Source of the DNA: Geothrix sp. 21YS21S-4
GTDB lineage: Bacteria; Acidobacteriota; Holophagae; Holophagales; Holophagaceae
Assembly (NCBI RefSeq): GCF_030845995.1
Contig: NZ_CP132719.1
Coordinates: forward strand, 434,001-498,000
DNA length: 64,000 bases
Reading direction: 5' to 3'
Part shown: piece by piece, positions 1-64,000 of the stretch
Numbering within the stretch: position 1 is the first letter of the stretch
How the letters are laid out: the number at the start of each line of letters is the position of its first letter
Position numbers and translations under genes: made by a program
Notes under the pieces: model-generated
What the model saw: the letters and a program-made list of their open reading frames with translations, nothing else
Database searches by the model: none
Told to the model about the DNA's origin: nothing

Positions 1-308
1 GGCTGTGCCGCGAGGAGGGCGTCCAGGCCCTGGCGGTGGGGCTTCCCCGCCACAAGGACGGCGCGGAGAGCGCCACGGCGCCGGCGGCGCGGGCTTTCGG
101 CGAAGCCCTGGCGGCGCGCACGGACCTGCCGTTGCGCCTGGTGAACGAGCACCTCAGCAGCGCCGAAGCGGAGCGCCTGCTCCGCGAGCGGGGCGTGAAG
201 CCCGACAAGCGCAAAGCCCTGCTCGATGCCGCCGCCGCGGCCGTCATCCTGAACGAACTGTTGGAGGACCGGCGCGCGAAGGGAATTCCCGCGGGCCGCC
301 TGGACTGA
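1..308 (+). CDS. ruvX: RuvX/YqgF-type Holliday junction resolvase-like protein, C-terminal part
   Basis: The frame is open from base 3 and enters the window mid-gene, so the 5' end is missing and about 101 residues remain. The visible part has the YqgF family pattern: a VGLP strand followed by a DG turn, an ALAARTDLPLRLVNEHLSS stretch in which the acidic residue of the RNase H-like active site sits (the E of NEHLSS), and a late DAAAAAVIL helix carrying another acidic residue. YqgF/RuvX proteins are about 140 residues and act in pre-16S rRNA 5' maturation and/or Holliday junction resolution. The next gene begins 23 bases downstream on the same strand, so the two may be co-transcribed. Family assignment is strong; which of the two activities dominates here cannot be told. 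Confidence 0.85.
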   Translation, partial: LCREEGVQALAVGLPRHKDGAESATAPAARAFGEALAARTDLPLRLVNEHLSSAEAERLLRERGVKPDKRKALLDAAAAAVILNELLEDRRAKGIPAGRLD

Positions 309-331
309 GCCTGGGGCTGGGAGGAGGAACC

Positions 332-1207
332 ATGCGCGTCGCATTCCTGGGTCTGGGGAGGATGGGGGAACCCATGGCGCGGCGGCTGGCCGCGGCCTTC
401 GACTTATCCGTGTTCAACCGCGACGGGGCCAAGGCCGCGCCGTTCGGAGCGCTGGGCGCGCGCGTGGCGGCCACCGTGCGCGAGGCCGTGAGTGATGCCG
501 AGGTCGCCGTGACCATGCTGGCGGACGACGCCGCGGAGGAATCCCTCAGCTTGGGCGCCGACGGGTTGATCGCCTCGCTCCCGCCCGGGGCGGTGCACGT
601 CTGCATGAGCACCATCGGCCTCGCCGCGTCCGACGCCCTGGCGGAGGCCCATGCCGCGGCGGGGCGGGGATTCGTGGCCGCGCCGGTCTTCGGCCGCCCG
701 CCCGCGGCGGCTGCGGGCCAACTATGGATCCTGGCCGCCGGTCCTGCGGAGCAGGTGGCCCGGTGCGGGCCGCTGTTCGAGGCTCTGGGTCAGGGCGTGT
801 TCCCGTTGGGCGAGCGGGCCGCCACGGCCCACGCCCTGAAGCTGGCGGGGAACGCGCTGCTCGTCACGGTGGTGGAAGCCCTGAGCGAGGCCTTCGCCTA
901 CGGGGAGAAGGCGGGCGTGGCGCCGGAGACCACGTTGAAGATCCTCAACACGGCGCTCCTGAAATCGCCCCTGGCGGAAGCCTACGGCGGCGCCGTGGTG
1001 AAGGGCGCCTTCGATCCCGCGGGCTTCGCCCTCCGCCTGGGACTGAAGGACGTGGATCTCGCCCTCCGCGCCGCCGAACTCCTGGGCGCTCCTCTGCCCG
1101 TCGCGGAGGTTCTGCGCGACCGGCTCCGCACTGCCGTGGCCAAGGGCTATGGCGACCAGGACCTGGCGGCCCTCTCCCGCATCAGCCGCGAGGACGCTGG
1201 GCTTTAG
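332..1207 (+). CDS. NAD(P)-dependent beta-hydroxyacid dehydrogenase (3-hydroxyisobutyrate dehydrogenase / GLYR family)
   Basis: A 291-residue cytoplasmic oxidoreductase. The N-terminal Rossmann domain opens with the dinucleotide loop GLGRMGEPMA (about residues 6-15), and the all-helical C-terminal domain carries the family lysine in LKLAGNALL, which polarises the substrate hydroxyl or carbonyl. Family members reduce or oxidise small beta-hydroxyacids (3-hydroxyisobutyrate, tartronate semialdehyde, glyoxylate/succinic semialdehyde). The substrate cannot be read from sequence. The ATG at 332 is chosen because GGAGGAGG lies just upstream and the protein begins directly with the Rossmann beta strand; the longer open frame upstream overlaps ruvX in another frame and is not coding. 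The gene ends just before a dispersed palindrome that may serve as its 3' structure. Confidence 0.88.
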   Translation: MRVAFLGLGRMGEPMARRLAAAFDLSVFNRDGAKAAPFGALGARVAATVREAVSDAEVAVTMLADDAAEESLSLGADGLIASLPPGAVHVCMSTIGLAASDALAEAHAAAGRGFVAAPVFGRPPAAAAGQLWILAAGPAEQVARCGPLFEALGQGVFPLGERAATAHALKLAGNALLVTVVEALSEAFAYGEKAGVAPETTLKILNTALLKSPLAEAYGGAVVKGAFDPAGFALRLGLKDVDLALRAAELLGAPLPVAEVLRDRLRTAVAKGYGDQDLAALSRISREDAGL

Positions 1208-1233
1208 CGCTGTCATGCCTGAAAACAAAAGGT

Positions 1234-1303
1234 CACCACCAAGACACCAAGGCACCAAGAAAAGCTTTTTTCAGTTCTTGGCGTTCTTGGCGTCTTGGTG
1301 GTG
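1234..1303. repeat. Dispersed palindromic repeat, CACCAAG family, copy 1
   Basis: The left arm consists of CACC followed by ACCAAGAC, ACCAAGGC and ACCAAGAA, an 8-nt period. The right arm is an imperfect reverse complement ending CTTGGTGGTG, so a transcript would fold into a long hairpin. It lies between two convergent genes, 26 bases after one stop and 5 bases before the other. Copies with the same arms are at 48478-48549, 52430-52507 and, degenerate, 58364-58431. Confidence 0.85.
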
Positions 1304-1308
1304 ATCTT

Positions 1309-1959
1309 TCATCCCAGCCGCACGGTCCGCTCGCACCGCGCGGCGAGGCCGGGGTTGTGGGTGACGAGCAGGGTGGTGGGGCGCAGGTCGGCGTGGAGGC
1401 CCAGGAGGAACCCGAAGACCTCTTCGGCGGTGGCGGGGTCCAGGTTGCCCGTGGGTTCGTCCAGGAGCCACAGCGCGGGTTTCCTGACCAGGGCCCGGGC
1501 CAGCCCGGCGCGGGCGGCCTGGCCTCCGGAGAGCTGGCCCGGAAGGCGCTCGCCGAGATCCCCCAGGCCCACGATGGACAGCAACTGTCCGATCCAGGCC
1601 TCCCCTTCCGGAGACACGTTACCTTCGATGAGGAGGGGCATCCGCAGGTTCTCGCGCACGGTGAACTCGGGCAGGAGGTGGGGCTGCTGGAAGGCCAGGC
1701 CCACGCGGCGGCGGCGGTAGAGGGCCCGGGCCTCGGCGCCTTCGGGAACGGGCGAGTCGCCCACCGTGATCCCGCCCTCCTCCCAGTGGTCCAGGCCCGC
1801 GATGCAGTTGAGGAGGGTGGTCTTCCCCACGCCGGAGACGCCCACGACGGCGCAGAGGCTGCCCGCCTCGATCTCCAGGGAGAACCCGTCGAAGACCGGA
1901 TGCGCGTTCCCGGGATAGGTCTTCCTCAGGTCTCGGATGGAAAGGCTCTGTCCGATCAT
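1309..1959 (-). CDS. lolD: LolD-like lipoprotein-releasing ABC transporter ATPase
   Basis: A 216-residue ABC ATPase: Walker A GVSGVGKT at 40-47, Q-loop LAFQQPHLLPEFTVREN, signature LSGGQ at 143-147, Walker B LWLLDEPT with GNLD, and the H-loop LLVTH. This is the LolD/MacB-type pattern, which energises transfer of outer-membrane lipoproteins from the inner membrane to LolA. The signature helix reads LSGGQAARAGLARAL, slightly divergent from the usual GEQQR. The start overlaps the stop of the upstream permease gene by four bases (ATGA), which implies translational coupling and fixes both reading frames. No LolA or LolB gene is visible nearby. Confidence 0.9.
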   Translation of the reverse strand: MIGQSLSIRDLRKTYPGNAHPVFDGFSLEIEAGSLCAVVGVSGVGKTTLLNCIAGLDHWEEGGITVGDSPVPEGAEARALYRRRRVGLAFQQPHLLPEFTVRENLRMPLLIEGNVSPEGEAWIGQLLSIVGLGDLGERLPGQLSGGQAARAGLARALVRKPALWLLDEPTGNLDPATAEEVFGFLLGLHADLRPTTLLVTHNPGLAARCERTVRLG

Positions 1960-3182
1960 TCGGCCCTCAATGCGTCGACGGGATCCAGCGCGGCGGCCTT
2001 CTTCGCCGGATAGCGGGCCGCCAGCCACGAGACCAGGAGGGGCAGGGCGCCCACCAGGAGGACGTCCAGGAGCTTCAGCCGGAAGGGCATGTAGGTGATG
2101 AAGTCGTAGACGGCGGCGGGCAGCTTGACGAGGCGGAACCGGTCCAGCACCAGGCACAGCGGGACGCTCAGCCCCAGGCCCCAGGCGGTGCCCACGGCCC
2201 CGATCCGGAGGCCCTGCAGCTCGAACAGCCGCTGGATTTGCTTCGGCGTGGCGCCCAGCGCCAGCAGCACGCCCAGGTCGCGGCGCTTCTCCGTGACCAG
2301 CAGCACCAGAGACGCCACGATGTTGAAGGCGGCCACCAGCACGATGAGGCTGAGGACGGCGGCGAAGGCCCACTTCTCCACGGTGAGCGCGGCGAAGAGG
2401 GCCTTGTTGGATTCGCGCAAATCCGTGGCGTGGAAGGCGGGTCCCAGGGCCTCGATCACCCGCGGCTTCACGGTCTCGATGGCGTCGATGCTGTCGGCGC
2501 GGACCTCGATCATCTCCGCCCGGCCCTCGGAGCGGGCGAGCCGCATGGCGTCCGCCAGGTGGATGAAGGCCCACGATTTGTCGTATTCGGAACTGTGGCT
2601 GTAGAAGGTCCCGGCCACGCGGAAGGCCGCCAGCTTGGGCTGCTGGCCCCCCAGGCCCAGTTCCAGGCGGAAGACGGCCAGTGCCGCGGTGTCGCCGATC
2701 CGCAGGCCCAGGCGCTGGGCCAGCTCCTGCCCGAGGATGATCTCGCCCTCCCGCAGCTGGCGGATGGGCGTGGGCTTCAGCGAGTCGAAGATGCTGGAGG
2801 TCCCCTCGGCGGTGGCGGGATCCACCGCCTTCACCACCACCGTCTCCGGGGGCTGGTCGCTGTCGGGGCGGCGCAGGAGGCCCTTCTCCAGGCGGATGGG
2901 GGAAGCCGCGCGGACGCCGGGGACGGCGCGGACGGTCCGTAGGGCGGCCTCGGTGTCCGGGATGTCGCCCGCCAAGTGGAACACGGTGAAGTGGGCCGTG
3001 GCGCTGAAGAGGGTGGCCTGGATCTCCTCCCGGAAGCCGTTCATCACGGCCAGGGTCACGATCATGGCGAAGACGCCAAGGGCCGTTCCCCCCCGGGCGA
3101 ACCGCACCATGATCCGCACGAAGGCCCCGCGGCGGTGGGTCTTCAGGTAGCGGTCGGCGACGGTGCGTTCGAACGAGGACAT
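1956..3182 (-). CDS. LolC/LolE-family lipoprotein transport permease
   Basis: A 408-residue FtsX/MacB-type membrane protein. One transmembrane helix lies near residues 20-45, followed by a large periplasmic domain and three helices in the C-terminal third. Diagnostic segments are the N-terminal ADRYLKT, the cytoplasmic coupling segment EKRRDLGVLLALGATPKQI, and the C-terminal YPAKKAAALDPVDALRAE, which closely follows the LolC/E ending. Only one permease gene is present, so the complex is likely a homodimer of this subunit with two LolD, as in bacteria that use a single LolC/E hybrid. It is coupled to lolD by an ATGA overlap. It lies 23 bases downstream of the PilZ protein gene, so the three may form one leftward operon. 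Confidence 0.88.
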   Translation of the reverse strand: MSSFERTVADRYLKTHRRGAFVRIMVRFARGGTALGVFAMIVTLAVMNGFREEIQATLFSATAHFTVFHLAGDIPDTEAALRTVRAVPGVRAASPIRLEKGLLRRPDSDQPPETVVVKAVDPATAEGTSSIFDSLKPTPIRQLREGEIILGQELAQRLGLRIGDTAALAVFRLELGLGGQQPKLAAFRVAGTFYSHSSEYDKSWAFIHLADAMRLARSEGRAEMIEVRADSIDAIETVKPRVIEALGPAFHATDLRESNKALFAALTVEKWAFAAVLSLIVLVAAFNIVASLVLLVTEKRRDLGVLLALGATPKQIQRLFELQGLRIGAVGTAWGLGLSVPLCLVLDRFRLVKLPAAVYDFITYMPFRLKLLDVLLVGALPLLVSWLAARYPAKKAAALDPVDALRAE

Positions 3183-3205
3183 GGAGCCAGGGTAGCCGGT
3201 CGGAC

Positions 3206-4543
3206 TCAGCCCAGCCCCAGGTGCGCCTCCAGGAGGCGGCGGAAATCCAGGTCCAGGCCGTAGGGCTTCACGAGGATCTGCGCCACGCCCGTCTGCCGCG
3301 CGCCCACCACCAGTTCCGCGTCCACGGAATCCTCGGCGAGGATCACCGGCGGCATCTCCTCCTCCATCCGGCGGCGGAGGAGGGAGGCCAGGGCCAGGCC
3401 CTGGACCTCGGCGACGCCCCCGTCCACCAGGATCAGGTGGAGGCCGGGCCGGTCCAGGTGATCGAGAAGGCCCGTGAGGGTGTCGGCGAACAGGATCCGG
3501 CCGTAGCCGTCCTCCGTGAGGAAGGCGGCGAGCTCGTCCCGGGCCGGGCCGGCGGGCATCGCCAGGAGGATGCCGCGGGTCCGCTTCTTCACGCGGAGCA
3601 GCGCCTGGGAGCGCTCGTCCGGGGGCGGGGGCTCCTCCGCGGTCGCTGCCGGTGCGGGGGGCGGTGGAACGGGGGCCGCCGCAACGGGCGGTTCCGGCGC
3701 CGGGGGCAGGGGAGCGGGGGCCTCGGCGGCGGGCGCTGCTTCGCGGACGGGAGGGGCTTCCTTCTTGGCGACTGGGCGGGCTTCCTCGGGCTCCCGGGGC
3801 GGTTCCGGCGAGCGGCGGGCCTTGGGGGGGACGGCGGTGGGAATGGCGCCGGCGCGGCTGGCCACCAGGGCCTTGATCGGGGCGAGCAGCGCGTCCTTCC
3901 CGGATTCGAACGCGATGCCCACCAGCAGTCCCTGGCTGGCGTCGAGGTAGGCCACCCTTCCGGACAGCTCGATCGGCGGGCACTTGGGCAGCTTGGAGAG
4001 CTTCACCAGCATCAGTTCCTGGCCGACGGGCATCAGGTTCGCCCCCAGGTGCATCTTCCGCTGGGTCTTGACCTCCATGGCGCGGTCCACGCGGATGCAG
4101 ACGCCCCCTTCCGACACGTTCTCGATGGGGCCGCTGATCCCCACGCCGTCGAACAGGCTCATCAGGGCCGTGGCGGTGGCGCCCTCGCGCGCGTTCAGGC
4201 GGGCGCGGGGCTTCTTGCGGCGCTCGGCCAGGGCGATGGCGGCGGGGAGTTCGACGCCGGCGGTGCCGGCCTTGGCCTCCAGCAGGCGGGTGGTGGCCTT
4301 GAACCGCAGGCCCTCCAGAACGAAGACCAGGCTGAGCTCGGCGCCCTTCTCGACCGTCAGGGGGCCCTGGAGGTTGATCCCGACCCGCTCTTCCGTGACC
4401 GAGGTGACGAGGCCCGGAACGCCGCGGCCGTTGCGGTCCACCACGCTGATGGGGGTCCGAACGCGCTGGAGATCCTCCAGATAGGCCAACACCAGCTCGG
4501 AGCCCTCCGAGGACTTGGATTTTTTCAGCCCGAAAATGGCCAT
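3206..4543 (-). CDS. PilZ-domain protein with C-terminal receiver-like domain
   Basis: A 445-residue cytoplasmic protein in three parts. Residues about 1-100 resemble the YcgR N-terminal barrel. About 110-220 is a PilZ domain with the arginine motif ERRKKPRARLN and the NVSEGG turn, the two elements that bind cyclic-di-GMP. Residues about 235-310 are a Pro/Ala/Glu-rich linker, and the last 120 residues form a receiver-like fold with an aspartate after the third strand (LILVDGG) and a lysine in ILVKPYG. The ATG at 4543 is chosen for the AGGAG about 10 bases upstream. The combination suggests integration of c-di-GMP with a phosphorylation-like signal. The target is unknown, and divergence from hflX and proximity to lol genes give no direct clue. 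Confidence 0.8.
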   Translation of the reverse strand: MAIFGLKKSKSSEGSELVLAYLEDLQRVRTPISVVDRNGRGVPGLVTSVTEERVGINLQGPLTVEKGAELSLVFVLEGLRFKATTRLLEAKAGTAGVELPAAIALAERRKKPRARLNAREGATATALMSLFDGVGISGPIENVSEGGVCIRVDRAMEVKTQRKMHLGANLMPVGQELMLVKLSKLPKCPPIELSGRVAYLDASQGLLVGIAFESGKDALLAPIKALVASRAGAIPTAVPPKARRSPEPPREPEEARPVAKKEAPPVREAAPAAEAPAPLPPAPEPPVAAAPVPPPPAPAATAEEPPPPDERSQALLRVKKRTRGILLAMPAGPARDELAAFLTEDGYGRILFADTLTGLLDHLDRPGLHLILVDGGVAEVQGLALASLLRRRMEEEMPPVILAEDSVDAELVVGARQTGVAQILVKPYGLDLDFRRLLEAHLGLG

Positions 4544-4623
4544 GCGGGGGTGGCTCCTGTCTGTTCCATCGACCTGAGGGCCGGGGGCTTGATTATTGCC
4601 GGTCGGCACGGCAGCTTTGCCTC

Positions 4624-5808
4624 ATGACCGAAAATTCTCCCCGCTGTCTGCTCATCGCCCGCCAAGGGGCCGAGGACCGGGAGGAGGGCATCGAGGATCA
4701 CCTCCTGGAACTGGCCGAACTGGCGCGGAGCTGCGGGTTCGAGGTGTGGGCCCGGCGGCGCCTCCGGCGGTCGGTCATCGCGCCGCGGACCTTCTACGGC
4801 TCCGGGCAGCTGGAGGCCCTGGCGGAGGAGGCCGCCCGCCAGGACGTCCGCCACCTGATCTGCGATGACGAGCTGAGCGGCAGCCAGGTGAACGCCATCG
4901 AAAAGCTGACGGGCCTGATCTGCCTGGACCGGACGGGGCTGATCCTCAGCATTTTCGAGCAGCGGGCCCAGACGCGGGAGGCCAAGGCCCAAGTGGAGCT
5001 GGCGCGGTGCGAATACGAGCTGCCCCGCCTCAAGGGCGCCTGGACCCACCTGGAGCGCCAGGGCGGCGGCGTGGGCCTCCGCGGCGGGCCGGGCGAGACC
5101 CAGATCGAGGTGGACCGCCGGATGATCCGCACCCGCATCAGCCAGCTCAAGCGGGAGCTGACCCACCTGGAGCAGGTGCGGCAGACCCAGCGCCAGGGCC
5201 GGCCGAAGGGCCTCCCCCGCGTGGCCCTCGTGGGCTACACCAACGCCGGCAAGACCAGCCTCCTGAAGGCCCTGACGGGGGAAGGGGAGCCCCGCGACCT
5301 GCTGTTCGCCACCCTCGACACCACCACCCGCAAGGCCTGGCTGGGGCAGGACGTGGATCCCGAGACGGGCGAAGGCTCCGGCCCCAAGCACTGCCTGGTG
5401 GCCGATACCGTGGGCTTCATCCGCAAGCTCCCCCATCAGCTGGTGGCGGCCTTCCGCAGCACCCTGAGCGAAGTGCGGACGGCGGATGCGCTGCTGGTGG
5501 TGGCCGACGCCGCCCATCCGGACCTGGAGGACCACCTGCGCGTGGTGGGGGCCACTCTCCGGGAAATCGGGTGCGAGCCTGACGGGGGCGAGGCCCAGCC
5601 CCGCCTTCTGGTGCTCAACCAGGTGGACCGCCTCCACCGCCCGCAGAAGCTGGATCTGAAGAAGCGCCACCCGGGGGCCGTGCAGGCCTGCGCCGTGGAA
5701 GGCGCCGGGGTCCAGGAGATCCGCGGGTGGCTGCGGGAGCTGATTCCCGGCCCGCCCCGGCCGCGGGATCTGGAGGCCTGGGAACTGGCCGAGCCCGCGG
5801 CGGTGTGA
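4624..5808 (+). CDS. hflX: Ribosome-associated GTPase HflX
   Basis: A 394-residue GTPase of normal HflX length. The N-terminal HflX domain contains YGSGQLEAL and the diagnostic LICLDRTGLIL. A coiled segment with GGVGLRGGPGETQIEVDRR precedes the G domain, whose boxes are G1 GYTNAGKT (204-211), the ATLDTTTR switch, DTVGF (261-265) and NQVD. HflX binds the 50S subunit and splits stalled or hibernating 70S ribosomes during stress. The gene is divergent from the PilZ gene across an 80-base gap. It ends 10 bases before the -35 of the downstream MarR promoter, so it is probably monocistronic. Confidence 0.95.
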   Translation: MTENSPRCLLIARQGAEDREEGIEDHLLELAELARSCGFEVWARRRLRRSVIAPRTFYGSGQLEALAEEAARQDVRHLICDDELSGSQVNAIEKLTGLICLDRTGLILSIFEQRAQTREAKAQVELARCEYELPRLKGAWTHLERQGGGVGLRGGPGETQIEVDRRMIRTRISQLKRELTHLEQVRQTQRQGRPKGLPRVALVGYTNAGKTSLLKALTGEGEPRDLLFATLDTTTRKAWLGQDVDPETGEGSGPKHCLVADTVGFIRKLPHQLVAAFRSTLSEVRTADALLVVADAAHPDLEDHLRVVGATLREIGCEPDGGEAQPRLLVLNQVDRLHRPQKLDLKKRHPGAVQACAVEGAGVQEIRGWLRELIPGPPRPRDLEAWELAEPAAV

Positions 5809-5818
5809 AGTCCGCGTC

Positions 5819-5862
5819 TGGACAACCGAACACGGTGTGATATAAATCGTTGCTTATGCAAC
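5819..5862 (+). promoter_or_regulatory. Promoter and MarR-type operator of the efflux operon; leaderless start
   Basis: A -35 TGGACA (5819-5824), a 16-bp spacer and a -10 TATAAA (5841-5846) predict transcription starting around 5853, two or three bases before the ATG at 5856. No Shine-Dalgarno sequence is present, so the mRNA would be leaderless. The perfect palindrome GTTGC-TTAT-GCAAC (5849-5862) covers the predicted start point and the start codon. TTGC...GCAA half sites are typical of MarR-family operators, so autorepression by the first gene product is likely. Confidence 0.7.
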
Positions 5863-6344
5863 TAGATTCTTTCTGGACTTCCGCTAGCCTTCCCCACCTG
5901 ATCACCGCCGTGAAGAGCCGCATGCGCCAGGTGGCCTTCCGTCGCCTGACGCCCTTCGGCCTGTCGCCCCAGCAGTACCAGCTCCTGATGGCCGTGGCCG
6001 AAAAGGACGGGCGCTGCCACGGCGATCTGGCCCGCTGCACGTGGATGGACAAGCCCACGGCGACCCGCATCCTGCGCACCCTGCAGGATCGCGGCCTGAT
6101 CCGCGCCGAGGGCGATCCCGCCCACCGCCGGAAGGTTTTGTTCCGCCTCCAGCCCGCGGCGGAGCCGCTGGTGCAGGAACTGCAGGATTTCCGCCGGTTC
6201 ATGCGGGAAGGGATGGAGCGGGGGTTCGATGCTGCCGAGCGGGCGCGGATCCGCGAGATCCTCGGCGCCGTGATGGGCAACCTGGACCGGATGGAAGCGG
6301 AACTGATCGATGCCGCTTCGACGCCTGAGAGCGCAGGGGAGTAA
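5856..6344 (+). CDS. MarR-family transcriptional regulator
   Basis: A 162-residue winged-helix regulator. The dimerisation helix is followed by LSPQQYQLLMAVAEKDG, a recognition helix in DKPTATRILRTLQDRGLI, and the beta-wing with the conserved AEGDPAHRRKVLF (the D-x-R-R wing motif). MarR proteins are dimeric repressors relieved by phenolic ligands, drugs or oxidants. The gene is first in an operon with an RND permease (6 bases between stop and start) and its adaptor. It is therefore expected to control efflux. The start is the ATG at 5856 within the operator palindrome; a TTG two codons earlier is less convincing. Confidence 0.88.
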   Translation: MQLDSFWTSASLPHLITAVKSRMRQVAFRRLTPFGLSPQQYQLLMAVAEKDGRCHGDLARCTWMDKPTATRILRTLQDRGLIRAEGDPAHRRKVLFRLQPAAEPLVQELQDFRRFMREGMERGFDAAERARIREILGAVMGNLDRMEAELIDAASTPESAGE

Positions 6345-6350
6345 GCCGCC

Positions 6351-9300
6351 ATGTGGATCGTCCGCCTCGCCCTCCGCCGTCCCTACACCACCGCCGTGAT
6401 GTGCCTGCTGGTGCTCCTCATGGGCGTCCTGTCCGTCCAGCGCATGCTGGTGGACATCTTCCCCAGCATCGACATCCCCGTGGTGGCGGTGGTCTGGCAG
6501 TACAACGGCCTCAGCCCCGAGGAGATGGAACGCCGGATGGTGACCATCAGCGAACGGTCGCTGTCCACCACCGTCAACGGGATCGAGCGGATCGAATCCC
6601 AGAGCATCCAGGGCGTCGGCCTGATGAAGGTCTACTTCCAGTCCGGCACGGATATCGGGGCCGCCATCGCGCAGATCTCCGCCGTGAGCGGCACCGTCCT
6701 CCGTATCATGCCGCCGGGCGCCACGGCTCCCGCCATCATCCAGTTCAACGCCAGCAACGTGCCCGTGGTCCAGCTCAGCGCGCGCAGCGACAAGCTGCCG
6801 GAACAGCAGGTCTTCGACTACGCCACGAACTTCATCCGCCTGAAGCTGTTCACGATTCCCGGCCTCACTACGCCGCTGCCCTACGGCGGCAAGGGGCGGC
6901 AGGTGTCCGTGGACCTGGATCTCGCCAAGCTCGCGGGCCGGGGCCTGGGGCCCGCGGACGTGGTGAACGCGCTGTCGGCGGAGAACGTGATCACGCCCGC
7001 GGGCACCGCCCGGATGGGCACCCGCGAAGTGCCGGTGGTGACGAACTCCAGCCCCACCACCATCGCCGCCTTCAACCGCCTGCCGGTGAAGGTGGTGAAC
7101 GGGGCGCCCGTGTTCCTGGAGGACGTGGCGCGCGTCTACGACGGCTTCGCCGACCAGACCAACGTGGTGCGCATCGACGGGAAGCGGGCCACGTACCTCG
7201 CCATCCTGAAGAAGGCCGACGCCTCCACGCTGGCGGTGGTGGACGCCGCCAAGGAGGCCCTGCCGGCCATCCAGGCCGCGGCGCCCGAAGGCCTGGAGCT
7301 GAAGTTCGACTTCGACCAGAGCCACTTCGTGCGGGCGGCCATCCAGGACGTGGTGAAGGAGGCCCTGATCTCCTCCCTGCTGGTGTCGGTGATGATCCTG
7401 CTGTTCCTGGGCTCCTGGCGCAGCATGCTGATCGTGTGCACCAGCATTCCCCTGGCGGTCCTGGTGGGCCTGATCGGGCTGAAGCTGACGGGCCAGACCC
7501 TGAACATCATGACCCTGGGCGGGCTCAGCCTGGCGATCGGCATGCTGGTGGACGACGCCACGGTGGAGGTGGAGAACATCCACCGCAACCAGGCCATGGG
7601 CAAGCCGCTGACGGTGGCCATCCTCGACGGCGCCAGCCAGATCGCCGTGCCCGCCATCGTGGCGACGCTGGCCATCTGCATCGTGTTCTTCCCGGTGGTC
7701 CTGCTGGTGGGCCCCGCCAAGTACCTCTTCACGCCGCTGGCGATGGCCGTGGTGTTCTCCATGCTCGCCTCCTACGTCCTGTCCCGGACCCTGGTGCCCA
7801 CCATGGCCCGGATGCTGATGGGCCACGACCACCCCGAGCCGGAGAGCTTCGTCGGCCGGTTCAACGCCTGGCGCGAGCACTGGCTGGGTCGCCTGCAGGA
7901 CGCCTACGGCCGGGCCCTGGACCAGGTGCTCCATCACCGGGTATTCGTCCTGATGGTGTCCATCGCGTTCGTGGTGGTCAGTTCGGGCCTCCTGTTCGTG
8001 ATCGGCAAGGACTTCTTCCCGGCGGTGGACGTGGGCCTGATGAAGCTGCACGTCCGCGCGCCCACCGGCCAGCGGCTGGAGGCCACCGAGCGGCTGGTGG
8101 CCGGCGTGGAGGCGGAGATCCGCCGCACCATCCCCGCCGCGGAACTCCGCTCCGTGAACAGCAACATCGGCGTGCCCAACGCCTTCAACCTGGCCTTCAT
8201 GCCCAGCGACAACGTCACGAGCCAGGACGCGGACATCTTCGTCTCCCTGGCGCCCGAGCACCGGCCCACGGCGGAGCACATGCGGGCCCTCCGCGCGGTG
8301 CTGCCCAAAGCATTCCCGGGGACCAGCTTCTACTTCCAGCCCGCGGACATCGTGAGCCAGGTGCTCAACTTCGGCGTGGCCGCGCCCATCGACGTCCAGA
8401 TCGAAGGGCCCAACCTGGTGGCCAACTCGGCCCTCGCCCAGCAGCTCAAGACGGCGATCCAGGGGATCCCCGGCGCCGTGGATGTGCGCGTCAAGCAGGT
8501 GGTGGACGCCCCGGCCTACCGGCTGGACGTCGATCGCCTCCGCGCCGCGCGCCTGGGAGCCAGCCAGCGGGACGTGGCCAACGGCCTGCTGGTCTCGCTG
8601 TCGGGCAACGGCCAGCTGGCGCCCTCCTACTTCCTGAATCCCGCCAACGGGGTCAACTACACGGTGGTGGTGAAGACGCCCCTCGCCGGTGTGGATTCGC
8701 CGGAGAAGCTCCTGGCGACGCCCTTCGGCCCTCCGGGCGCCGCGGCGCTCACCCAGACCGATCCCTTCCGCTCCGCGGGTCCCGCCGCCCAGCCCCAGTT
8801 CGGGACCCTGGCCAGCATCGCCTCCCTCCAGCGGGTGAGCACGCCCAGCGAGATCACCCACTTCACCGTCCAGCGCGTCATGGACGTGATGGCGAACGTG
8901 GATGGGCGCGACCTGGGCAGCGTGGTGAAGGAGATCGAGGGCAAGATCCGCGGCCTCGGCAAGCTTCCCGCCGCGACGCGCATCCGGATCCGCGGCCAGA
9001 ACGAGGTGATGACCGAATCCTTCCGGAGCCTGGGCGGCGGCCTCATCATCGCCATCGCGCTGGTCTACCTCCTGATGGTGGTCCTGTTCCAGAGCTGGCT
9101 CGATCCGTTCATCATCATCACCGCCGTCCCCGGCGCTCTGATGGGCATCCTGTGGGTGCTGGCCCTGACGGGCACCACCCTCAACGTCGAATCCCTGATG
9201 GGAGCCATCATGGCGGTGGGCATCGCCACCTCCAACGCCATCCTGATCGTCAGCTTCGCCAACGAGGTCCGCGTAGCCCGGCCGGAGCTGAGCGCGTTGG

Positions 9301-9575
9301 AGGCCGCCTACGAGGCCGGGCGCGTGCGCCTCCGCCCCGTGCTGATGACGGCCCTGGCGATGATCATCGGCATGGTGCCCATGGCCCTGGCCCTCGGCGA
9401 GGCGGGCAGCCAGAACGCGCCTTTGGGACGTGCGGTGATCGGGGGCCTCGTGATGGCCACCTTCGTCACCCTGTTCGTCGTCCCCGTGGTCTACAGCCTC
9501 CTGCGGAAGAAGCCGCCCACGGCCCACCTGCTGGAGAGTCGGTTCCAGGAAGAGCAGCAAGGGAGTGAAGCATGA
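6351..9575 (+). CDS. RND-family efflux permease (AcrB-like)
   Basis: A 1074-residue inner-membrane proton antiporter of normal RND length. It has the classic layout: a helix at about residues 9-30, a large periplasmic porter domain, a block of helices (about 340-560), a second periplasmic domain, and a final helix block. Helix 4 carries the proton-relay aspartates in LVDDATVEVENIHRN. The porter start VDIFPSIDIPVV and the duplicated topology match drug/hydrophobe RND pumps rather than SecDF. It is co-transcribed after the MarR gene and overlaps the adaptor gene by ATGA. Permease before adaptor is the reverse of the common order, and no TolC-type outer membrane factor follows, so the pump must borrow one encoded elsewhere. 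Confidence 0.93.
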   Translation: MWIVRLALRRPYTTAVMCLLVLLMGVLSVQRMLVDIFPSIDIPVVAVVWQYNGLSPEEMERRMVTISERSLSTTVNGIERIESQSIQGVGLMKVYFQSGTDIGAAIAQISAVSGTVLRIMPPGATAPAIIQFNASNVPVVQLSARSDKLPEQQVFDYATNFIRLKLFTIPGLTTPLPYGGKGRQVSVDLDLAKLAGRGLGPADVVNALSAENVITPAGTARMGTREVPVVTNSSPTTIAAFNRLPVKVVNGAPVFLEDVARVYDGFADQTNVVRIDGKRATYLAILKKADASTLAVVDAAKEALPAIQAAAPEGLELKFDFDQSHFVRAAIQDVVKEALISSLLVSVMILLFLGSWRSMLIVCTSIPLAVLVGLIGLKLTGQTLNIMTLGGLSLAIGMLVDDATVEVENIHRNQAMGKPLTVAILDGASQIAVPAIVATLAICIVFFPVVLLVGPAKYLFTPLAMAVVFSMLASYVLSRTLVPTMARMLMGHDHPEPESFVGRFNAWREHWLGRLQDAYGRALDQVLHHRVFVLMVSIAFVVVSSGLLFVIGKDFFPAVDVGLMKLHVRAPTGQRLEATERLVAGVEAEIRRTIPAAELRSVNSNIGVPNAFNLAFMPSDNVTSQDADIFVSLAPEHRPTAEHMRALRAVLPKAFPGTSFYFQPADIVSQVLNFGVAAPIDVQIEGPNLVANSALAQQLKTAIQGIPGAVDVRVKQVVDAPAYRLDVDRLRAARLGASQRDVANGLLVSLSGNGQLAPSYFLNPANGVNYTVVVKTPLAGVDSPEKLLATPFGPPGAAALTQTDPFRSAGPAAQPQFGTLASIASLQRVSTPSEITHFTVQRVMDVMANVDGRDLGSVVKEIEGKIRGLGKLPAATRIRIRGQNEVMTESFRSLGGGLIIAIALVYLLMVVLFQSWLDPFIIITAVPGALMGILWVLALTGTTLNVESLMGAIMAVGIATSNAILIVSFANEVRVARPELSALEAAYEAGRVRLRPVLMTALAMIIGMVPMALALGEAGSQNAPLGRAVIGGLVMATFVTLFVVPVVYSLLRKKPPTAHLLESRFQEEQQGSEA

Positions 9576-10675
9576 GCGAGCGCGCGGAATCCCCCGCCTT
9601 CAAGCGGGGCGGCATCATCACGGTCCTGTTGGCGGCCGGCGGCGTGGCGGCCCTCCTGGTGGCCCAACAGGCCAGCCACCGGCGGGAGGCGAAGGAACTC
9701 CAGTCCGCCGCCAGCGCGGGGCCCCTCGTCCGGACGGCCAAGGCCGTTCTGGAAGGCGGCGACCGGGGGCTGGTGCTCCAGGGTGAATCCCTGCCCTACG
9801 TGAGCACCACCCTCTACGCCAAGGTCAGCGGGTTCCTGCGGAGCATTTCCGTGGACAAGGGCTCCGCCGTGGCCAAGGGCCAGACCATCGCCGTGGTGGA
9901 GGCGCCGGAGACGGACCGCGACATCCAGGCGCTCCAGGCCGACGCGGACAACAAGCGCCGGAACGCCGAGCGCTCCCGCGCCCTGGGCAAGGACGGGCTG
10001 TTGAGTCCCCGGGATGCGGAACAGGCGGAGGCGGACGCCCGGGTGGCCGAGGCCAAGCTGGCCTCCGAAGTCACGCTGAAGGGCTACGAGATCGTTCGGG
10101 CGCCCTTCGCCGGCGTGATCACCCAGCGCTTCGCGGATCCCGGCGCCCTCATCCAGAACGGCGGATCCACCAGCAGCGCCCAGCCCCTGGTGAGCCTCGC
10201 CCAGGTTGACCGCCTGCGCGTGACGTTCTACCTGGACGCCTCCGTGGCCGCGGCGGCGCGGGTGGGGACGGGCCTGGACGTCCGCCCGGTGGATCATCCC
10301 GAAGTGGTGCGGTCCCTCACGATCGCCCGCCTGAGCGGCGCCCTGGATCCCAAGACCCGGACCCTCCTCGCGGAGGCGGATCTGGACAATCGGGACGGCG
10401 CGTTCCTGCCCGGGGGCTTCGTCCAGGTGACCCTGAAGGTCCAGGCGGCGCCCCGCCTGACGATCCCGGAGGAAGCGCTGACCCAGCGGGACAACCGCGC
10501 CCTGGTGGCCGTCGTCCAGGCCGACGGCCGGGTGCGCTTCCAGCAGGTTCAGGCGGGAACGCCCGAAGGCCAGAAGGTCCGCGTGCTCCAGGGCCTGAAG
10601 GAGGGCGAGGTGGTCCTTCTCGATCCGCCGCCGGCCCTGAAAGACGGCGATCGAGTGCAGGTCCCGCAGAGCTAG
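9572..10675 (+). CDS. RND efflux periplasmic adaptor (membrane fusion protein)
   Basis: A 367-residue HlyD/AcrA-type adaptor. An N-terminal membrane anchor (about residues 13-32) is followed by a split lipoyl/barrel-sandwich domain (KVSGFLRSISVDKGSAVAKG and YEIVRAPFAGVITQRFADPG). A short alpha-hairpin made of the ADADNKRRNAERSRALGKDG and AEQAEADARVAEAKLA helices lies between the halves. A beta-barrel and membrane-proximal domain follow. It bridges the permease to an outer membrane channel. The start overlaps the permease stop by four bases. The hairpin is short, as in adaptors that meet TolC tip-to-tip. No lipobox cysteine is present, so it is anchored by the helix. Confidence 0.92.
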   Translation: MSERAESPAFKRGGIITVLLAAGGVAALLVAQQASHRREAKELQSAASAGPLVRTAKAVLEGGDRGLVLQGESLPYVSTTLYAKVSGFLRSISVDKGSAVAKGQTIAVVEAPETDRDIQALQADADNKRRNAERSRALGKDGLLSPRDAEQAEADARVAEAKLASEVTLKGYEIVRAPFAGVITQRFADPGALIQNGGSTSSAQPLVSLAQVDRLRVTFYLDASVAAAARVGTGLDVRPVDHPEVVRSLTIARLSGALDPKTRTLLAEADLDNRDGAFLPGGFVQVTLKVQAAPRLTIPEEALTQRDNRALVAVVQADGRVRFQQVQAGTPEGQKVRVLQGLKEGEVVLLDPPPALKDGDRVQVPQS

Positions 10676-10706
10676 CTGTCACCCTGGGGCGATCGAACCC
10701 CGGGCG

Positions 10707-11303
10707 ATGATGCCGATCTCCCTCCAGCCTCCTCCCCAGCCTCCGGCCCTCATCGGGCCGGAGTCGGTCGTCGAGCTTCCGATGTATCCGGGCTCGGATC
10801 CCATGATTCTGGCGACCTACCGGTGGGTGCTTGCCCATTCGCCCAGTCTCCGGGAGGTGGTCCGCCGGCTGGCGCGCGCGGACAAGAAGGCCCGCTTCCG
10901 GCTCGTGCCCGGACTGGGTGATCGGTACGACTTCCTGATCACGCCGACGCCGGTGGATTACGAGATCGAGATCCAGGTCCCCATCCTCGGGTGGACCCGG
11001 TGCGAGGACGCCCTGGAGCCCTGGATCGCCAGTTCCCTGTTCCTCGCGTTGGAGGTCGTGGAGAAGGAGCGGTACCGGGACCGCAGCGCCCGCGGCTATC
11101 TGGCTTTCCTGGATGGTTCCCTTCACGGTTCCTTCGTATTCCAGCGGAAGGTGCGCCAGGAACTCCAGGCCGTCGAGGCCGAGCGCCTGAAGGACCTTCC
11201 CGACGGGCCGGGGCTCTACCGCTCCGGGTTTCGGCCGTCCCCCCAGTGGAACCGACAGCGGAGGGCGCTGCCGGACGGGGTTCCGCTTTCCGCGGAGAAG
11301 TGA
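10707..11303 (+). CDS. Hypothetical protein
   Basis: A 198-residue protein I do not recognise. There is no signal peptide or membrane helix. The N-terminus is proline-rich (QPPPQPPAL). The middle is a mix of predicted helix and strand with acidic and aromatic residues, including DKKARFRLVPGLGDRYDF and VDYEIEIQVPILGW. The C-terminus is basic and proline-rich. Coding is supported by codon-position GC bias like the neighbours and by placement between annotated genes, ending two bases before a convergent stop. The start is uncertain: no Shine-Dalgarno precedes 10707, and a hairpin CCTGGGG/CCCCGGG (about 10684-10704) sits directly in front of it. A later ATG near codon 26 is possible. Confidence 0.6.
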   Translation: MMPISLQPPPQPPALIGPESVVELPMYPGSDPMILATYRWVLAHSPSLREVVRRLARADKKARFRLVPGLGDRYDFLITPTPVDYEIEIQVPILGWTRCEDALEPWIASSLFLALEVVEKERYRDRSARGYLAFLDGSLHGSFVFQRKVRQELQAVEAERLKDLPDGPGLYRSGFRPSPQWNRQRRALPDGVPLSAEK

Positions 11304-11305
11304 GG

Positions 11306-11818
11306 TCAGGCCTTCTTGTCGATCCCGCCCATGAGCCCGACGGTGCCGGCCAGCCCCACCGCCAGCAGGATCCGCAGGAAGAACAGGTTGCGGCTGAGGC
11401 CGTGGGCCCGGTTGTAGGCCACGCGATCCGCGTGGTCGGGGGGCAGGGTCTCGATGGGCGCGGCGATGCGCGCGCGGATCGCCCGGATCTTCGGGGTGAC
11501 GATGGAGGTGCTGGCCAGGCACATGAGCAGCGCCACCAGCCAGGCCGCGCTCCACAGGCGGAGGGGACCGATGAGGTCCTCCTTCACGTCGGCCATCCAG
11601 CGGGCGCCCCAGCTCAGGCCCGCGAGGGCGAAAGCGCCCCAGGCCAACCAGTCCAGACGGGCGACGATCAGCCCGGCGATCCGGCCCGCCAGGTCCCGGC
11701 TGGGCAGTTCCCGGAACAGCAGGGGAGCGCAGATTCCGAAGCCCAGGGCCGCGCCCGCCCACAGCAGGAGGAGGCCGGCGGAGGCCCGGTCGAGGCGGCG
11801 GAGGGAGCGAGCGATCAT
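11306..11818 (-). CDS. DUF4149-like four-helix membrane protein
   Basis: A 170-residue integral membrane protein with four hydrophobic segments (about 13-33, 55-75, 88-107, 145-163). The first helix carries the pattern LLWAGAALGFGICAPLLF followed by RELPSRDLAGRIAG, close to the DUF4149/TMEM205-like signature in which a Pro precedes the first loop and an AG follows. These proteins have no established function; they are often near heme, efflux or quinone genes. It is convergent with the hypothetical gene at its left and 34 bases downstream of the pseudopilin gene, so it may be the second gene of a leftward pair. Confidence 0.65.
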   Translation of the reverse strand: MIARSLRRLDRASAGLLLLWAGAALGFGICAPLLFRELPSRDLAGRIAGLIVARLDWLAWGAFALAGLSWGARWMADVKEDLIGPLRLWSAAWLVALLMCLASTSIVTPKIRAIRARIAAPIETLPPDHADRVAYNRAHGLSRNLFFLRILLAVGLAGTVGLMGGIDKKA

Positions 11819-11852
11819 GGCGTCCTCGGAAGGGAAGCGGCGGCGGACGGCC

Positions 11853-12254
11853 CTACTGCCACTCGTTGTACGGGACCCCGTCCTCGCTCTTGTCGGCGGA
11901 GCCGCTGCGGACCCGGAAGATGCCCACTTCGGAGTCGGGGTTCTCGGGATCGGGGGGTTCGAACTCCGTCACCCACGTGTCCCGCGACCGCGTCATCGGA
12001 TCCCAGGGAATGTCGCGGAGGTAGCCCAGCTCGCGCAGGGCGTTCAGCGTCGCGGGATATTTGCCGCGGTCGGCGCGGTACTGCTCCAGCGCGTGGTTGA
12101 TCTGGAAGAGGTTCTCCTTCAGCACCGCCTCCCGCGCCACCAGCGTCTTGTGGCGGTAGCCGGCCAGGCCCACCGTGGCCAGCAGGGCCAGGATGGTCAT
12201 GACGGTCAGCAGCTCGAGAAGGGTGAAGCCGCGCTGGCGGGAAGGGACGCGCAT
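11853..12254 (-). CDS. GspG-like type II secretion pseudopilin / prepilin
   Basis: A 133-residue protein with a textbook class III prepilin leader: a short basic N-terminus RVPSRQRG, cleavage before F, then FTLLELLTVMTILALLATVGLAGY with the glutamate at +5. The globular part has the GspG pattern: NLFQINHALEQYRADRGKYP, then GYLRDIPWDPM and WVTEF, typical of the calcium-binding major pseudopilin. GspG polymerises into the pseudopilus of type II secretion or, in some phyla, a type IV pilus-like machine. No other gsp or pil genes are in the window, so it is an isolated pseudopilin whose assembly machinery lies elsewhere. Confidence 0.85.
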   Translation of the reverse strand: MRVPSRQRGFTLLELLTVMTILALLATVGLAGYRHKTLVAREAVLKENLFQINHALEQYRADRGKYPATLNALRELGYLRDIPWDPMTRSRDTWVTEFEPPDPENPDSEVGIFRVRSGSADKSEDGVPYNEWQ

Positions 12255-12444
12255 GGAATCACCTTACCTCAGTCGGAGGCTCGGAACCGAAGCCGCGCGG
12301 GCCGACGGGCGACCCGCGCTTGACCCGGGAGAGGCTGCGGCGGAATGATGGCAACCGATGGCCTAATCAACAAAAACACGTTGGACAGGGATTTCCGTCG
12401 ATTCCGTCCTCCCCGCTCCAATCCGAGTCCCCCGACCTCGACCC

Positions 12445-15138
12445 ATGCACCTCGCCCCCGGAATGCGCGTTGGCCCCTACGAGATCCTGAGTCAATTGGG
12501 ATCCGGAGGGATGGGCGAGGTCTTCAAGGCCCGCGATCCCAAGCTGGACCGGCTGGTGGCCATCAAGGTACTGCCCCAGGCGCTGTACCAGGATCCGCGG
12601 ATGCAGGCCCGCTTCGAGCGGGAGGCCAAGGCGGTGGCAGCCCTCTCGCACCCCAACATCCTGGGCATCTTCGATTTCGGCTGGGACGGGAGCTTCGCCT
12701 ACGCGGTGATGGAACTGCTGGAGGGCAAGACGCTCCGCCAGGTGATCGACGCGGGCCCCCTTCCTCCCCGCAAGGCGGTGGAATGGGCCCTCCTCATCGC
12801 CCGCGGCCTCGGCGCCGCCCACGAGAAGGGCCTCGTCCACCGGGACCTGAAGCCGGACAACATCTTCGTCACCGACGACGGGCAGATCAAAGTGCTCGAC
12901 TTCGGGTTGGCCAAGGAAGTGGAGACCGGCCGGGATTGGATGGAGACCCTGCGGCCCGGTTCCGCGTCCCCCGTCGCCTTCAGCGACGCGGGGATGCTCG
13001 TCGGCACCGTGGGCTACATGAGCCCCGAGCAGGTGCGCGGCGAGCCCGTGGATCCGCGCTCGGACATCTTCAGCTTCGGCGTGGTCCTCTACGAGATGCT
13101 CACGGGGCGCCGGCCCTTCGTGGCGTCCAGCGGCGCGGAGACCTTCACGGCCATCCTGCGGGACGCGCCTCCGCCCTTCAGCGGCCTGCGGGGACCCCTC
13201 GTCCCGGGGCTGGAGCGGCTGGTGCTGCGCTGCCTGGAGAAGCGCCCCCAGGACCGGTTCCAGAGCATGAAGGACCTGGCCTTCGGGCTGGAGGCGCCCC
13301 TGTCGTTCGAGAGCCTGCTGCCCCTGCCGGGAACCGGATTCCTGCGGCGCTCCTGGCTGCGCCGCGCGGCGCTAGGGGTGAGCTTCGCCCTGGTCGGGGC
13401 CGCGGCTTTCTGGGCCTTTCGCGGCCGGCCCCAGGGCGGGGCGCCCACGTTCCAGCGGCTGCTTTTCACGCCCGGGACCGTCGAATCCGCCTTCTTCGGA
13501 GCGGACGGCAGGACCATCTTCTACACGGCGCGGATCGGGGGCGGCGAGACCGAAGTCTTCGTCATCGATCCGCGCAGCCCCGAGCCCAAGCCCCTGGGCC
13601 TGAAGGACGCCCTCCTGGTGGGCGTGTCGCGGAACAACGACCTGGCCCTGCTCCGGCATCCCCGCCGCTGGCTGCTGGGGCGCTACCGCGGCACCCTGGC
13701 CCAGGTCCCCGCCGGGGGCGACAGCCCCAGGGACCTGCGGGCGGACGTGGTGGAAGCGGCCTGGGACGGCCAGGGGCTGGCCCTCCTGACCAACGACGAC
13801 GCCCAGCGGACGCGGCTGGAGTTTCCGGTGGGCCGGACGGCCTTCGAATCCGTCGGGATTAGCCACACGGTCAAGCTCATCCACCTCTCCCGCTCCGGAG
13901 AGCAACTGGCCTACGTGGAGGCCCAGGACGGCGGGGCCAAGGTCGTCCTGCTCGGCCGGGACGGCAAGCGCGCCGTGCTGTTCGAGAAGGCCGGCGACGG
14001 TTCCGGCGACACCCTCACCGGGTTGGCCTGGGGCCCCGGCGGCGACCTGTGGCTGTCCGAACTCCAGGCCGATCAGACGGCCCTGTGGGCGCTGCGGGTC
14101 GGCGCCCAGCCGCGCCTGCTGTGGCGGGGCGACGGGACGAAGCAGCTCATGGACGCCCTTCCGGACGGGCGGGCCCTCCTGGCCAACCACCAGGTGCGGC
14201 GGGGCGTGCTAGTGCAGCGGGCCGGAGATCCCATCGCCCATGAACGCTCGATCCGCACCGGCACCCAGGTCCAGGGCCTGAGTCCGGATGGCCGGTCCCT
14301 ACTGCTCCTGGAATCCCCGGCGCTGGATGGGGGGACGGCCCTCGATGAGGCCTTCCTCGGGGCCTTCGGGCCGGGGGTGCCCCAGAAGCTGGCCAAGGGC
14401 AATCCCTACGGATTTTCCCTGGGCGGGCGATGGGTGCATTGCACGTTCAACGGGCTCACGCCGAAGGATCTGGACACGGGCGTGACCGCCGCGCTGGTGC
14501 AGGCGGGGTTGGATCCCGCGGCGGTCCTCGATCCCATCGCCCCCAAGCCGTGCCTGGTGTTCATCCCCACCGGGCCGGGACGGCCCATCGCCCTGCCGCT
14601 GCCGGATCGGTTCCAGGTGGTGGGCTGCGCGTTCCTTCTGCCGGACGGCCGCCGCGTGCTCTTCCAGGGGAGCGAGAAGGGGCGGGGATTGAGGTACTAC
14701 CTGGCGGATCTCGGCGGCGGCGAGCCCCGGGCCATCACCGAAGACGGGTTCGGGCACAACATCGTGGGGAGCAGCCCCCTTTCCCCCGACGGCAAGCGGC
14801 TGTTCATCACCAGCGACCGCAAGACCTGGTTCGTCTTGCCCATGGAAGGCGGGGCGCCCCAGCCCATCCGCGGGGTTCAGCCCGAGGAACGGCTCATCAG
14901 CTGGACGGCCGACAGCCGCGGCATCTTCCTTCGGCCGGAGCTGTCGGTACTGCCCGTGATCATCCACCGGCTGGATCCCGTCACCGGACGGCGAGTGGAG
15001 GTCCACCGCTTCGCCCCGCCCGACGCCTCGGGCTACCTCCAGACCCGCACCGCCTACGCCACCCCCGACGCCAAGGCCTTCGCCTTCACTTACGATCGCA
15101 AGCTCAGCGCCCTCTACCTGGTGGAGGGGCTGAAGTAG
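12445..15138 (+). CDS. Membrane Ser/Thr protein kinase with C-terminal beta-propeller (TolB/WD40-like)
   Basis: An 897-residue Hanks-type kinase. The kinase domain has a glycine loop GSGGMGEVF (19-27), the ATP lysine in VAIKVLP (K41), the catalytic HRDLKPDN with D134, DFG at 152-154, an activation loop leading to GTVGYMSPEQ, and APE-equivalent SPEQVRGE. One transmembrane helix follows near 308-326. The remaining 560 residues, probably periplasmic, are repeated strands with SPDGKRLF-type turns resembling TolB/dipeptidyl-peptidase propeller blades. Kinases of this layout are abundant in Acidobacteriota. The propeller presumably senses a ligand or partner. The gene stands alone with 190 bases of non-coding DNA upstream. 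Confidence 0.9.
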   Translation: MHLAPGMRVGPYEILSQLGSGGMGEVFKARDPKLDRLVAIKVLPQALYQDPRMQARFEREAKAVAALSHPNILGIFDFGWDGSFAYAVMELLEGKTLRQVIDAGPLPPRKAVEWALLIARGLGAAHEKGLVHRDLKPDNIFVTDDGQIKVLDFGLAKEVETGRDWMETLRPGSASPVAFSDAGMLVGTVGYMSPEQVRGEPVDPRSDIFSFGVVLYEMLTGRRPFVASSGAETFTAILRDAPPPFSGLRGPLVPGLERLVLRCLEKRPQDRFQSMKDLAFGLEAPLSFESLLPLPGTGFLRRSWLRRAALGVSFALVGAAAFWAFRGRPQGGAPTFQRLLFTPGTVESAFFGADGRTIFYTARIGGGETEVFVIDPRSPEPKPLGLKDALLVGVSRNNDLALLRHPRRWLLGRYRGTLAQVPAGGDSPRDLRADVVEAAWDGQGLALLTNDDAQRTRLEFPVGRTAFESVGISHTVKLIHLSRSGEQLAYVEAQDGGAKVVLLGRDGKRAVLFEKAGDGSGDTLTGLAWGPGGDLWLSELQADQTALWALRVGAQPRLLWRGDGTKQLMDALPDGRALLANHQVRRGVLVQRAGDPIAHERSIRTGTQVQGLSPDGRSLLLLESPALDGGTALDEAFLGAFGPGVPQKLAKGNPYGFSLGGRWVHCTFNGLTPKDLDTGVTAALVQAGLDPAAVLDPIAPKPCLVFIPTGPGRPIALPLPDRFQVVGCAFLLPDGRRVLFQGSEKGRGLRYYLADLGGGEPRAITEDGFGHNIVGSSPLSPDGKRLFITSDRKTWFVLPMEGGAPQPIRGVQPEERLISWTADSRGIFLRPELSVLPVIIHRLDPVTGRRVEVHRFAPPDASGYLQTRTAYATPDAKAFAFTYDRKLSALYLVEGLK

Positions 15139-15169
15139 CGACGCTCCGATTCCGCAGGAGGAGGTCCCC

Positions 15170-15638
15170 ATGTCGCGCGAGGTCGATCTGATCCTTCGGG
15201 TCCTCGATCAGGCCTTCGACCGCAAGTCCTGGCACGGCGCCAACCTGAAAGGCGCGTTGCGCGGCCTGGATGCGGCCACCGCCGCCCGGCGGCCGGCCCC
15301 CGAACGGCCCTCCATCCAGGAGCTGGTGGTACCACCTGGCCTACTGGAAATACACCGTCCTGCGGCAGCTGAAGGCGTTGCCGAAGGGCGCCTTTCCCCT
15401 GAAGGGATCCAACTGGTTCCCCCGGCCCGAAGCCGACGCCGCCCAGTGGGAGGCCGACCTGGCCCTGCTGGACCGCCTCCATCGCGAACTGCGCGATGCC
15501 GTGGCGCTCCTGGCGCCGGAAGACCTGGACCGTCCCAGCGCCAAGAAAACCTACCGCATCCGCGACCTGATCCTCGGCGTCGCCGCCCACGACCTGCACC
15601 ACGCCGGGCAGATCCAGCTCATCAAGCGGCTGACTTAG
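15170..15638 (+). pseudogene. DinB-family protein, interrupted by a single-base frameshift
   Basis: Two overlapping frames together make one DinB/YfiT-like protein of about 155 residues. The first frame (from ATG 15170, after AGGAGGAGG) covers SREVDLILRVLDQAF through ERPSIQELV. At 15325-15330 (GGTGGT) the frame must shift by one base, after which it continues HLAYWKYTVLRQLKALP and ends DLHHAGQIQLIKRL at 15638. The histidines of HLAYW and HDLHHAGQ are the DinB metal ligands. Deleting one G restores the reading frame perfectly. DinB-fold proteins include metal-dependent S-transferases for bacillithiol and similar thiols. It is either a fresh pseudogene or a sequencing error in a GGTGGT run. Confidence 0.8.
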
Positions 15639-15679
15639 AGGACGCCCCGGTTCTTTTGATCCAGCTCGATGGTCGCGAC
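15635..15679 (-). pseudogene. Vestigial copy of the 3' end of hpd
   Basis: On the minus strand the last 13-14 codons of the neighbouring hpd gene are repeated: ATIELDQKNRGVL then stop, against DSIELDQKKRGVL then stop at 15756. The two tails are 121 bases apart and near-identical at the DNA level for about 40 bases. The remnant overlaps the stop of the frameshifted DinB gene. The 75 bases between the tails read as a Gly/Pro/Arg-rich sequence with no homology I can see. Confidence 0.7.
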
Positions 15680-15755
15680 CGGCCGGGTGGTGGAGCGGGG
15701 TCCGGGGGAGCCCGCGGAGCCGGGACCCGGCGAGGAGCGAATCACGGGGCGGCGG

Positions 15756-16865
15756 TTAGAGGACCCCACGCTTCTTTTGATCCAACTCAATGGAATCGTA
15801 CAACGCCTGGAAGTTCCCCTCGCCGAAGCCCAGGTTCCCGCGCCGCTGGATGATCTCGAAGAACAGGGGTCCGATTTGGTCCTCGGTGAAGATCTGCAGG
15901 AGGTAGCCGGTCTCGTCGCCGTCGATCTGGACGCCCAGTTCCTGCACGGTGGGCAGGTCCTCGCGCACGGTGTAGCCGCTCTTGGCGATGCGCCCGGGCA
16001 GCAGTTCGTAGTAGGTGTCGGGGACGCGCAGGAACCGGAAGCCCTGGGCCTGGAGGGTGCGGAGGGTGTGGAAGATGTCGGTGGTGGAAAGGGCGATGTG
16101 CTGCACGCCCTGGCCACGGTGGCGGGTGATGTACTCCTGCACCTGGCTCTTGTCGTCGGTGGGCTGGTTGATGGGAATGATGACCTGGTTGTTGGCGCTC
16201 TGGACCACCTTGGAATCCAGCCCGGTCCCCAGAGCGCCGCGGATGTGGAATTCGCGGGTGACGCCGAATCCGTAGACCCGCTCGTAGAAGTCCACCAGGG
16301 CGTCCATCTCGGTGGGGCCCACGTTGTTGGTGAGGTGGTCCACCCGCACCAGCCCCGGGTCGCAGAGGGCGGGGGCCGCATCGGGCGCGAGGCCGGGCCA
16401 GAACGCGGAGGGCTCGCCCCGCCGTTCCACCAGGAAGTTCCACACGTCGCCCACGCCCTGGATGGCCGCGAAGCGGAGCGTGCCCTCGCCGAGCGCGTGG
16501 ACCTCCGGTTCCAGCATCACGCGCGCGCCCTGGGTCCGCGCGTGACCGAGGGCCACATCCAGATCGTCCACCAGGAAGTTGAGTGCGCAGACGCCCTCGC
16601 CGTGGGCCTGGAAGTAGCGCCCCGCGGGATGGGAACCGTCGGCCTCGAAGATCACGATGTCCATCCGCTGCTGCCGGAGGTGGATCGCCCGGCCCCAGGC
16701 GTGGGCTCCGCTGGCGATGCGGGCGAAGCCCAGGCTGCGGTAGAGGGGTTCCAGCCGTTCGAGGGAGCCGGTCATCTGGAAGTGGTCGATGCGGACCAAT
16801 CCCATGGGGTTGGTGGCGGGCGTGCGCTGGGCGGGAGCGGTGAGATCGAAGCTGGGCGTGGACAC
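15756..16865 (-). CDS. hpd: 4-hydroxyphenylpyruvate dioxygenase
   Basis: A 369-residue non-heme Fe(II) dioxygenase that converts 4-hydroxyphenylpyruvate to homogentisate in tyrosine catabolism. It has the two vicinal-oxygen-chelate halves of the family; the C-terminal half carries the iron ligands: His in VRVDHLTNNV, His in QHIALST and Glu in LFFEIIQRRG. The closing C-terminal helix ends IELDQKKRGVL, as usual. The start is taken as GTG 16865 because AGCGAGGTG lies just upstream and the protein then begins STPSFDL; a TTG start 14 codons earlier has no ribosome site. No other homogentisate-pathway gene is adjacent. A pterin carbinolamine dehydratase, needed for phenylalanine hydroxylation, lies 17 kb away. 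Confidence 0.93.
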   Translation of the reverse strand: MSTPSFDLTAPAQRTPATNPMGLVRIDHFQMTGSLERLEPLYRSLGFARIASGAHAWGRAIHLRQQRMDIVIFEADGSHPAGRYFQAHGEGVCALNFLVDDLDVALGHARTQGARVMLEPEVHALGEGTLRFAAIQGVGDVWNFLVERRGEPSAFWPGLAPDAAPALCDPGLVRVDHLTNNVGPTEMDALVDFYERVYGFGVTREFHIRGALGTGLDSKVVQSANNQVIIPINQPTDDKSQVQEYITRHRGQGVQHIALSTTDIFHTLRTLQAQGFRFLRVPDTYYELLPGRIAKSGYTVREDLPTVQELGVQIDGDETGYLLQIFTEDQIGPLFFEIIQRRGNLGFGEGNFQALYDSIELDQKKRGVL

Positions 16866-16913
16866 GGGGCACCTCGCTGAGGATTTGGATGCCCAGTGTG
16901 GAGACAAGGCTTC

Positions 16914-16945
16914 GTGATTGAAATCACATGTGAATGATTACTCAA
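16914..16945 (-). promoter_or_regulatory. Promoter and palindromic operator upstream of hpd
   Basis: In the AT-rich gap between hpd and infB, the minus strand has -35 TTGAGT (16945-16940), a 17-bp spacer and -10 TTCAAT (16922-16917). The -10 is embedded in the perfect palindrome GTGATTGAAATCAC (16914-16927), which overlaps a second one, TCACATGTGA (16924-16933). Two overlapping dyads on the -10 suggest a repressor site; the regulator is not identifiable here. Confidence 0.5.
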
Positions 16946-16988
16946 GTGTGTTCAATATTTGAAATCGAGAAGGGGCTTTGTTTGCTGC

Positions 16989-17018
16989 AAAAAAACGGCC
17001 CGCCGAAGCGGGCCGTTT
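16989..17018 (-). terminator. Intrinsic terminator of the rimP-nusA-infB operon
   Basis: On the minus strand, 18 bases after the infB stop, a 10-bp GC-rich stem AAACGGCCCG/CGGGCCGTTT with a 6-base loop runs into seven consecutive T residues. This is a canonical Rho-independent terminator. Confidence 0.9.
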
Positions 17019-17035
17019 CTGGGGAAGGGAAGCGC

Positions 17036-20000
17036 TCAGCTGAGGCTGGTGGCGATCACCTTCTCCTTGCTGAAGAACTCCAGGACGTCGCCTTCCTTCA
17101 GGTCGTCGAACCCGTCGAGCGAGATGCCGCAATCGAGGCCGTTCTTCACCTCGGTCACGTCCTCCTTGAAGCGCTTGAGGTTCTTGAGGCCGCCCTCGAA
17201 CAGGACCTCCTCGCCGCGCTTGACGCGGACCTTGTAGCTCTTCTGGACCTTGCCCTCGGTGACGAAGGACCCGGCGATGACGGTGCGGCCGATCTTGAAG
17301 AGCTGGCGCACTTCCGCCTGGCCGTGGACGGTCTCCTTCTCCGTGGCGTCGAGCATTCCGACCATGGCCTGCTCGATCTCTTCCGTGACCTTGTAGATGA
17401 TGTCGTGGAAGCGCAGATCCACGCCCTCTTCGCGGGCGAGCTCCTCGGTCTTCTTCTCGGCCTTGGTGTGGAAGCCGATGATGGTGGCCTTGGAGGCCTC
17501 GGCGAGCAGGATGTCGTTCTCCGTGACGGTGCCGGCGGCGCTGTGGATGATGCGCACCCGGACCTTCTCGGTGCTGAGACGCTCGAGCTGGCCCACCAGG
17601 GATTCGACGGAACCCTGGGTGTCGGCCTTGATGATGAGCGGCAGCTCCTTGACCTGGCCGTCCTTGAGGGTGCTGAACAGCGTCTCGAGCGTGGCGCGCT
17701 GCTTGAGGTGAGCCGCCTGCTTGGCCTTCTCCTGGCGGAACGTCACGATCGTGCGGGCCTTGCCCTCGTCCTCGACCACCTGGAAGTTGTCGCCGGCGCT
17801 GGGCACTTCCTCGAAGCCGAGGATCTGCACGGCGCTGGAGGGACCGACTTCCGTGACCTTGCGGCCCAGGTCGTCGAACATGGCCCGGACCCGGCCCATG
17901 GTGGCGCCGGCCACGAAGATGTCGCCGGCCTTCAGGGTGCCGCGCTGCACGAGGACCGTCGCCACGGGACCGCGGCCCCGATCCAGGCGGCCTTCGATGA
18001 TGGAGCCGGCCGCGGGGCAGTCGTAGACGGCCTTCAGTTCCTTCAGGTCGGCCACGAGCAGCAGCGTCTCGAGAAGTTCGTCGAGGCCCTGCTGGGTCTT
18101 GGCGCTGACGAGAACCGCCGGGACGTCGCCGCCGTAGGCCTCGGTCTGGACGCTGTGCTGGAGCAGGCCCTGCTGGACCTTGTCCGGATTGGCGCCGGGC
18201 TTGTCGATCTTGTTGACCGCCACCACGAGCGGGACGTCGGCGGCCTTGGCGTGGTTGATGGATTCCACGGTCTGGGGCATGACGCCGTCGTCCGCGGCCA
18301 CCACGAGGATGGCGATGTCCGTCACCTTGGCGCCCCGGGCGCGCATCTTGGTGAACGCTTCGTGGCCCGGGGTGTCGAGGAAGACCACCTGGCGCATCTC
18401 GCCCGTGTTGGGGTCCTTCACGTCCACGTGGTAGGCGCCCACGTGCTGCGTGATGCCGCCGGCTTCGCCCGCGGCCACCTTGGTCTTGCGGATGGCGTCG
18501 AGCAGCGAGGTCTTGCCGTGGTCGACGTGGCCCATGATCGTGACGACCGGAGGCCGGGGACGCTTCTCGCCCTGGACGTCGGCGGATTCGTCGGACGTGA
18601 GCTGGACATCCTCTTCGAAGGAGACGATGTCGGCCAGGAACCCGAATTCCCGGGCGATGTCCTTGGCCATCTCGGTGTCGAGGGGCTGGTTGATGGTGGC
18701 GAAGATCCCGCGATGGAGGAGCTTGGCCACCACGTCCTTGGCGGGGCGGTTGCACTTCTCGGCGAGTTCCTTCACCGTCACGCCCTCGGAGAGCATGACG
18801 ATTCCGATCTCTTCCTCGATGTACTCGCTGGCCACCTGCTGGGCGCGGGAGCGGGGCTGGCGGAGCTTGAGGTCGAGTTCCTCCTCCTTGCTCCGGACGT
18901 AGCCGCCCTTCTTCTTCTTGCCGCCCTGATGGGCGCCGCGACCGGGGCCCTTCTGGCTGTTGGGATCGATGGGACCCGCGGAGGGAAGCATCGGGCCGCG
19001 TCCGGGACCGCCGGGACGACCGCCGGGGCCTCCGGGACGGGAACCCATTCCGGGCCGGCCGGGACCGCCGGGGCCGCGTCCGGGACCACCGGGACGGCTG
19101 CCGGGGCCGCCACCCGGGCGCCCTCCGGGGCCGCCGGGCCGCGCACCGCCGGCGGGGCGGGGCTGGGGCAGCTGGATGTAGCGGGCGGGCTCCTGGGGAC
19201 GGGGCGTGGGAGCGGGAGTATCCGACGTCTTGATGCGGCTGAAGCCCTGGTCCGGCCTCATCTCGGTGATGGCGGGCGGAATGTAGGGGCGCCGGGCCGG
19301 GGACACGGGGACCGGGGGCTCATGGCGCACTTCGCCGCGGCCGGTGTTGGTGGCCATGGGAAGGACGGCCTTCTCTTTCTGGGGCATGCCCGAACGCTGG
19401 ACGTTGGTGGGCACGGAGCTCTGGCCGGGGCGCTGGACGATGGGCCGGGCGCCGGCTTCGGGGCGAGGTCCCTGGGCGGCGGCCTGGGGAGGCCGCGGGC
19501 TCTGGCCCGTAGGGCGGGCGGGGGGCAACTGGATGTAGCGGGCGGGCTTTTCCTCCCGCGCGGCGGGCGCGGGCGTTCCCATGGAGACCTTCAGCCGGGA
19601 GAACGTCTCCTGCGGCGGCTCCACGGGCTTGGCGGGAGCGGCCGGCGCGCTGGGGGCGGCCGGGGCCTCCGACGAGGGGGAAGCCGGCGCGGCGGCCGCT
19701 TCGGTGGGAGCGTCGAGCCGCGGCTCGGGCTTCTTCACGAGCACGGCGGGCGCGGGGCGCGGGGCCTCGGAGCGGATTTCCGCCTCGGCCTGGGGGCCGG
19801 AGGGAAGGAGCGGGCCCTTCACGATCCGGACGGCGGCGGAGGGCTTGTGGAGGGCCAGGGGGGGGGCTTCGGCCTCTCCCTTGCTCTTGCCCTGGAACGA
19901 CCGGCGGAGCTGGTCCGCCTGGTCATCGGTGAGGTTGGAGCTATGGCTCTTCCCCTGGAGGCCCAGGCGCTTCTCGCAGGCCTCGATGACCTCCTGGTTG

Positions 20001-20041
20001 GCGACTCCGAGCTCTTTGGCGAGTTGGTTGATGCGCAGCAT
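17036..20041 (-). CDS. infB: Translation initiation factor IF-2
   Basis: A 1001-residue IF-2, longer than the roughly 890 of E. coli. An N-terminal IF2_N subdomain ([20 protein letters not shown]) is followed by a low-complexity stretch to about residue 370, rich in Pro, Ala and Gly. It has repeats of [16 protein letters not shown] near 290-360 and two copies of PARYIQLP. Then come a second IF2_N-like segment, the G domain (GHVDHGKT 504-511, [12 protein letters not shown]), and domains II, III and IV. IF-2 places initiator tRNA on the 30S subunit and promotes subunit joining. It is the third gene of the operon, 57 bases after nusA, and is followed by a strong terminator. Confidence 0.97.
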
Positions 20042-20098
20042 GTAAGCGGATTACCTCGGCCTGGGTGGGGGAAACGGGAAGGGCTGCAGGTCTACAGC

Positions 20099-21427
20099 CT
20101 ACTCCCCGAAGTGGGCCTGCACGGCATCGATGAGACGGAAGGCCAGATCCTGGTCCATGCCTTCCACCTGCATGAGCTGCTCGGCAGTGACAGTGTAAAG
20201 GGATTTGGCGTCGGGGAATCCTGCGGTCGCCAGGCGCTCGGCCAGGGCCGCGTCCAGACCCTCCACCTGGATCTGCTCGAGGAGGGCGGAAGCGGGCGCG
20301 GCGGCGGGCGCTTCAGGGGTGGCCTCGGCGCTGACGTCGGGCAGGGCCAGGCCCATGGCGACTTCCGCCTCGCGGCGCTTGTCGGCTTCGCTGCGGACGT
20401 CGATGTTCCAGCCCGTGAGCTTGGCGGCGAGGCGGACGTTCTGCCCGCGCTTGCCGATGGCGACGCTGAGCTGCTCGTCGTCGACCACCACTTCGACCCG
20501 GCGGGCCTCGGGATCGCCGAGGTGGACGCGGAGGGCCTTCGCGGGGTTGAGGGCGTTGGCGATGAACTGGGCGGCGTCGTCGGAGTAGCGGACGATGTCG
20601 ATCTTCTCGTTCTTCAGCTCGCGGATGATGGCCTGGACGCGGCTGCCCTTGAGGCCCACGCAGGCGCCCACGGGATCCACGTCCGGATCTAGGCTGTGGA
20701 CGGCCACCTTGGCGCGGTCGCCGGCCTCGCGCACGCAGTTGCGGATGACCACGGTGCCGTCGTGGATCTCGGGCACCTCGTTCTCGAACAGCTTGATCAG
20801 CAGCCGCGGATCGGTGCGGCTGACCTGGACCTGAGGATCCTTGGCGCTGCGGTCCACGCTGACGATGACCACCTTGATGCGCTGGCCCTTGTCGAAGCGG
20901 TCGCCGCGCAGCGCCTCGCTGCGGCGCAGCATGGACTCCACGCGGTCGATCTCGAGGATGATGGCGCTCTTCTCGAAGCGCTTGACCTCGGCCACCACCA
21001 CTTCGCCGATGCGATCGGCGAACTCGGTGAAGATCCGCTCGCGCTCGGCCTCGCGCACCTTCTGCACGAGAACCTGCTTGGCGGCCTGGGCGGCGATGCG
21101 GCCGAGCTGGCTGGTGTCCTGGGGCAGCCACAGGGTGTCGCCCTCGGCGGCATCCGGATTCAGCTGCTGGGCCTCGGCGAGGCTGATCTCCAGATCCTCC
21201 TCCTCGACCTCGGCCACCACCTGCTTCAGGGCGTAGACGTGGAACTCGCCCGTCTCCCGGTCCATCTGGGCCTGGAAGTTGCCGTAGAAATCCTGGGCGT
21301 TGAAGAACTTGTCCGCGGCCTTGGCGAGGGCTTCCTCCACCGCCGCGAAGACGTCCTCCTCGTTGATCCCCTTTTCAGCGGCGATCATCTTCACGCTGTC
21401 GAAAAAGGTCGTTGCTACGTTCGCCAT
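20099..21427 (-). CDS. nusA: Transcription termination/antitermination factor NusA
   Basis: A 442-residue NusA. The N-terminal RNA polymerase-binding domain (residues 1-130) is followed by S1 (about 135-200), KH1 with VRNCVREAGDRAKVAV-type sequence and the GACVGLKGSRVQAI loop, and KH2 with AIGKRGQNVRLAAKL. A C-terminal helix-hairpin-helix-like segment begins LATAGFPDAKSLYTV. NusA modulates pausing, termination and rRNA antitermination. It sits between rimP (one base between stop and start) and infB, the classic order. The leader in front of rimP contains an intrinsic terminator, which would let NusA level feed back on its own operon. Confidence 0.96.
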   Translation of the reverse strand: MANVATTFFDSVKMIAAEKGINEEDVFAAVEEALAKAADKFFNAQDFYGNFQAQMDRETGEFHVYALKQVVAEVEEEDLEISLAEAQQLNPDAAEGDTLWLPQDTSQLGRIAAQAAKQVLVQKVREAERERIFTEFADRIGEVVVAEVKRFEKSAIILEIDRVESMLRRSEALRGDRFDKGQRIKVVIVSVDRSAKDPQVQVSRTDPRLLIKLFENEVPEIHDGTVVIRNCVREAGDRAKVAVHSLDPDVDPVGACVGLKGSRVQAIIRELKNEKIDIVRYSDDAAQFIANALNPAKALRVHLGDPEARRVEVVVDDEQLSVAIGKRGQNVRLAAKLTGWNIDVRSEADKRREAEVAMGLALPDVSAEATPEAPAAAPASALLEQIQVEGLDAALAERLATAGFPDAKSLYTVTAEQLMQVEGMDQDLAFRLIDAVQAHFGE

Positions 21428-21428
21428 G

Positions 21429-21998
21429 TCAGGCCTCCTCGTCCTCGGCGGCGCTTGTCTCTACGCCGTCGGCATCCGGTGCTTCGGTGAAACGGGCGGC
21501 CAAGTGCTTCGGCCGCGGGGTCTTCTCTTCGTCGAAGGGCGCCAGCCGCGCCTTCTGGATCGCGTCGAGGGGAACCGCCTTGAGGACGCCGTCCTCCTCG
21601 ATCGTGACGCTGCCGTCCTCCACGGGACCGATCCAGCCCTTGAACCGCTTCTGGCCATTGATGGGGCCGGCGGTCTGGATGCGGCACAGGTAGCCGGCGA
21701 AGCGGCGGAAGTGGTTGGCCTTCTGGAGGGGACGCTCCATTCCGGGGCTGCTCACTTCCACGCCCAGGGTCTCGCGCAGGTCGGGGAATTCCACGTCCAT
21801 CCATAGCAGCAGCCCTTCGTGGGCGGCGGTGCAGTCGTCCAGGGTGATGCGGCGCCCCGTGGCCTCGGCGTCCAGGTGATCGATGTAGAGGCGCAGCACC
21901 TCGTCCCGCCCTTCGCGGGCGGTCTCCAGGTGCACCAGCTCGAACCCCAGCAGGGCCAGCTGGCGCTCGAGGGGCGGCTGCACCTTCTTCAGATCCAA
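21429..21998 (-). CDS. rimP: Ribosome maturation factor RimP
   Basis: A 189-residue RimP needed for 30S subunit assembly. The N-terminal alpha/beta domain (GFELVHLETAREGRDEVLRLYIDH, with ITLDDC) is followed by the SH3-like domain beginning LRETLGVEVSSPGMERPLQ, the most conserved family segment. A C-terminal extension of about 25 acidic residues is atypical. The start is set at TTG 21998: TCTGGAG lies 5-8 bases upstream and the alternative GTG at 22037 would fall inside the leader terminator hairpin. It is the first gene of the rimP-nusA-infB operon. Confidence 0.92.
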   Translation of the reverse strand: MDLKKVQPPLERQLALLGFELVHLETAREGRDEVLRLYIDHLDAEATGRRITLDDCTAAHEGLLLWMDVEFPDLRETLGVEVSSPGMERPLQKANHFRRFAGYLCRIQTAGPINGQKRFKGWIGPVEDGSVTIEEDGVLKAVPLDAIQKARLAPFDEEKTPRPKHLAARFTEAPDADGVETSAAEDEEA

Positions 21999-22015
21999 GG
22001 GAACTCCAGAACAAC

Positions 22016-22038
22016 AAAAAAGGTGGGTCGAGCCCACC
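22016..22038 (-). terminator. Leader terminator/attenuator in front of rimP
   Basis: On the minus strand a 7-bp perfect stem GGTGGGC/GCCCACC-type hairpin (22022-22038) is followed directly by six T residues (22021-22016), 18 bases before the rimP start codon. It lies downstream of the putative operon promoter, so it terminates or attenuates operon transcription rather than an upstream gene. A second hairpin CACCCC/GGGGTG lies just upstream in the leader (about 22048-22063). Confidence 0.7.
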
Positions 22039-22085
22039 CAGTCTTGGCACCCCGAAGGGGGTGGCCATGGCCGAATTGATCTTGG

Positions 22086-22114
22086 AGTCTACCGCCATCC
22101 TTTGTTGGGCTCAA
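22086..22114 (-). promoter_or_regulatory. Putative promoter of the rimP-nusA-infB operon
   Basis: On the minus strand -35 TTGAGC (22114-22109), a 17-bp spacer and -10 TAGACT (22091-22086) predict transcription starting near 22079. This gives an 80-nt leader that contains two hairpins, the second an intrinsic terminator. Confidence 0.55.
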
Positions 22115-22188
22115 GGCCGGGAAGAGATCCGGTGGGTTTCCGAGGGGGATGCTTCAATGGACCTTCGCCCGGTCGGGTGGGGGGATGC

Positions 22189-23169
22189 ATGGCTCGGGCG
22201 GGAACGGGGTTTGGAAGGCTGTGTCGGCTCGGGGTTCTGGTCTGCGCGGGCGCGAGTCCGGCGATGGCCCAGCAGGTGTCGCTGGGGTGGGGCCGGCTCC
22301 ATGAGGTGGGGCACCGCGACTTCACCTACGCCTGGCGGATGGACTACTCCCAGTTCATTTTCCCCCGCGTGGCGCTGTCCTTCGGGTGGTTGAACGAAGG
22401 CCACCTCCCCGATCACCACCGGGACGGCTGGGTCTCGCAGGCCTGGTTCGTCCACAGGGCGCCGGACCACGGGCTCCGCCTCGCCGCGGGCCTCGGGGTC
22501 TACCGTTACTTCGACACGTCGATGGTGGGCGAGGAGTATCGCAACGATCACGGGACCCGGCCCCTGCTCAGCCTGAGCGCGAGCCACCCCATCGGGGACG
22601 GCCCCCTGGCCGCCCGCATCCAGTTCAACCGCACCCTGGGAGGGCGCGATCCCGTGACCTCCTCGATCCTGGTGGGTCTCAACCTCCGGTTGGGAGCTCC
22701 GGATCCGCCCGCGCCATCCATCGGGGGGAAGGGCGACGGCAAGAACGAGCTGGTGTTCTTCTACGGCACCACCATCCTCAACAGCGATTCCAGCGAGACG
22801 GCGGAGGCCTTCCAGGTGCTCTACCGGCGCCGCCTGTCGCCCCACTGGGCCTGGGGCGCCACGTACGTGAACGAGGGTTCCCCGGAGTTGCTCCGGCGCG
22901 ACGGGCTCAACCTGCAGGCCTGGCTGGATGGCCACTACTTCCAGCGGCGGCTGCACCTGGCGGTGGGCTTCGGCCCCTACCTCACCCGCGTGGAGCAGTT
23001 GGATCCTGATGGCGAGCGGGACGATTTCCGGCTCTCGGGCCGAGTCAGCCTGGAAGCGGGCTGGCGGTTGGCGCCCCGCTGGACGGCCCACCTGTCCTGG
23101 AACCGCACGGTGACGACCTACCATCGGGATACGGATCTGCTGGCGGCGGGGCTGGGCTTCGAGTGGTAG
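22189..23169 (+). CDS. Secreted/outer-membrane beta-barrel-like protein of unknown function
   Basis: A 326-residue protein with a signal peptide (basic start, [18 protein letters not shown], cleavage after AMA). The mature part has alternating aromatic and polar strands such as [21 protein letters not shown] and a final strand ending LGFEW with a C-terminal Trp, the usual outer-membrane barrel ending. About 12-14 strands would fit. The segment [17 protein letters not shown] resembles lipid A deacylase/acyloxyacyl-type barrels, but no catalytic motif convinces me. The ATG 22189 is chosen because it starts a good signal peptide with GGGGG upstream. It is divergent from the rimP operon, and the two promoters share about 100 bases. 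Confidence 0.65.
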
Positions 23170-23186
23170 CCGGCTGGTAGGCTGGA

Positions 23187-23210
23187 AAAGGGGCCCTGGC
23201 GGTCCCCTTT
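23187..23210 (+). terminator. Possible hairpin terminator
   Basis: AAAGGGG and CCCCTTT form a 7-bp stem with a 10-base loop, between the barrel protein stop and the folD start. There is no T-run after it on the plus strand, so it may be weak or act as an mRNA end-stabiliser. Confidence 0.35.
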
Positions 23211-23227
23211 GGTGGAGAGGGCGGCCC

Positions 23228-24136
23228 ATGGCTCAGGTGCTGGACGGGAAGGCGCACGCGGACCGCATGCTGGAAGCGGTGCGCCAGGGAGTGGAAGCCC
23301 GCCTGGCGCGGGGCCTCCGGGCGCCGGCCCTCGCGGTGGTCCTGGTGGGGGATGATCCCGCCAGTCACGTCTACGTGCGGAACAAGTCCGCCGCCTGCAT
23401 CAAAGTCGGGATCACGTCCCTGGAGCACCGCCTGTCCGCGGACACGCCCCAGGCCGAATTGGACGCCCTCATCGACCGCCTCAACGCCGACCCGGGCGTG
23501 GACGGCATCCTCGTGCAGCTGCCCCTGCCCAAGGGCCTGGATTCCAAGCGCGCGCTCCACCGCATCAGCCCCGCCAAGGACGTGGACGGGTTCCATCCCG
23601 TGAACCAGGGCCTGCTCCTGGAGGGACTGCCCGGACTGCGTCCCTGCACGCCTAGTGCCTGCATGTCCCTCCTCGCCCATCACGGCGTGGACCTCAAGGG
23701 GCTGCGGGCCGTGGTGCTGGGGCGCAGCGAGATCGTGGGCAAGCCCATGGCGCTGATGCTCCTGGAGCAGCACGCGACGGTGACCATCGCCCACAGCCGC
23801 ACGAAGGACCTGCCCGCCGTCTGCCGCGAAGCGGACCTGCTGGTAGCCGCCGTGGGCCGCCCCGGGATGGTGGAAGGCAGCTGGATCAAGCCTGGCGCGG
23901 TGGTGGTGGACGTGGGCATCAACCGGGTGGAGGACCTGGCCTTTGGGGAGAAGATCTTCGCCGCCGAGCCCCGCAAGCTGGAGACCCTGAAGGCCAAGGG
24001 CGCCGTGTTGTGCGGCGACGTGCGCTACGGCGAGGCCCTGGAGGTCGCTTCCGCGGTGACTCCGGTTCCCGGTGGCGTCGGGCCGCTCACCATCGCGGGA
24101 TTGCTGACCAACACCCTTCAGGCGGCGGACGCCTGA
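23228..24136 (+). CDS. folD: Bifunctional methylenetetrahydrofolate dehydrogenase / methenyltetrahydrofolate cyclohydrolase
   Basis: A 302-residue FolD of normal length. It interconverts 5,10-methylene-, methenyl- and 10-formyl-THF for purine and formyl-Met synthesis. Visible motifs are the catalytic Tyr/Lys segment [26 protein letters not shown], the Rossmann NADP site [14 protein letters not shown], and the C-terminal [17 protein letters not shown]. The start has GGAGAGG upstream. It feeds one-carbon units to the MTHFR-MetH pathway encoded about 28 kb away, though it is not linked to it. It is probably monocistronic. Confidence 0.96.
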
Positions 24137-24203
24137 AGGATCGCGGCGCTCTGCCCCGAATGCGAAAAAACGTCCTCAGTTGAGGACCTGAGGGAAGTTC
24201 TTT

Positions 24204-25058
24204 ATGACCAGAGCGCTTCGATCGCTTAGCCCATGGCTTGGAATCCTCCTCCTCGGACCCATCTGCGTCCGGGCGGAATTCCCCCAAACGCCCCTGGCCC
24301 CGCCGGTCTTGCGGGAGCCCGATGCGCTTTTGAATCTTCCCGATCTGTTGGCGAAGGACACGCTGCACGTCCTTCGCCAGCCGGGCGAATGGGATGCGCA
24401 GACCTGGACGAATCTTTCCCTGGGCACGCTCGGCGTCATCGGAGCGGCCATCGCCTTGGATCCTCCCCTCGACCGGGCGGTGCGCCGGAACGCCCGGCCC
24501 GGGTGGGACCGCGTCGCCACGAACCTGGAGAACCTGGGCGGCACCGGCAGCCTGATCCTGGCCGGGGGAGCCTATCTGGGGGGCCAGTTCACCCACAACC
24601 CGACGCTCAAATCCGTGGGGACGGACGCGGGGATGTCCATGGCGATCGCTCAACTGGCGGTGATCATTCCCCTGAAATACGTCGTGGGGCGGGCGCGGCC
24701 TTCCGCGGACAAGGGGACCTTCCATTTCAAGCCGTTCCAGAGCGGGCAGTCGTTCCCTTCGGGCCACACGGCGCAGGCTTTCATCCTCGCTTCGGTGATC
24801 AGCGCCCACGCCGACAGTCCCTGGGTTTCCGGCGTTTCCTACGGCACCGCCTCGCTGGTGGCCCTCTCCAGGGTGGAGCGGCGCGACCACTTCCTTTCGG
24901 ATGTCTTGGGCGGTGCCCTCATCGGGACCTTCGTCGGCAGGACGGTGGTGCGCTACAACGAATCCCTCCGCTCCCAAGCCAAATCGCGGCTGGCCATCTC
25001 CTTCGAGCCCCTGCTGGGAAGCGGGTATCAGGGGGCCGTGCTTCGGGTGAATTTCTGA
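24204..25058 (+). CDS. PAP2-family phosphatase (membrane or periplasmic)
   Basis: A 284-residue protein with a signal peptide (RSLSPWLGILLLGPICVRA) and the full acid phosphatase/PAP2 signature in order: KYVVGRARP (K-x6-RP), SFPSGHTAQAF (PSGH), and LSRVERRDHFLSDVLGG (SR-x5-H-x3-D). The His of PSGH binds and the later His forms the phospho-enzyme. Substrates of relatives include phosphatidate, undecaprenyl-pyrophosphate and lipid A phosphates. It sits end-to-end with dgkA, which makes phosphatidate from diacylglycerol, so opposite reactions of lipid turnover are encoded side by side. An inverted repeat GTCCTCA/TGAGGAC (24172-24187) lies in its 5' leader. Confidence 0.9.
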   Translation: MTRALRSLSPWLGILLLGPICVRAEFPQTPLAPPVLREPDALLNLPDLLAKDTLHVLRQPGEWDAQTWTNLSLGTLGVIGAAIALDPPLDRAVRRNARPGWDRVATNLENLGGTGSLILAGGAYLGGQFTHNPTLKSVGTDAGMSMAIAQLAVIIPLKYVVGRARPSADKGTFHFKPFQSGQSFPSGHTAQAFILASVISAHADSPWVSGVSYGTASLVALSRVERRDHFLSDVLGGALIGTFVGRTVVRYNESLRSQAKSRLAISFEPLLGSGYQGAVLRVNF

Positions 25059-25061
25059 GCC

Positions 25062-25427
25062 CTACCGCGGTGCAGGCGACAGGACGGAAACCAGGAACGC
25101 GGCAAAGGTGATCAGGGCGCTCGCGCTGAAAATCAGCACGGCGCCGGCGGCGCAGTCCTTGGCGATCTTGATGCTGGGGTGAAGGTCCGGATGCAGGTGG
25201 TCCAGGGCGTGCTCGAGGGCCGTGTTGAAGAGCTCCGCGCCCAGAACGAGGCTGCAGTTCATGGACAGGAGCGCCCACCACACGGGGGCGGGCCGGAACC
25301 ACAGCAGCAGCCCCACCACGCCCGCGGCCATGGCGACCTGCGTGCGGAAGCTGGCCTCGAACCGGCAGGCCGCCGCGATTCCGCTCAAGCTGAACCCCAG
25401 CCGGTGGAAGAAGGATCTGTTTTTCAC
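25062..25427 (-). CDS. dgkA: Diacylglycerol/undecaprenol kinase, DgkA family
   Basis: A 121-residue three-helix membrane kinase. The surface helix starts FFHRLGFSLSGIAAACRFEASFR and is followed by three transmembrane helices. The active-site motifs are LVLGAELFNTALEHALDHLHP and KIAKDCAAGAVLI, matching the ExFNTAIE and KDxAAGAV of the family. It phosphorylates diacylglycerol or undecaprenol with ATP. It is convergent with the PAP2 gene, only three bases between stops. Confidence 0.93.
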   Translation of the reverse strand: MKNRSFFHRLGFSLSGIAAACRFEASFRTQVAMAAGVVGLLLWFRPAPVWWALLSMNCSLVLGAELFNTALEHALDHLHPDLHPSIKIAKDCAAGAVLIFSASALITFAAFLVSVLSPAPR

Positions 25428-25605
25428 GGGGCGGCCACCAGTTTCGAGGATCTGCCGAGGTCCTCGTCGAAAAAAGGAACGGCCTCCTTCCCGAATGGGA
25501 TCACGGTCAATTTCCGGAGGCCGTGAGGAGCCGCCCCCAGTCTACCGAAGCCGGGGATGGGGCGGTCTCGAGAGGATTCGCCTTACCCTGTCCTCGGGGC
25601 ATCCC

Positions 25606-26040
25606 ATGACCACATCCGACAGTTGGTTCTACTGGGCGTTCTTCTCGGCGGTCTTCGCCGCGTGCACCGCCATCTTCGCCAAGATCGGAATCCGGGGCAT
25701 CGATTCCGACCTCGCGACGCTGATCCGGACCGTCATCATCCTCGTCGTCCTCGCCCTCTTCGTGGGGCTGAGCGGGAAGTGGACCAATCCCTTCGCCTTT
25801 TCCGGGAAGACGTGGCTCTTCCTGGCGCTGTCGGGCCTGGCGACGGGCGCGTCCTGGGTCTGCTACTTCCGCGCGCTGAAGGTGGGCGAGGCCTCGAAGG
25901 TGGCGCCCATCGACAAGCTGAGCCTGGTCCTGGTGGCGGTCTTCGCCGTGGCGTTCCTCGGGGAAAGGCCCTCTCTGCGGGAGTGGACCGGCATCCTGAT
26001 GGTGGCCGGCGGTGTTTTGGTGCTGACGTTGAAGCGCTAA
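25606..26040 (+). CDS. Half-size EamA-family transporter
   Basis: A 144-residue membrane protein with five hydrophobic segments, equal to one EamA/DMT repeat: FYWAFFSAVFAACTAIFAKIG at the start, then helices ending in the family segment VGEASKVAPIDKLSLVLVAVFAVAFLGERP and LREWTGILMVAGGVLVL. Full DMT exporters have two such repeats; single-repeat members dimerise. The substrate is unknown. The ATG 25606 is chosen because the longer frame upstream (from 25222) is antisense to dgkA. The 178-base gap to dgkA holds an inverted repeat ACGGCCTCC/GGAGGCCGT. Confidence 0.82.
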   Translation: MTTSDSWFYWAFFSAVFAACTAIFAKIGIRGIDSDLATLIRTVIILVVLALFVGLSGKWTNPFAFSGKTWLFLALSGLATGASWVCYFRALKVGEASKVAPIDKLSLVLVAVFAVAFLGERPSLREWTGILMVAGGVLVLTLKR

Positions 26041-26047
26041 AGGCGGG

Positions 26048-28090
26048 CTAGAACCGCCAGACCAGATCCAGGCTCACCATCCGGTCATTGGCCGGCAGCG
26101 GGGCGTGGGCGCCGTAGTAGGGCTGGAGCAGGGGATAGCTGGCGGCGCCGAGGTTGGTGCCCGTCAGCCGCGCTTCGGTGCCGGCGCCCAGCCAGTCCTT
26201 CCATGTGACGGAGAGGTTCAGGAGGACCCGGCCGGGTTCGGGGGCGCTTTCCACCAGGTTGGGCAGGAGTTCGCCGGACACGATCCCCGACTGGGCGGAG
26301 CGGGCGGTCTGGCCCTCCCGGGCGGAGGCGTACAGCAGGCTGGGAGCCACCTGGAGGGGACCCAGGTGGACGTAGGCCCCCAGGTTCGCCTTCAGCGGCG
26401 AGATGCCCAGGAAGGCCTTCCCGCGGCTGTCGACGACGAAGGCGTCCACGGCGCCGTCGGGGCGCGTGTAGCTGAGGTTCGCGAAGCCGCCCCAGCCGGA
26501 GCGGCGGACCTCCAGGCTCGCCTCGGCGCCCTTGGAGTGGGTGGAGCCCGCGTTGACGTAGTAGAGGTCGCTGCCATCCAGGCCGAAGGAGATGGCCCGC
26601 GTGACGCTCATCCGGTAGAGGTTCAGGCGGAGGACGGACGCCGGGCCCAGCCGCCATCCCAGCTCCAGTTCCCGGCTGCGGATGATCTCCGGTCGAAGGT
26701 AGCCCTTGAACACGAAGAAGGTGCTGTAGGTCTGGAAGAGGGTGGGGCTCCGGAACGCCTCGCCGTAGAGCAGCTTGGCGTTGAACCGTCCGCGGACGAA
26801 GGTGAGCCCCAGCCGGGGCGCGAAGGCGTGGGACAGGCCGCTGTCCTCGTAGCGGCCGCCGGTCGTCAGCCCCCACGCGCCGGCCTGCTGGGTGTATTCC
26901 AGGTAGCCGTACCGCGTCTGGAGCGTCTCCTGGGGAACCAGGTTCGCGGGGTCCTGCGGATCGCGCAGGGCGCCGCGGTTCTGCAGGTCCACGCTGCGCT
27001 CCCGGTCCTGGATGAACCCCCCGCCCACGAGGAGCGCGCCGGGATAGGGCAGGTTCCACCGCAGGCCGGCGTCCGCCACGAAGCGCCCGCGCTCCGTCCC
27101 CGAGTGGTTCACGCCGTTGGCGTTGAGTTCCTGGGGATAGACGGAGCCGCCGGTATTCTCAAGGAGTTCCGCCCGGGTCTCCAGGCTCAGGCGCGAGGTC
27201 ACGGGGGTGGTGCGCTGGATCCGGATCCCCTGGACGATCCGCGACGCCGTGCCCAGGATGCCGGGCGCGAAGCCCGGAAGGACGGGATTGCCGTTGCCGG
27301 ATCCGCCGCCATCCACCTGCGCCTCCTGGAACGCCACCCGCACCAGGCTGAGGGACGTGCCCAGGGCCTTCACTTCCGCGAACAGGTTGGAGACTTCGCG
27401 TCGGGTGTTTCCCTTGTCCTGGCTGAAGCTCTGCCCGGTGAGGAAGGTGTCGACGTAGGGTTGGCGGCTGAAGGGACTGGTCTGGTAGCCCGCGTTCAGC
27501 GAGAGGGCGACGCCATTGGAGAACCGTCCGTTGGTGACGAGGTAGCCGCCCTGGCCGTGGTCGCCGGCGCCCAGCGTCGTGCCCCGCAGGGTGAAGCGGC
27601 CGGCCTCGGGATCCTCGGCGGAGCGGGTGATGAGGTTGATCACCGCCGCGCCCGCGAACTGGCCGTAGACGGCGCTTCCGGGGCCCCGGATCACCTCCAC
27701 CCGCTCGATGAGCTCCGCGGGATAGTTCCCATAGTAGTTCACGTTCCCGTTGTGGAGGGGGCTGGTCTGGATCCCGTTCACCATCAGCAGGGCCTTGCCC
27801 TCGTGGGCCCAGATTCCGCGTTCGGACAGGCCGATCAGGGCCGTCCCGTCGTTGCCGAAATCGAATCCCGGCAGGGTGCGGAGGATATCCGCCAGCTCCC
27901 GCCAGCCGTAGCGCTCGATGTCGGTCCGAGTCACCACGAAGACCGCGGAGGGCGCCTGCTCCTGGTCCTGCTGGAGGCGGCTGGCGATGATCACCGGCGT
28001 GCCGAGCAGGCGCGCCATCTCATCCGGCGGCTCCTGGGCGGATAGGAACGCCGAAAGGAGCGGCAGCAGGCGCGCGAAAGTTCGGGACAC
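26048..28090 (-). CDS. TonB-dependent outer membrane receptor
   Basis: A 680-residue receptor with a short signal peptide (LLPLLSAFLSAQ). The plug domain (about 40-165) contains PSAVFVVTRTDIERYGWRE, ILRTLPGFD and VEVIRGPGSAVYGQFAGAAVINLITR. The long beta-barrel ends in an aromatic residue (DLVWRF). This class, sometimes called colicin I/vitamin B12-like or FepA-like, imports metal chelates or other bulky ligands. No TonB box before the plug is obvious. It is divergently arranged with the YfiR-like/histidine kinase cluster across 266 bases, a pairing that suggests the kinases regulate or sense its transport. Confidence 0.93.
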   Translation of the reverse strand: MSRTFARLLPLLSAFLSAQEPPDEMARLLGTPVIIASRLQQDQEQAPSAVFVVTRTDIERYGWRELADILRTLPGFDFGNDGTALIGLSERGIWAHEGKALLMVNGIQTSPLHNGNVNYYGNYPAELIERVEVIRGPGSAVYGQFAGAAVINLITRSAEDPEAGRFTLRGTTLGAGDHGQGGYLVTNGRFSNGVALSLNAGYQTSPFSRQPYVDTFLTGQSFSQDKGNTRREVSNLFAEVKALGTSLSLVRVAFQEAQVDGGGSGNGNPVLPGFAPGILGTASRIVQGIRIQRTTPVTSRLSLETRAELLENTGGSVYPQELNANGVNHSGTERGRFVADAGLRWNLPYPGALLVGGGFIQDRERSVDLQNRGALRDPQDPANLVPQETLQTRYGYLEYTQQAGAWGLTTGGRYEDSGLSHAFAPRLGLTFVRGRFNAKLLYGEAFRSPTLFQTYSTFFVFKGYLRPEIIRSRELELGWRLGPASVLRLNLYRMSVTRAISFGLDGSDLYYVNAGSTHSKGAEASLEVRRSGWGGFANLSYTRPDGAVDAFVVDSRGKAFLGISPLKANLGAYVHLGPLQVAPSLLYASAREGQTARSAQSGIVSGELLPNLVESAPEPGRVLLNLSVTWKDWLGAGTEARLTGTNLGAASYPLLQPYYGAHAPLPANDRMVSLDLVWRF

Positions 28091-28356
28091 CGGATCTCCG
28101 TCTGGGATGAGGAATGATTAAGCGGCTCTTCGGCAGGAATGCCGCGGGACCTTGAATGCGATATGAAGGGCCGGAATCAAGTCCCGCGCGGGGCCTGCCG
28201 AAAAAGCCCCTGAATCCCGATTCCATCCAGGTCCTCCGGAACGCCGACGTGCCGAATCCTGCGAGCGGCTCTCGGGCACCTTCCCCACCCGGCAGCCTTG
28301 TCCATGCGCCCCTGGACCCTTCCCATCGAGCCGAGATCCGGCTGCCCGGCGGCGGC

Positions 28357-28911
28357 ATGAGACGCCTGCCCTTCCTTCTGGCGCCGGCGGTGCTCGCGGC
28401 GGGAGCCCTGGTCGAAGGCCAGCCGGCGGAGCCGGAATATTCGATCAAGGCCAAGATGCTGGTCGAGATGCTGTCCTACGTGCAGTGGCCGCCGTCGGCG
28501 GAACCCGCCGCCGCCTTCGATCTGGTGGTGATGGGCCGCTCGCCCTTCGGGAGGCACCTGGACGACTACGCCCGCTCCCGGACCATCGCCCGCCGTCCCA
28601 TCCGCATCCGCTACCTGCCGAAGACCGGCGACCCGGGCCCCTGCGACGCGATCTTCCTGTGCGCCTCGGAATCCGCCCGGGCCGACGCCGTGTGGGCCTG
28701 GGCCCAGGAGCGCCAGGCGCTGACGCTCGCCGACGACGAGGCCCTCGCCCGGCGGGGCGCCATGGTCGTCCTCCTGATGGAGGGCCGCTTCGTCCGTCCC
28801 GCCGTGAACCTCGGCGCCGCCTCGGCCGCGGGGATCTCGTTCAGTTCGAGGCTGCTCCAGTATGCTCGGATTCTTTCGACCCCCCGTCCTTCCCGCCGTC
28901 CCGCGCCCTGA
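28357..28911 (+). CDS. YfiR/DUF4154-like periplasmic protein
   Basis: A 184-residue exported protein. A signal peptide (RRLPFLLAPAVLAAGALVEG) precedes a YfiR/HmsC-type domain: EYSIKAKMLVEMLSYVQWP is the hallmark N-terminal helix, followed by FDLVVMGRSPFGRHLDDY, CDAIFLCASE and a C-terminal VNLGAASAAGISFSSRLLQYARIL. YfiR proteins bind a periplasmic partner and repress it until redox or envelope signals intervene. The ATG 28357 is preferred to an upstream start because it begins the signal peptide. It is 15 bases upstream of the histidine kinase gene and most likely co-transcribed, so it may be the periplasmic input to that kinase. Confidence 0.82.
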   Translation: MRRLPFLLAPAVLAAGALVEGQPAEPEYSIKAKMLVEMLSYVQWPPSAEPAAAFDLVVMGRSPFGRHLDDYARSRTIARRPIRIRYLPKTGDPGPCDAIFLCASESARADAVWAWAQERQALTLADDEALARRGAMVVLLMEGRFVRPAVNLGAASAAGISFSSRLLQYARILSTPRPSRRPAP

Positions 28912-28926
28912 TTAGGAGCCCTCCGC

Positions 28927-30867
28927 TTGCCCGCCCCGACCTCCTCCATCCGCCGCAAGGTGATCGCCCTGGTGCTCGCCGCCACGACGTCGTCCCTGCT
29001 GCTGGCGGCCCTCGCCTTCCTGGGCTACGAGCGGTACGCCCTGCGGCGGGGAGCGGCGCAGGATCTGGAGGCCCTCGGCGGAATCGTCGCCTACAACACC
29101 GCGCCCACCGTCGCGTTCCACGACGCCGGCGCCGCGGCGCAGATCCTGGAGAGCCTCAAGACCCACGGCCACATCATCCGCGCCCAGGTGCACCTGCCCT
29201 CGGGCGAACTGCTGGCGGCCTTCCCCCCGGACGCGGCGGCGGACGAGCCCCGGCCCCTCGCTACGGCGCAGGAGGGCGTGCGGTTCCGGGGCAGCCGCAT
29301 CGAGCTGACGAAGCTGATCCACAGCCCTGAAGGCGAGCCCATCGGCGTGGCCTTCCTCGTCTCGGACCAGGGCCACCTCACCGATCGGCTGGTGCTGGCC
29401 GCGGTTTTCCTGGCGGGCCTGCTGGTGGTCCTGGGCCTGGCGGCGTGGAGCTTCGTCCGCCGCTGGGCGCGGGTGATCACCGGGCCGGTCCTGGATCTGG
29501 CGGACGTGGCTTCCCGGGTGTCCGCCAGCCGGGACTACAGCCTGCGGGCCCGCTCCCGGGGCGACGACGAACTGGGCGTCCTGGTGGGGGCCTTCAACGG
29601 GATGCTGGAGCGGATCCAGGAGCAGGACCGCCGTCTGGCCGAGCACCGGGGCCAGTTGGAGGGACAGGTCGCCGCGCGGACCTCCGAGCTGGTGCGCACC
29701 AACAACGAGCTGCTGCTGGCCAAGGAGCGGGCGGAGGTCTCCAACCGAGCCAAGAGCACCTTCCTCGCGAACATGAGCCACGAGCTGCGGACGCCGCTGA
29801 ACGCGATCCTGCTCTACAGCGAGCTGGTGCGTGAGGATTCCGAGGCCGCGGGCCACGCGGAGATCCTGCCCGACGTGCGCCGCATCGAGTCCGCCGGCCG
29901 GCACCTGCTGAGCCTCATCAACGACATCCTGGACCTCTCCAAGATCGAGGCGGGGAAGATGACCGTGGCGGAGGAGGCCTTCGACGTCCCCGCCATGATC
30001 CGGGACGTGCTCGCCACCGTGGAGCCCCTGGCCGCCAAGAACGGGAACACGCTCCACTTCACCTGCGCGCCGGACGTGGCGGAGATCGTGTCGGACGCCA
30101 CCAAGGTGCGCCAGTCGCTGTTCAACCTCCTGAGCAATGCCTGCAAGTTCACCCGCGACGGGCGCATCGAGGTGCGGGCGGCGGTGGATCCGCTCCCGGG
30201 TTCCGACGTGCCCTGGCTGCACCTCAGCGTGGAGGACACGGGCATCGGGATCAGCCCCGAGCAGCTCCAGCGGATCTTCAGCGAATTCATCCAGGCGGAG
30301 GAGGGGATGAGCCGCCAGTTCGGCGGAACGGGGCTGGGCCTCGCGCTCAGCCGCAAGTTCTGCCAGCTCCTCGGCGGCGACATCCGGGTGCGGAGCGAAG
30401 CCGGCAAGGGATCGGTGTTCACCCTGCTCCTGCCCCTCGCGCCGCCCGTCCCCAAAACCAATCCGGAGCCGGCCGCTACGGGGCCGGTGCTGTCGCCCAT
30501 GGCGGGCCCGGTCCTGCTGGTGGACGACGATCCCACCCTGCTGGAGGCCCTGGCGCGGCTGCTGGTCCGCGGCGGCGTGGACGTGCGCACCGCCCAGAAC
30601 GGCCGGGAAGGGCTGCGGGCGGCGCGGGAGTGCCGGCCTTCGCTGGTGGTGCTCGACGTGATGATGCCCACCATGGACGGCTGGGAGGTTCTCCGGGCGT
30701 TCAAGGAGGATCTGGCGCTGGCGGCCATTCCCGTCGTGATGCTCACCATCCTCGACCAGGTGGAGCGGGGCCTGGCCCTGGGGGCGTCGGAGTTCCTGTT
30801 CAAGCCCATCGACCGCGCGCAGTTGATGGGCGTCGTGGAGAAGTACCGCGCCCGGTGGGGGCGGTGA
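28927..30867 (+). CDS. Hybrid sensor histidine kinase with C-terminal receiver
   Basis: A 646-residue inner-membrane kinase. Two transmembrane helices (about 11-33 and 155-177) flank a small periplasmic domain resembling CHASE8 (AYNTAPTVAFHDAGAAAQILESL). A HAMP linker (178-232) and short coiled coil follow. The HisKA domain has ANMSHELRTPLNAIL with phospho-acceptor H285, then HATPase_c (NLLSNACKF, DTGIGI, GGTGLGLAL). A receiver domain from about residue 525 has VLDVMMPTMDGW. The start is TTG 28927, with AGGAG eight bases upstream and no ATG nearby. It is followed by a lone receiver and a cytosolic REC-kinase, so a phosphorelay among the three is likely. Confidence 0.93.
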   Translation: MPAPTSSIRRKVIALVLAATTSSLLLAALAFLGYERYALRRGAAQDLEALGGIVAYNTAPTVAFHDAGAAAQILESLKTHGHIIRAQVHLPSGELLAAFPPDAAADEPRPLATAQEGVRFRGSRIELTKLIHSPEGEPIGVAFLVSDQGHLTDRLVLAAVFLAGLLVVLGLAAWSFVRRWARVITGPVLDLADVASRVSASRDYSLRARSRGDDELGVLVGAFNGMLERIQEQDRRLAEHRGQLEGQVAARTSELVRTNNELLLAKERAEVSNRAKSTFLANMSHELRTPLNAILLYSELVREDSEAAGHAEILPDVRRIESAGRHLLSLINDILDLSKIEAGKMTVAEEAFDVPAMIRDVLATVEPLAAKNGNTLHFTCAPDVAEIVSDATKVRQSLFNLLSNACKFTRDGRIEVRAAVDPLPGSDVPWLHLSVEDTGIGISPEQLQRIFSEFIQAEEGMSRQFGGTGLGLALSRKFCQLLGGDIRVRSEAGKGSVFTLLLPLAPPVPKTNPEPAATGPVLSPMAGPVLLVDDDPTLLEALARLLVRGGVDVRTAQNGREGLRAARECRPSLVVLDVMMPTMDGWEVLRAFKEDLALAAIPVVMLTILDQVERGLALGASEFLFKPIDRAQLMGVVEKYRARWGR

Positions 30868-30904
30868 TGCGCGGCGGAGGCCAAGGCGGCGAAAGGGGGC
30901 GGTC

Positions 30905-31282
30905 ATGAACCGGATCCTGCTGGTGGAGGACAACGAGATGAACCGGGACGCCATCTCCCGGCTGCTGGAGCGGCGGGGCTTCACCCTGCTCCTGGCCGCC
31001 GACGGCGAGGAGGGCGTCCGGCTCTGCCGGGAGACCAGGCCGGACCTGGTGCTCATGGACCTGGGCCTGCCGGGGATCGACGGCTTCGAGGCCACCCGGC
31101 GCATCAAGGCGGATCCCGTCACCAGCCACATCCCCGTGGTGGCCCTCACGGCCCGGGCCCTCACCTCCGATCGCGAGGCGGCCTTCGCGGCGGGCTGCGA
31201 CGACTACGACACCAAGCCCGTCGATCTCGGGCGGCTGGTGGACAAAATCCGCCGGCTGACCGGCGATCCGGAGGCGCCATGA
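30905..31282 (+). CDS. Single-domain response regulator
   Basis: A 125-residue stand-alone receiver, CheY-sized. It has the acidic pair in LLVEDNEMNRD, the phospho-acceptor Asp in LVLMDLGLPGIDGFE, Thr in VVALTARAL and Lys in DTKPVD. The N-terminal sequence VEDNEMNRDAISRLLERRGF is the DivK/hybrid-kinase-output type. There is no output domain, so it works by protein contact or as a phosphate shuttle. It lies between two kinases of the cluster and its stop overlaps the start of the next gene by four bases. Confidence 0.92.
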   Translation: MNRILLVEDNEMNRDAISRLLERRGFTLLLAADGEEGVRLCRETRPDLVLMDLGLPGIDGFEATRRIKADPVTSHIPVVALTARALTSDREAAFAAGCDDYDTKPVDLGRLVDKIRRLTGDPEAP

Positions 31283-32490
31283 TGCCTGTTTCCGTCGGGG
31301 CTCCCGCCCGGCTGCTCGTGGTGGACGACGCCGAATCCAACCTGGAGGTGATGACCCGCATCCTCGAGCGGGAGGGCCACCAGGTCGTCACGGCCTCGGG
31401 CGGGGCCGAGGGGCTGGCGAAGCTGCGGGACGGCGACTACGACATGGTCCTCCTCGACGTGATGATGCCCGGCGTGGACGGGATCCAGGTCATGCAGGCC
31501 ATCCGCGACGACGAGCGGCTCAAGCGCATTCCCGTGGTGATGCTGTCCGCGCTCCACGAGCAGGACACCATCGTGAAGTGCATCCAACTGGGGGCCCAGG
31601 ACTACCTGCCCAAGCCCATCAACCAGCAGCTCCTCAAGGCGCGGATCAAGGCCTGCCTCGAGCGGAAGCGGCTGCAGGACCTGGAGGACGCCTCCACGTT
31701 GAGGCTGGAAGCCGTCGGCGCCCAGTTGCGGGCCGCCAACGAGCAGCTGCGCCGCGCCAATCAGCTGAAGAGCCGCTTCCTCGCCACCGCCGCGCACGAC
31801 CTGAAGAACCCCCTGGGCGGCATCCTCCTGCTGGCGGATCGGATCCGGATGGAGGCGGAGCGGGGCGCGCCGCCCGAGCGCATCGCGGCGCAGGCCGGCC
31901 GCGTCCACGAGGTGGTCCAGAAGATGGTCCACATCATCAACAGCCTGCTCGACACCACCGTCCAGGAGATGGGCGAGGTGATCCCCGCGTTCGAAATGGC
32001 GGATCTGGGTTCCGTCATCCGCGCCGTGGTCCGCGAGAACGAGCCCTACGCCGCCAGCAAGGGGATCCGCCTGCATTGCGACGCTCCGGACGGGCTGTGC
32101 CGCGGAGTGGTGGACCGCGCCCGGCTGGCGCAGGCTGTGGACAACCTCGTGAACAACGCCATCAAGTACTCGCCCGGCGGATCCGAAATTCAGGTGGGCC
32201 TGGAGCACCACGGCGAAACTCCGGGCGGCGTCGCCCGCATCGGCGTGATCGACCAGGGGCCCGGGTTCACGCCCGAGGATCTGGATCGGGCCTTCGCCCC
32301 CTTCCAGCGCCTGTCCGCCCGCCCCACCGGCGGCGAGCACAGCACCGGCCTCGGCCTGTCCATCGTCAAGCAGATGGTCGAGCTGAACGGCGGCCGCGTG
32401 TGGATCGAAGGCGACCGGGCCTGGGGCGGCGCCTTCCATGTGGAGATCCCGCTGCGGGAGCTGGAGCCGACGAGCGTACCGCTGGCGTGA
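31279..32490 (+). CDS. Receiver-histidine kinase fusion (cytosolic)
   Basis: A 403-residue soluble protein with the input receiver first: RLLVVDDAESNLEVMTRIL, phospho-acceptor in LLDVMMPGVDG, and YLPKPI lysine. A helical connector and a HisKA-like dimerisation domain follow with ATAAHDLKNPLGGILL (H173). The HATPase_c domain has N-box VNNAIKYSP, DQGPGF and STGLGLSIVK. The order REC-HisKA-HATPase means its kinase is governed by phosphorylation of the receiver, probably from the upstream hybrid kinase. The start overlaps the preceding receiver gene by ATGA. No DNA-binding output is encoded in the cluster. Confidence 0.92.
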   Translation: MMPVSVGAPARLLVVDDAESNLEVMTRILEREGHQVVTASGGAEGLAKLRDGDYDMVLLDVMMPGVDGIQVMQAIRDDERLKRIPVVMLSALHEQDTIVKCIQLGAQDYLPKPINQQLLKARIKACLERKRLQDLEDASTLRLEAVGAQLRAANEQLRRANQLKSRFLATAAHDLKNPLGGILLLADRIRMEAERGAPPERIAAQAGRVHEVVQKMVHIINSLLDTTVQEMGEVIPAFEMADLGSVIRAVVRENEPYAASKGIRLHCDAPDGLCRGVVDRARLAQAVDNLVNNAIKYSPGGSEIQVGLEHHGETPGGVARIGVIDQGPGFTPEDLDRAFAPFQRLSARPTGGEHSTGLGLSIVKQMVELNGGRVWIEGDRAWGGAFHVEIPLRELEPTSVPLA

Positions 32491-32496
32491 TCTCCG

Positions 32497-32806
32497 CCAG
32501 CCCGCGGTTCCGTGGCACGACCTTCTTGTCGGGATCCGGTTTCGGATGCGCCGCTGAATGGGTCCTCTGTCACTCGGCGGTCCCGTGGCATGACCTCCTC
32601 GCCGGGGCCCGACTCCGGATGCGCCCCCGGCGCATCCTCCGTCACCCGGCGGTCCCGTGGCATGACCTCCTCGCCGGGACCCGACTCCGAATGCGCCCCC
32701 GGCGCATCCTCCGTCACCCGGCGGTTCGGTGGCATGACCTCCTCGCCGGGACCCGACTCCGGATGCGCCCCCGGCGCATCCTCCGTCACCCGGCGGTCGG
32801 TCAGGG
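32497..32806. repeat. 72-bp tandem repeat array between convergent genes
   Basis: Three near-identical 72-bp units (32569-32640, 32641-32712, 32713-32784) are preceded by one degenerate copy (32497-32568) and followed by a partial one (from 32785). Each unit contains GTCACCCGGCGG, CCGTGGCATGACC and CGCCCCCGGCGCATC. Because 72 is a multiple of three, frames stay open on both strands, giving a 24-residue period. The array fills the 310-base gap between a kinase stop and an SDR stop. The GTCAC...ATGAC pattern recalls the common dispersed REP-type inverted motif. I see no gene in it. Confidence 0.9.
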
Positions 32807-33559
32807 ACAGAGTCCTCCGTCGACGTTGATGATCTGGCCGCTCATGTAGCTGGCCCAGTCGGAGCACAGGAAGGCCACCACGCCGGCCACCTCCTCCGGC
32901 TCGCCTTCGCGCTTGAGGATGGCGGGCGCCAGCATCTCCCGGCGGGCCTGCTCGGGCACGTCCTGGGTCAGTTCGGTGCGGATGAGGCCGGGATTCACGG
33001 CGTTCACCAGCACGCCGAAGGGCGCCATCTCCCGCGCCAGGCTGCGCGTGAGGGCGATGACGGCCCCCTTGCTCGCGCCGTAGTTGGTCTGCCCCGCCTT
33101 TCCGAGGATCCCGGTGGGGCTGACGATGTTGACGATGCGGCCCCACTTGCGGGCCATCATCCCCCGCACGACGGCCTTGGTGGCGTAGACCGTGCCCCGC
33201 AGGTTCACGTCCATCACCTCTTCCCACTTCTCGTCGCCCATGAGAATGAAGGGGCCGTCCTTCCGCGTTCCCGCGTTGTTCACGAGGATGTCCACGGGCC
33301 CCAGCTCCGCTTTCACGCGCTCCGCGGCGGCATCCATGTCCGCCTTCACCCGCACGTCGGCCAGCACCACCACGGCCCGGCGGCCCAGGTCCCGGATCTC
33401 CGTCGCTACCGCTTCGGCGAGGTCCAGGTTCTTCTGCGCATGCACCACCACGTCCGCGCCCCACCGCGCGAATTCCACGGCGATGGCCCGGCCGATGCCC
33501 CGCGAGGAGCCCGTCACGAAAGCGATGCGCCCCAGCAGGGGAGGCCGATTGAAGGTCAT
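32801..33559 (-). CDS. Short-chain dehydrogenase/reductase, FabG-like
   Basis: A 252-residue classical SDR. NADP motif TGSSRGIGRA, NNAG motif in DILVNNAGTRKDGP, catalytic Ser in NIVSPTG and YxxxK as YGASKG, and C-terminal SGQIINVDGG, all in the FabG spacing. FabG reduces 3-oxoacyl-ACP; many paralogues act in polyhydroxyalkanoate or secondary pathways. The sequence PTG in place of the usual SVVG next to the catalytic serine marks it as a paralogue rather than certainly the housekeeping enzyme. The ATG 33559 starts just before the first beta strand. It is divergent from the pterin dehydratase gene with a 46-base gap. Confidence 0.88.
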   Translation of the reverse strand: MTFNRPPLLGRIAFVTGSSRGIGRAIAVEFARWGADVVVHAQKNLDLAEAVATEIRDLGRRAVVVLADVRVKADMDAAAERVKAELGPVDILVNNAGTRKDGPFILMGDEKWEEVMDVNLRGTVYATKAVVRGMMARKWGRIVNIVSPTGILGKAGQTNYGASKGAVIALTRSLAREMAPFGVLVNAVNPGLIRTELTQDVPEQARREMLAPAILKREGEPEEVAGVVAFLCSDWASYMSGQIINVDGGLCP

Positions 33560-33605
33560 GGGACAACTCGAATCCAACGGATTAGGATGCCTGAGGGGGG
33601 AAAGC

Positions 33606-33914
33606 ATGTCCAAGGATCTGGTCGCGCCCGAGGCCATGGAAGCCTTCCTGAAGGCGCACCCCGACTGGGTCGCCCAGGGCGACGCCCACGGCCTCACCCT
33701 GCGGCGGCGCTACGTCTTCTCCGCCTACGCCCGCGGCGTGGGCTTCGTGATGGCGGCCGCGGAGCACGCCGAGCGCGTGGATCACCACCCGGACCTGACC
33801 CTCGGCTACCGCTGGGTCGTGGCCGTCCTCACCAGTCACGTCAGCCGCGGCGTCACGCCGCGGGACCTGGATCTGGCGGAAGCGCTGGACCGGATGTATC
33901 GGGAGCACATCTAG
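33606..33914 (+). CDS. phhB: Pterin-4a-carbinolamine dehydratase
   Basis: A 102-residue PCD/DCoH-type enzyme. It has the family core HAERVDHHPDLTLGYRWVVAVLTSH, containing the catalytic His pair and the later GVTPRDLDLAEALD. It dehydrates 4a-hydroxytetrahydrobiopterin formed by phenylalanine hydroxylase, or acts in molybdopterin-related chemistry. The ATG 33606 is preceded by a purine-rich GGGGGGAAAGC. No phenylalanine hydroxylase is in the window, but hpd (tyrosine degradation) is 17 kb away, so a Phe to Tyr to homogentisate route is plausible. Confidence 0.9.
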   Translation: MSKDLVAPEAMEAFLKAHPDWVAQGDAHGLTLRRRYVFSAYARGVGFVMAAAEHAERVDHHPDLTLGYRWVVAVLTSHVSRGVTPRDLDLAEALDRMYREHI

Positions 33915-34039
33915 GAAGCGCGCTTTCCGCGCCAGCCAAGCGTTTCCGCAAAGAAGGGAAGGAGCGGGGGCTGCGGGATGGACCCGCTTTCGCTCCGTCG
34001 GCAAATCCGGAAGGGTCGCGACGGACGCGGGAAGAATCC

Positions 34040-34073
34040 GCTTCGCCCTCGCAGACAAACGAGAGGGCGAAGC
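34040..34073. terminator. Hairpin between convergent genes
   Basis: An 11-bp perfect stem GCTTCGCCCTC/GAGGGCGAAGC with a 12-base loop lies between the phhB stop and the pseudouridine synthase stop, 13 bases from the latter. T-runs are poor on both sides, so it is a probable bidirectional terminator of modest quality. Confidence 0.5.
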
Positions 34074-34085
34074 AGGTTCCCGGTT

Positions 34086-36125
34086 TCAGGGTTTCCGCGG
34101 CTTGGGCTTTCCGAACCGCGGCGCGGGCTTGCCCGCCGGACGCTCCGTCGAACCTTCCCGGCGGGGACGCGCGGAACGGTCGGCGGGGCCGTGGGCGGAA
34201 CGCGGTCGCGCGTCGTCTTCGCCCGAGCGGGGGCGACTGGGGCGATCGGCCGGATTGAACGCGCGCCGGGGCCGCTCGTCGCCGTCATCGCGGCGGGGAC
34301 GGGCCGGGCGATCCGAGGGGCCCGCGGTGCGCCGGGGGCGCTCATCTCCGTCGTCGCGACGGGGACGGGCAGGGCGCTCCGTGGAGCTGAACGTGCGGCG
34401 GGGTCGCTCGTCGCCGTCATCGCGCCGAGGCCGGGCGGGACGATCCGCGGGACCCGCGGTGCGCCGGGGGCGCTCATCACCGTCGTCGCGGCGAGGACGG
34501 GCAGGGCGCTCCGTGGAGCCGAACGTGCGGCGGGGCCGCTCGTCGCCATCCTCGCGGCGGGGCCGCGCGGGGCGATCCGTGGGACCTGCGGTGCGCCGGG
34601 GGCGCTCATCCCCGTCGTCACGACGAGGGCGGGCAGGACGGTCCGTGGAACCGAACGCGCGGCGAGGACGCTCGTCGCCGTCATCGCGACGGGGCCGTGC
34701 GGGTCGATCCGAGGGGCCCGCGGTGCGGCGGGGGCGCTCATCCCCATCGTCACGACGGGGACGGGCCGGACGGTCCGTGGAGCCGAACGTGCGGCGGGGC
34801 CGTTCGTCGCCATCCTCGCGGCGGGGCCGCGCGGGGCGATCCGTGGGACCTGCGGTGCGCCGGGAGCGCTCATCACCGTCATCACGACGGGGAGGGGCAG
34901 GGCGGTCCGTGGAAGCGAACGTGCGGCGCGGGCGTTCATCGCCGTCGTCTCGCCGCGGATGGGAGGGCCGATCCGAGGCGCCGAAGGGACGGCGGGGGCG
35001 GTCCTCTCCGTCCTCGCGGCGGGGCCGTTCGCCGTCGTCGCGCCGGGGACGCTCGTCGGGGCGGTCCTCGAAGCGCTTGGCGCGGGCCACGCGCTTGAGC
35101 TTGTGGTCGCGGCTTTCGGTGGGATGGAAGATGCCCTCTTCGCCCTGGACGCCCGTGGAAGCGCGGTGGATGCGGGCCTGGTTGCGGAGGGCCTTGAGGG
35201 CGGCCTCCATATCGGCGGGCATGGGCGCGGTGACGGTGACCTGGTCCTCGGTGACGGGGTGCTTGAAGCCCAGCAGCTCGGCGTGCAGGGCCTGGCGGTC
35301 GAGGAGCGGGCTCTCCACGCCGTAGACCTGGTCGCCCAGCAGCGGGAAGCCGCGGTCGGCGAACTGGACGCGGATCTGGTTGCGGCGGCCGGTTTCCAGA
35401 CGCACTTCCACCACGGTGTGGCCCGGGAGGCGCTCCACCACGCGGTAGTGGGTGACGGCTTCCTTGGCGCCCGCGGGCATCCGCTTGCCGCCCCCGGGGC
35501 CCTTGCGGACCTTGGCCACGGACATCTTGAGCGACTTGGCGTGCTCGATCAGATGGCCCGCCAGGGTGCCGCTGTTCTCGGGCAATTCGCCCACGAGGAC
35601 GGCGCGGTACACGCGCTGGAGGCGGTGCAGCTCGAAGTGCTTCTTGAGGCCGTGGAGGGCTTCGGGGGTCTTGGCGAAGACCAGGACGCCGCTGGTGAAG
35701 CGGTCCAGGCGGTGGACGATGAACAGGTTGAAGCGCTTGAACCCGCGGCGGCGGTAGGACTCGGTGATGGCCTCCGCCAGGCTGGGCTCGCCGCCCTGTT
35801 CCGCCGGCACCGTGAGCAGCCCCGCGGGCTTGAACACGAACAGCAGGTGATTGTCCTCCCACAGCGCCTCGTAGGGCCCCGCAGTCAGCTTCTTGGCGGG
35901 AGGCAGCACGTCGTAGACGAGCTCGGGGTCGAACGCGACCTTCACGGCGTCGCCCGCCTTCAGCCGGAGGCCGTGCTTGTCGGCGATCTCGCCGTTCACC
36001 GTCACGCAGCGGCCGTCGATGAAGCCCTTGGCCTGCCGGTGGCTGATGACCATCACCTTGTGCAGTTCCGAAGCCAGGGCCGCGCCCTCGTGCTCCGCCT
36101 GCCATTCCCGTTCGATGCGTGCCAT
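34086..36125 (-). CDS. RluA-family 23S rRNA pseudouridine synthase with long repetitive charged tail
   Basis: A 679-residue protein. The first 330 residues are a standard enzyme: S4 RNA-binding domain (about 15-70, SHRQAKGFIDGRCVTVNG), then the RluA catalytic domain with HRLDRFTSGVLVF (catalytic D141), YRAVLVGE and TGRRNQIRVQF. The second half (about 345-679) is a low-complexity tail of some 12 copies of a 22-residue unit based on DRPARPRRDDGDERPRR, ending in a short K/P-rich segment. The tail is intrinsically disordered, with strongly alternating plus and minus charge. The ATG 36125 has GGAGGG seven bases upstream. Substrate uridines cannot be assigned. Plain RluA proteins are about 220-330 residues. 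Confidence 0.9.
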   Translation of the reverse strand: MARIEREWQAEHEGAALASELHKVMVISHRQAKGFIDGRCVTVNGEIADKHGLRLKAGDAVKVAFDPELVYDVLPPAKKLTAGPYEALWEDNHLLFVFKPAGLLTVPAEQGGEPSLAEAITESYRRRGFKRFNLFIVHRLDRFTSGVLVFAKTPEALHGLKKHFELHRLQRVYRAVLVGELPENSGTLAGHLIEHAKSLKMSVAKVRKGPGGGKRMPAGAKEAVTHYRVVERLPGHTVVEVRLETGRRNQIRVQFADRGFPLLGDQVYGVESPLLDRQALHAELLGFKHPVTEDQVTVTAPMPADMEAALKALRNQARIHRASTGVQGEEGIFHPTESRDHKLKRVARAKRFEDRPDERPRRDDGERPRREDGEDRPRRPFGASDRPSHPRRDDGDERPRRTFASTDRPAPPRRDDGDERSRRTAGPTDRPARPRREDGDERPRRTFGSTDRPARPRRDDGDERPRRTAGPSDRPARPRRDDGDERPRRAFGSTDRPARPRRDDGDERPRRTAGPTDRPARPRREDGDERPRRTFGSTERPARPRRDDGDERPRRTAGPADRPARPRRDDGDERPRRTFSSTERPARPRRDDGDERPRRTAGPSDRPARPRRDDGDERPRRAFNPADRPSRPRSGEDDARPRSAHGPADRSARPRREGSTERPAGKPAPRFGKPKPRKP
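34187..34977. repeat. 66-bp coding tandem repeat (12 units) with 132-bp higher-order period
   Basis: Eleven well-conserved and one degenerate 66-bp unit lie inside the pseudouridine synthase gene. The four residues closing each unit alternate between TFGS/AFGS and TAGP types, so pairs of units form a 132-bp super-repeat. Third-position differences between units show that the array is not a very recent expansion. The region has open frames on all strands, but only the minus-strand frame is joined to a known domain. Confidence 0.9.
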
Positions 36126-36211
36126 GGCGCCGCCCTCCGTCATCGCCCCGCGTCCTTGCAAACGCCAAGCGGACATCCAGAAGATCACGGAAAAGAGTGG
36201 GCTCCTAACGA

Positions 36212-36238
36212 AAAGGGAGCGGCTGGGCCGCCCCCTTT
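36212..36238 (-). terminator. Hairpin terminator after the M16 peptidase gene
   Basis: A 12-bp stem AAAGGGAGCGGC/GCCGCCCCCTTT with one mismatch and a 3-base loop sits 21 bases after the peptidase stop on the minus strand, followed by CTCCCTTTTC. It is a probable Rho-independent terminator with a short T-run. Confidence 0.6.
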
Positions 36239-36258
36239 CCACTGGGACTGGAAAAAAG

Positions 36259-39048
36259 CTACCGCTTCTCCCCCTTCGCGAAGTCGCCGGCCTTCACCAC
36301 GACGAAGGCTTCCGGCCGCAGATACTTCCGCAGCGCGGCGTTGACCTCGTCCAGCTTGAGGGCCTTCACCTTGGCTTCCAGCTGGGCCTGGAAGAGGACC
36401 GGGCGGCCCAGATGGAGGCTGTCCGACAGCCACGCGGCGATCTCGCGATCCTCCTGGCGCTGGGCTTCTTCGCCCTGGAGCCAGGTCGTGCGGGCGAAAT
36501 CCAGTTCCTCTTGCGTGAGGCCGTCCTTCAGGGCCCTCTGGATCTCCTCCTGGAAGGCGGCTTCGAGCTTCGCGCCGTTCTGGGGGGCATGGATGGCGTA
36601 GGCCTGCCAGGAGGCGACGGGATCCTGGCTGCTCACGTTCACGAAGGAGCCGGCGCCGTAGCTGAAGCCCTCCTTCTGGCGGAGGCGGTCGGCGATGCGG
36701 TTCTTCAGGGCGCCGCCGCCGAGGATCTGGTTGGCCATCAGGAAGGCTGGGTAGTCGGCGTCGGTGTCCTGCATGGCCCAGCGCTCCGCGGCCAGGAAGA
36801 TGGCCATCTGCTTGTCGGGCGTCTCCAGCACCTTCACCTGGCCCGTCACGTCCTTCAGGCGGGCGGGAATGCGCTCGTAGGCCGAGGCGGATTTCCAGGT
36901 TCCGAAGAGGTCCGTGACCAGGCCCTGGATCTCCCGGGCGTCGAAGTCGCCGGAGGCGGCGAAGGTCCCGCAATCGGCGCCGTAGAAGGCGGCGTGGAAG
37001 GCCTTGAGATCCTCGGCCTTGGCGGCCTTCAGGTCCTGGAGCCGCGTCTCGAAGGGGCGGTAGGCGGAGGGATGCCCCGCCGGATAGGGATCGAAGGTGC
37101 GGCCCATGAAGTCCATGGCCTGGGCCTGGGGCTCCTGGCGCTGGGCCTCGATGCCCGTGGTCTGCTGCTTCACGAGGGTGTCGAGCTCCGCGGGGGGGAA
37201 GGCGGGCTCGCGCAGCACCTCGGCCGCCAGCTTCAGCGCTTCGGTGAGGTTCTCCCGCGGGACGGTGAGGCGCACCGCGGCGGACGTGGCGCCGCCCGTG
37301 AGGGCGACTTCGGCCTTCATCCTGTCGAAGGCGTCGGCCAGTTCCTGGCGGGAGTGCTTGAGGGTGCCGCGCAGCAGCATGTCGGCGGTGAGGCTGGGAA
37401 CGGCGGCCTTGTTCCTCAGGGTGGCTTCCTGCCCGAAGTGGAGGGTGAACTGGACCGCGGCCATCCCGCCCTTGGTCTTCTTGGACAGGAGGGCGCCCTT
37501 CAGGCCATTGGGCGCGGTGAAGCGGACGGCCCGCTGGTCCACGTTGGCCGGGCTGGCGTCGAAGGCTTCGCCCTGGGCGACGGCCTTGCGGCCGGTGTAG
37601 CTCTTCACTTCGGCGGCAATATCGGGCACCGCCGGCACGTCGGTGCGATCCGGCTTGTCCGTGGGGACGTACTGGCCCAGGGTGCGGTTGCTGGGCTTGA
37701 AGTAGGCCAGCGCCGCGGCCTGGACCTGCTCCAGGGTGGCGGCCTCGGTGCGGTCCCGATCCAGGAACCACTGGCGCCAGTCGCCGGTGGCCATGGCTTC
37801 GCTCAGGCCGATCGCCATCGTCTTGGTGTCGGCCGTGGCCTGGTCGACGTTCTTCCGCGCCTGGGCCTTGGCCCGATCCAGTTCGGCCTGGGTGAGCGGC
37901 TTGTCCTTCAGGCCTTCCACTTCGCGCAGGAGCGCTTCCTTGGCCTTCTCCGGATCGCCGTCTTTGGGCAGGACCACCCCGAACATCTGAAGGCCCGGCT
38001 CGTAGGTGCTGAAGGACAGCGGGAACACTTGGGCCGCCAGCTTGGCTTCCACCAGGGCCTTGTACAGCCGGCCGCTGGGCGCGTCGGACAGGATGGCGGC
38101 GGCGAGGTCCGTGGCGCTGCGGTCAGGATGGGCGCCGGGCGCCACGTGGTAGCCCGCCACCAGGAGCGGCGTGCCGCCCACGCGGCGGATGGTGACCAGG
38201 CGCTCGCCGTCCTGGACGGGCTCCACGGTGTAGGTGGGCTCCAGCGTTCGGGCCGGAGCCTGGAGTTTCCCGAAGGCGGCCTGGAGGTAGGCCAGGGTCT
38301 GGGGCTCGTCGAACTTCCCGGCGACAAGCAGGATCGCGTTGTCCGGCTGGTAGTACTTCCGGTAGAAGGCCCGGAGGTGGTCCACGTTCACGTGCTCGAT
38401 GTCGCTGCGGGCGCCGATGGCGGGCTTCCCGTAGTTGTGCCAGTCGAAGGCGGCCGACATCACCCGCAGGATCGTCGTGCGAAAGGGGCTGTTCTCGCCC
38501 GCCTCGAACTCGTTGCGCACCACGGTCATCTCGCCGCTCTTCCCGTCCTTGCCCCACAGGGTCTCGGCCGTGAAGGCGCTGTTCTGCATCCGGTCGGCTT
38601 CGAGGTCGAGGGCCTTCTTCAGGTTCGCCTCGGAGGCGGGAAAGGAGACGTAGTAGTTGGTGCGGTCGAAGTTGGTGGTGCCGTTGGCGTCGCCGCCCAG
38701 CTCGTTGAGGATCTTCCAGGTGTCGGGCCGGTCCTTCGTCCCCTTGAACAGCATGTGCTCCAGCAGGTGGGCCATGCCCGTTTCGCCGTAGTGTTCGTGG
38801 CGGCTGCCCACCAGGTAGGTGATGTTGGTGGTGACGGTGGGCTTGCTGGCGTCGGGGAACAGCAGGACCCGCAGGCCGTTGGCCAGCCGGTATTCGGTGA
38901 TGCCCTCCACGGACGCCACTTTGACGGGGGCCGCCGGCGCGGTGGGCGCGGCCGCCTTGCGCCGGGGTGCCTTGGGGGCCTCCCCCGCCACCAGCGCGAG
39001 GGCCAGGACCCCGCTCAGGGGAAGGACGAGTCGACGGGAGAAGGGCAT
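36259..39048 (-). CDS. Secreted M16 (pitrilysin/insulinase family) metallopeptidase, two-domain
   Basis: A 929-residue exported protein. The signal peptide spans about residues 1-22 (RRLVLPLSGVLALALVAG), followed by an Ala/Pro-rich linker. Peptidase_M16 repeat 1 has the inverted zinc motif HLLEH (H94, E97, H98) in GMAHLLEHMLFKGT and a downstream glutamate in LDLEADRM. A second, non-catalytic M16 repeat follows from about residue 510 (VDQRAVRFTAPNGL). The two halves clamp peptides in a chamber. The bacterial periplasmic homologues degrade signal or transit-like peptides. It is preceded at 39118-39132 by a TTAAC direct repeat shared with the M4 peptidase gene. Confidence 0.92.
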   Translation of the reverse strand: MPFSRRLVLPLSGVLALALVAGEAPKAPRRKAAAPTAPAAPVKVASVEGITEYRLANGLRVLLFPDASKPTVTTNITYLVGSRHEHYGETGMAHLLEHMLFKGTKDRPDTWKILNELGGDANGTTNFDRTNYYVSFPASEANLKKALDLEADRMQNSAFTAETLWGKDGKSGEMTVVRNEFEAGENSPFRTTILRVMSAAFDWHNYGKPAIGARSDIEHVNVDHLRAFYRKYYQPDNAILLVAGKFDEPQTLAYLQAAFGKLQAPARTLEPTYTVEPVQDGERLVTIRRVGGTPLLVAGYHVAPGAHPDRSATDLAAAILSDAPSGRLYKALVEAKLAAQVFPLSFSTYEPGLQMFGVVLPKDGDPEKAKEALLREVEGLKDKPLTQAELDRAKAQARKNVDQATADTKTMAIGLSEAMATGDWRQWFLDRDRTEAATLEQVQAAALAYFKPSNRTLGQYVPTDKPDRTDVPAVPDIAAEVKSYTGRKAVAQGEAFDASPANVDQRAVRFTAPNGLKGALLSKKTKGGMAAVQFTLHFGQEATLRNKAAVPSLTADMLLRGTLKHSRQELADAFDRMKAEVALTGGATSAAVRLTVPRENLTEALKLAAEVLREPAFPPAELDTLVKQQTTGIEAQRQEPQAQAMDFMGRTFDPYPAGHPSAYRPFETRLQDLKAAKAEDLKAFHAAFYGADCGTFAASGDFDAREIQGLVTDLFGTWKSASAYERIPARLKDVTGQVKVLETPDKQMAIFLAAERWAMQDTDADYPAFLMANQILGGGALKNRIADRLRQKEGFSYGAGSFVNVSSQDPVASWQAYAIHAPQNGAKLEAAFQEEIQRALKDGLTQEELDFARTTWLQGEEAQRQEDREIAAWLSDSLHLGRPVLFQAQLEAKVKALKLDEVNAALRKYLRPEAFVVVKAGDFAKGEKR

Positions 39049-39117
39049 GGCGCCTCCTGGCTGGAAAAGACTTCGAAACGAGAGGCCTCAGCTTACGAGA
39101 CCTTTTTCCAACGGAGG

Positions 39118-39132
39118 GTTAAGAATTGTTAA
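39118..39132 (-). promoter_or_regulatory. Putative OmpR/PhoB-type direct repeat, site A (upstream of M16 peptidase)
   Basis: On the minus strand TTAAC-AATTC-TTAAC, two TTAAC blocks 10 bases apart, lies 70 bases upstream of the M16 start and overlaps the stop of the glycosylase-like gene. The same 15-mer with one change occurs upstream of the M4 peptidase (60976-60990). Confidence 0.45.
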
Positions 39133-39734
39133 GGCTGGGCGAGCAGTGCTTCGAGCTGCGCCTGCCAGGCCGCGCGGAGATCCTCCATCCGGTGCCCCCG
39201 GCCCCGGTCGCTGGCGCTGAACAGCAGCCCGAGCGGGCTGGGATGGGGCAGGCGGTGCAGGTCCATGGGCGGGGCCTCTGGCAGGCGGGTGAGCACCCAT
39301 TCCGCCCGCTTCCCCAGGGCGATGACCCTGAGCGGAGACGTCCGGCCCTTGGAGGCCCGGGCCAGTTCCGCCGTCAGCCGCGCCACGTTTTCCGGCGCCA
39401 GCAGGTCGCGGTTGGAGGGGGCGTGGAAGTGTTCGCCGTCCTTGGTGGGGCAGGCCGGGAACGCGTTGCTGAGGGCGGTTCCTTTGAGGCGCGGCGCCAG
39501 CTCCAGGCGCTTGAACCGCGCGCCGTTCCATTCCTCCCAGGCGGCTTCGGGGACTTCGGCTCGGCCCGTGGCGGCGAGGGCGCGGTAGACGGGAAGCCCG
39601 GCGGCGTCGCCCCAGAAGGGGATGCCCGACTGGTCGGCGCCCCGGGGGCCGGGGGCTTCCCCGAAGAGCATCACGGAGACGGCCCCCGACCGGGGAAACA
39701 GGGGCGCCACGGCCTGGCCGAGGATGCGGGCCAT
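39129..39734 (-). CDS. Uracil-DNA glycosylase superfamily protein
   Basis: A 201-residue protein with UDG-superfamily motifs: MLFGEAPGPRGADQSGIPFWGD (motif 1, where the carboxylate and Phe that stack the base would lie) and LPHPSPLG (motif 2, the HPS loop). The region between holds KGTALSNAFPACP, resembling the family-4/5 mid-section, but without a clear four-cysteine iron-sulfur signature. It may remove uracil or other damaged bases; family placement beyond the superfamily is uncertain. The ATG 39734 overlaps nothing and stops two bases before the isochorismatase-fold gene's stop, so the pair is likely co-transcribed. Confidence 0.75.
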   Translation of the reverse strand: MARILGQAVAPLFPRSGAVSVMLFGEAPGPRGADQSGIPFWGDAAGLPVYRALAATGRAEVPEAAWEEWNGARFKRLELAPRLKGTALSNAFPACPTKDGEHFHAPSNRDLLAPENVARLTAELARASKGRTSPLRVIALGKRAEWVLTRLPEAPPMDLHRLPHPSPLGLLFSASDRGRGHRMEDLRAAWQAQLEALLAQP

Positions 39735-39736
39735 GG

Positions 39737-40330
39737 TCACTCCCGGGGCTGGCCTTCCTTCATCAGCGCCGAGACGGCCTTGAACTGGGGATGGTTCTTG
39801 TCCCGGGCCCACTCGAAGGCCACGGACTCGTGGTTGGTGAGGGTGGCGCCGGCCGCGGCCATCCGGTCGAGGGCGTGCCTGCGGTAGTCCTCCCCGCGCC
39901 CGCTGATCGCGTCCCAGCAGAGGTGAACCTCGTGCCCGGAGGCGAGCAGTTCCAGCACCGTTTGCATCACGCAGACGTGGGCCTCGATGCCGGCGATCAC
40001 GACCTGGCGCTTCGCCGGGGGAAGCCCGGGCCGCGCCTGCTGGAGCAGCCCCTCGAAGTCCGCGTCCCCGCAGCAGCCGAAGGCCGTCTTCTCCAGGAAG
40101 AACGTGGGCGTCGACAGGGCGTCGAAAGCCGCGCGGAAGCCCGCTTCCGTGGGGCCGATGCCCTTGGGGTACTGCTCCGTGAGGATCACCGGCACGGAAA
40201 ACAGGTCGGCCAGTTTCAGGAGGCGCCGGGCGCTCTCCAGGGTGCTGGCGGGACGGTGGACCATCCCGACCAGTTTTCCCTGGAAATCGATGGCGACCAG
40301 GATGCTGCGGGAGGCGTCGAGAAGGGCCAT
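39737..40330 (-). CDS. Isochorismatase-fold cysteine hydrolase
   Basis: A 197-residue alpha/beta hydrolase with the cysteine hydrolase triad: Asp in LVAIDFQGKL, Lys in FFLEKTAFGC and Cys in GIEAHVCVMQT. The substrate-binding PGLPPAKRQVVIAG strand precedes the nucleophile. Members cleave isochorismate, nicotinamide or other amides. The short form with EKTAFGC and HVCV resembles the YcaC/ISOC-type hydrolases of unknown substrate. It has GGAGCC upstream of ATG 40330 and is followed immediately by the glycosylase-like gene. Confidence 0.88.
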   Translation of the reverse strand: MALLDASRSILVAIDFQGKLVGMVHRPASTLESARRLLKLADLFSVPVILTEQYPKGIGPTEAGFRAAFDALSTPTFFLEKTAFGCCGDADFEGLLQQARPGLPPAKRQVVIAGIEAHVCVMQTVLELLASGHEVHLCWDAISGRGEDYRRHALDRMAAAGATLTNHESVAFEWARDKNHPQFKAVSALMKEGQPRE

Positions 40331-40377
40331 GGGGGCTCCTGAAAGCGGGAATCCAGCCTAGCTCCGGCGAGGGGGCC

Positions 40378-42426
40378 CTACCAGACCCGCACGCGGTCGG
40401 CGGGGGCGAGGTAGAGCTTCTGGCCCGGCTTCACGAGGAAGGCGGCGTACCAGGCATCCAGGTTGCGGGACGTGGCGGGGCGGAGCGCCGCCGGGGTATG
40501 GCCGTCCGTCAGGATCTGCTGCCGCAGCAGCGGCTCCCGGGTCTTCTCCCGCCAGCTCTGGGCGTAGCTGAGGAAGAACTGCTGGTCGCCCGTGAGCCCC
40601 TGGACCGCGGGCGCCTCCTTCCCGCCCAGGGACAGGCGGTAGGCGTCGTAGGCGGCGGCGAGGCCCGCGATGTCGGCGATGTTCTCGCCCAGGGTCTGCC
40701 GCCCGTTGACGTGCAGGCCCGGCAGGGGCTCGTAGGCGTCGAACTGCTTCGCCAGCCGGTCGGCGGAGGCCTGGAAATGCTTGAGGTCCTCGGGCGTCCA
40801 CCAGTTGTTCAGCTTCCCGGTCGCGTCGAACAGCGATCCGGAATCGTCGAAGCTGTGGCTGATCTCGTGGCCGATCACCGCGCCCATGGCGCCGTAGTCC
40901 ATCACCATGGGCCGCCGGGAATCGAAATAGGGAGGCTGGAGGATGGCCGCCGGGAAGTTGAGGGCGTTCATCACCGGCAAGTTCACGGCGTTCACGGTTT
41001 GGGGCGTCATCACCCATTCGCCCCGGTCGATGGGCCGGCCCAGCTTGGCGACGTTGCGGGCGTACTCGAAGCGCTCGGCCCGCTCGGCGTTCCCGAAGGC
41101 ATCGCCCGGCGCGATCCGCAGTCCGCCGTAGTCCTGCCAGCGGTCGGGGTAGCCGACGCCCACCTTGAGGGCGGTCAGCTTGGCGAGGGCCTTGGCCTTG
41201 GTGGCGGGCGACATCCAGTCCAGGGCCTCGATGCGGGCCTGGAAGGCCGCGATCAGGTTGGCCACCATCTTCTGCGCCCGGGCCTTCTCCTGGGCCGGGA
41301 AGTGCTTGGCGGCGTACGCCTTCCCCACGGCTTCACCCAGGGCTTCATTGGTGAAGGCCACTCCGCGGACCCACCGCTCCCGGGGCTGGGAGGCGCCGCT
41401 CAGGACCTTCCCGTAGAACGCGAAGGAGCGGTCGGCCACCGTCTTGGGCAGGACCCGCGCCCGGTGCTGGAGGGCGTGGAAGGTCAGGTAGTCCTTCCAG
41501 ACGTCCAAAGGCACTTCCGCCGCCAGGGCGGACAGCCCCACAAAGGCGGCGGGCTGCCAGACCACGAAGGTCTCGGCCCGCTCCAGTCCCGCGGCGGCGA
41601 AGTAGGCCTCCCAGTCCAGGCCCGGCGCCTTCGCGGCGAAATCCCTGCGGGCCCAGTGGTTGTTGCCCTTCTGCACGTCGCCGGATTCCTCCCGGCCGAG
41701 GTGGACGCGGGCCATGCGGGTCTCCAGGTCCACCACCGCAGCGGCCCGGGCCGGGGCCCCGGCGACGCCCGCCAGCGCCAGCATGTCCGTGACGTGGGCG
41801 AGGTACTGGGCCCGGATGGCCGCCATGCCTTCGGAGGGATCCAGGTAGTAGGTCCGCTCGGGCATCCCCAGGCCGCCCTGGAGGAGGAAGGGGGCGTAGC
41901 GGGACGGATCGTCCAGATCCTGGGCCACCCACAGCCCAAAGATGTTGTCCGTGTAGTAGTTGGTCGCGTTCAGGATGTCCACGTCGGCCCGGAGCGTCGC
42001 GCCCAGGTAGCGGGCCAGGTCCCTGCGATCGTGGATCGCGGCGATGGTTCGGAACCCGGGCTGGATGGGAGCGAGGCCCTTGGCTTCGATCCCTTTCTCG
42101 TCCATGAAGCTCGCGTAGCAGTCGCCGATCTTGCGCAACTCGGAGCCCGCGGGGGCTTTGGATTTCGCTGCGGCCTGGATCAGGGCGGCCACGCGCCGGT
42201 CGGTCCGGTCCGCCACCTCGTGTCCCACCCCGAAGGAGCCGCGGTCCTCGGGAATGGCGGTCCGCTTCATCCAGCCGCCGTTGGCGTAGGCGTAGAAATC
42301 GTCCCCGGGCGCCGTCGCGCGGTCCATGCCCGCCAGATCGAGCCCTTTGGCGGGTGCCGAGGGGGGTGGAGCGGCCAGGGCGACGGCCGCCAGACAAAAG
42401 ACCAAGGGGGAGAAAGAGCGGCGCAT
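40378..42426 (-). CDS. Secreted M13 (neprilysin/PepO family) metallopeptidase
   Basis: A 682-residue exported zinc peptidase. A signal peptide (SFSPLVFCLAAVALA) is followed by the M13 N-terminal domain starting DRATAPGDDFYAYANGGWMK. The catalytic domain has VNAVNLPVMNALNFPAAIL, zinc motif GHEISHSFDD (H520, E521, H524), and GENIADIAG, which supplies the third ligand. The C-terminal end carries the usual LAPADRVRVW. It trims short peptides in the periplasm or outside the cell. A single leftward gene; the 200-base gap to the right holds the divergent promoter of a small protein gene. Confidence 0.93.
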   Translation of the reverse strand: MRRSFSPLVFCLAAVALAAPPPSAPAKGLDLAGMDRATAPGDDFYAYANGGWMKRTAIPEDRGSFGVGHEVADRTDRRVAALIQAAAKSKAPAGSELRKIGDCYASFMDEKGIEAKGLAPIQPGFRTIAAIHDRRDLARYLGATLRADVDILNATNYYTDNIFGLWVAQDLDDPSRYAPFLLQGGLGMPERTYYLDPSEGMAAIRAQYLAHVTDMLALAGVAGAPARAAAVVDLETRMARVHLGREESGDVQKGNNHWARRDFAAKAPGLDWEAYFAAAGLERAETFVVWQPAAFVGLSALAAEVPLDVWKDYLTFHALQHRARVLPKTVADRSFAFYGKVLSGASQPRERWVRGVAFTNEALGEAVGKAYAAKHFPAQEKARAQKMVANLIAAFQARIEALDWMSPATKAKALAKLTALKVGVGYPDRWQDYGGLRIAPGDAFGNAERAERFEYARNVAKLGRPIDRGEWVMTPQTVNAVNLPVMNALNFPAAILQPPYFDSRRPMVMDYGAMGAVIGHEISHSFDDSGSLFDATGKLNNWWTPEDLKHFQASADRLAKQFDAYEPLPGLHVNGRQTLGENIADIAGLAAAYDAYRLSLGGKEAPAVQGLTGDQQFFLSYAQSWREKTREPLLRQQILTDGHTPAALRPATSRNLDAWYAAFLVKPGQKLYLAPADRVRVW

Positions 42427-42577
42427 AGAGGACCTCGAAGGGCGGCGAGCGCGGAGCGGCAACAGGCAAAGGCCCGGCCCTTCCAGAGGTTAGGCGCCAC
42501 CGGTTGGCCCCGGAAGACCGCCCGCAGTCTTCCCGGCGGGACGAAGCAAGTGGGCGGAAATTTCCGTGCCGTTTCTT

Positions 42578-42607
42578 TTGACAAACCATCTGTGGCATCC
42601 CGATATG
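42578..42607 (+). promoter_or_regulatory. Promoter of the small orphan gene
   Basis: A perfect -35 TTGACA (42578-42583) is followed after 18 bp by a weak -10 GATATG (42602-42607). The start would be about 30 bases before ATG 42644, which has AGGAGA upstream. The -35 is among the best matches to consensus in the window. Confidence 0.5.
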
Positions 42608-42643
42608 GGCGGCCTATGTTTAGACTCCACAGGAGAAAGAGCA

Positions 42644-42874
42644 ATGATTGGCGACCTTAAGGACGAGCGTAGGCGTGGGTTGACGCCGGCGAAAGCGGAG
42701 AGCCGCGGCGCGCTCTGGTCCCTTCCGAGTGGTTACCGCCTTCCCAACCTCGTGGACGCGGCGCCTCTTCTGATCGGCGATCCCTCCCATCCGGTGCGCC
42801 TGCGCGCCGCGGACCTCGACGATCCCGAGGGCTATCGCCTGCGGTTGGCGGCTTGGCTGCTGGAGCAGGGCTAG
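42644..42874 (+). CDS. Small hypothetical protein (76 residues)
   Basis: A small soluble protein I do not recognise. It is Arg- and Leu-rich: MIGDLKDERRRGLTPAKAES opens it, LPSGYRLPNLVDAAPLLIG and VRLRAADLDDPEGYRLRLAAWLLEQG follow. There is no signal or membrane helix. Coding support comes from ACAGGAGA before the ATG, the good -35 upstream, and GC-rich third positions. It is convergent with the SDR gene, 10 bases apart. It could be a small regulator or adaptor; nothing in the sequence says which. Confidence 0.55.
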   Translation: MIGDLKDERRRGLTPAKAESRGALWSLPSGYRLPNLVDAAPLLIGDPSHPVRLRAADLDDPEGYRLRLAAWLLEQG

Positions 42875-42884
42875 AGCGAGCGGC

Positions 42885-43649
42885 TCAGCCGCACAGGACG
42901 GTTCCCCCGTTCACGTTCAGCACCTCCCCGGTGATGGAGGCGGCCCAGGGGCTGAGGAGGAAGGCCACGGGGCCGGCCAGGTCCTCCGCTTCCGGAATGC
43001 GGCCGAGGGGGAACCCGGCGGCGATGCGCCGGCGCTGGTCGGGGTCGGACCGCAGCGCCGCGGCGCTCATGTCCGTGTCCACCCAGCCGGGCGCCACGGC
43101 ATTCACCCGGATCCCGTCGGGCCCCAGTTCCGGCGCCAGGGACTTCACGAGGGAGATCACGGCCCCTTTGCTGGCGGCATAGGCGCCGTGGCGCGCCTCG
43201 CCGCGCTGCCCGGCGGTGCTGGACAGCAGCACGAGGCTGCCGCCGCCAGCGCGCTTGAGGGCCGGGATCACCTCCGCGTGCCAGCGGAACAGGCCGGTGA
43301 CGTTGGTCTCCAGGATGTCCAGGAGGACGTCCTCCTCCGGCAATTCCGCGGGCGTCGCGGCCCAGATGCCGGCGTTGCCCACGAAGGCGTCGAGCCCGCC
43401 CCAGGCCGCTTCCACGGTGGCCACGGCGGTCTGGGCATCGGCCCGGAGGCGCTGGTCGGCGCGGATGGCGAGGACGGATCGCCCTTCGGCGGCCAGTTCC
43501 GCCTGGAGATCCAGCGCGGCCTGCTCCTGGCTGAGGTAGGTGAAGGCCGTGCGGGCGCCCAGGTCCGTCAGGAGGCGGACGGTGGCGGCGCCGATCCCGC
43601 GGCTGCCGCCGGTGACGAGGACGCGGAGGCCGGAGAGGTCGAGGGTCAT
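42885..43649 (-). CDS. Short-chain dehydrogenase/reductase (second FabG-like paralogue)
   Basis: A 254-residue classical SDR with VTGGSRGIGAA, FVGNAGIWA in the NNAG position, catalytic Ser in LLSSTAGQ and YAASKG, and TGEVLNVNGG near the end. The NNAG motif is altered to GNAG. It is the last gene of the metY-metX-lysC operon, coupled to lysC by an ATGA overlap. A role in methionine synthesis is possible, for example reduction of a pathway aldehyde or ketone, but its sequence is FabG-like rather than homoserine dehydrogenase-like. The substrate is unknown. Confidence 0.85.
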   Translation of the reverse strand: MTLDLSGLRVLVTGGSRGIGAATVRLLTDLGARTAFTYLSQEQAALDLQAELAAEGRSVLAIRADQRLRADAQTAVATVEAAWGGLDAFVGNAGIWAATPAELPEEDVLLDILETNVTGLFRWHAEVIPALKRAGGGSLVLLSSTAGQRGEARHGAYAASKGAVISLVKSLAPELGPDGIRVNAVAPGWVDTDMSAAALRSDPDQRRRIAAGFPLGRIPEAEDLAGPVAFLLSPWAASITGEVLNVNGGTVLCG

Positions 43650-44986
43650 GGCTGCTCCTGGAAGGGGGCGACGACGCAGCGGTCGTGCAGGCGGGGGATG
43701 AGCTCCCCCAGCCGGGATTCGGGAACGAGGAAGGCGATGGAGACCGTGCTGCTGCCGGTGAGCAGGCCGCCCACGGGCTCCTGGCCCAGCGCGGCGAGGT
43801 GGCGCAGGGCGGCGAGGGGATCGGTCCGCAGGCCCTCGCCCACCAGGGCTACCACCGCCCAGCCCGATTCGCAGCCCACCCCGGCGGCGGCCAGGGAGGC
43901 GAGGACGCCGGTCGCGGCGGAGGTCTCGGGCCGGAGCGCCATGAGGGTCCCCGCAGGACTGGAGACCAGCCCGAAGCGGAGGGCGCCCGCTTCCTCCAGG
44001 CGCCGGGCGGCGTCGAGCGGCGCTTCCAGCCCGGCGGCGGCGGGAAAGCGGAGGAGGGCGATGCCCTCCTTGTAGGCCACGGAGGTGACGGCGCCCGGCT
44101 CCCGCGCGGGCGGGTGGGGCAGGATCTCCGTCCGCGGCGCCCCGGGCCGGAGGGTGTTGGCCACCACCAGCCGGAAGCCCGCCCGGCCGCCGGGGGCCAG
44201 GCAGTCCGCGTGCAGGACCTTCGCCCCGAAGGCGCTCAGGGCCTCCGCTTCCCCCAGGCTCATGCGGGGGATGGGCCGGGCCTCCTCCACCAGGCTGGGA
44301 TCGGCGGTGAGCACGCCGTCCACGTCGGTCCAGATCTGGACTTCCTCGGCGTCCAGGGCCTCCCCCAGCAGGGTGGCGCTGGTGTCGGACCCGCCCCGCC
44401 CCAGGGTGGTGGTGAGGCCGTCGGCGGTGGCGCCGAGGAAGCCCTGGGTGACCCACAGCGCGCCCGCAGCCAGGGCCTCGCGCCAGGGCGCGGCGGCCTC
44501 CCGCAGGGCGGAAAGCTGGGGTCGGGCCCGGCCGAAGCGGGCGTCCGTCCGCATCGCCTCGCGCACGTCGCGGAAGGCGCCGCCGAAGCAGCCCGCGGCG
44601 AGGTGCGCGGACAGCGTCTCGCCCACGGCCAGGGCCGAATCCCGGCCCCGGGCGGTGGCCTCGCCCAGGAGGGCCATGCCCGTCACCAGTTGGTCGAGGC
44701 GCTCGAAGAGGGGCATCCATGTGGACCGGATCTCCGTCCACAGCCCCAGCTCGGACGCCACGCGCCGATGCCGATCGCGGAGGGCGACCAGGCGTTCCCG
44801 GGCGGCGGGCAGGTCGCCGGCGCCGGCCGCGCCGCAGGCCTCTCCGATGAGATCCGTCGTCCCCCGGAGGGCCGACACCACCACCAGGCCGCCGCCGGGC
44901 AGCTCCTCGCGGACGATGGCGGCGGCGCGGCGCAGGGCCTCCGCGCTGCCCACGGAACTGCCGCCGAACTTCAGGACCTTGGTCAT
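43646..44986 (-). CDS. lysC: Aspartokinase, methionine-operon isozyme
   Basis: A 446-residue aspartate kinase that phosphorylates aspartate, the first step to Met, Thr and Lys. The catalytic domain starts KFGGSSVGSAEALRRAA and contains GRGGSDTSATLLGEAL and IWTDVDGVLTADP. Two ACT domains follow, degenerate in places (AYKEGIALLRFP and ACT-like STVSIAFLVPE). Position between metX and an SDR, with ATGA overlaps on both sides, ties it to methionine supply and to the SAM riboswitch upstream, so it is likely the methionine-repressed isozyme. No homoserine dehydrogenase domain is fused to it. Confidence 0.88.
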   Translation of the reverse strand: MTKVLKFGGSSVGSAEALRRAAAIVREELPGGGLVVVSALRGTTDLIGEACGAAGAGDLPAARERLVALRDRHRRVASELGLWTEIRSTWMPLFERLDQLVTGMALLGEATARGRDSALAVGETLSAHLAAGCFGGAFRDVREAMRTDARFGRARPQLSALREAAAPWREALAAGALWVTQGFLGATADGLTTTLGRGGSDTSATLLGEALDAEEVQIWTDVDGVLTADPSLVEEARPIPRMSLGEAEALSAFGAKVLHADCLAPGGRAGFRLVVANTLRPGAPRTEILPHPPAREPGAVTSVAYKEGIALLRFPAAAGLEAPLDAARRLEEAGALRFGLVSSPAGTLMALRPETSAATGVLASLAAAGVGCESGWAVVALVGEGLRTDPLAALRHLAALGQEPVGGLLTGSSTVSIAFLVPESRLGELIPRLHDRCVVAPFQEQP

Positions 44987-45933
44987 GCGCCGCGCTCCTC
45001 CAGAAGCCCGTCGAGCCACACGGCCACCTGGGCCCACTCCATCAGGAAGGCGTCGTGGCCGTGGGGCGTCCGCAGCCAGTCGAGGCGGACGTCGGCGCCC
45101 GCGGCCAGCGCAGCTTCCGCCAGTTCCAGGATCAGGTCCGGCACGAAGAGCTGATCCGAATCGATGCCCAGGACGTGCAGCGGGCAGTGGAGATTCCGAA
45201 GCGCGGCCTCCAGCCCGCCGCGGCCCCGCCCCAGGTCGTGGGCGTCCCAGGCCGCGAGGAGGGCCAGGTAGGACGCGCGGGTGAAGCGGTCCGCCAGCGC
45301 CGCGCCGTGGTGGTCCAGCCAGGGGCGGATGTCCTCGCCGCCGAAGCGCCCGTTGAGGCTCTTGGCGGTGCGGAAGGTGAGCATGGCGGCGTGCCGGGCC
45401 AAGGCCACCGCGCGGTCGTCGGGCAGGGCGGGCTCCTGGAGGATGCGCCGCTGCACGTGGTTGTGCCCCAGCAGCCAGGCGTCGCTGCGGCCGCCCGTGC
45501 CGATGACGCCCAGGGCGCCCACCCGCTCCGGCACGCGGAGGGCCAGCTCCAGCGCCACCATGCCCCCCAGGCTGCCGCCGGCCACCGCGTCGAAGCGCAG
45601 GTCCTCCGCCTCGATCCACGCTGCCAGCCCTTCGGCCATGTCGCGGGGCGTGAGGGGCGGAAAAGGCTCGTCTTGGGCGGGCCCCGTGGAGCCGTAGCAG
45701 GAGCCGGGGAGGTTCGGCGCCCACACGGTGACGCGGTCCGCGGCCAGCGGCGCGTCCTCCGCGAACAGGGGCCCCCACCAGCCCTTCGGTCCGTCCGGAT
45801 GGACGCCGCCGGTGAGGGCGTGGAGGAGCAGCACTTTGAGCGGACCCTGCCCGATGCGCCGCCAGGCGATCTCCATGGACAGGGATTGTCCACTTTCCAG
45901 CAGGACGGGTGAGGACTTGACGGCGACGGGCAT
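44983..45933 (-). CDS. metX: Homoserine O-acetyltransferase-like alpha/beta hydrolase
   Basis: A 316-residue alpha/beta-hydrolase acyltransferase of the MetX type. The N-terminal LLLHALTGG and GWWGPLF oxyanion region is followed by the nucleophile elbow GGSLGGM (Ser), Asp in GIDSDQLF and His in PHGHDAF. MetX acylates homoserine with acetyl- or succinyl-CoA, giving the substrate of MetY. The context confirms it: metY upstream by 29 bases and aspartokinase overlapping by four bases. The enzyme is somewhat shorter than typical MetX (about 350-380). Acetyl versus succinyl specificity is not evident. Confidence 0.9.
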   Translation of the reverse strand: MPVAVKSSPVLLESGQSLSMEIAWRRIGQGPLKVLLLHALTGGVHPDGPKGWWGPLFAEDAPLAADRVTVWAPNLPGSCYGSTGPAQDEPFPPLTPRDMAEGLAAWIEAEDLRFDAVAGGSLGGMVALELALRVPERVGALGVIGTGGRSDAWLLGHNHVQRRILQEPALPDDRAVALARHAAMLTFRTAKSLNGRFGGEDIRPWLDHHGAALADRFTRASYLALLAAWDAHDLGRGRGGLEAALRNLHCPLHVLGIDSDQLFVPDLILELAEAALAAGADVRLDWLRTPHGHDAFLMEWAQVAVWLDGLLEERGA

Positions 45934-45962
45934 GGGAGGGGCTCCGGTTCGTGGAAGGGCGG

Positions 45963-47258
<1,296 letters not shown>

Positions 47259-47319
47259 GGCGGCTCCTGGAAAAGGGATGGAAAGGGCGAGGCCCGCAGT
47301 CCAAGCAAGTCCAGGATGG

Positions 47320-47587
47320 GGAGCCGATCGCCCGTCCCACGGGGCCCGCGACGCCGGCCAGCCTTATGTCCAGCGAGGCGGCGCGCGCCGGGCGATGGGG
47401 GACATCGTCCAAGCGTGCCAACGCTGCTGGGCGTGAGGCTGGCCTCGTCCCGGAGGGCTGGGGCGGCGGCCTTCGCCTGGCATCGTCCCGCTCCCTCGAC
47501 ATGGATCCACCATGCCTTCGGTCGCGCTCCTTGCCATGTTCGGCCGTCGCTCCCAGCGCGGGCCTCGTGGGGCGGGCGATCGGCTCC
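47320..47587. repeat. MITE-like element with 31-bp terminal inverted repeats
   Basis: The 31-bp left end (47320-47350, GGAGCCGATCGCCCGTCCCA...) and right end (47557-47587) are inverted copies with two mismatches, bounding 268 bp without a convincing gene. It lies between the SAM riboswitch/hairpin and metY, so it lengthens the leader by 268 nt. No target duplication is obvious and no transposase is encoded. It may be a non-autonomous mobile element or a long structured RNA. Confidence 0.6.
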
Positions 47588-47588
47588 T

Positions 47589-47628
47589 AGACGCCGAAGG
47601 GCCCGACTATGCGGGCCCTTCGGCGTCT
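47589..47628 (-). terminator. Strong 17-bp hairpin downstream of the SAM-I riboswitch
   Basis: AGACGCCGAAGGGCCCG and its exact complement form a 17-bp perfect stem with a six-base loop, 22 bases after the riboswitch core on the minus strand. It has no U-tract, so it may be a Rho-independent terminator of an atypical kind or an expression platform, and it abuts the right end of the 268-bp element. Confidence 0.5.
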
Positions 47629-47650
47629 GCATCAGTTCGACACAGCTCGA

Positions 47651-47746
47651 CATCTCTCCGCGATGACTCGCGGCAGGAATTGGCACCTTGCTTTCGCAGG
47701 TTGCCAAGGTTTCACAGGGCCCGTCCCTCCACCTTTCTGGATAACT
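47651..47746 (-). promoter_or_regulatory. SAM-I (S-box) riboswitch of the metY operon
   Basis: The minus strand reads the SAM-I core in order: AGAAAGGTGGAGGGA, GGCCC, GTGAAACC, GGCAACC, a small GAAA hairpin (P3), GGTGCCAATTCCTGC and a CCGCGA/TCGCGG hairpin (P4), closed by short TATC/GATG pairing (P1). Every conserved SAM-I block is present. It lies upstream of metY, whose pathway makes methionine, the SAM precursor. Confidence 0.95.
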
Positions 47747-47934
47747 CGCTATGGAACTGGCAAGGAACTCGTAAGAGAACGGCCCCGCAGGGCCGGTGAA
47801 CCAAAGTAGTGCAGAAGGATCTCCGTGGCAAGCCGGTCGAAAGCGCCCGGTCGCGTTCGACCTGGTACGATGCCTTCGCATCCCTCGTCGGCCTCGCCTC
47901 GGGGCCGCTCTGCCTCGAATTTGGAGTTCCCCCC

Positions 47935-48411
47935 ATGCGCCGCCATCCCTTGATCCTGTCCCTGGCAGTCCCTTTCGCGCTGATGGTGGGGTGCGTCAGC
48001 CCCGACATGGACGTGGCGAAGATCCGCATCGGAATGACGAAGAAAGAAGTGATCGAGCGCGTGGGAAGCCCGAGCCGGATTTCCACCGTCAACGACACGG
48101 ACGTGTACGAATACGAGGCCTACGATCGGTACGGCGCCATCAAGATCAATTCGCGCTCCCGCTACATCCGGCTCGTCAACGGCAAGGTCGATGCGTTCGG
48201 CACCCGCGAGGACCTGCAAGCCGGAAGGGCCGCGCAGGGGATTCCGGCGAAGGGGGTTTTCGAAGCCCAGCCGGCTCCCGTCGCTCCGGCTGCCTTTGAT
48301 CTGCGAACCGAGCTGGAGAAGCTGGAAAAGCTGAAGAAGGACGGCCTCATTTCGGAAGATGAGTTCAAGGATTTGAGGCATAAGGTGCTGGACAAGGCGA
48401 AGGCCCAATAG
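47935..48411 (+). CDS. SmpA/OmlA-like lipoprotein with SHOCT tail
   Basis: A 158-residue lipoprotein. The signal peptide ends in the lipobox LMVGC (residues about 17-21). The SmpA/BamE-like domain is recognised by KIRIGMTKKEVIERVGSP, TDVYEYEAYDRYG and a short beta strand pair. The C-terminus has a SHOCT-type helix-turn-helix, LEKLEKLKKDGLISEDEFKDLRHKVL, usually a protein-protein or membrane-proximal oligomerisation module. It probably sits in the outer membrane. The combination SmpA + SHOCT is uncommon; BamE itself ends after the SmpA domain. The ATG 47935 has TTTGGAG upstream. Confidence 0.8.
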   Translation: MRRHPLILSLAVPFALMVGCVSPDMDVAKIRIGMTKKEVIERVGSPSRISTVNDTDVYEYEAYDRYGAIKINSRSRYIRLVNGKVDAFGTREDLQAGRAAQGIPAKGVFEAQPAPVAPAAFDLRTELEKLEKLKKDGLISEDEFKDLRHKVLDKAKAQ

Positions 48412-48477
48412 CACGCTGCCGCGGCGTCTCCGCGGCATTCCTCGTAACGGATGGGCGATCAAGACCCAAGATTTTTC

Positions 48478-48549
48478 ACCACCAAGGCACCAAGAAAAGC
48501 CATGCCCGCGGTTGATGCGGTTCTTGGCGCCCTTCGTGTCTTGGTGGTG
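48478..48549. repeat. Dispersed palindromic repeat, CACCAAG family, copy 2
   Basis: The left arm CACCACCAAGGCACCAAG and right arm CTTGGCGCCCTTCGTGTCTT...GGTGGTG fold into an imperfect hairpin. It is located between the lipoprotein stop and the metH stop, 28 bases from the latter. Confidence 0.85.
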
Positions 48550-48577
48550 ATTCTTATTTTTTAAATGCAATGTGGCA

Positions 48578-51500
48578 TCAGGCGCTGAAGTACCGCGCCT
48601 GCGGATGCCAGGCCACGAGGGCGCTGGTGGTGTATTCGGGGTCCATCTGATGGGTCTCGCTGAGGCGGACGCCGATGGCTTCGCCGCGCAGCAGGTCGAG
48701 AAGCGCGGCGTTGCCTTCGAGGTCGGGACACGCGGGATAGCCGTAGGAATAGCGGGAACCCTGGTAGCCCTGGGCGAACAGGGCGCGTCCCGGCAGATCC
48801 TTGCCGTCGATGCCCAGCTCGCGCCGGATGCGGGCGTGGACGCGCTCGGCGTAGGCTTCCGTCAGCTCCGTCGCTAGGCCGTGGAAGGCGAAGTAGTCGG
48901 CGTAGCCGTCCTCGGCGTAGAGCTGTACCGCGTGGTCCGCGGCGGCCTGGCCCAGGGTGACGAGTTGGAGCGCCAGGACGTCGCGGCGGTCGGCGCGGAA
49001 GAAGTCCGCGATGCAGAGGCGCCGCCCCGCCGCCTGGCGCGGGAAGGCCAGCCGGGCGAGGAGGCGCTTGGGATCCGCGGGGTCGAACACCCGCAGGGCG
49101 TCGCCGTCGGCCTGCGCCGGGAAGTAGCCGTAGCGGGCCTTCGGCTGGAGGACGGGATCGGCGGCCAGGCGCGTCTTCCAGGCGGCGAGCTGGGGCTCGG
49201 CCTTGTCCCGCAGGACGGCGACGAAGGCCGCGTCGCTGAGCTTGCCCTGCGCGAACCCCCACCGGTTGCGGATCAGGGCGAACGCGTCCAGGAACTCGAA
49301 CAGGTCCGCGGGCGCGTCCGCCAGTTCCCGCACGCCCCAGAAGGGCGGCTCCGGCGGCGGAGCGTCGTGGCGGACCCAGCTGCTCTGTCCCTGCGTGGTC
49401 AGCGGCACGGAGGCGCCGCCCCGCCGCAGGATCCGGATGTCCTCTCCCGCGGTTGGAGCGGGGACGGGGATTTCCGTCGACGCGCCGGGCGAGACGAGAG
49501 CCTGCATGTGCCGCAGCCCCTCGAAGGCGTCTTCGGCGTAGAGGACGGGCCCCGAGTAGGCGCGGCGGCAGTCGCCTTCCACGTAGTCGCGGGTGAGGGC
49601 CGCGCCGCCCAGGATGACGGGCACGCGCCGGCCCTGCTCCTCCAGGTAGTGGAGGTCCTCCTTCATCACGACCGTGGACTTCACCAGCAGCCCGGACAGC
49701 CCGATGGCGTCCGCGGGCCACGCCTCCAGTTCCTTGACGATGGCCTCGATGGGCTGCTTGATGCCCAGGTTCTTCACCTCGAACCCGTTGTTGCTGAGGA
49801 TGATGTCCACCAGGTTCTTGCCGATGTCGTGCACGTCGCCCTTCACGGTGGCCAGCAGGATGCGGCCCTTCCGGTAGTCCGCGCCTTCGCCCTTGGGCAG
49901 GTGCGGCTCGATGCGGCGGATGGCGGCCTTCATGGCCTCGGCGCTCTCCAGGACGAAGGGGAGCTGCATCTCGCCCGCGCCGAAGCGCTCGCCCACCACT
50001 TTCATGGCGCCCAGAAGCACCTCGTTGATGAGCATCAGGGGATCGTGGTCCTTCAGGGCCTCGTCCACGTCGGCGAGGATCGCCTGTTTGCCGCCGTCCA
50101 GGATGCCGCGGCGGAGGCGCTCCAGGACGGGCAGGTCGGCCCGGGATTCCGCCGCGGCGGCCTGCCGGCCGCTGAACCGCGCCAGGACGGCTTTCAGCGG
50201 ATCGTAGCCCTCGCTCCGCCGGTCGAAGATCAGGTCCTCCACGATGCGCCGGTCCTCGGGATCGATGGACGCCACGGGAATGACCTTCGAGGCGTTGAAG
50301 ATCGCCATGTCCAGGCCGTGCTTCACTCCGTGGTAGAGCATGAGGGCGTTCAGGACGTGGCGGGTGGCGGGGTTCAGACCGAAGCTCACGTTGCTGACGC
50401 CGAGCAGCGTCATCACGCCCGGAAGTTCGGCTTTGATCAGCCGCAGGGCCTCGAGCGTCTCCACCGCCGATCCGCGGAAGGCCTCGTCCCCGCTGCCCAG
50501 GGTGAAGGTGAGGGGATCGAGGATCAGGTCACCGGGATCCAGGCCGTACTCGCCCACCGCGAGGGCGTGCAGCCGCCGCGCCACTTCCAGCTTCTCCTCC
50601 CGGGTCTTCGCCATGCCGCGCTCGTCGATGGTGAGGCCCACCACCGCGGCGCCGTAGGTGCGGCACAGGTCCAGGATCCGGCGGGCCTTGGCCTCGCCGT
50701 CCTCGAAGTTGATGGAGTTCACCACGCACTTGCCGGGGCTCCGCTGGAGAGCCCGTTCGAGGACGGGCACCTCGGTGCTGTCGATCATCAGGGGCAGCGT
50801 CACCTGCGAGATCAGGCGCCCCAGCAGCTCGTCCACATCCCGCACTTCGTCACGCCCCACGAAGGCCACGCAGAGGTCCAGCAGGTGCGCGCCTTCCCGC
50901 TGCTGGTCTTTGGCCAGGGCGACGAGGCCGTCCCAGTCCTCGGCGGCCAGCAGGTCGCGGAATTTCTTGGACCCGTTCGCGTTCGTGCGCTCGCCGACGA
51001 TGAGCGGCGCGGGCTCCTGCCGCAGGGTCACGCTCTGGTAGAGGCTGGCGGCGCTGCGCTCCAGCTTCGGCGCGCGCTTCGGCGGATCGAGCTTCTCCAC
51101 GCCGGGCGCGAGGGCCCGGATATGGTCCGGCGTGGTGCCGCAGCAGCCGCCGACGATGGCCAGCCCGAACTCCCGGGCCGCGTGCAGCACCTTGGGCGCG
51201 AAGGTCGCCGGATCCAGCGGGTAGACCACCTGGCCGCCCACGTTCTGCGGAAGCCCGGCGTTGGGTAGGCAGCTGATGGAAAAGGGGCTGGCCTCCGCGA
51301 GGGTCTGCAGGTGCATGTGCATCTCGTCGGGCCCCGTGGCACAGTTGAGGCCCAGGACGTCGATGCCCAGCGGCTCGACGCTGGTGAGGACGGCGGAGAT
51401 GTCCGAGCCCACCAGCAGGGTGCCGGTGGTTTCCACCGTGGCCTGCACCCACAGCGGGATCCGGCGCTGCTTGGCGGCCATGGCCTCCCGCGCGGCTCGC

Positions 51501-52003
51501 ACGGCCACTTTGATTTGGCCCAGGTCCTGGCAGGTCTCGATGAGGATGGCGTCGGCGCCGCCGTCCAGCAGGCCCTCCATCTGGACGCGGTACGAGGCCA
51601 GCAGCTCCGCATAGCCCACGTGCCCCAGGGTGATCAGCTTGGTGCCCGGTCCCACGGAACCCACCACGAACCGCGACCGGTCGAAGCTGCGGGCCACTTC
51701 CTTCGCGAGGGAGGCGGCCTGGACGTTGAGGGCGTAGGCCTGGTCCGAGAGCCCGAATTCCCCCAGCACCAGCGGATTCGCGCCGAAGGTGTTGGTCTCC
51801 ACCGCGTCGGCCCCGGCCCGGAAATAGCTCTCGTGGATCTCGCGGATCCACTGGGGCCGCCGCTCGGTGAGCAGATCCACGCAGCCCTCCAGCGCCGCGC
51901 CGCCGTAGTCCTCCACCGTGGGCTGCCGGGCGAAGATCTGGGTCCCCATCCCGCCGTCCAGGAGCAGCACCTTGTCGCGGAGGAGGGTGTCGAGGGTCGT
52001 CAT
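48578..52003 (-). CDS. metH: Cobalamin-dependent methionine synthase
   Basis: A 1141-residue full-length MetH that methylates homocysteine from methyl-THF. Domains in order: Hcy-binding barrel (1-320) with zinc cysteines in VLGLNCATGP and GGCCGT; pterin-binding domain (330-600, IVGERTNANGSKKFRDLL); B12 cap and B12-binding domain (640-860) with VKGDVHDIGKNLV, where H725 is the cobalt ligand; and the AdoMet activation domain (890-1141) with ERVHARIRRELGI and YSYGYPACPDL. The activation domain requires an electron donor. The gene is last in the SAM-riboswitch operon after a [2Fe-2S] ferredoxin gene. A CGCAGATG palindrome lies at its start, 16 bases upstream. Confidence 0.97.
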   Translation of the reverse strand: MTTLDTLLRDKVLLLDGGMGTQIFARQPTVEDYGGAALEGCVDLLTERRPQWIREIHESYFRAGADAVETNTFGANPLVLGEFGLSDQAYALNVQAASLAKEVARSFDRSRFVVGSVGPGTKLITLGHVGYAELLASYRVQMEGLLDGGADAILIETCQDLGQIKVAVRAAREAMAAKQRRIPLWVQATVETTGTLLVGSDISAVLTSVEPLGIDVLGLNCATGPDEMHMHLQTLAEASPFSISCLPNAGLPQNVGGQVVYPLDPATFAPKVLHAAREFGLAIVGGCCGTTPDHIRALAPGVEKLDPPKRAPKLERSAASLYQSVTLRQEPAPLIVGERTNANGSKKFRDLLAAEDWDGLVALAKDQQREGAHLLDLCVAFVGRDEVRDVDELLGRLISQVTLPLMIDSTEVPVLERALQRSPGKCVVNSINFEDGEAKARRILDLCRTYGAAVVGLTIDERGMAKTREEKLEVARRLHALAVGEYGLDPGDLILDPLTFTLGSGDEAFRGSAVETLEALRLIKAELPGVMTLLGVSNVSFGLNPATRHVLNALMLYHGVKHGLDMAIFNASKVIPVASIDPEDRRIVEDLIFDRRSEGYDPLKAVLARFSGRQAAAAESRADLPVLERLRRGILDGGKQAILADVDEALKDHDPLMLINEVLLGAMKVVGERFGAGEMQLPFVLESAEAMKAAIRRIEPHLPKGEGADYRKGRILLATVKGDVHDIGKNLVDIILSNNGFEVKNLGIKQPIEAIVKELEAWPADAIGLSGLLVKSTVVMKEDLHYLEEQGRRVPVILGGAALTRDYVEGDCRRAYSGPVLYAEDAFEGLRHMQALVSPGASTEIPVPAPTAGEDIRILRRGGASVPLTTQGQSSWVRHDAPPPEPPFWGVRELADAPADLFEFLDAFALIRNRWGFAQGKLSDAAFVAVLRDKAEPQLAAWKTRLAADPVLQPKARYGYFPAQADGDALRVFDPADPKRLLARLAFPRQAAGRRLCIADFFRADRRDVLALQLVTLGQAAADHAVQLYAEDGYADYFAFHGLATELTEAYAERVHARIRRELGIDGKDLPGRALFAQGYQGSRYSYGYPACPDLEGNAALLDLLRGEAIGVRLSETHQMDPEYTTSALVAWHPQARYFSA

Positions 52004-52018
52004 GGGAAGGCCTTGCGT

Positions 52019-52107
52019 TTAACCGCAGATGTCGCAGATGGGCGCAGATGAATGAAGAAGCGCGTCGTGGCTTTTCATCTGCGAACTCTGCGTCATCTGC
52101 GGTTTCA
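52019..52107. repeat. Palindromic repeat, CGCAGATG family
   Basis: The left arm CCGCAGATG, TCGCAGATG, GGCGCAGATG repeats every 9-10 bases; the right arm mirrors it as CATCTGCG ... CTCTGCGTCATCTGCGG. It lies in the 110-base gap between metH and the ferredoxin gene, six bases from the ferredoxin stop. It has the same design as the CACCAAG family but a different motif. Confidence 0.85.
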
Positions 52108-52113
52108 TGTTTT

Positions 52114-52401
52114 TCAAATCCCCAAATACTCGATGTCCACGTCCCCGTGGACGCTGACCTGGCAGGCGAGGCGCTGGTCGGGAGGCGCGTCCAGGCCCTT
52201 CAGGAAGTCGCGCTCTTCGGGGCTGGGTTCGTTGCAGTGCGCCAGGCCCCGGGCGACGCGGACGCGGCAGGTGCCGCAGGAGCCCGTCCGGCAGCCGAAG
52301 GTGATGTCCGCCCCCGCCGCGTCGGCGATCCGCTGCAGCGCCGCCCCCGCGGGCGCCTCCACCAGCAGATCCTCCAGGAGGAAGTGGACCTTCACGGACA
52401 T
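52114..52401 (-). CDS. [2Fe-2S] plant/vertebrate-type ferredoxin
   Basis: A 95-residue single-domain ferredoxin. The cluster ligands are visible in FGCRTGSCGTCRV (C-x4-C-x2-C) and the fourth in RLACQV, as in plant-type ferredoxins and NADH-linked oxygenase donors. It is encoded between an MTHFR gene and metH in one operon, so it is a likely electron donor to MTHFR or for reductive reactivation of MetH cob(II)alamin. The whole gene is bracketed by two different palindromic repeats (52019-52107 and 52430-52507). No ferredoxin reductase is adjacent. Confidence 0.92.
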   Translation of the reverse strand: MSVKVHFLLEDLLVEAPAGAALQRIADAAGADITFGCRTGSCGTCRVRVARGLAHCNEPSPEERDFLKGLDAPPDQRLACQVSVHGDVDIEYLGI

Positions 52402-52429
52402 GGAACACCCGATTCACGGAGGGAAAGAT

Positions 52430-52507
52430 CACCACCAAGGCACCAAGACACCAAGAAAGACAAGAACAGGTTTTTGCAGTTCTTGGTGCCTTGGTGTCTT
52501 GGTGGTG
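52430..52507. repeat. Dispersed palindromic repeat, CACCAAG family, copy 3
   Basis: The best-preserved copy: CACCACCAAGGCACCAAG-ACACCAAG on the left and CTTGGTGCCTTGGTGTCTTGGTGGTG on the right, with a 25-base interior. It sits inside the operon, 28 bases before the ferredoxin start and 16 bases after the MTHFR stop. Confidence 0.9.
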
Positions 52508-52523
52508 AGCAGGTGTTCTTCAC

Positions 52524-54386
52524 TTATTCCTCCCGTTTCGGCAGCAGCGGCGCGACGAGTTCGACTTGGCCGAAGGGGGCGCTCAGTTGGAGGCCGCGCA
52601 CGCGGGGGCGGATGGTTTCGATGACCTCCTGGGCGATGGCGAGGCCCTCCTTCACCTGGTCCTCGGCGGTGGACCATTTCGCCATGCGGGCCAGGATCGC
52701 GGGGGGGACGAAGGCGCCGGGCACTTCGTTGGCCATGAACTCGGCGTTGCGCAGGCTCTTGAGGGGCCAGATGCCGGCGATGATGGGCAGACCTCCCTTC
52801 CCGTCGAGGGCCTCGGTGAAATCGAGGAACCGGAACAGGGTGTCGGCCTCGAAGATGGGCTGGGTGATGGCCCATTGCGCGCCGGCTTCCACCTTGTAGC
52901 GGAAGCGGGACTTCTCGCGGTCCAGGTCGGTGGCGGCGGGGTTGGCGCCCACGCCCACGCTGAAGGAGGTGGGCTTGCCGATGCCGGCGCCGCCCAGATC
53001 CAGGCCGGTGTTCAGCCGCTTGAGCATGTTGACGAGCCCGATGGAATCCACGTCGAAGACGGCGGTGGCCTGGGGATAGGGGCCCAGCTTGGGCGGGTCG
53101 CCGGTCACGGCCAAGAGGTTGCGGAGGCCCAGCCCCGCGGCGCCCAGCAGGTCGCTCTGCATCCCCAGCAGGTTCCGGTCGCGGCAGGCGTAGTGGAGGA
53201 TGGTCTCCACGCCCACGCGCTGCTCGATGATCAGGGCCGTGGCGAGGGCGGACATGCGGGCCATGGCGCGGGGCCCGTCGGGGACGTTGATGGCGTCCAC
53301 GCCCAGGGCCCGGCACTGGCGGGTCTTGGCGAGCAGCTTGTCGTACTCCATGCCCCGCGGAGGCACCAGCTCCACGGTGTGGACGAACTCGCCCTGGGCC
53401 AGCTTCAGGCTGAAGTGGCTGCGGTAGGCGAAGGGAACCTCCGGCTGGGGCTGCTCGTGGGGCTTGGGCTCGAAGCCGCTGCTTCCCTGGATGAAGGCCC
53501 GCTCCTGGCGGAAGGCGCCGCGCATGGCGCGGATGTGGGCGGCGGTGGTGCCGCTGCACCCGCCCACGGCCCGCGCTCCGGCGGCCAGGGCGCGGGCGGC
53601 GAACTCGCCCAGGTACTCGGGACTGGCGCCGTAGATCAGCCGCCCGTCCACCTGCCGGGGGAGGCCCGGATTCGGCTGCAGAACGATGGGCTTGGCCGTG
53701 GCGGCCTTGAGGCGGTCCAGCAGGCGGAGGTGGGGCGCCGGGCCGTTCCCCCCGATGAGTCCCACCAGGTGGGCGCCCCAGGCGTCCAGCTGCTTGATGA
53801 ACCAGTCGGGCTCCGCGCCGAAGAGGGCCTGCCCCTCGTCATTGGTGGTCATCAGGGCCGCGATGGGGAGGGGCGCCAGCTCCTGCACGGCGAGCAGAGC
53901 CTGGCGGATCTCGTTCAGGTCCTCGAAGCCTTCGAGGACGATGAGGTCGGCGCCGGCTTCGATCAGGGAGGCGGCCTGCTCCCGGAACAGGGCGCGGGCC
54001 TCGTCGAAGGAGGTGGGCCCCCAGGGTTCGATCCGGATCCCCAGAGGGCCGATGCACCCCGCCACCCAGGCGCGGGCGCCCTGCTGGGCGACGGCCTGCC
54101 GGGCCAGGGCCACGCCCTCCCGGTTGATGGCGTCCATCTGGGCGTCGAGGCCCCGGGCGGCGAGCTTCAGCCGGCCCGCGCCCCAGGTGTTGGTGGTGAG
54201 CACCTGGGCGCCGGCGGCCAGGAACTCGCCGTGAATGGCCAGCAGCAGGTCCGGCGCCTTGAGGTTGCACTCCTCGAAGCTGCGTTGGAGGGTGATGCCC
54301 CGGTCGTGCAGGGCCGTGGCGGTGCTCCCGTCGAAGAGGAAGCATTCGCCCGCGTCGAGGGCCTGCTGGAAGGAGGGGAAGGTCAT
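52524..54386 (-). CDS. Homocysteine S-methyltransferase-like / methylenetetrahydrofolate reductase fusion
   Basis: A 620-residue YitJ-type fusion. The N-terminal Hcy-type barrel (1-300; FDGSTATALHDRG, TTNTWGAGRLK) precedes the MTHFR domain (about 325-610; VELVPPRGMEYDKLL, VTGDPPKLG, AQWAITQPIFEADTLFRFL), which binds FAD and makes 5-methyl-THF. The zinc-ligand cysteines of the Hcy domain are mostly lost: the GLNC position reads GLIGGNGP and GGCC reads GGCSG. In the window's own MetH all are present. The Hcy half is thus probably not a methyltransferase, and the protein may serve chiefly as the MTHFR. It is first in the operon, with a SAM-I riboswitch in its leader. Confidence 0.9.
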   Translation of the reverse strand: MTFPSFQQALDAGECFLFDGSTATALHDRGITLQRSFEECNLKAPDLLLAIHGEFLAAGAQVLTTNTWGAGRLKLAARGLDAQMDAINREGVALARQAVAQQGARAWVAGCIGPLGIRIEPWGPTSFDEARALFREQAASLIEAGADLIVLEGFEDLNEIRQALLAVQELAPLPIAALMTTNDEGQALFGAEPDWFIKQLDAWGAHLVGLIGGNGPAPHLRLLDRLKAATAKPIVLQPNPGLPRQVDGRLIYGASPEYLGEFAARALAAGARAVGGCSGTTAAHIRAMRGAFRQERAFIQGSSGFEPKPHEQPQPEVPFAYRSHFSLKLAQGEFVHTVELVPPRGMEYDKLLAKTRQCRALGVDAINVPDGPRAMARMSALATALIIEQRVGVETILHYACRDRNLLGMQSDLLGAAGLGLRNLLAVTGDPPKLGPYPQATAVFDVDSIGLVNMLKRLNTGLDLGGAGIGKPTSFSVGVGANPAATDLDREKSRFRYKVEAGAQWAITQPIFEADTLFRFLDFTEALDGKGGLPIIAGIWPLKSLRNAEFMANEVPGAFVPPAILARMAKWSTAEDQVKEGLAIAQEVIETIRPRVRGLQLSAPFGQVELVAPLLPKREE

Positions 54387-54465
54387 GGATGCGCCTGCGC
54401 CGGGGTGGCGCTCAGGGCAGTCTTCATCGGCATCCAGAGGGTCTCGGGCCAGTCTGATCGGATTG

Positions 54466-54566
54466 GTATCTTCCCCCCGGCGAGACCGGGGGCAGGAGTT
54501 GGCACCTTGCGTTCGCAGGTTGCCAAGGTTTCACAGGGCCTTTCCCTCCACCTTTCTGGATAGCGC
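54466..54566 (-). promoter_or_regulatory. SAM-I (S-box) riboswitch of the MTHFR-ferredoxin-metH operon
   Basis: The minus strand has AGAAAGGTGGAGGGA, GGCCC, GTGAAACC, GGCAACC, the P3 hairpin, GGTGCCAACTCCTGC, a P4 hairpin CCCCCGG/CCGGGGG, and P1 TATC/GATA. It ends 80 bases before the start of the MTHFR fusion; a GCGCC/GGCGC hairpin (54397-54411) lies just before the start codon and could be a translational expression platform. Confidence 0.95.
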
Positions 54567-54627
54567 TATCGGACTGCCAAAGAGCGAGGAAACAGGTTGC
54601 CCGCAGCGGGTCCCCTCCGTCAATCGC

Positions 54628-55590
54628 TCACCAGGCCAGGAGGCGGTCCAGGCCCGCGCGGATCTGCGCCGGACCCGGGAGGTAGGCGGCTTCCAGGGGA
54701 GAGCTTGCGGGGACGGGGGTGTCCGCGGCGCCGAGGCGCATCACCGGCGCGTCCAGCCAGCCGAAGCAGGTCTCGCCGATGCGCGCGGCCAGTTCGGCGC
54801 CGGGGCCGTAGTTGAGGCTGGCCTCGGTGAGCACCAGGACGCGGTGGGTGCGCTTCGCCAGCGTCGCAACGGCCTCCTCGTCGAGGGGCCACAGGGTGCG
54901 GAGATCCAGGACGGCCACGTCCAGATCGGCGAGGGCCTCCAGCGCCGCGTGCTGGGCGGCGCCGTAGGTCACGACGCAGGCGCGCGCCCCGTCCCTCCGC
55001 AGGGCGGCTTCGCCCAGGCGGGCCGCCGGCGGTTCCTCCCACTGGTCCTTGAGGCGGCGGTAGAGGTGCTTGTGCTCCAGGAACAGCACGGGATCCGGAT
55101 CCTCGATGGCGGCGCGTAGGAGGGCGTAGGCGTCGCGCACGGTACCCGGTGCCACCACCTTGAGCCCCGGGCTGCCCAGGAAGTGGCCCTCCGGATTCTG
55201 GCTGTGGAAGGGGCCGCCGCCGTTCCCGGCGCCGCTCGGGCCGCGGAACACGGTGGGGACGGTGGCGCCCCAGCGCCAGTGGGCCTTGGCCGCGAAGTTC
55301 ACGATGAGGTCCGACGCCAGGAGGGCGAAGTCCATGAACTGGAACTCCGCCACGGGCCGCTGCCCCATCAGCGCGGCGCCGATGGCCGCGCCCGCGATGG
55401 CCTGCTCGGAGATGGGCGTGTCGATCACGCGCGCTGCGCCGAAGCGTTCCAGCAGGCCCTCGGTGGCGCGGAAGGCCCCGCCGTAGACGCCGATGTCCTC
55501 GCCCAGGCAGCAGACCCGGGGATCGGCCTCCATCGCGTCGTGGAGCGCCTGGCGGATCGCCTCGACGTAGGTGCCGGAGAAGGCGGTCAC
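54628..55590 (-). CDS. 2-oxoacid dehydrogenase E1 component, beta subunit
   Basis: A 320-residue transketolase-like E1-beta: GEDIGVYGGAFRATEGL near the start, TPISEQAIAGAAIGAALMG, the AAKAHWRWG region, and the C-terminal swivel domain with LDLRTLWPLDEEAV and LTEASLNYGPG. E1-beta pairs with an E1-alpha (ThDP-binding) subunit to decarboxylate pyruvate or branched 2-oxoacids. No alpha subunit, E2 or E3 is adjacent; the gene follows a CBS-like PLP enzyme, overlapping its stop by four bases (GTGA). The start is GTG 55590 with CTGGAG upstream. Its partner must be encoded elsewhere, or it has another role. Confidence 0.9.
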   Translation of the reverse strand: MTAFSGTYVEAIRQALHDAMEADPRVCCLGEDIGVYGGAFRATEGLLERFGAARVIDTPISEQAIAGAAIGAALMGQRPVAEFQFMDFALLASDLIVNFAAKAHWRWGATVPTVFRGPSGAGNGGGPFHSQNPEGHFLGSPGLKVVAPGTVRDAYALLRAAIEDPDPVLFLEHKHLYRRLKDQWEEPPAARLGEAALRRDGARACVVTYGAAQHAALEALADLDVAVLDLRTLWPLDEEAVATLAKRTHRVLVLTEASLNYGPGAELAARIGETCFGWLDAPVMRLGAADTPVPASSPLEAAYLPGPAQIRAGLDRLLAW

Positions 55591-56588
55591 GCTTCGGACT
55601 CCAGCAGGCCCCGCTCGGCCAGCCACGCGTCGTTGAAAATGCTGCTGAGGTAGCGGCCGGCGCCGTCGGGGAAAACAGTGACGATGCGCGCCGGGCGGTC
55701 CATGGGCGGCAGGCTCGCCGCCACTTGGCGCACCGCCCACAGGGCCGCGCCGCTGGAGCCTCCGCCCAGGACGCCCTCCTCGCGCACCAGCCGCCGCGCG
55801 TGGTGGAAGGCCTGGGCGTCCGTCACCTGGAGCATCTCGTCGATGAGGTCGAACTCCATGGTGGGGATCAGGAACTCGTCGCCGAGGCCCTCCAGCCGGT
55901 AGGGGCTGGCCTTCAGAGCCTTCTCGCCGCGGAAATGGGGCGAGAAGACGGAACCCACGGGATCCACGGCCACCACCTTGATCTTCGGATCCTTCTCCTT
56001 GAGGTAGCGGCCCACGCCGCCCACGGTGCCGCCCGTTCCGGCGCCCGCCACGAACACGTCGATGCGGCCCTCCATCTGCTCCCAGACTTCCGGTCCCGTC
56101 CCGGCGTAGTGGGCGGCGTTGTTCTCGCGGTTGCCGTGCTGGTCGGGGAAGAAGCAGTGGGGCAGCTCCCGGGCGAGGCGCGGCGTGATGTTGTTGTAGC
56201 TGTCCGGATGCTCCGGCGGCAGGCGGGTGTCCACCTTGTGGACCTCGGCGCCCAGCGCCAGGAGCTGGTTCAGCTTCTCCTGAGAGATGGTGTCCCGCAC
56301 CACGACCTTCAGGCGGTAGCCCTTCTGGATCGCCATCAGCGCCAGGCCCATGGCGGTGTTGCCCGAGGAGTTCTCGATGATGGTGTCGCCGGGCTTCAGG
56401 CGGCCGTCCCGCTCCGCGGCTTCGATCATGTGCTTCGAGATGCGGTCCTTGCTGCTGCCCATGGGATTGAGGAACTCGAGCTTGGCGAAGGCTTCCACCG
56501 GCAGGTCGGCGACGACGCGGCGCAGGCGGACCAGCGGCGTATTGCCGATGGCCTCCAGGATGCTGCCGCTGGGCTTCCGGTAGGGCAT
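55587..56588 (-). CDS. PLP-dependent cystathionine beta-synthase/cysteine synthase family enzyme
   Basis: A 333-residue fold-type II PLP enzyme. The PLP lysine is in NPMGSSKDRISKHMIE, followed by the substrate loop ENSSGNTAMGLAL, QHGNRENNAAHYAGTG and the phosphate loop GAGTGGTVGG. The RYLKEKDPKIKVVAVDPVGS segment is closer to cystathionine beta-synthase than to CysK. The C-terminal Bateman domains of eukaryotic CBS are absent. It probably condenses serine (or acetylserine) with homocysteine or sulfide, which would join the neighbouring methionine genes to cysteine synthesis. GGAGGATCCC before the ATG is a good ribosome site. It is divergent from recN. Confidence 0.9.
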   Translation of the reverse strand: MPYRKPSGSILEAIGNTPLVRLRRVVADLPVEAFAKLEFLNPMGSSKDRISKHMIEAAERDGRLKPGDTIIENSSGNTAMGLALMAIQKGYRLKVVVRDTISQEKLNQLLALGAEVHKVDTRLPPEHPDSYNNITPRLARELPHCFFPDQHGNRENNAAHYAGTGPEVWEQMEGRIDVFVAGAGTGGTVGGVGRYLKEKDPKIKVVAVDPVGSVFSPHFRGEKALKASPYRLEGLGDEFLIPTMEFDLIDEMLQVTDAQAFHHARRLVREEGVLGGGSSGAALWAVRQVAASLPPMDRPARIVTVFPDGAGRYLSSIFNDAWLAERGLLESEA

Positions 56589-56651
56589 GGGATCCTCCAG
56601 GATCCAGTATGACGGGCGGGAAGGCCGCCTCCCTCCCGCTAGACTGATTCC

Positions 56652-58334
56652 ATGCTCTCCTCCCTCCGCATCCAGAACCTGGCCTTGGTGGAGGATCTGT
56701 CGCTGGAATGGGGGCCGGGATTTACGGTGCTCACCGGCGAGACCGGGGCGGGCAAGTCGCTGCTGGTGGACGCGCTGTCGCTGCTGGTGGGCGCCCGCGG
56801 GGACGCGGAGCTGGTCCGCCACGGCGCGGACCGGGCCACGGTGGAGGCGGTGGTTGAAGGGCGCTTCGAGGCCTGGCAGGCCTTTCTCGCGGAGCGGGGC
56901 CTGCCCGACGAGCAGCCGGTGATCCTGCGCCGCGAGGTGGGATCCGGCCGGAGCCGGGCCTGGATCAACGGCGCGAGCTGCGCCCTGGCGGATCTGAAAG
57001 AAGCGGGCCGCCTGTGGATGCGGCTCACCAGCCAGCACGACCACCAGTCGCTGCTGGGCGAGGAGCGGCACCTGGCGCTGATCGACGAGGTGCTGGGGAT
57101 CGAGCCCGGGCTGGAAGCCGAGGCCGCCGCGGTGCGCGAGGCGGAGAGCGCCCTCCGCGCCCGGCGGCGGAGCGAAGCCGACCGCGAGGCGCGGCTGGAG
57201 CGGCTGGCGGAATTCCTCGCGGACCTTGAGAAGCTGGAGCCCAAGCCCGGCGAATGGGCGCAGCTCAAGGCTGATCGCGAACCCCTGCGCCACGCCGTCC
57301 ACCTGGAGCAGGCCTTCCGGGAGGCGGCGGAGGCGCTGGGCGCGGGGCTCCCCAAGGTGGAGCTGGCCCACAAGTCGCTGGTCCGGGCCGTCGCCCATTG
57401 GCCGGACGCGGTGGCAGAGCAGGATCGCCTCCGCTCCGCCGCCTTGGAGCTGGAGGATCTCCTGGCGCTGACCCAGGACCAGGCCCTTCGATGGGCCCAG
57501 GCGGGCGCGGACCGCATCGAGGCGATGGAGGCGCGGCTCGCCCTCTACGAGCGCCTCGCGCGTCGCCACCGCTGCGAACCGGAGGAGCTGGCGCCCCTGG
57601 TGCAGACGCTGCGCGAGGAGCAGCGGTCCCTCCTGGCGGGCGACGCGCCGCTGAAGACGCTGGAGGCGGCCCTGGACCGGGTGGCGGAGAGCTATCGGAA
57701 GGCGGCGGAGGCGCTGCACGCCCGGCGGGCGGCCGCCCTGCCGAAGCTGGAGGGAGAGGTTCAGAAGCGGCTGGGGCGCTTGGGCATGAAGGGCGCGCGG
57801 ATCCAGCTCCGGCTTTCCCTCGCGGAGGAGGCCGGCAGTCCGGTCCATCAGGCGGGGCGGCCCGTGCGAGTTTCCGCGGCGGGCTTCTCGACCCTGGCCA
57901 TCTGGATCGAGCCCAACCCCGGCGAGGGCTTCCGCCCCCTGGCCCGCATCGCCTCCGGCGGCGAATTGAGCCGGCTAATGCTGGCGCTGGTGGGCGCGGG
58001 ATTGGCCCTCGGCGTGGGCGTCAAGGGCGGCCTGACGCTCGTCCTGGACGAAGTGGACGCGGGGCTGGGCGGAGAGACGGCCCTCGCCGTCGGCCGCGCC
58101 GTGGCAGAGTTGGGTCGAGCCCATCAGGTGCTGGCGGTCACCCACCTCGCCCAGGTGGCGGCCCGGGCGGACCGGCATGGCCGCCTGCGCAAGGAGACCG
58201 AAGGCGGCCGCACCCGCAGCGCCCTGGGTTGGGTGGCCGGAGAGGCGCGCCACCGGGAACTGGCCCGGCTCCTGTCCGGCCATCCCGACCGCGTCGAGGC
58301 CCTGGAGCACGCCAAGGTGCTGCTGGAAGGGTGA
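56652..58334 (+). CDS. recN: DNA repair protein RecN
   Basis: A 560-residue SMC-like ATPase. The N-terminal head has Walker A GETGAGKS at residues 29-36, then a coiled-coil arm (about 150-380, Glu/Ala/Arg-rich). The C-terminal head contains signature IASGGELSRLMLAL and Walker B LTLVLDEVDAGLGG, plus the HQVLAVTHLAQVAARAD switch. RecN binds DNA ends and promotes double-strand break repair with RecA. It is a single gene divergent from the CBS-like enzyme (63-base gap) and is followed by a palindromic repeat and a terminator. Confidence 0.97.
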   Translation: MLSSLRIQNLALVEDLSLEWGPGFTVLTGETGAGKSLLVDALSLLVGARGDAELVRHGADRATVEAVVEGRFEAWQAFLAERGLPDEQPVILRREVGSGRSRAWINGASCALADLKEAGRLWMRLTSQHDHQSLLGEERHLALIDEVLGIEPGLEAEAAAVREAESALRARRRSEADREARLERLAEFLADLEKLEPKPGEWAQLKADREPLRHAVHLEQAFREAAEALGAGLPKVELAHKSLVRAVAHWPDAVAEQDRLRSAALELEDLLALTQDQALRWAQAGADRIEAMEARLALYERLARRHRCEPEELAPLVQTLREEQRSLLAGDAPLKTLEAALDRVAESYRKAAEALHARRAAALPKLEGEVQKRLGRLGMKGARIQLRLSLAEEAGSPVHQAGRPVRVSAAGFSTLAIWIEPNPGEGFRPLARIASGGELSRLMLALVGAGLALGVGVKGGLTLVLDEVDAGLGGETALAVGRAVAELGRAHQVLAVTHLAQVAARADRHGRLRKETEGGRTRSALGWVAGEARHRELARLLSGHPDRVEALEHAKVLLEG

Positions 58335-58363
58335 TGCCGCTCTGCCTTCAACGAGGGTAAGGC

Positions 58364-58431
58364 TCACCACCCAGGCACGAAGACACCAAGAAAAGGTCTG
58401 CCCTCGTTGATGGGTTCCTGGCGATGATCTT
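58364..58431. repeat. Dispersed palindromic repeat, CACCAAG family, degenerate copy 4
   Basis: The left arm CACCACCCAGGCACGAAGACACCAAG is recognisable; the right arm has decayed. An additional outer inverted repeat TCAACGAGGG/CCCTCGTTGA crosses it (about 58348-58410). It lies directly after recN. Confidence 0.65.
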
Positions 58432-58444
58432 TTTGAAGCAAAGA

Positions 58445-58472
58445 AAGAGGGCCGCGGATGCGGCCCTCTTTC
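58445..58472 (-). terminator. Bidirectional intrinsic terminator
   Basis: A 12-bp perfect stem AAAGAGGGCCGC/GCGGCCCTCTTT with a 4-base loop. On the minus strand CTTTCTTTGC follows, terminating the M4 peptidase gene 15 bases after its stop; it may also end recN transcripts. Confidence 0.85.
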
Positions 58473-58487
58473 GGGGAGCGGGAAACC

Positions 58488-60818
58488 TCAGCGGGTGAGC
58501 GCCAGGTTGTAGGGGGTCGTGGTGCTGGAGCCGCTGTAGGCGATCACCTTGATGTAGAACACCGTCGCCGTGGACGAGGTATTGGTGTAGGTGACGGTCT
58601 CGGTGGCGGTGGAGCCCAGGCTGCTCTTCAGCGTGGTGCCGCTGCTGTTGAGGAAGTAGAGGTCGTAGTCCACGCCGCTGGGGCCCGTCATGTTCACGGT
58701 GATGGACTTGCTGGGCTGGACGTTGACCTTGAAGTAGTCGATGTCCGAGGTGGTGCTCATGTAGCCCACGATCTTGGTGATGGTGTCGGCCACGACGTTG
58801 GCGGAGCTGAGGCTGTTGTTGCTCTCCACCTCGTTGTAGGTGGTGCTGCCGGTGCTGTTGCTGACCGTGAAGGTGACGGTGGTGCTGGTGCCCACGTTGT
58901 TCGCGGCGTCATAGGCCTTGGCCACCAGGCTGTGGCTGCCGTTGGTCAGGGTGGTGCTGTCGAGGGTGATGCTGTAGGGGCTGGTGGTGTCCGTCCCCTT
59001 GAGCACGCCGTCCACGTAGAACTCGACCTTGCTCACGCCGACATTGTCCGTGGCGGTGGCGGAGAAGGTGATGGTTCCGCTGGTTCCGGATTCGGAGGCG
59101 GAGACGGTGGGGGCGGTGGTGTCGGAGCTGCCGCCGGACCAGGCATTGCCCACGTTGATGCCGTGGAAGGCGTTCCACACGGCCTGCTCTTCGGCGCTGC
59201 CGGCTCCGTAGAGATCCTTCACGGCGCTGATGGCGGCGGTGCGGGCGCCGGCATAGTTGGTGCTGGAGGTCATGTAGGTGCTGAGGGCGCGGAACCAGAT
59301 GGCGGCGGCCTTGTCGTTGCCCACGCCCGTCATCCCGCTGGGGAGGTAGGTGGTGCTGGTGTTGCCGCTGGTGGTGGCGCCCTGGCTCAGGAAGTAGAAG
59401 CAGCGGTTCATGGGGCCGCTGGAGTAGTGGACGTCCAGGTTCTTGGTGGTGGAGGACCAGGCGTCGGGGCTCGCGCCGTCCAGGCTGGGCTTGTACATGT
59501 AGCGGAGGGGCGTGGAGGCCAGCTGCTCGCCGATGGTCCAGTTGCCGCCGGTGTTTCCGATGGTGGCGCCCGATCCGCCGCGGGAATAGAACTCGATCAT
59601 CGTGCCGAAGATGTCGGAGTTGGCCTCGTTCAGGCCGCCCGACTCGCCGGAGTAGGTGAGGTTCGCGGTGCGGGCGCAGACGCCGTGGCTCATCTCGTGG
59701 CCGGCCACGTCGAGGGCGGTGAGGGTGGTGAAGCTGGAGCCGTCGCCGTAGGTCATGCAGAAGCAGGTGTCGGACCAGAAGGCGTTGTCGTAGCTGTTGC
59801 CGATGTGGACGCGGCTGTAGGTGGCCGTGCCGGCGCCATCGATGCCGTTGCGCCCGAAGACGTTCTTGTAGAAGTCCCAGGACTCCATCATGCCGAACAT
59901 GGCGTCCACGGCGGCGGTCTGGCCGTTGGCCGCGGTGGTGGAGGAGCCTTCCACGTAGTTGGCGCTGTCGCCCCAGGTGTTGTCGGCGTCGGTATAGATG
60001 GTGCCCTTCGTGGTGGAGGTGTCGGCCGCGTGGTTCGCGTTGGTGACCACGTTGTTCCCGAAGCTCCCGCCGCTGCCGCGCGTCATGTCGCGCATTTCGT
60101 AGGTGCTGCCGGTGTAGTTCGTGGGCAGCGAGACCGTGCCGTTGTACTGGCTCTTGCCGGTGCCGACGGCGGCGGTGGTGTGGAGGGCGTTCCACTTCTT
60201 GAGGATGGCGCCCGTGTGGGCATTCACCAGGTAGTCGGTGTGCTTGATGCCGTCCTGGTCGTTCTCGAGTTCGGTGTGGACGTGGTAGGCGAGGGTGAAG
60301 CGGAGGACTTCCCGGGTCAGGTCCTCGGCGTTGGCGTCGTCGATGCGGCGGCGGCCGGGCCGGACGACCTCGACGGTCTCGGGATACACGACCAGTTCCG
60401 AGGTGGGCGCGTAGGCGTAGGCGCCCTTGGGGGCCAGGTCGGCCTGCACGGCGGCCAGGGCCTCGCCGGCCTCGATGGAGGGGTTCACGTTCAACTGGAT
60501 GGCGCGGTGGAGGGCGTTGGTGAGGGGCAGTTCGGAACCGTCCTTGGCGATGTGCGTGATCGCGTCGCCGCCCCACACGCGCACGCCCTTGTAGAGCTGG
60601 GCGAAGTGGCCGTGGGTCTGGCCCAGCTTGTCCGAGTGCGCGTCCCGGAGGTGGAAGCCGTTGTCGGCGTCCAGGCCGAGCTGGCTGCGGTTCGCCAGCA
60701 GGCGGCTGGCGGCGGCGTCCACGCGCAGGGTCTCCTGCGGGGTGCGGGCGATCAGGGCACCGGCGGCGAGGGCCGCGGTGAGGAAGGACAGAGCCATACG
60801 GCCCTTGGTAGTCGCCAT
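58488..60818 (-). CDS. Secreted M4 (thermolysin/vibriolysin-type) metallopeptidase with Ig-like and PPC domains
   Basis: A 776-residue exported protease. A signal peptide (ALSFLTAALAAGALIA) is followed by the FTP/PepSY propeptide (about 30-215). The M4 catalytic domain has zinc motif AGHEMSHG (H374, E375, H378) with the third ligand E398 in GGLNEANSD, and the C-terminal catalytic His region. An Ig-like (Big-type) domain about 555-645 (TATDNVGVSKVEFYVDG) and a PPC domain about 655-776 (DIDYFKVNVQ) complete it. It is secreted, self-processed, and attacks proteins outside the cell; the C-terminal domains likely bind substrate or surface. Upstream DNA carries a TTAAC direct repeat shared with the M16 peptidase gene. 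Confidence 0.95.
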   Translation of the reverse strand: MATTKGRMALSFLTAALAAGALIARTPQETLRVDAAASRLLANRSQLGLDADNGFHLRDAHSDKLGQTHGHFAQLYKGVRVWGGDAITHIAKDGSELPLTNALHRAIQLNVNPSIEAGEALAAVQADLAPKGAYAYAPTSELVVYPETVEVVRPGRRRIDDANAEDLTREVLRFTLAYHVHTELENDQDGIKHTDYLVNAHTGAILKKWNALHTTAAVGTGKSQYNGTVSLPTNYTGSTYEMRDMTRGSGGSFGNNVVTNANHAADTSTTKGTIYTDADNTWGDSANYVEGSSTTAANGQTAAVDAMFGMMESWDFYKNVFGRNGIDGAGTATYSRVHIGNSYDNAFWSDTCFCMTYGDGSSFTTLTALDVAGHEMSHGVCARTANLTYSGESGGLNEANSDIFGTMIEFYSRGGSGATIGNTGGNWTIGEQLASTPLRYMYKPSLDGASPDAWSSTTKNLDVHYSSGPMNRCFYFLSQGATTSGNTSTTYLPSGMTGVGNDKAAAIWFRALSTYMTSSTNYAGARTAAISAVKDLYGAGSAEEQAVWNAFHGINVGNAWSGGSSDTTAPTVSASESGTSGTITFSATATDNVGVSKVEFYVDGVLKGTDTTSPYSITLDSTTLTNGSHSLVAKAYDAANNVGTSTTVTFTVSNSTGSTTYNEVESNNSLSSANVVADTITKIVGYMSTTSDIDYFKVNVQPSKSITVNMTGPSGVDYDLYFLNSSGTTLKSSLGSTATETVTYTNTSSTATVFYIKVIAYSGSSTTTPYNLALTR

Positions 60819-60928
60819 GGGGCAACTCCTTCAAGGTGGGAGGATGGAGGTTGGCGCCGCCCCGGCACGTCCGGCCAGAACAGCGTCCGGGCTTCATGGA
60901 GGAAGACCCGGCGTCAGGGGGATAGAAA

Positions 60929-60958
60929 GAACGGGAACGAAGTCCCAGGGTCCCGTTC
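60929..60958 (-). terminator. Possible terminator of der
   Basis: An 8-bp stem GAACGGGA/TCCCGTTC with a 14-base loop is followed on the minus strand by TTTCT, 88 bases after the der stop. Confidence 0.45.
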
Positions 60959-60975
60959 GTTTCCCCCGCCCTCAA

Positions 60976-60990
60976 GTTAAGGATTGTTAA
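60976..60990 (-). promoter_or_regulatory. Putative OmpR/PhoB-type direct repeat, site B (upstream of M4 peptidase)
   Basis: On the minus strand TTAAC-AATCC-TTAAC, 158 bases upstream of the M4 start. Compared with site A (39118-39132) only one base in the 15-mer differs. Such AT-rich words are rare in this GC-rich window. Confidence 0.45.
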
Positions 60991-61045
60991 TTTTCCTGGA
61001 AACGAGTTCTGTTTAAGAGGACTTCTTCATCCTCATAGAGCCCGA

Positions 61046-62593
61046 TCAGGAGCGTTTGGTAGATTTGCGGCGGTGCGGAGGGCTTCCGGCTTTCGTTTCC
61101 TGGGCGGAAGTCGACCTTCGCGGGCGGGCCTTGGTCTTCTCCTCCCGCTGGGTCCGAAGCGCCTCGTTGCTCCGCGAAGGCTTGAGCCCCTCGCCCGGAT
61201 CGAGGATCCGGCGGACGGCGGCGGTCTCGCCTTCCTCGCCTTCTCCCTTTTGTTTCTTCTGGATGCTGAGGCGCAGGGGGACGCCCGCCAGCCCGAACTG
61301 GTCGCGCAGGCGGTTCTCCAGGTACCGCACGTAGCTGAAGTGGAGGCCGCGGTCGGTGTTGGTCTTGATGACGAAACTGGGCGGCCTCACGCCCACCTGG
61401 GTCATGAAGTAGAGCTTGGGGAGCTTGCCGTCCACGGCGTGGGGGCTCATGGTTGCGACGGATTCGCGCAGGAAGCGGTTCAGCTCGCCGGTGGGGATGC
61501 GCCTGGCGTGGGCCGCGGCCAACTGGTCGATCATCCCGAACAGTTTGGACACGCGCTGTCCGGTGAGGGCCGACAGGAAGATCATCGGGGCGTGGTGCAG
61601 GAACCCCAGGCTGCGGCGGAGATCCTCTTCGGCGCTGTAGATGGTGTAGGTGTCCTTCTCCACCAGGTCCCACTTGTTCACCACGAGGATGACGGCGGCG
61701 CCGGCCTCCTGTGCGTAGCCCGCGATGACCGCGTCCTGGTGGGTGGCGCCCTCCACGGCGTCCAGGAGGAGGAGGCTCACGTCGGCGCGCGCCATGGCCT
61801 GCTTGGCCTTGAGGATGCTGAGCTTTTCCGCGCCTTCGTGGGTCTTGCCCTTCTTGCGGATGCCCGCCGTGTCGATCATCCGGTAGATCTTGTCCTTCAC
61901 TTCGAAGACCGTGTCCACCGTGTCCCGCGTGGTGCCCGCGACTTCGCTCACCAGGCTGCGCTCGTAGCCCAGGAGGCGGTTGGTGAGGGACGACTTGCCC
62001 ACGTTGGGACGGCCGATGAGGGCGAAGCGCAGTTCGTCCGCCAGCTCGTGGGTCTCGGCCTCTTCGGGCGTGCGATGGAAGGGAAGGCGCGCGCGGACGG
62101 CGTCGATCAGCTCGGGCACGCCGGAACCGTGGGCCGCGGAGATGGCGAGGATGGTGTCGAAGCCCATCCCGTAGAATCCGCCGTCGGGCGCGCCGCCCTT
62201 CATTCCGTCCAGCTTGTTCACCACCAGCAGCACCGGCTTCCCCTGGCGGCGGAGGCGGGCGGCGATCTCCTCGTCGCCCGCGGTCAGGCCGTCATGGCCG
62301 TCCACCAGCAGGATGGCCACGTGGGCCTCGTTCAGGGCCGCTTCCGCCAGGCGGGTGATGCCCTGGGTGATGACGTCGTCGCCCTCGAAATCCAGGCCGC
62401 CGGTGTCCACCAGCTCGAAGACTTCCTCCGCGTCGCCTTCCTCGCTGAGGCAGGTGACGCGGCCGTAGCTCCGGTCTCGGGTCATGCCCGGCAGGTCGTG
62501 GACCAGGGCCGCGCGGCTGCGGGTGAGCCGATTGAAAAGGGTGGACTTCCCCACGTTGGGGCGTCCGCAGAGGGCGACGAGCGGCAGTTTCAT
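61046..62593 (-). CDS. der: Ribosome-biogenesis GTPase Der (EngA)
   Basis: A 515-residue double-GTPase, slightly longer than the usual 440-490. The first G domain begins with GRPNVGKS (10-17), DLPGMTRD and DTGG; the second with GRPNVGKS (194-201) and DTAGIRKK, NKWD. The KH-like C-terminal domain (about 370-450) has GVPLRLSIQKK. A lysine/arginine-rich tail ends RRKSTKRS. Der is essential for 50S assembly. It is divergent from the NTF2-like gene and ends over 200 bases before the M4 peptidase gene, with a hairpin between. Confidence 0.96.
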   Translation of the reverse strand: MKLPLVALCGRPNVGKSTLFNRLTRSRAALVHDLPGMTRDRSYGRVTCLSEEGDAEEVFELVDTGGLDFEGDDVITQGITRLAEAALNEAHVAILLVDGHDGLTAGDEEIAARLRRQGKPVLLVVNKLDGMKGGAPDGGFYGMGFDTILAISAAHGSGVPELIDAVRARLPFHRTPEEAETHELADELRFALIGRPNVGKSSLTNRLLGYERSLVSEVAGTTRDTVDTVFEVKDKIYRMIDTAGIRKKGKTHEGAEKLSILKAKQAMARADVSLLLLDAVEGATHQDAVIAGYAQEAGAAVILVVNKWDLVEKDTYTIYSAEEDLRRSLGFLHHAPMIFLSALTGQRVSKLFGMIDQLAAAHARRIPTGELNRFLRESVATMSPHAVDGKLPKLYFMTQVGVRPPSFVIKTNTDRGLHFSYVRYLENRLRDQFGLAGVPLRLSIQKKQKGEGEEGETAAVRRILDPGEGLKPSRSNEALRTQREEKTKARPRRSTSAQETKAGSPPHRRKSTKRS

Positions 62594-62692
62594 AGTTGTT
62601 CCAAGCCTTCCAGTCTATCGCGCCAACTGGAAAAAGGCAGGCCGGATGTGGGAGGCGGAGCTAGAGTGATCCCCTTCGTGAAGGAGTCTTCC

Positions 62693-63091
62693 ATGCGTCC
62701 CCTCCTCTCATGCCTGCTCGTTCCGGCCCTTTCCATCGCGGCGTCCGCCCAGGTCGTGGGCCCCGAGGCCGTCGTCCAGCGCCAGATCGAGGCCTTCAAT
62801 GCCCACGATCTGGAGGCCTTCCTGGCCGTGTTCGGGGAAAAGGTGGAGGCGACGGATCTCCCCGGAAGCCAGGTGGTGCCCCAGGGCAAGTCGCGCCTCC
62901 GGGAGCTCTACGCCGAGCGGCTCCGGCGGAACCCCCAGCTCCACGCCAGCGTGCTGGAGCGGATGGTCTCCGGCAACTTCGTCATCCAGCGCGAGCGGAT
63001 CTCGGGGCGCACGGACAAGCCGGACCTGGAGGCGGTGGTGATCTACCAGATCGAGGACAACGCGATCCGGCGGATGTGGACGCTGGGGTAG
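62693..63091 (+). CDS. Secreted NTF2/SnoaL-like protein
   Basis: A 132-residue protein with a signal peptide (LLSCLLVPALSIAASA) and an NTF2-like fold: VVQRQIEAFNAHDLEAFLAVFGEKVE, the family's N-terminal cone helices, then VVPQGKSRLRELYAERLRRNPQL and EAVVIYQIEDNAIRRMWTLG. Such proteins bind or isomerise small hydrophobic molecules, or act as polyketide cyclases or periplasmic carriers. It has AAGGAG upstream of ATG 62693 and is divergent from der. Its closeness to the YchF/SnoaL-like secreted proteins of Acidobacteriota is a guess. Confidence 0.8.
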   Translation: MRPLLSCLLVPALSIAASAQVVGPEAVVQRQIEAFNAHDLEAFLAVFGEKVEATDLPGSQVVPQGKSRLRELYAERLRRNPQLHASVLERMVSGNFVIQRERISGRTDKPDLEAVVIYQIEDNAIRRMWTLG

Positions 63092-63140
63092 GGGGCGTTC
63101 GCGCGGGTTTCTCCGCCCTGGGCGTCGACCCACGCGGTTT

Positions 63141-63270
63141 CGGGGCTCGAACGCAGGCGCTGCGCCCTTTGGGCTTGCGCCTGCCGGTCTGCTCCTTCCT
63201 GTTCCGGCCCTCCCCCGGAGGGCCTCCACGACGGAAGGAACAGCCCACTCGCGGGTTCGAGCCCCGTCAG
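63141..63270 (+). repeat. tRNA-T-arm-flanked repeat, unit A
   Basis: 130 bp bounded by CGGGGCTCGAAC at the left and GGTTCGAGCCCCGTCAG at the right, the latter matching the T-arm and 3' acceptor of the neighbouring tRNA-Asp in inverted orientation. Internally it has a GGCCCTC/GAGGGCC hairpin nested in TGTTCC/GGAACA. Unit B repeats it 171 bp downstream. Confidence 0.75.
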
Positions 63271-63311
63271 CGCTCGCCGTTCTCCGCCTTTCGTGCCGGC
63301 CCACGCCACCG

Positions 63312-63441
63312 GGGGGCTCGAACGAGTCCGCTGCGCCCTTTGGGCTTGCGTCCTCCGGTCTGCTCCTTCCTGTTCCGGCCCTCCACTGGAGGGCCTCCAC
63401 GACGGAAGGAACAGCCCACTCGCGGGTTCGAGCCCCGTCAG
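63312..63441 (+). repeat. tRNA-T-arm-flanked repeat, unit B
   Basis: A second copy of unit A, 171 bp away, sharing ACGACGGAAGGAACAGCCCA, CTCCTTCCTGTTCCGGCCCT and the GCGGGTTCGAGCCCCGTCAG end. Its right end runs into the tRNA-Asp terminator hairpin, and together with the tRNA 3' half it forms a large inverted repeat centred near 63465. Confidence 0.75.
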
Positions 63442-63448
63442 CCCGAAC

Positions 63449-63480
63449 GCCAAAAAGCGCCCAGTTGGGCGCTTTTTGGC
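63449..63480 (-). terminator. Intrinsic terminator of the tRNA-Val-tRNA-Asp unit
   Basis: GCCAAAAAGCGCCC/GGGCGCTTTTTGGC forms a 14-bp stem with a 4-base loop; on the minus strand it overlaps the tRNA-Asp CCA end. The A5/T5 blocks act as the U-tract. The hairpin is nearly symmetric and could terminate both strands. Confidence 0.8.
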
Positions 63481-63553
63481 GGGGCTGACGGGGCTCGAAC
63501 CCGCGACCTCCGGCGTGACAGGCCGGCACTCTAACCGACTGAGCTACAACCCC
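63477..63553 (-). tRNA. tRNA-Asp (anticodon GTC)
   Basis: The minus-strand cloverleaf begins GGGGTTG and ends CAGCCCC-G-CCA, with the CCA encoded. The anticodon loop CTGTCAC is flanked by CCGGC/GCCGG, giving anticodon GTC. The T-arm is GCGGGTTCGAGCCCCGT. It is 77 nt with CCA. Confidence 0.96.
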
Positions 63554-63578
63554 TTGCATTTTCACCAGAAAGGAAACC

Positions 63579-63654
63579 TGGTGGGCGATGACGGGCTCGA
63601 ACCGCCGACATGCTGCGTGTAAAGCAGCTGCTCTACCGACTGAGCTAATCGCCC
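63579..63654 (-). tRNA. tRNA-Val (anticodon TAC)
   Basis: The minus-strand cloverleaf begins GGGCGAT and ends ATCGCCC-A-CCA, with CCA encoded. The anticodon loop TTTACAC is flanked by GCTGC/GCAGC, giving TAC. It lies 25 bases upstream of tRNA-Asp and is likely co-transcribed with it. Confidence 0.96.
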
Positions 63655-63670
63655 GGATCGCCGAACACTG

Positions 63671-63699
63671 ATGTTCACACGGTCTGCGGGGGTGGTCAA
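63671..63699 (-). promoter_or_regulatory. Putative promoter of the tRNA operon
   Basis: On the minus strand -35 TTGACC (63699-63694), 17-bp spacer, -10 GAACAT (63676-63671), 16 bases before the mature tRNA-Val 5' end. The -10 is weak. Confidence 0.4.
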
Positions 63700-63845
63700 G
63701 GCCAAAGCTCCGCGTTGAGGGAAGCAGACTGATCTGGTAAGGTTTCAGGGCTTCCGTCCCACAGGTTCCCGCGGACCCTCGCTGGTGTCGGTTCGACCGT
63801 AGCCGAGCCCGGCTGTGGCCTTGGGATGTTTCTGGAGGGTGGCCT

Positions 63846-64000
63846 GTGGCGCTGCTGGAACTGGCGAATCTGACGCTCCGATCCCCCGAGGGAGGCGGGC
63901 CCGTCGCGCGCATCCTGGCCCAGATGCCGGATCCCATGCGGCCGGACGTGCCGGCGCTCCTGTTCGTGATCGTCCTTCTGGTGGGGCTCTACTTCTACCT
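63846..64000 (+). CDS. Membrane protein, N-terminal part (possibly ATP synthase F0 subunit b)
   Basis: GTG 63846, with GGAGGG about 10 bases upstream, opens a frame that runs off the window: about 51 residues are visible. The start is soluble (ALLELANLTLRSPEGGG) and leads into a hydrophobic helix PALLFVIVLLVGLYFYL. A short N-terminus followed by one helix is the layout of ATP synthase subunit b, but no motif proves it. The 190-base gap to the tRNA-Val gene holds only the putative tRNA promoter and nothing else I recognise. Confidence 0.5.
   Translation, partial: MALLELANLTLRSPEGGGPVARILAQMPDPMRPDVPALLFVIVLLVGLYFY

Follow-up and report, generated by a model that had tools for sequence, protein, structure and literature searches.

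The window, a stretch of 64,000 nt from the genome of Geothrix sp. 21YS21S-4, carries a leftward unit made up of a SAM-I riboswitch, a gene for a fusion of homocysteine methyltransferase and methylenetetrahydrofolate reductase (MTHFR), a gene for a 95-aa [2Fe-2S] ferredoxin and a full-length metH (Table 1). A preliminary description of the DNA had reported this unit, and its coordinates proved exact. The riboswitch aptamer scored 81.4 bits (E 1.3e-17) with RF00162, whose gathering score is 44.4. The fusion protein scored 613 bits with NF006396 (cut-off 453), and its MTHFR half is the single match to PF02219 in the whole genome. The description of metH as full-length was borne out by a score of 1202.6 bits with TIGR02082 (cut-off 1011) and by the presence of all five modules, PF02574, PF00809, PF02607, PF02310 and the B12 activation domain PF02965.

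Table 1. Features of the operon, with positions in the window
Feature	Position	Strand	Basis
SAM-I (S-box) riboswitch aptamer, operon head	54463..54566	-	Rfam RF00162
Bifunctional homocysteine S-methyltransferase/methylenetetrahydrofolate reductase (PRK08645/YitJ type), 620 aa	52524..54386	-	PF02574 + PF02219
Intergenic inverted repeat (hairpin), MTHFR/ferredoxin gap, dispersed-repeat type	52425..52525	-	-52.8 kcal/mol, z -9.1
[2Fe-2S] ferredoxin (Fer2), 95 aa	52114..52401	-	PF00111 + cluster cysteines
Intergenic inverted repeat (hairpin), ferredoxin/metH gap	52010..52115	-	-47.6 kcal/mol, z -6.7
metH, cobalamin-dependent methionine synthase, 1141 aa	48578..52003	-	TIGR02082 + five Pfam modules
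Activation (reactivation) domain of MetH, where the ferredoxin is proposed to act	48581..49408	-	PF02965 match, residues 945-1140
Activation-domain segment deleted in g11 MetH, about residues 1068-1081, N-terminal to R-x-x-x-G-Y motif	48761..48802	-	Alignment

The two gaps that flank the ferredoxin gene in this genome are ~110-120 bp long and contain strong hairpin repeats, while most relatives have overlapping genes or a spacing of 1-2 bp. A 23-mer from the hairpin in the MTHFR/ferredoxin gap recurs at position 1237 and, less exactly, at 58368, where none is expected by chance.

The ferredoxin and its family

With a score of 44.8 bits for PF00111 (cut-off 21), the 95-aa protein belongs to the Fer2 family. 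In an alignment of 23 sequences the cluster ligands, Cys37-x4-Cys42-x2-Cys45 ... Cys80, are invariant, as is a fifth cysteine, C56. The nearest solved structure by sequence is Ferredoxin-4 (PDB 9i2a; E 5e-12 with the single sequence and 2.5e-17 with a profile), which differs in having no cysteine where C56 stands. The protein does not belong to the plant-type photosynthetic ferredoxins, scoring 25.6 bits with TIGR02008 against a subfamily cut-off of 81. For the Geothrix protein, we infer cluster binding, the potential, docking on the Cob/Act domains of MetH and the reductant by which the ferredoxin is itself reduced.

The ferredoxin family is present in 63 of 77 Holophagaceae genomes, and each copy adjoins the MTHFR gene, metH or both. 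Its members score at least 149 bits while the next best match reaches 57 bits, and no member was found among the non-Holophagaceae Acidobacteriota in a sample of 396 genomes. The order MTHFR-ferredoxin-metH, whose conservation in relatives the preliminary description had proposed as a check, spans nine genera with varying outer flanks; it is far from chance because the same order occurs in every Holophagaceae genome that has the ferredoxin. Over 54 distinct loci, the median gap is -4 bp between MTHFR and ferredoxin genes and 1 bp between ferredoxin gene and metH. Even the streamlined genomes of 0.9-1.2 Mb (loci L096 and L097) keep the operon, with overlapping genes. A SAM-I riboswitch scoring above the RF00162 threshold lies 5′ of the operon in most loci and lineages searched, and also in G005, a genome that has lost the ferredoxin by a single deletion that took the end of the MTHFR gene as well and left the metH ORF intact. 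The preliminary description had named absence or scattering of the gene in close relatives as evidence against its reading. We found that the gene is not scattered, and that it is missing from a retained operon only in G005, an isolated deletion, and in the genus g11. The words 'dedicated' and 'co-regulated by SAM' are well supported by synteny, by translational coupling and by the riboswitch in most lineages tested.

Control by a SAM-I riboswitch would also be expected if the ferredoxin shared only its regulation with its neighbors and fed some other need at low SAM, for instance a radical-SAM enzyme, the assembly of Fe-S clusters or the assimilation of sulfur. A weak similarity to ISC ferredoxins points the same way, but the score of 32.1 bits with TIGR02007 lies under the equivalog cut-off of 132.1 and places the protein outside that group. 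Moreover, the ferredoxin is never found apart from MTHFR or metH, and three genomes without it (G002, G046 and G061) likewise have no MTHFR or metH matches. We regard this explanation as very unlikely.

Electron acceptor of the ferredoxin

The 95-aa protein is probably a dedicated low-potential [2Fe-2S] donor for the reductive reactivation of MetH. When the cofactor of MetH has become inactive cob(II)alamin, the ferredoxin would supply a single low-potential electron to form cob(I)alamin, which the activation domain would then remethylate with SAM. The ferredoxin would thereby take the role that flavodoxin has for the E. coli enzyme. At low SAM it would be produced together with MetH and with the MTHFR that makes methyl-folate. 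Plant-type [2Fe-2S] ferredoxins have potentials near -400 mV; at such a potential the SAM-trapped reaction would have to pull the reduction of cob(II), as it does with flavodoxin.

The preliminary description had left the acceptor as either MetH or MTHFR. This choice can now be made in part: the activation domain of MetH is favored by co-variation in g11, by the missing flavodoxin and by a complementary genus with flavodoxin, g3, and MTHFR has become the less likely partner. The evidence that separates the two acceptors comes from two small lineages and suggests MetH. The g11 lineage retains MTHFR and metH with no ferredoxin gene between them. Its MetH has lost ~15 conserved residues of the activation domain, in a segment that is present in both E. 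coli and Thermus MetH. The activation domain also holds 10 of the 19 fixed MetH substitutions (odds ratio 4.6, p 0.0017) in a sample of two MAGs with usable MetH from one lineage, which amounts to one evolutionary event. Among columns that are otherwise invariant, 32% are changed in this domain compared with 10-19% in the other domains, and none of the control clades that have the ferredoxin shows such an excess. One of the substitutions in g11, D906N, was considered as the loss of a SAM ligand. This candidate was weakened, since Thermus MetH carries Asn at the same position and is active (PMC10567725), so that the change is not inactivating per se. It may also be that g11 is simply losing reactivation for some other reason.

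Several observations count against a role specific to MetH: the ferredoxin gene is coupled to MTHFR as tightly as to metH, the metH ORF of G005 is intact although the ferredoxin is gone, and the Geothrix genome encodes further ferredoxins. The ferredoxin could instead donate electrons to the MTHFR half of the fusion in place of NAD(P)H, its position before metH being incidental. In most relatives the MTHFR stop codon lies inside or directly next to the ferredoxin gene, the deletion in G005 removed the MTHFR end and the ferredoxin together, and ferredoxin-dependent MTHFRs do exist (PMC8515935, PMC8760232). Those that have been characterized, however, are complexes of the MetVF type, in which the MetV subunit carries a [4Fe-4S] cluster, as in Clostridium ljungdahlii (PMC8515935), and share with the Geothrix system the use of ferredoxin as donor only if MTHFR is the acceptor. 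They require MetV, which is neither fused to the Geothrix MTHFR nor encoded in the operon, and judged by the fusion and the operon the Geothrix enzyme falls outside the MetVF type. In addition, other Acidobacteriota (L155, L162 and L167) have the same type of fusion next to metH with no ferredoxin gene there, and the MTHFR domain of g11, with 1 fixed difference and 7% of invariant columns changed, lies within the range of the controls. Donation to MTHFR alone is consequently unlikely. An attempt to read the NAD(P)H-binding residues of MTHFR off solved structures was given up, the alignments being too remote.

A single ferredoxin might also serve both enzymes, perhaps within a complex for methyl transfer between MTHFR and MetH. 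Its invariant middle position and its coupling to each neighbor are consistent with such an arrangement, but MTHFR did not respond to the absence of the ferredoxin. Furthermore, MTHFR requires two electrons at catalytic flux while MetH requires one, and only occasionally. We consider service to both enzymes quite unlikely.

Other reductants and known systems

Donation to MetH, the preferred reading, can be set beside the other reductants that the genomes encode. No recognizable flavodoxin was found in the Holophagaceae genomes that have the ferredoxin; their best PF00258 matches score 27-44 bits, and those inspected are WrbA/FMN-reductase proteins. A true flavodoxin is likewise missing from the window's genome, whose sole PF00258 match (29 bits) is an NQO/FMN-reductase-like (NAD(P)H:quinone-oxidoreductase-like) protein. 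The only genus with a real FldA flavodoxin is g3, which has no such ferredoxin. One of its genomes, G050, encodes a true long-chain FldA (173.7 bits with TIGR01752), and its congener G051 has a canonical MetH (375 bits with PF02965). A search of the Geothrix genome for RACo_C_ter (PF14574) gave no match, while the control genome of Methanosarcina acetivorans matched; the Geothrix genome therefore has no ATP-driven reactivator of the RamA/RACo family. From these comparisons of genomes, there is about an even chance that the family as a whole has exchanged flavodoxin for a purpose-made [2Fe-2S] ferredoxin under SAM-riboswitch control as the reductant of MetH at its activation domain, and that g11 is a natural knock-out, its activation domain having decayed in step with the loss of the carrier.

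The proposed system has in common with the reactivation of E. coli MetH by flavodoxin (FldA) and Fpr the activation domain PF02965, SAM as methyl donor and a small one-electron carrier. It differs in that the carrier is a [2Fe-2S] ferredoxin whose gene lies beside metH under SAM-I control. The ATP-dependent corrinoid reactivators of the RamA/RACo/DUF4445 type (Phaeobacter, Desulfovibrio) also feed corrinoid reduction from an iron-sulfur center. In those systems the ferredoxin domain lies inside the DUF4445 protein and serves a MetH without activation domain (PMC5764234), whereas Geothrix has a stand-alone ferredoxin and a MetH with activation domain. In the chloromethane clusters of Methylobacterium, genes for a corrinoid methyltransferase and metF accompany that of another [2Fe-2S] protein, a PaaE-like ferredoxin-reductase, which has been proposed to reactivate cob(II) (PMC3621897). 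That protein is a two-domain FAD/[2Fe-2S] reductase with a catabolic role and no link to MetH or a riboswitch. Our literature search found no paper that deals with methionine synthesis in Geothrix or describes a [2Fe-2S] protein as electron donor to MetH; the parts are known singly, and we did not find the combined arrangement described.

A metH-linked ferredoxin throughout a family, together with a ferredoxin-less lineage that shows matching damage in the activation domain, turns the reduction of MetH without flavodoxin or a RamA-like protein into a testable question. If the proposal is true, the activation domain of MetH accepts an iron-sulfur donor, which would aid the annotation of electron donors for B12 enzymes and help to account for which methionine synthases function in a foreign host.

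Outside the Holophagaceae, no Fer2 protein of any kind adjoins metH at the 40 loci searched. In family f10, a NuoI-like 2[4Fe-4S] protein is encoded directly upstream of metH at 26 of 30 loci. We rejected it as a convergent ferredoxin for MetH: nearly every f10 genome has one copy, its scores identify it as NuoI, and some genomes contain no other strong NuoI. A match of the Geothrix ferredoxin to the corrinoid-regeneration protein AcsV (25 bits) was also dropped, as unrelated Fer2 proteins match likewise. Cyanobacterial relatives of the ferredoxin, ~50% identical to it in the first 52 residues, adjoin the corrinoid gene cobQ, an observation that is suggestive and was not used as support.

The operon in the window and across Holophagaceae

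The preliminary description had placed a riboswitch, a fusion gene, a ferredoxin gene and metH in one leftward row, and all four parts were confirmed in the window, which spans 434,001-498,000 of a complete genome (3.08 Mb) from the Geothrix/Holophagaceae group. Two SAM-I riboswitches are present, one of them before a gene for a PLP enzyme; therefore the methionine genes of this region make up a regulon under riboswitch control.

Features of the ferredoxin operon and its surroundings (window positions unless a locus is named)
Feature	Position	Direction	Remarks
SAM-I riboswitch	54566-54463	leftward	
Homocysteine-methyltransferase/MTHFR fusion gene	54386-52524	leftward	
Fer2 ferredoxin gene	52401-52114	leftward	95 aa
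Hairpin repeats	52425-52525 and 52010-52115		both sides of ferredoxin gene
metH	52003-48578	leftward	complete, activation domain included
Second SAM-I riboswitch	47747-47647		81.8 bits; just downstream of operon
Cys/Met-metabolism PLP enzyme gene (PF01053)	47258-45963		headed by second SAM-I riboswitch
Deletion junction in Geothrix genome G005	L086, about 3640-3676		

We compared 77 genomes of the order; these belong to Holophagaceae, as does every named close relative. A strong ferredoxin match was found in 63, and by position every match in these 63 adjoins MTHFR and/or metH. Gene order was identical in all fetched loci (local searches), and the outer flanks differ. Among 396 Acidobacteriota genomes the ferredoxin family profile matched Holophagaceae only, with a gap of 149 versus 57 bits. 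Genomes of 0.9-1.2 Mb (L096, L097), to judge by their size probably of the freshwater genus UBA12189/Acidiparvus, the sole streamlined genus of Holophagaceae (PMC11561045), keep the operon and also its gene overlaps. A fifth, non-ligand cysteine, C56 (window about 52234-52236), is invariant in 23/23 aligned MetH-operon ferredoxins (alignment A1); the nearest solved structure, Ferredoxin-4 (9i2a), has no corresponding cysteine.

Most ferredoxin-operon loci searched carry a SAM-I leader over threshold; none was found at L050, L065, L073 or L099. In L073 (UBA706) the operon is preceded, at a distance of ~2.3 kb, by a lysine riboswitch at 2657-2836. In the Acidobacteriota family f22, RF00521, the alpha-proteobacterial SAM riboswitch class, lies upstream of metH on the same strand (L144, L145, L147, L148).

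Across 54 distinct loci, the MTHFR stop and the ferredoxin start overlap or nearly touch (median -4 bp), and a median of 1 bp separates the ferredoxin stop from metH. The window's genome belongs to those with longer gaps, both filled by strong hairpin repeats; since such gaps are mostly missing from relatives, the repeats look like recent insertions. The one upstream of the ferredoxin gene is dispersed, with another copy at 1237 and a less exact one at 58368. Elsewhere in the window, a 66-nt unit repeated ten times in tandem at 34156-35049 (67-79% identity in 300-nt comparisons) probably encodes a repeat protein.

Genomes without the ferredoxin

Three genomes (G002, G046, G061) gave no match to MTHFR, ferredoxin or metH. 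G005, a Geothrix, may be a natural ferredoxin mutant: after a deletion, only the last six residues of the ferredoxin remain, fused to MTHFR at about residue 546, and metH is untouched. In genus g3 (G050, G051) MTHFR is divergent and the operon-type ferredoxin missing; the metH of G051 is distant and sited elsewhere. Genus g11 (G073, G075, G076) keeps both MTHFR and MetH, with no strong ferredoxin match in its three genomes. MTHFR and metH of G073 share one contig, separated by an unrelated ORF of 471 aa and not by a ferredoxin gene. Because g11 is sister to all ferredoxin-bearing lineages on the MetH tree, the ferredoxin may have been gained once g11 had branched off, or lost in g11.

Flavodoxin reactivates E. 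coli MetH. Ferredoxin-bearing Holophagaceae gave either no Flavodoxin_1 match or weak ones of 27-44 bits: the proteins examined, at L106 and L138, are WrbA/FMN-reductase proteins, and the two highest matches (L136, L137) sit in ORFs >430 aa. In g11 the matches belong to flavodiiron-type proteins, as judged by Pfam for L134 and by sequence for L135. G050 encodes a true flavodoxin of the long-chain type, above cut-off with the TIGR01752 and FldA models; G051 has comparable Flavodoxin_1 matches, and the activation domain of its MetH is canonical (PF02965, 375 bits). Carrier and reactivation domain thus pair up in three patterns: g3 combines flavodoxin with a canonical domain, most genera combine this ferredoxin with an intact domain, and g11 has neither carrier and an altered domain.

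MetH or MTHFR as the possible partner of the ferredoxin

If only one of the two enzymes is served by the ferredoxin, it would be expected to stand out in g11. Among columns invariant in ferredoxin-bearing species, g11 changed 32% in the MetH activation domain, compared with 10% in Hcy, 12% in Fol, 19% in Cap and 11% in Cob. This domain holds 10 of 19 fixed g11 substitutions (odds ratio 4.6, Fisher p 0.0017, an indication and not proof, as columns are taken as independent and g11 is one lineage); seven control groups of ferredoxin-bearing species lacked the enrichment. Both g11 MetHs are missing ~15 residues just ahead of the R-x-x-x-G-Y motif, a segment that the MetHs of E. coli and Thermus have. 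In G073 Leu replaces the Tyr of this motif, which is described as universally conserved and important in reactivation (PMC10567725). The metH matches of families f27 and f45 hold one in-frame stop (G360, G374, G339, G154, G109, G400, G149, G266), suggesting that the gene is divided between two ORFs there.

The ferredoxin could instead serve MTHFR. This reading is weaker, because the ferredoxin-dependent MTHFRs so far characterised carry MetV (PMC8515935) and because MTHFR did not respond where the ferredoxin is missing: its g11 domain has one fixed difference and 7% of columns changed, as in control groups. The earlier proposal of a donor to MetH or MTHFR is supported in part and narrowed towards MetH.

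Proposed role and known systems

We propose that low SAM would permit read-out of the operon through the SAM-I leader. MTHFR would supply methyl-folate and MetH produce methionine; the co-made ferredoxin would give the electron that rescues accidentally oxidised MetH, whose cobalt SAM would then remethylate. The proposal builds on the observed genes, order, coupling, riboswitch, distribution and co-variation; cluster content, potential, docking and upstream reductant of the ferredoxin are inferred.

The proposed function resembles that of flavodoxin in MetH reactivation. The arrangement is not of the RamA/RACo kind (PMC5764234), and the window's genome has no RACo_C_ter protein; nor is it a MetVF MTHFR. 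A [2Fe-2S] protein, the PaaE-like reductase of chloromethane clusters, has been suggested to act in corrinoid reactivation (PMC3621897). A literature search that covered few subscription journals turned up no account of a stand-alone ferredoxin tied to metH. The parts are known and the arrangement is Holophagaceae-specific; the absence of the ferredoxin from g11 offers a natural test case.

Other iron-sulfur proteins were seen elsewhere. Cyanobacterial loci L076, L078 and L079 encode Fer2 proteins of 79-84 aa directly downstream of a cobQ-like gene; these match the beginning of the Geothrix protein at ~50% identity. In the Acidobacteriota family f10, a gene for a NuoI-like 2[4Fe-4S] protein lies directly upstream of metH in 26/30 loci (L151, L152, L153, L188, L189, L191, L192, L194 and most of L195-L223). 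Where examined, it stands apart from other nuo genes, and at least G459 additionally has a normal NuoI beside a NuoH-like gene.
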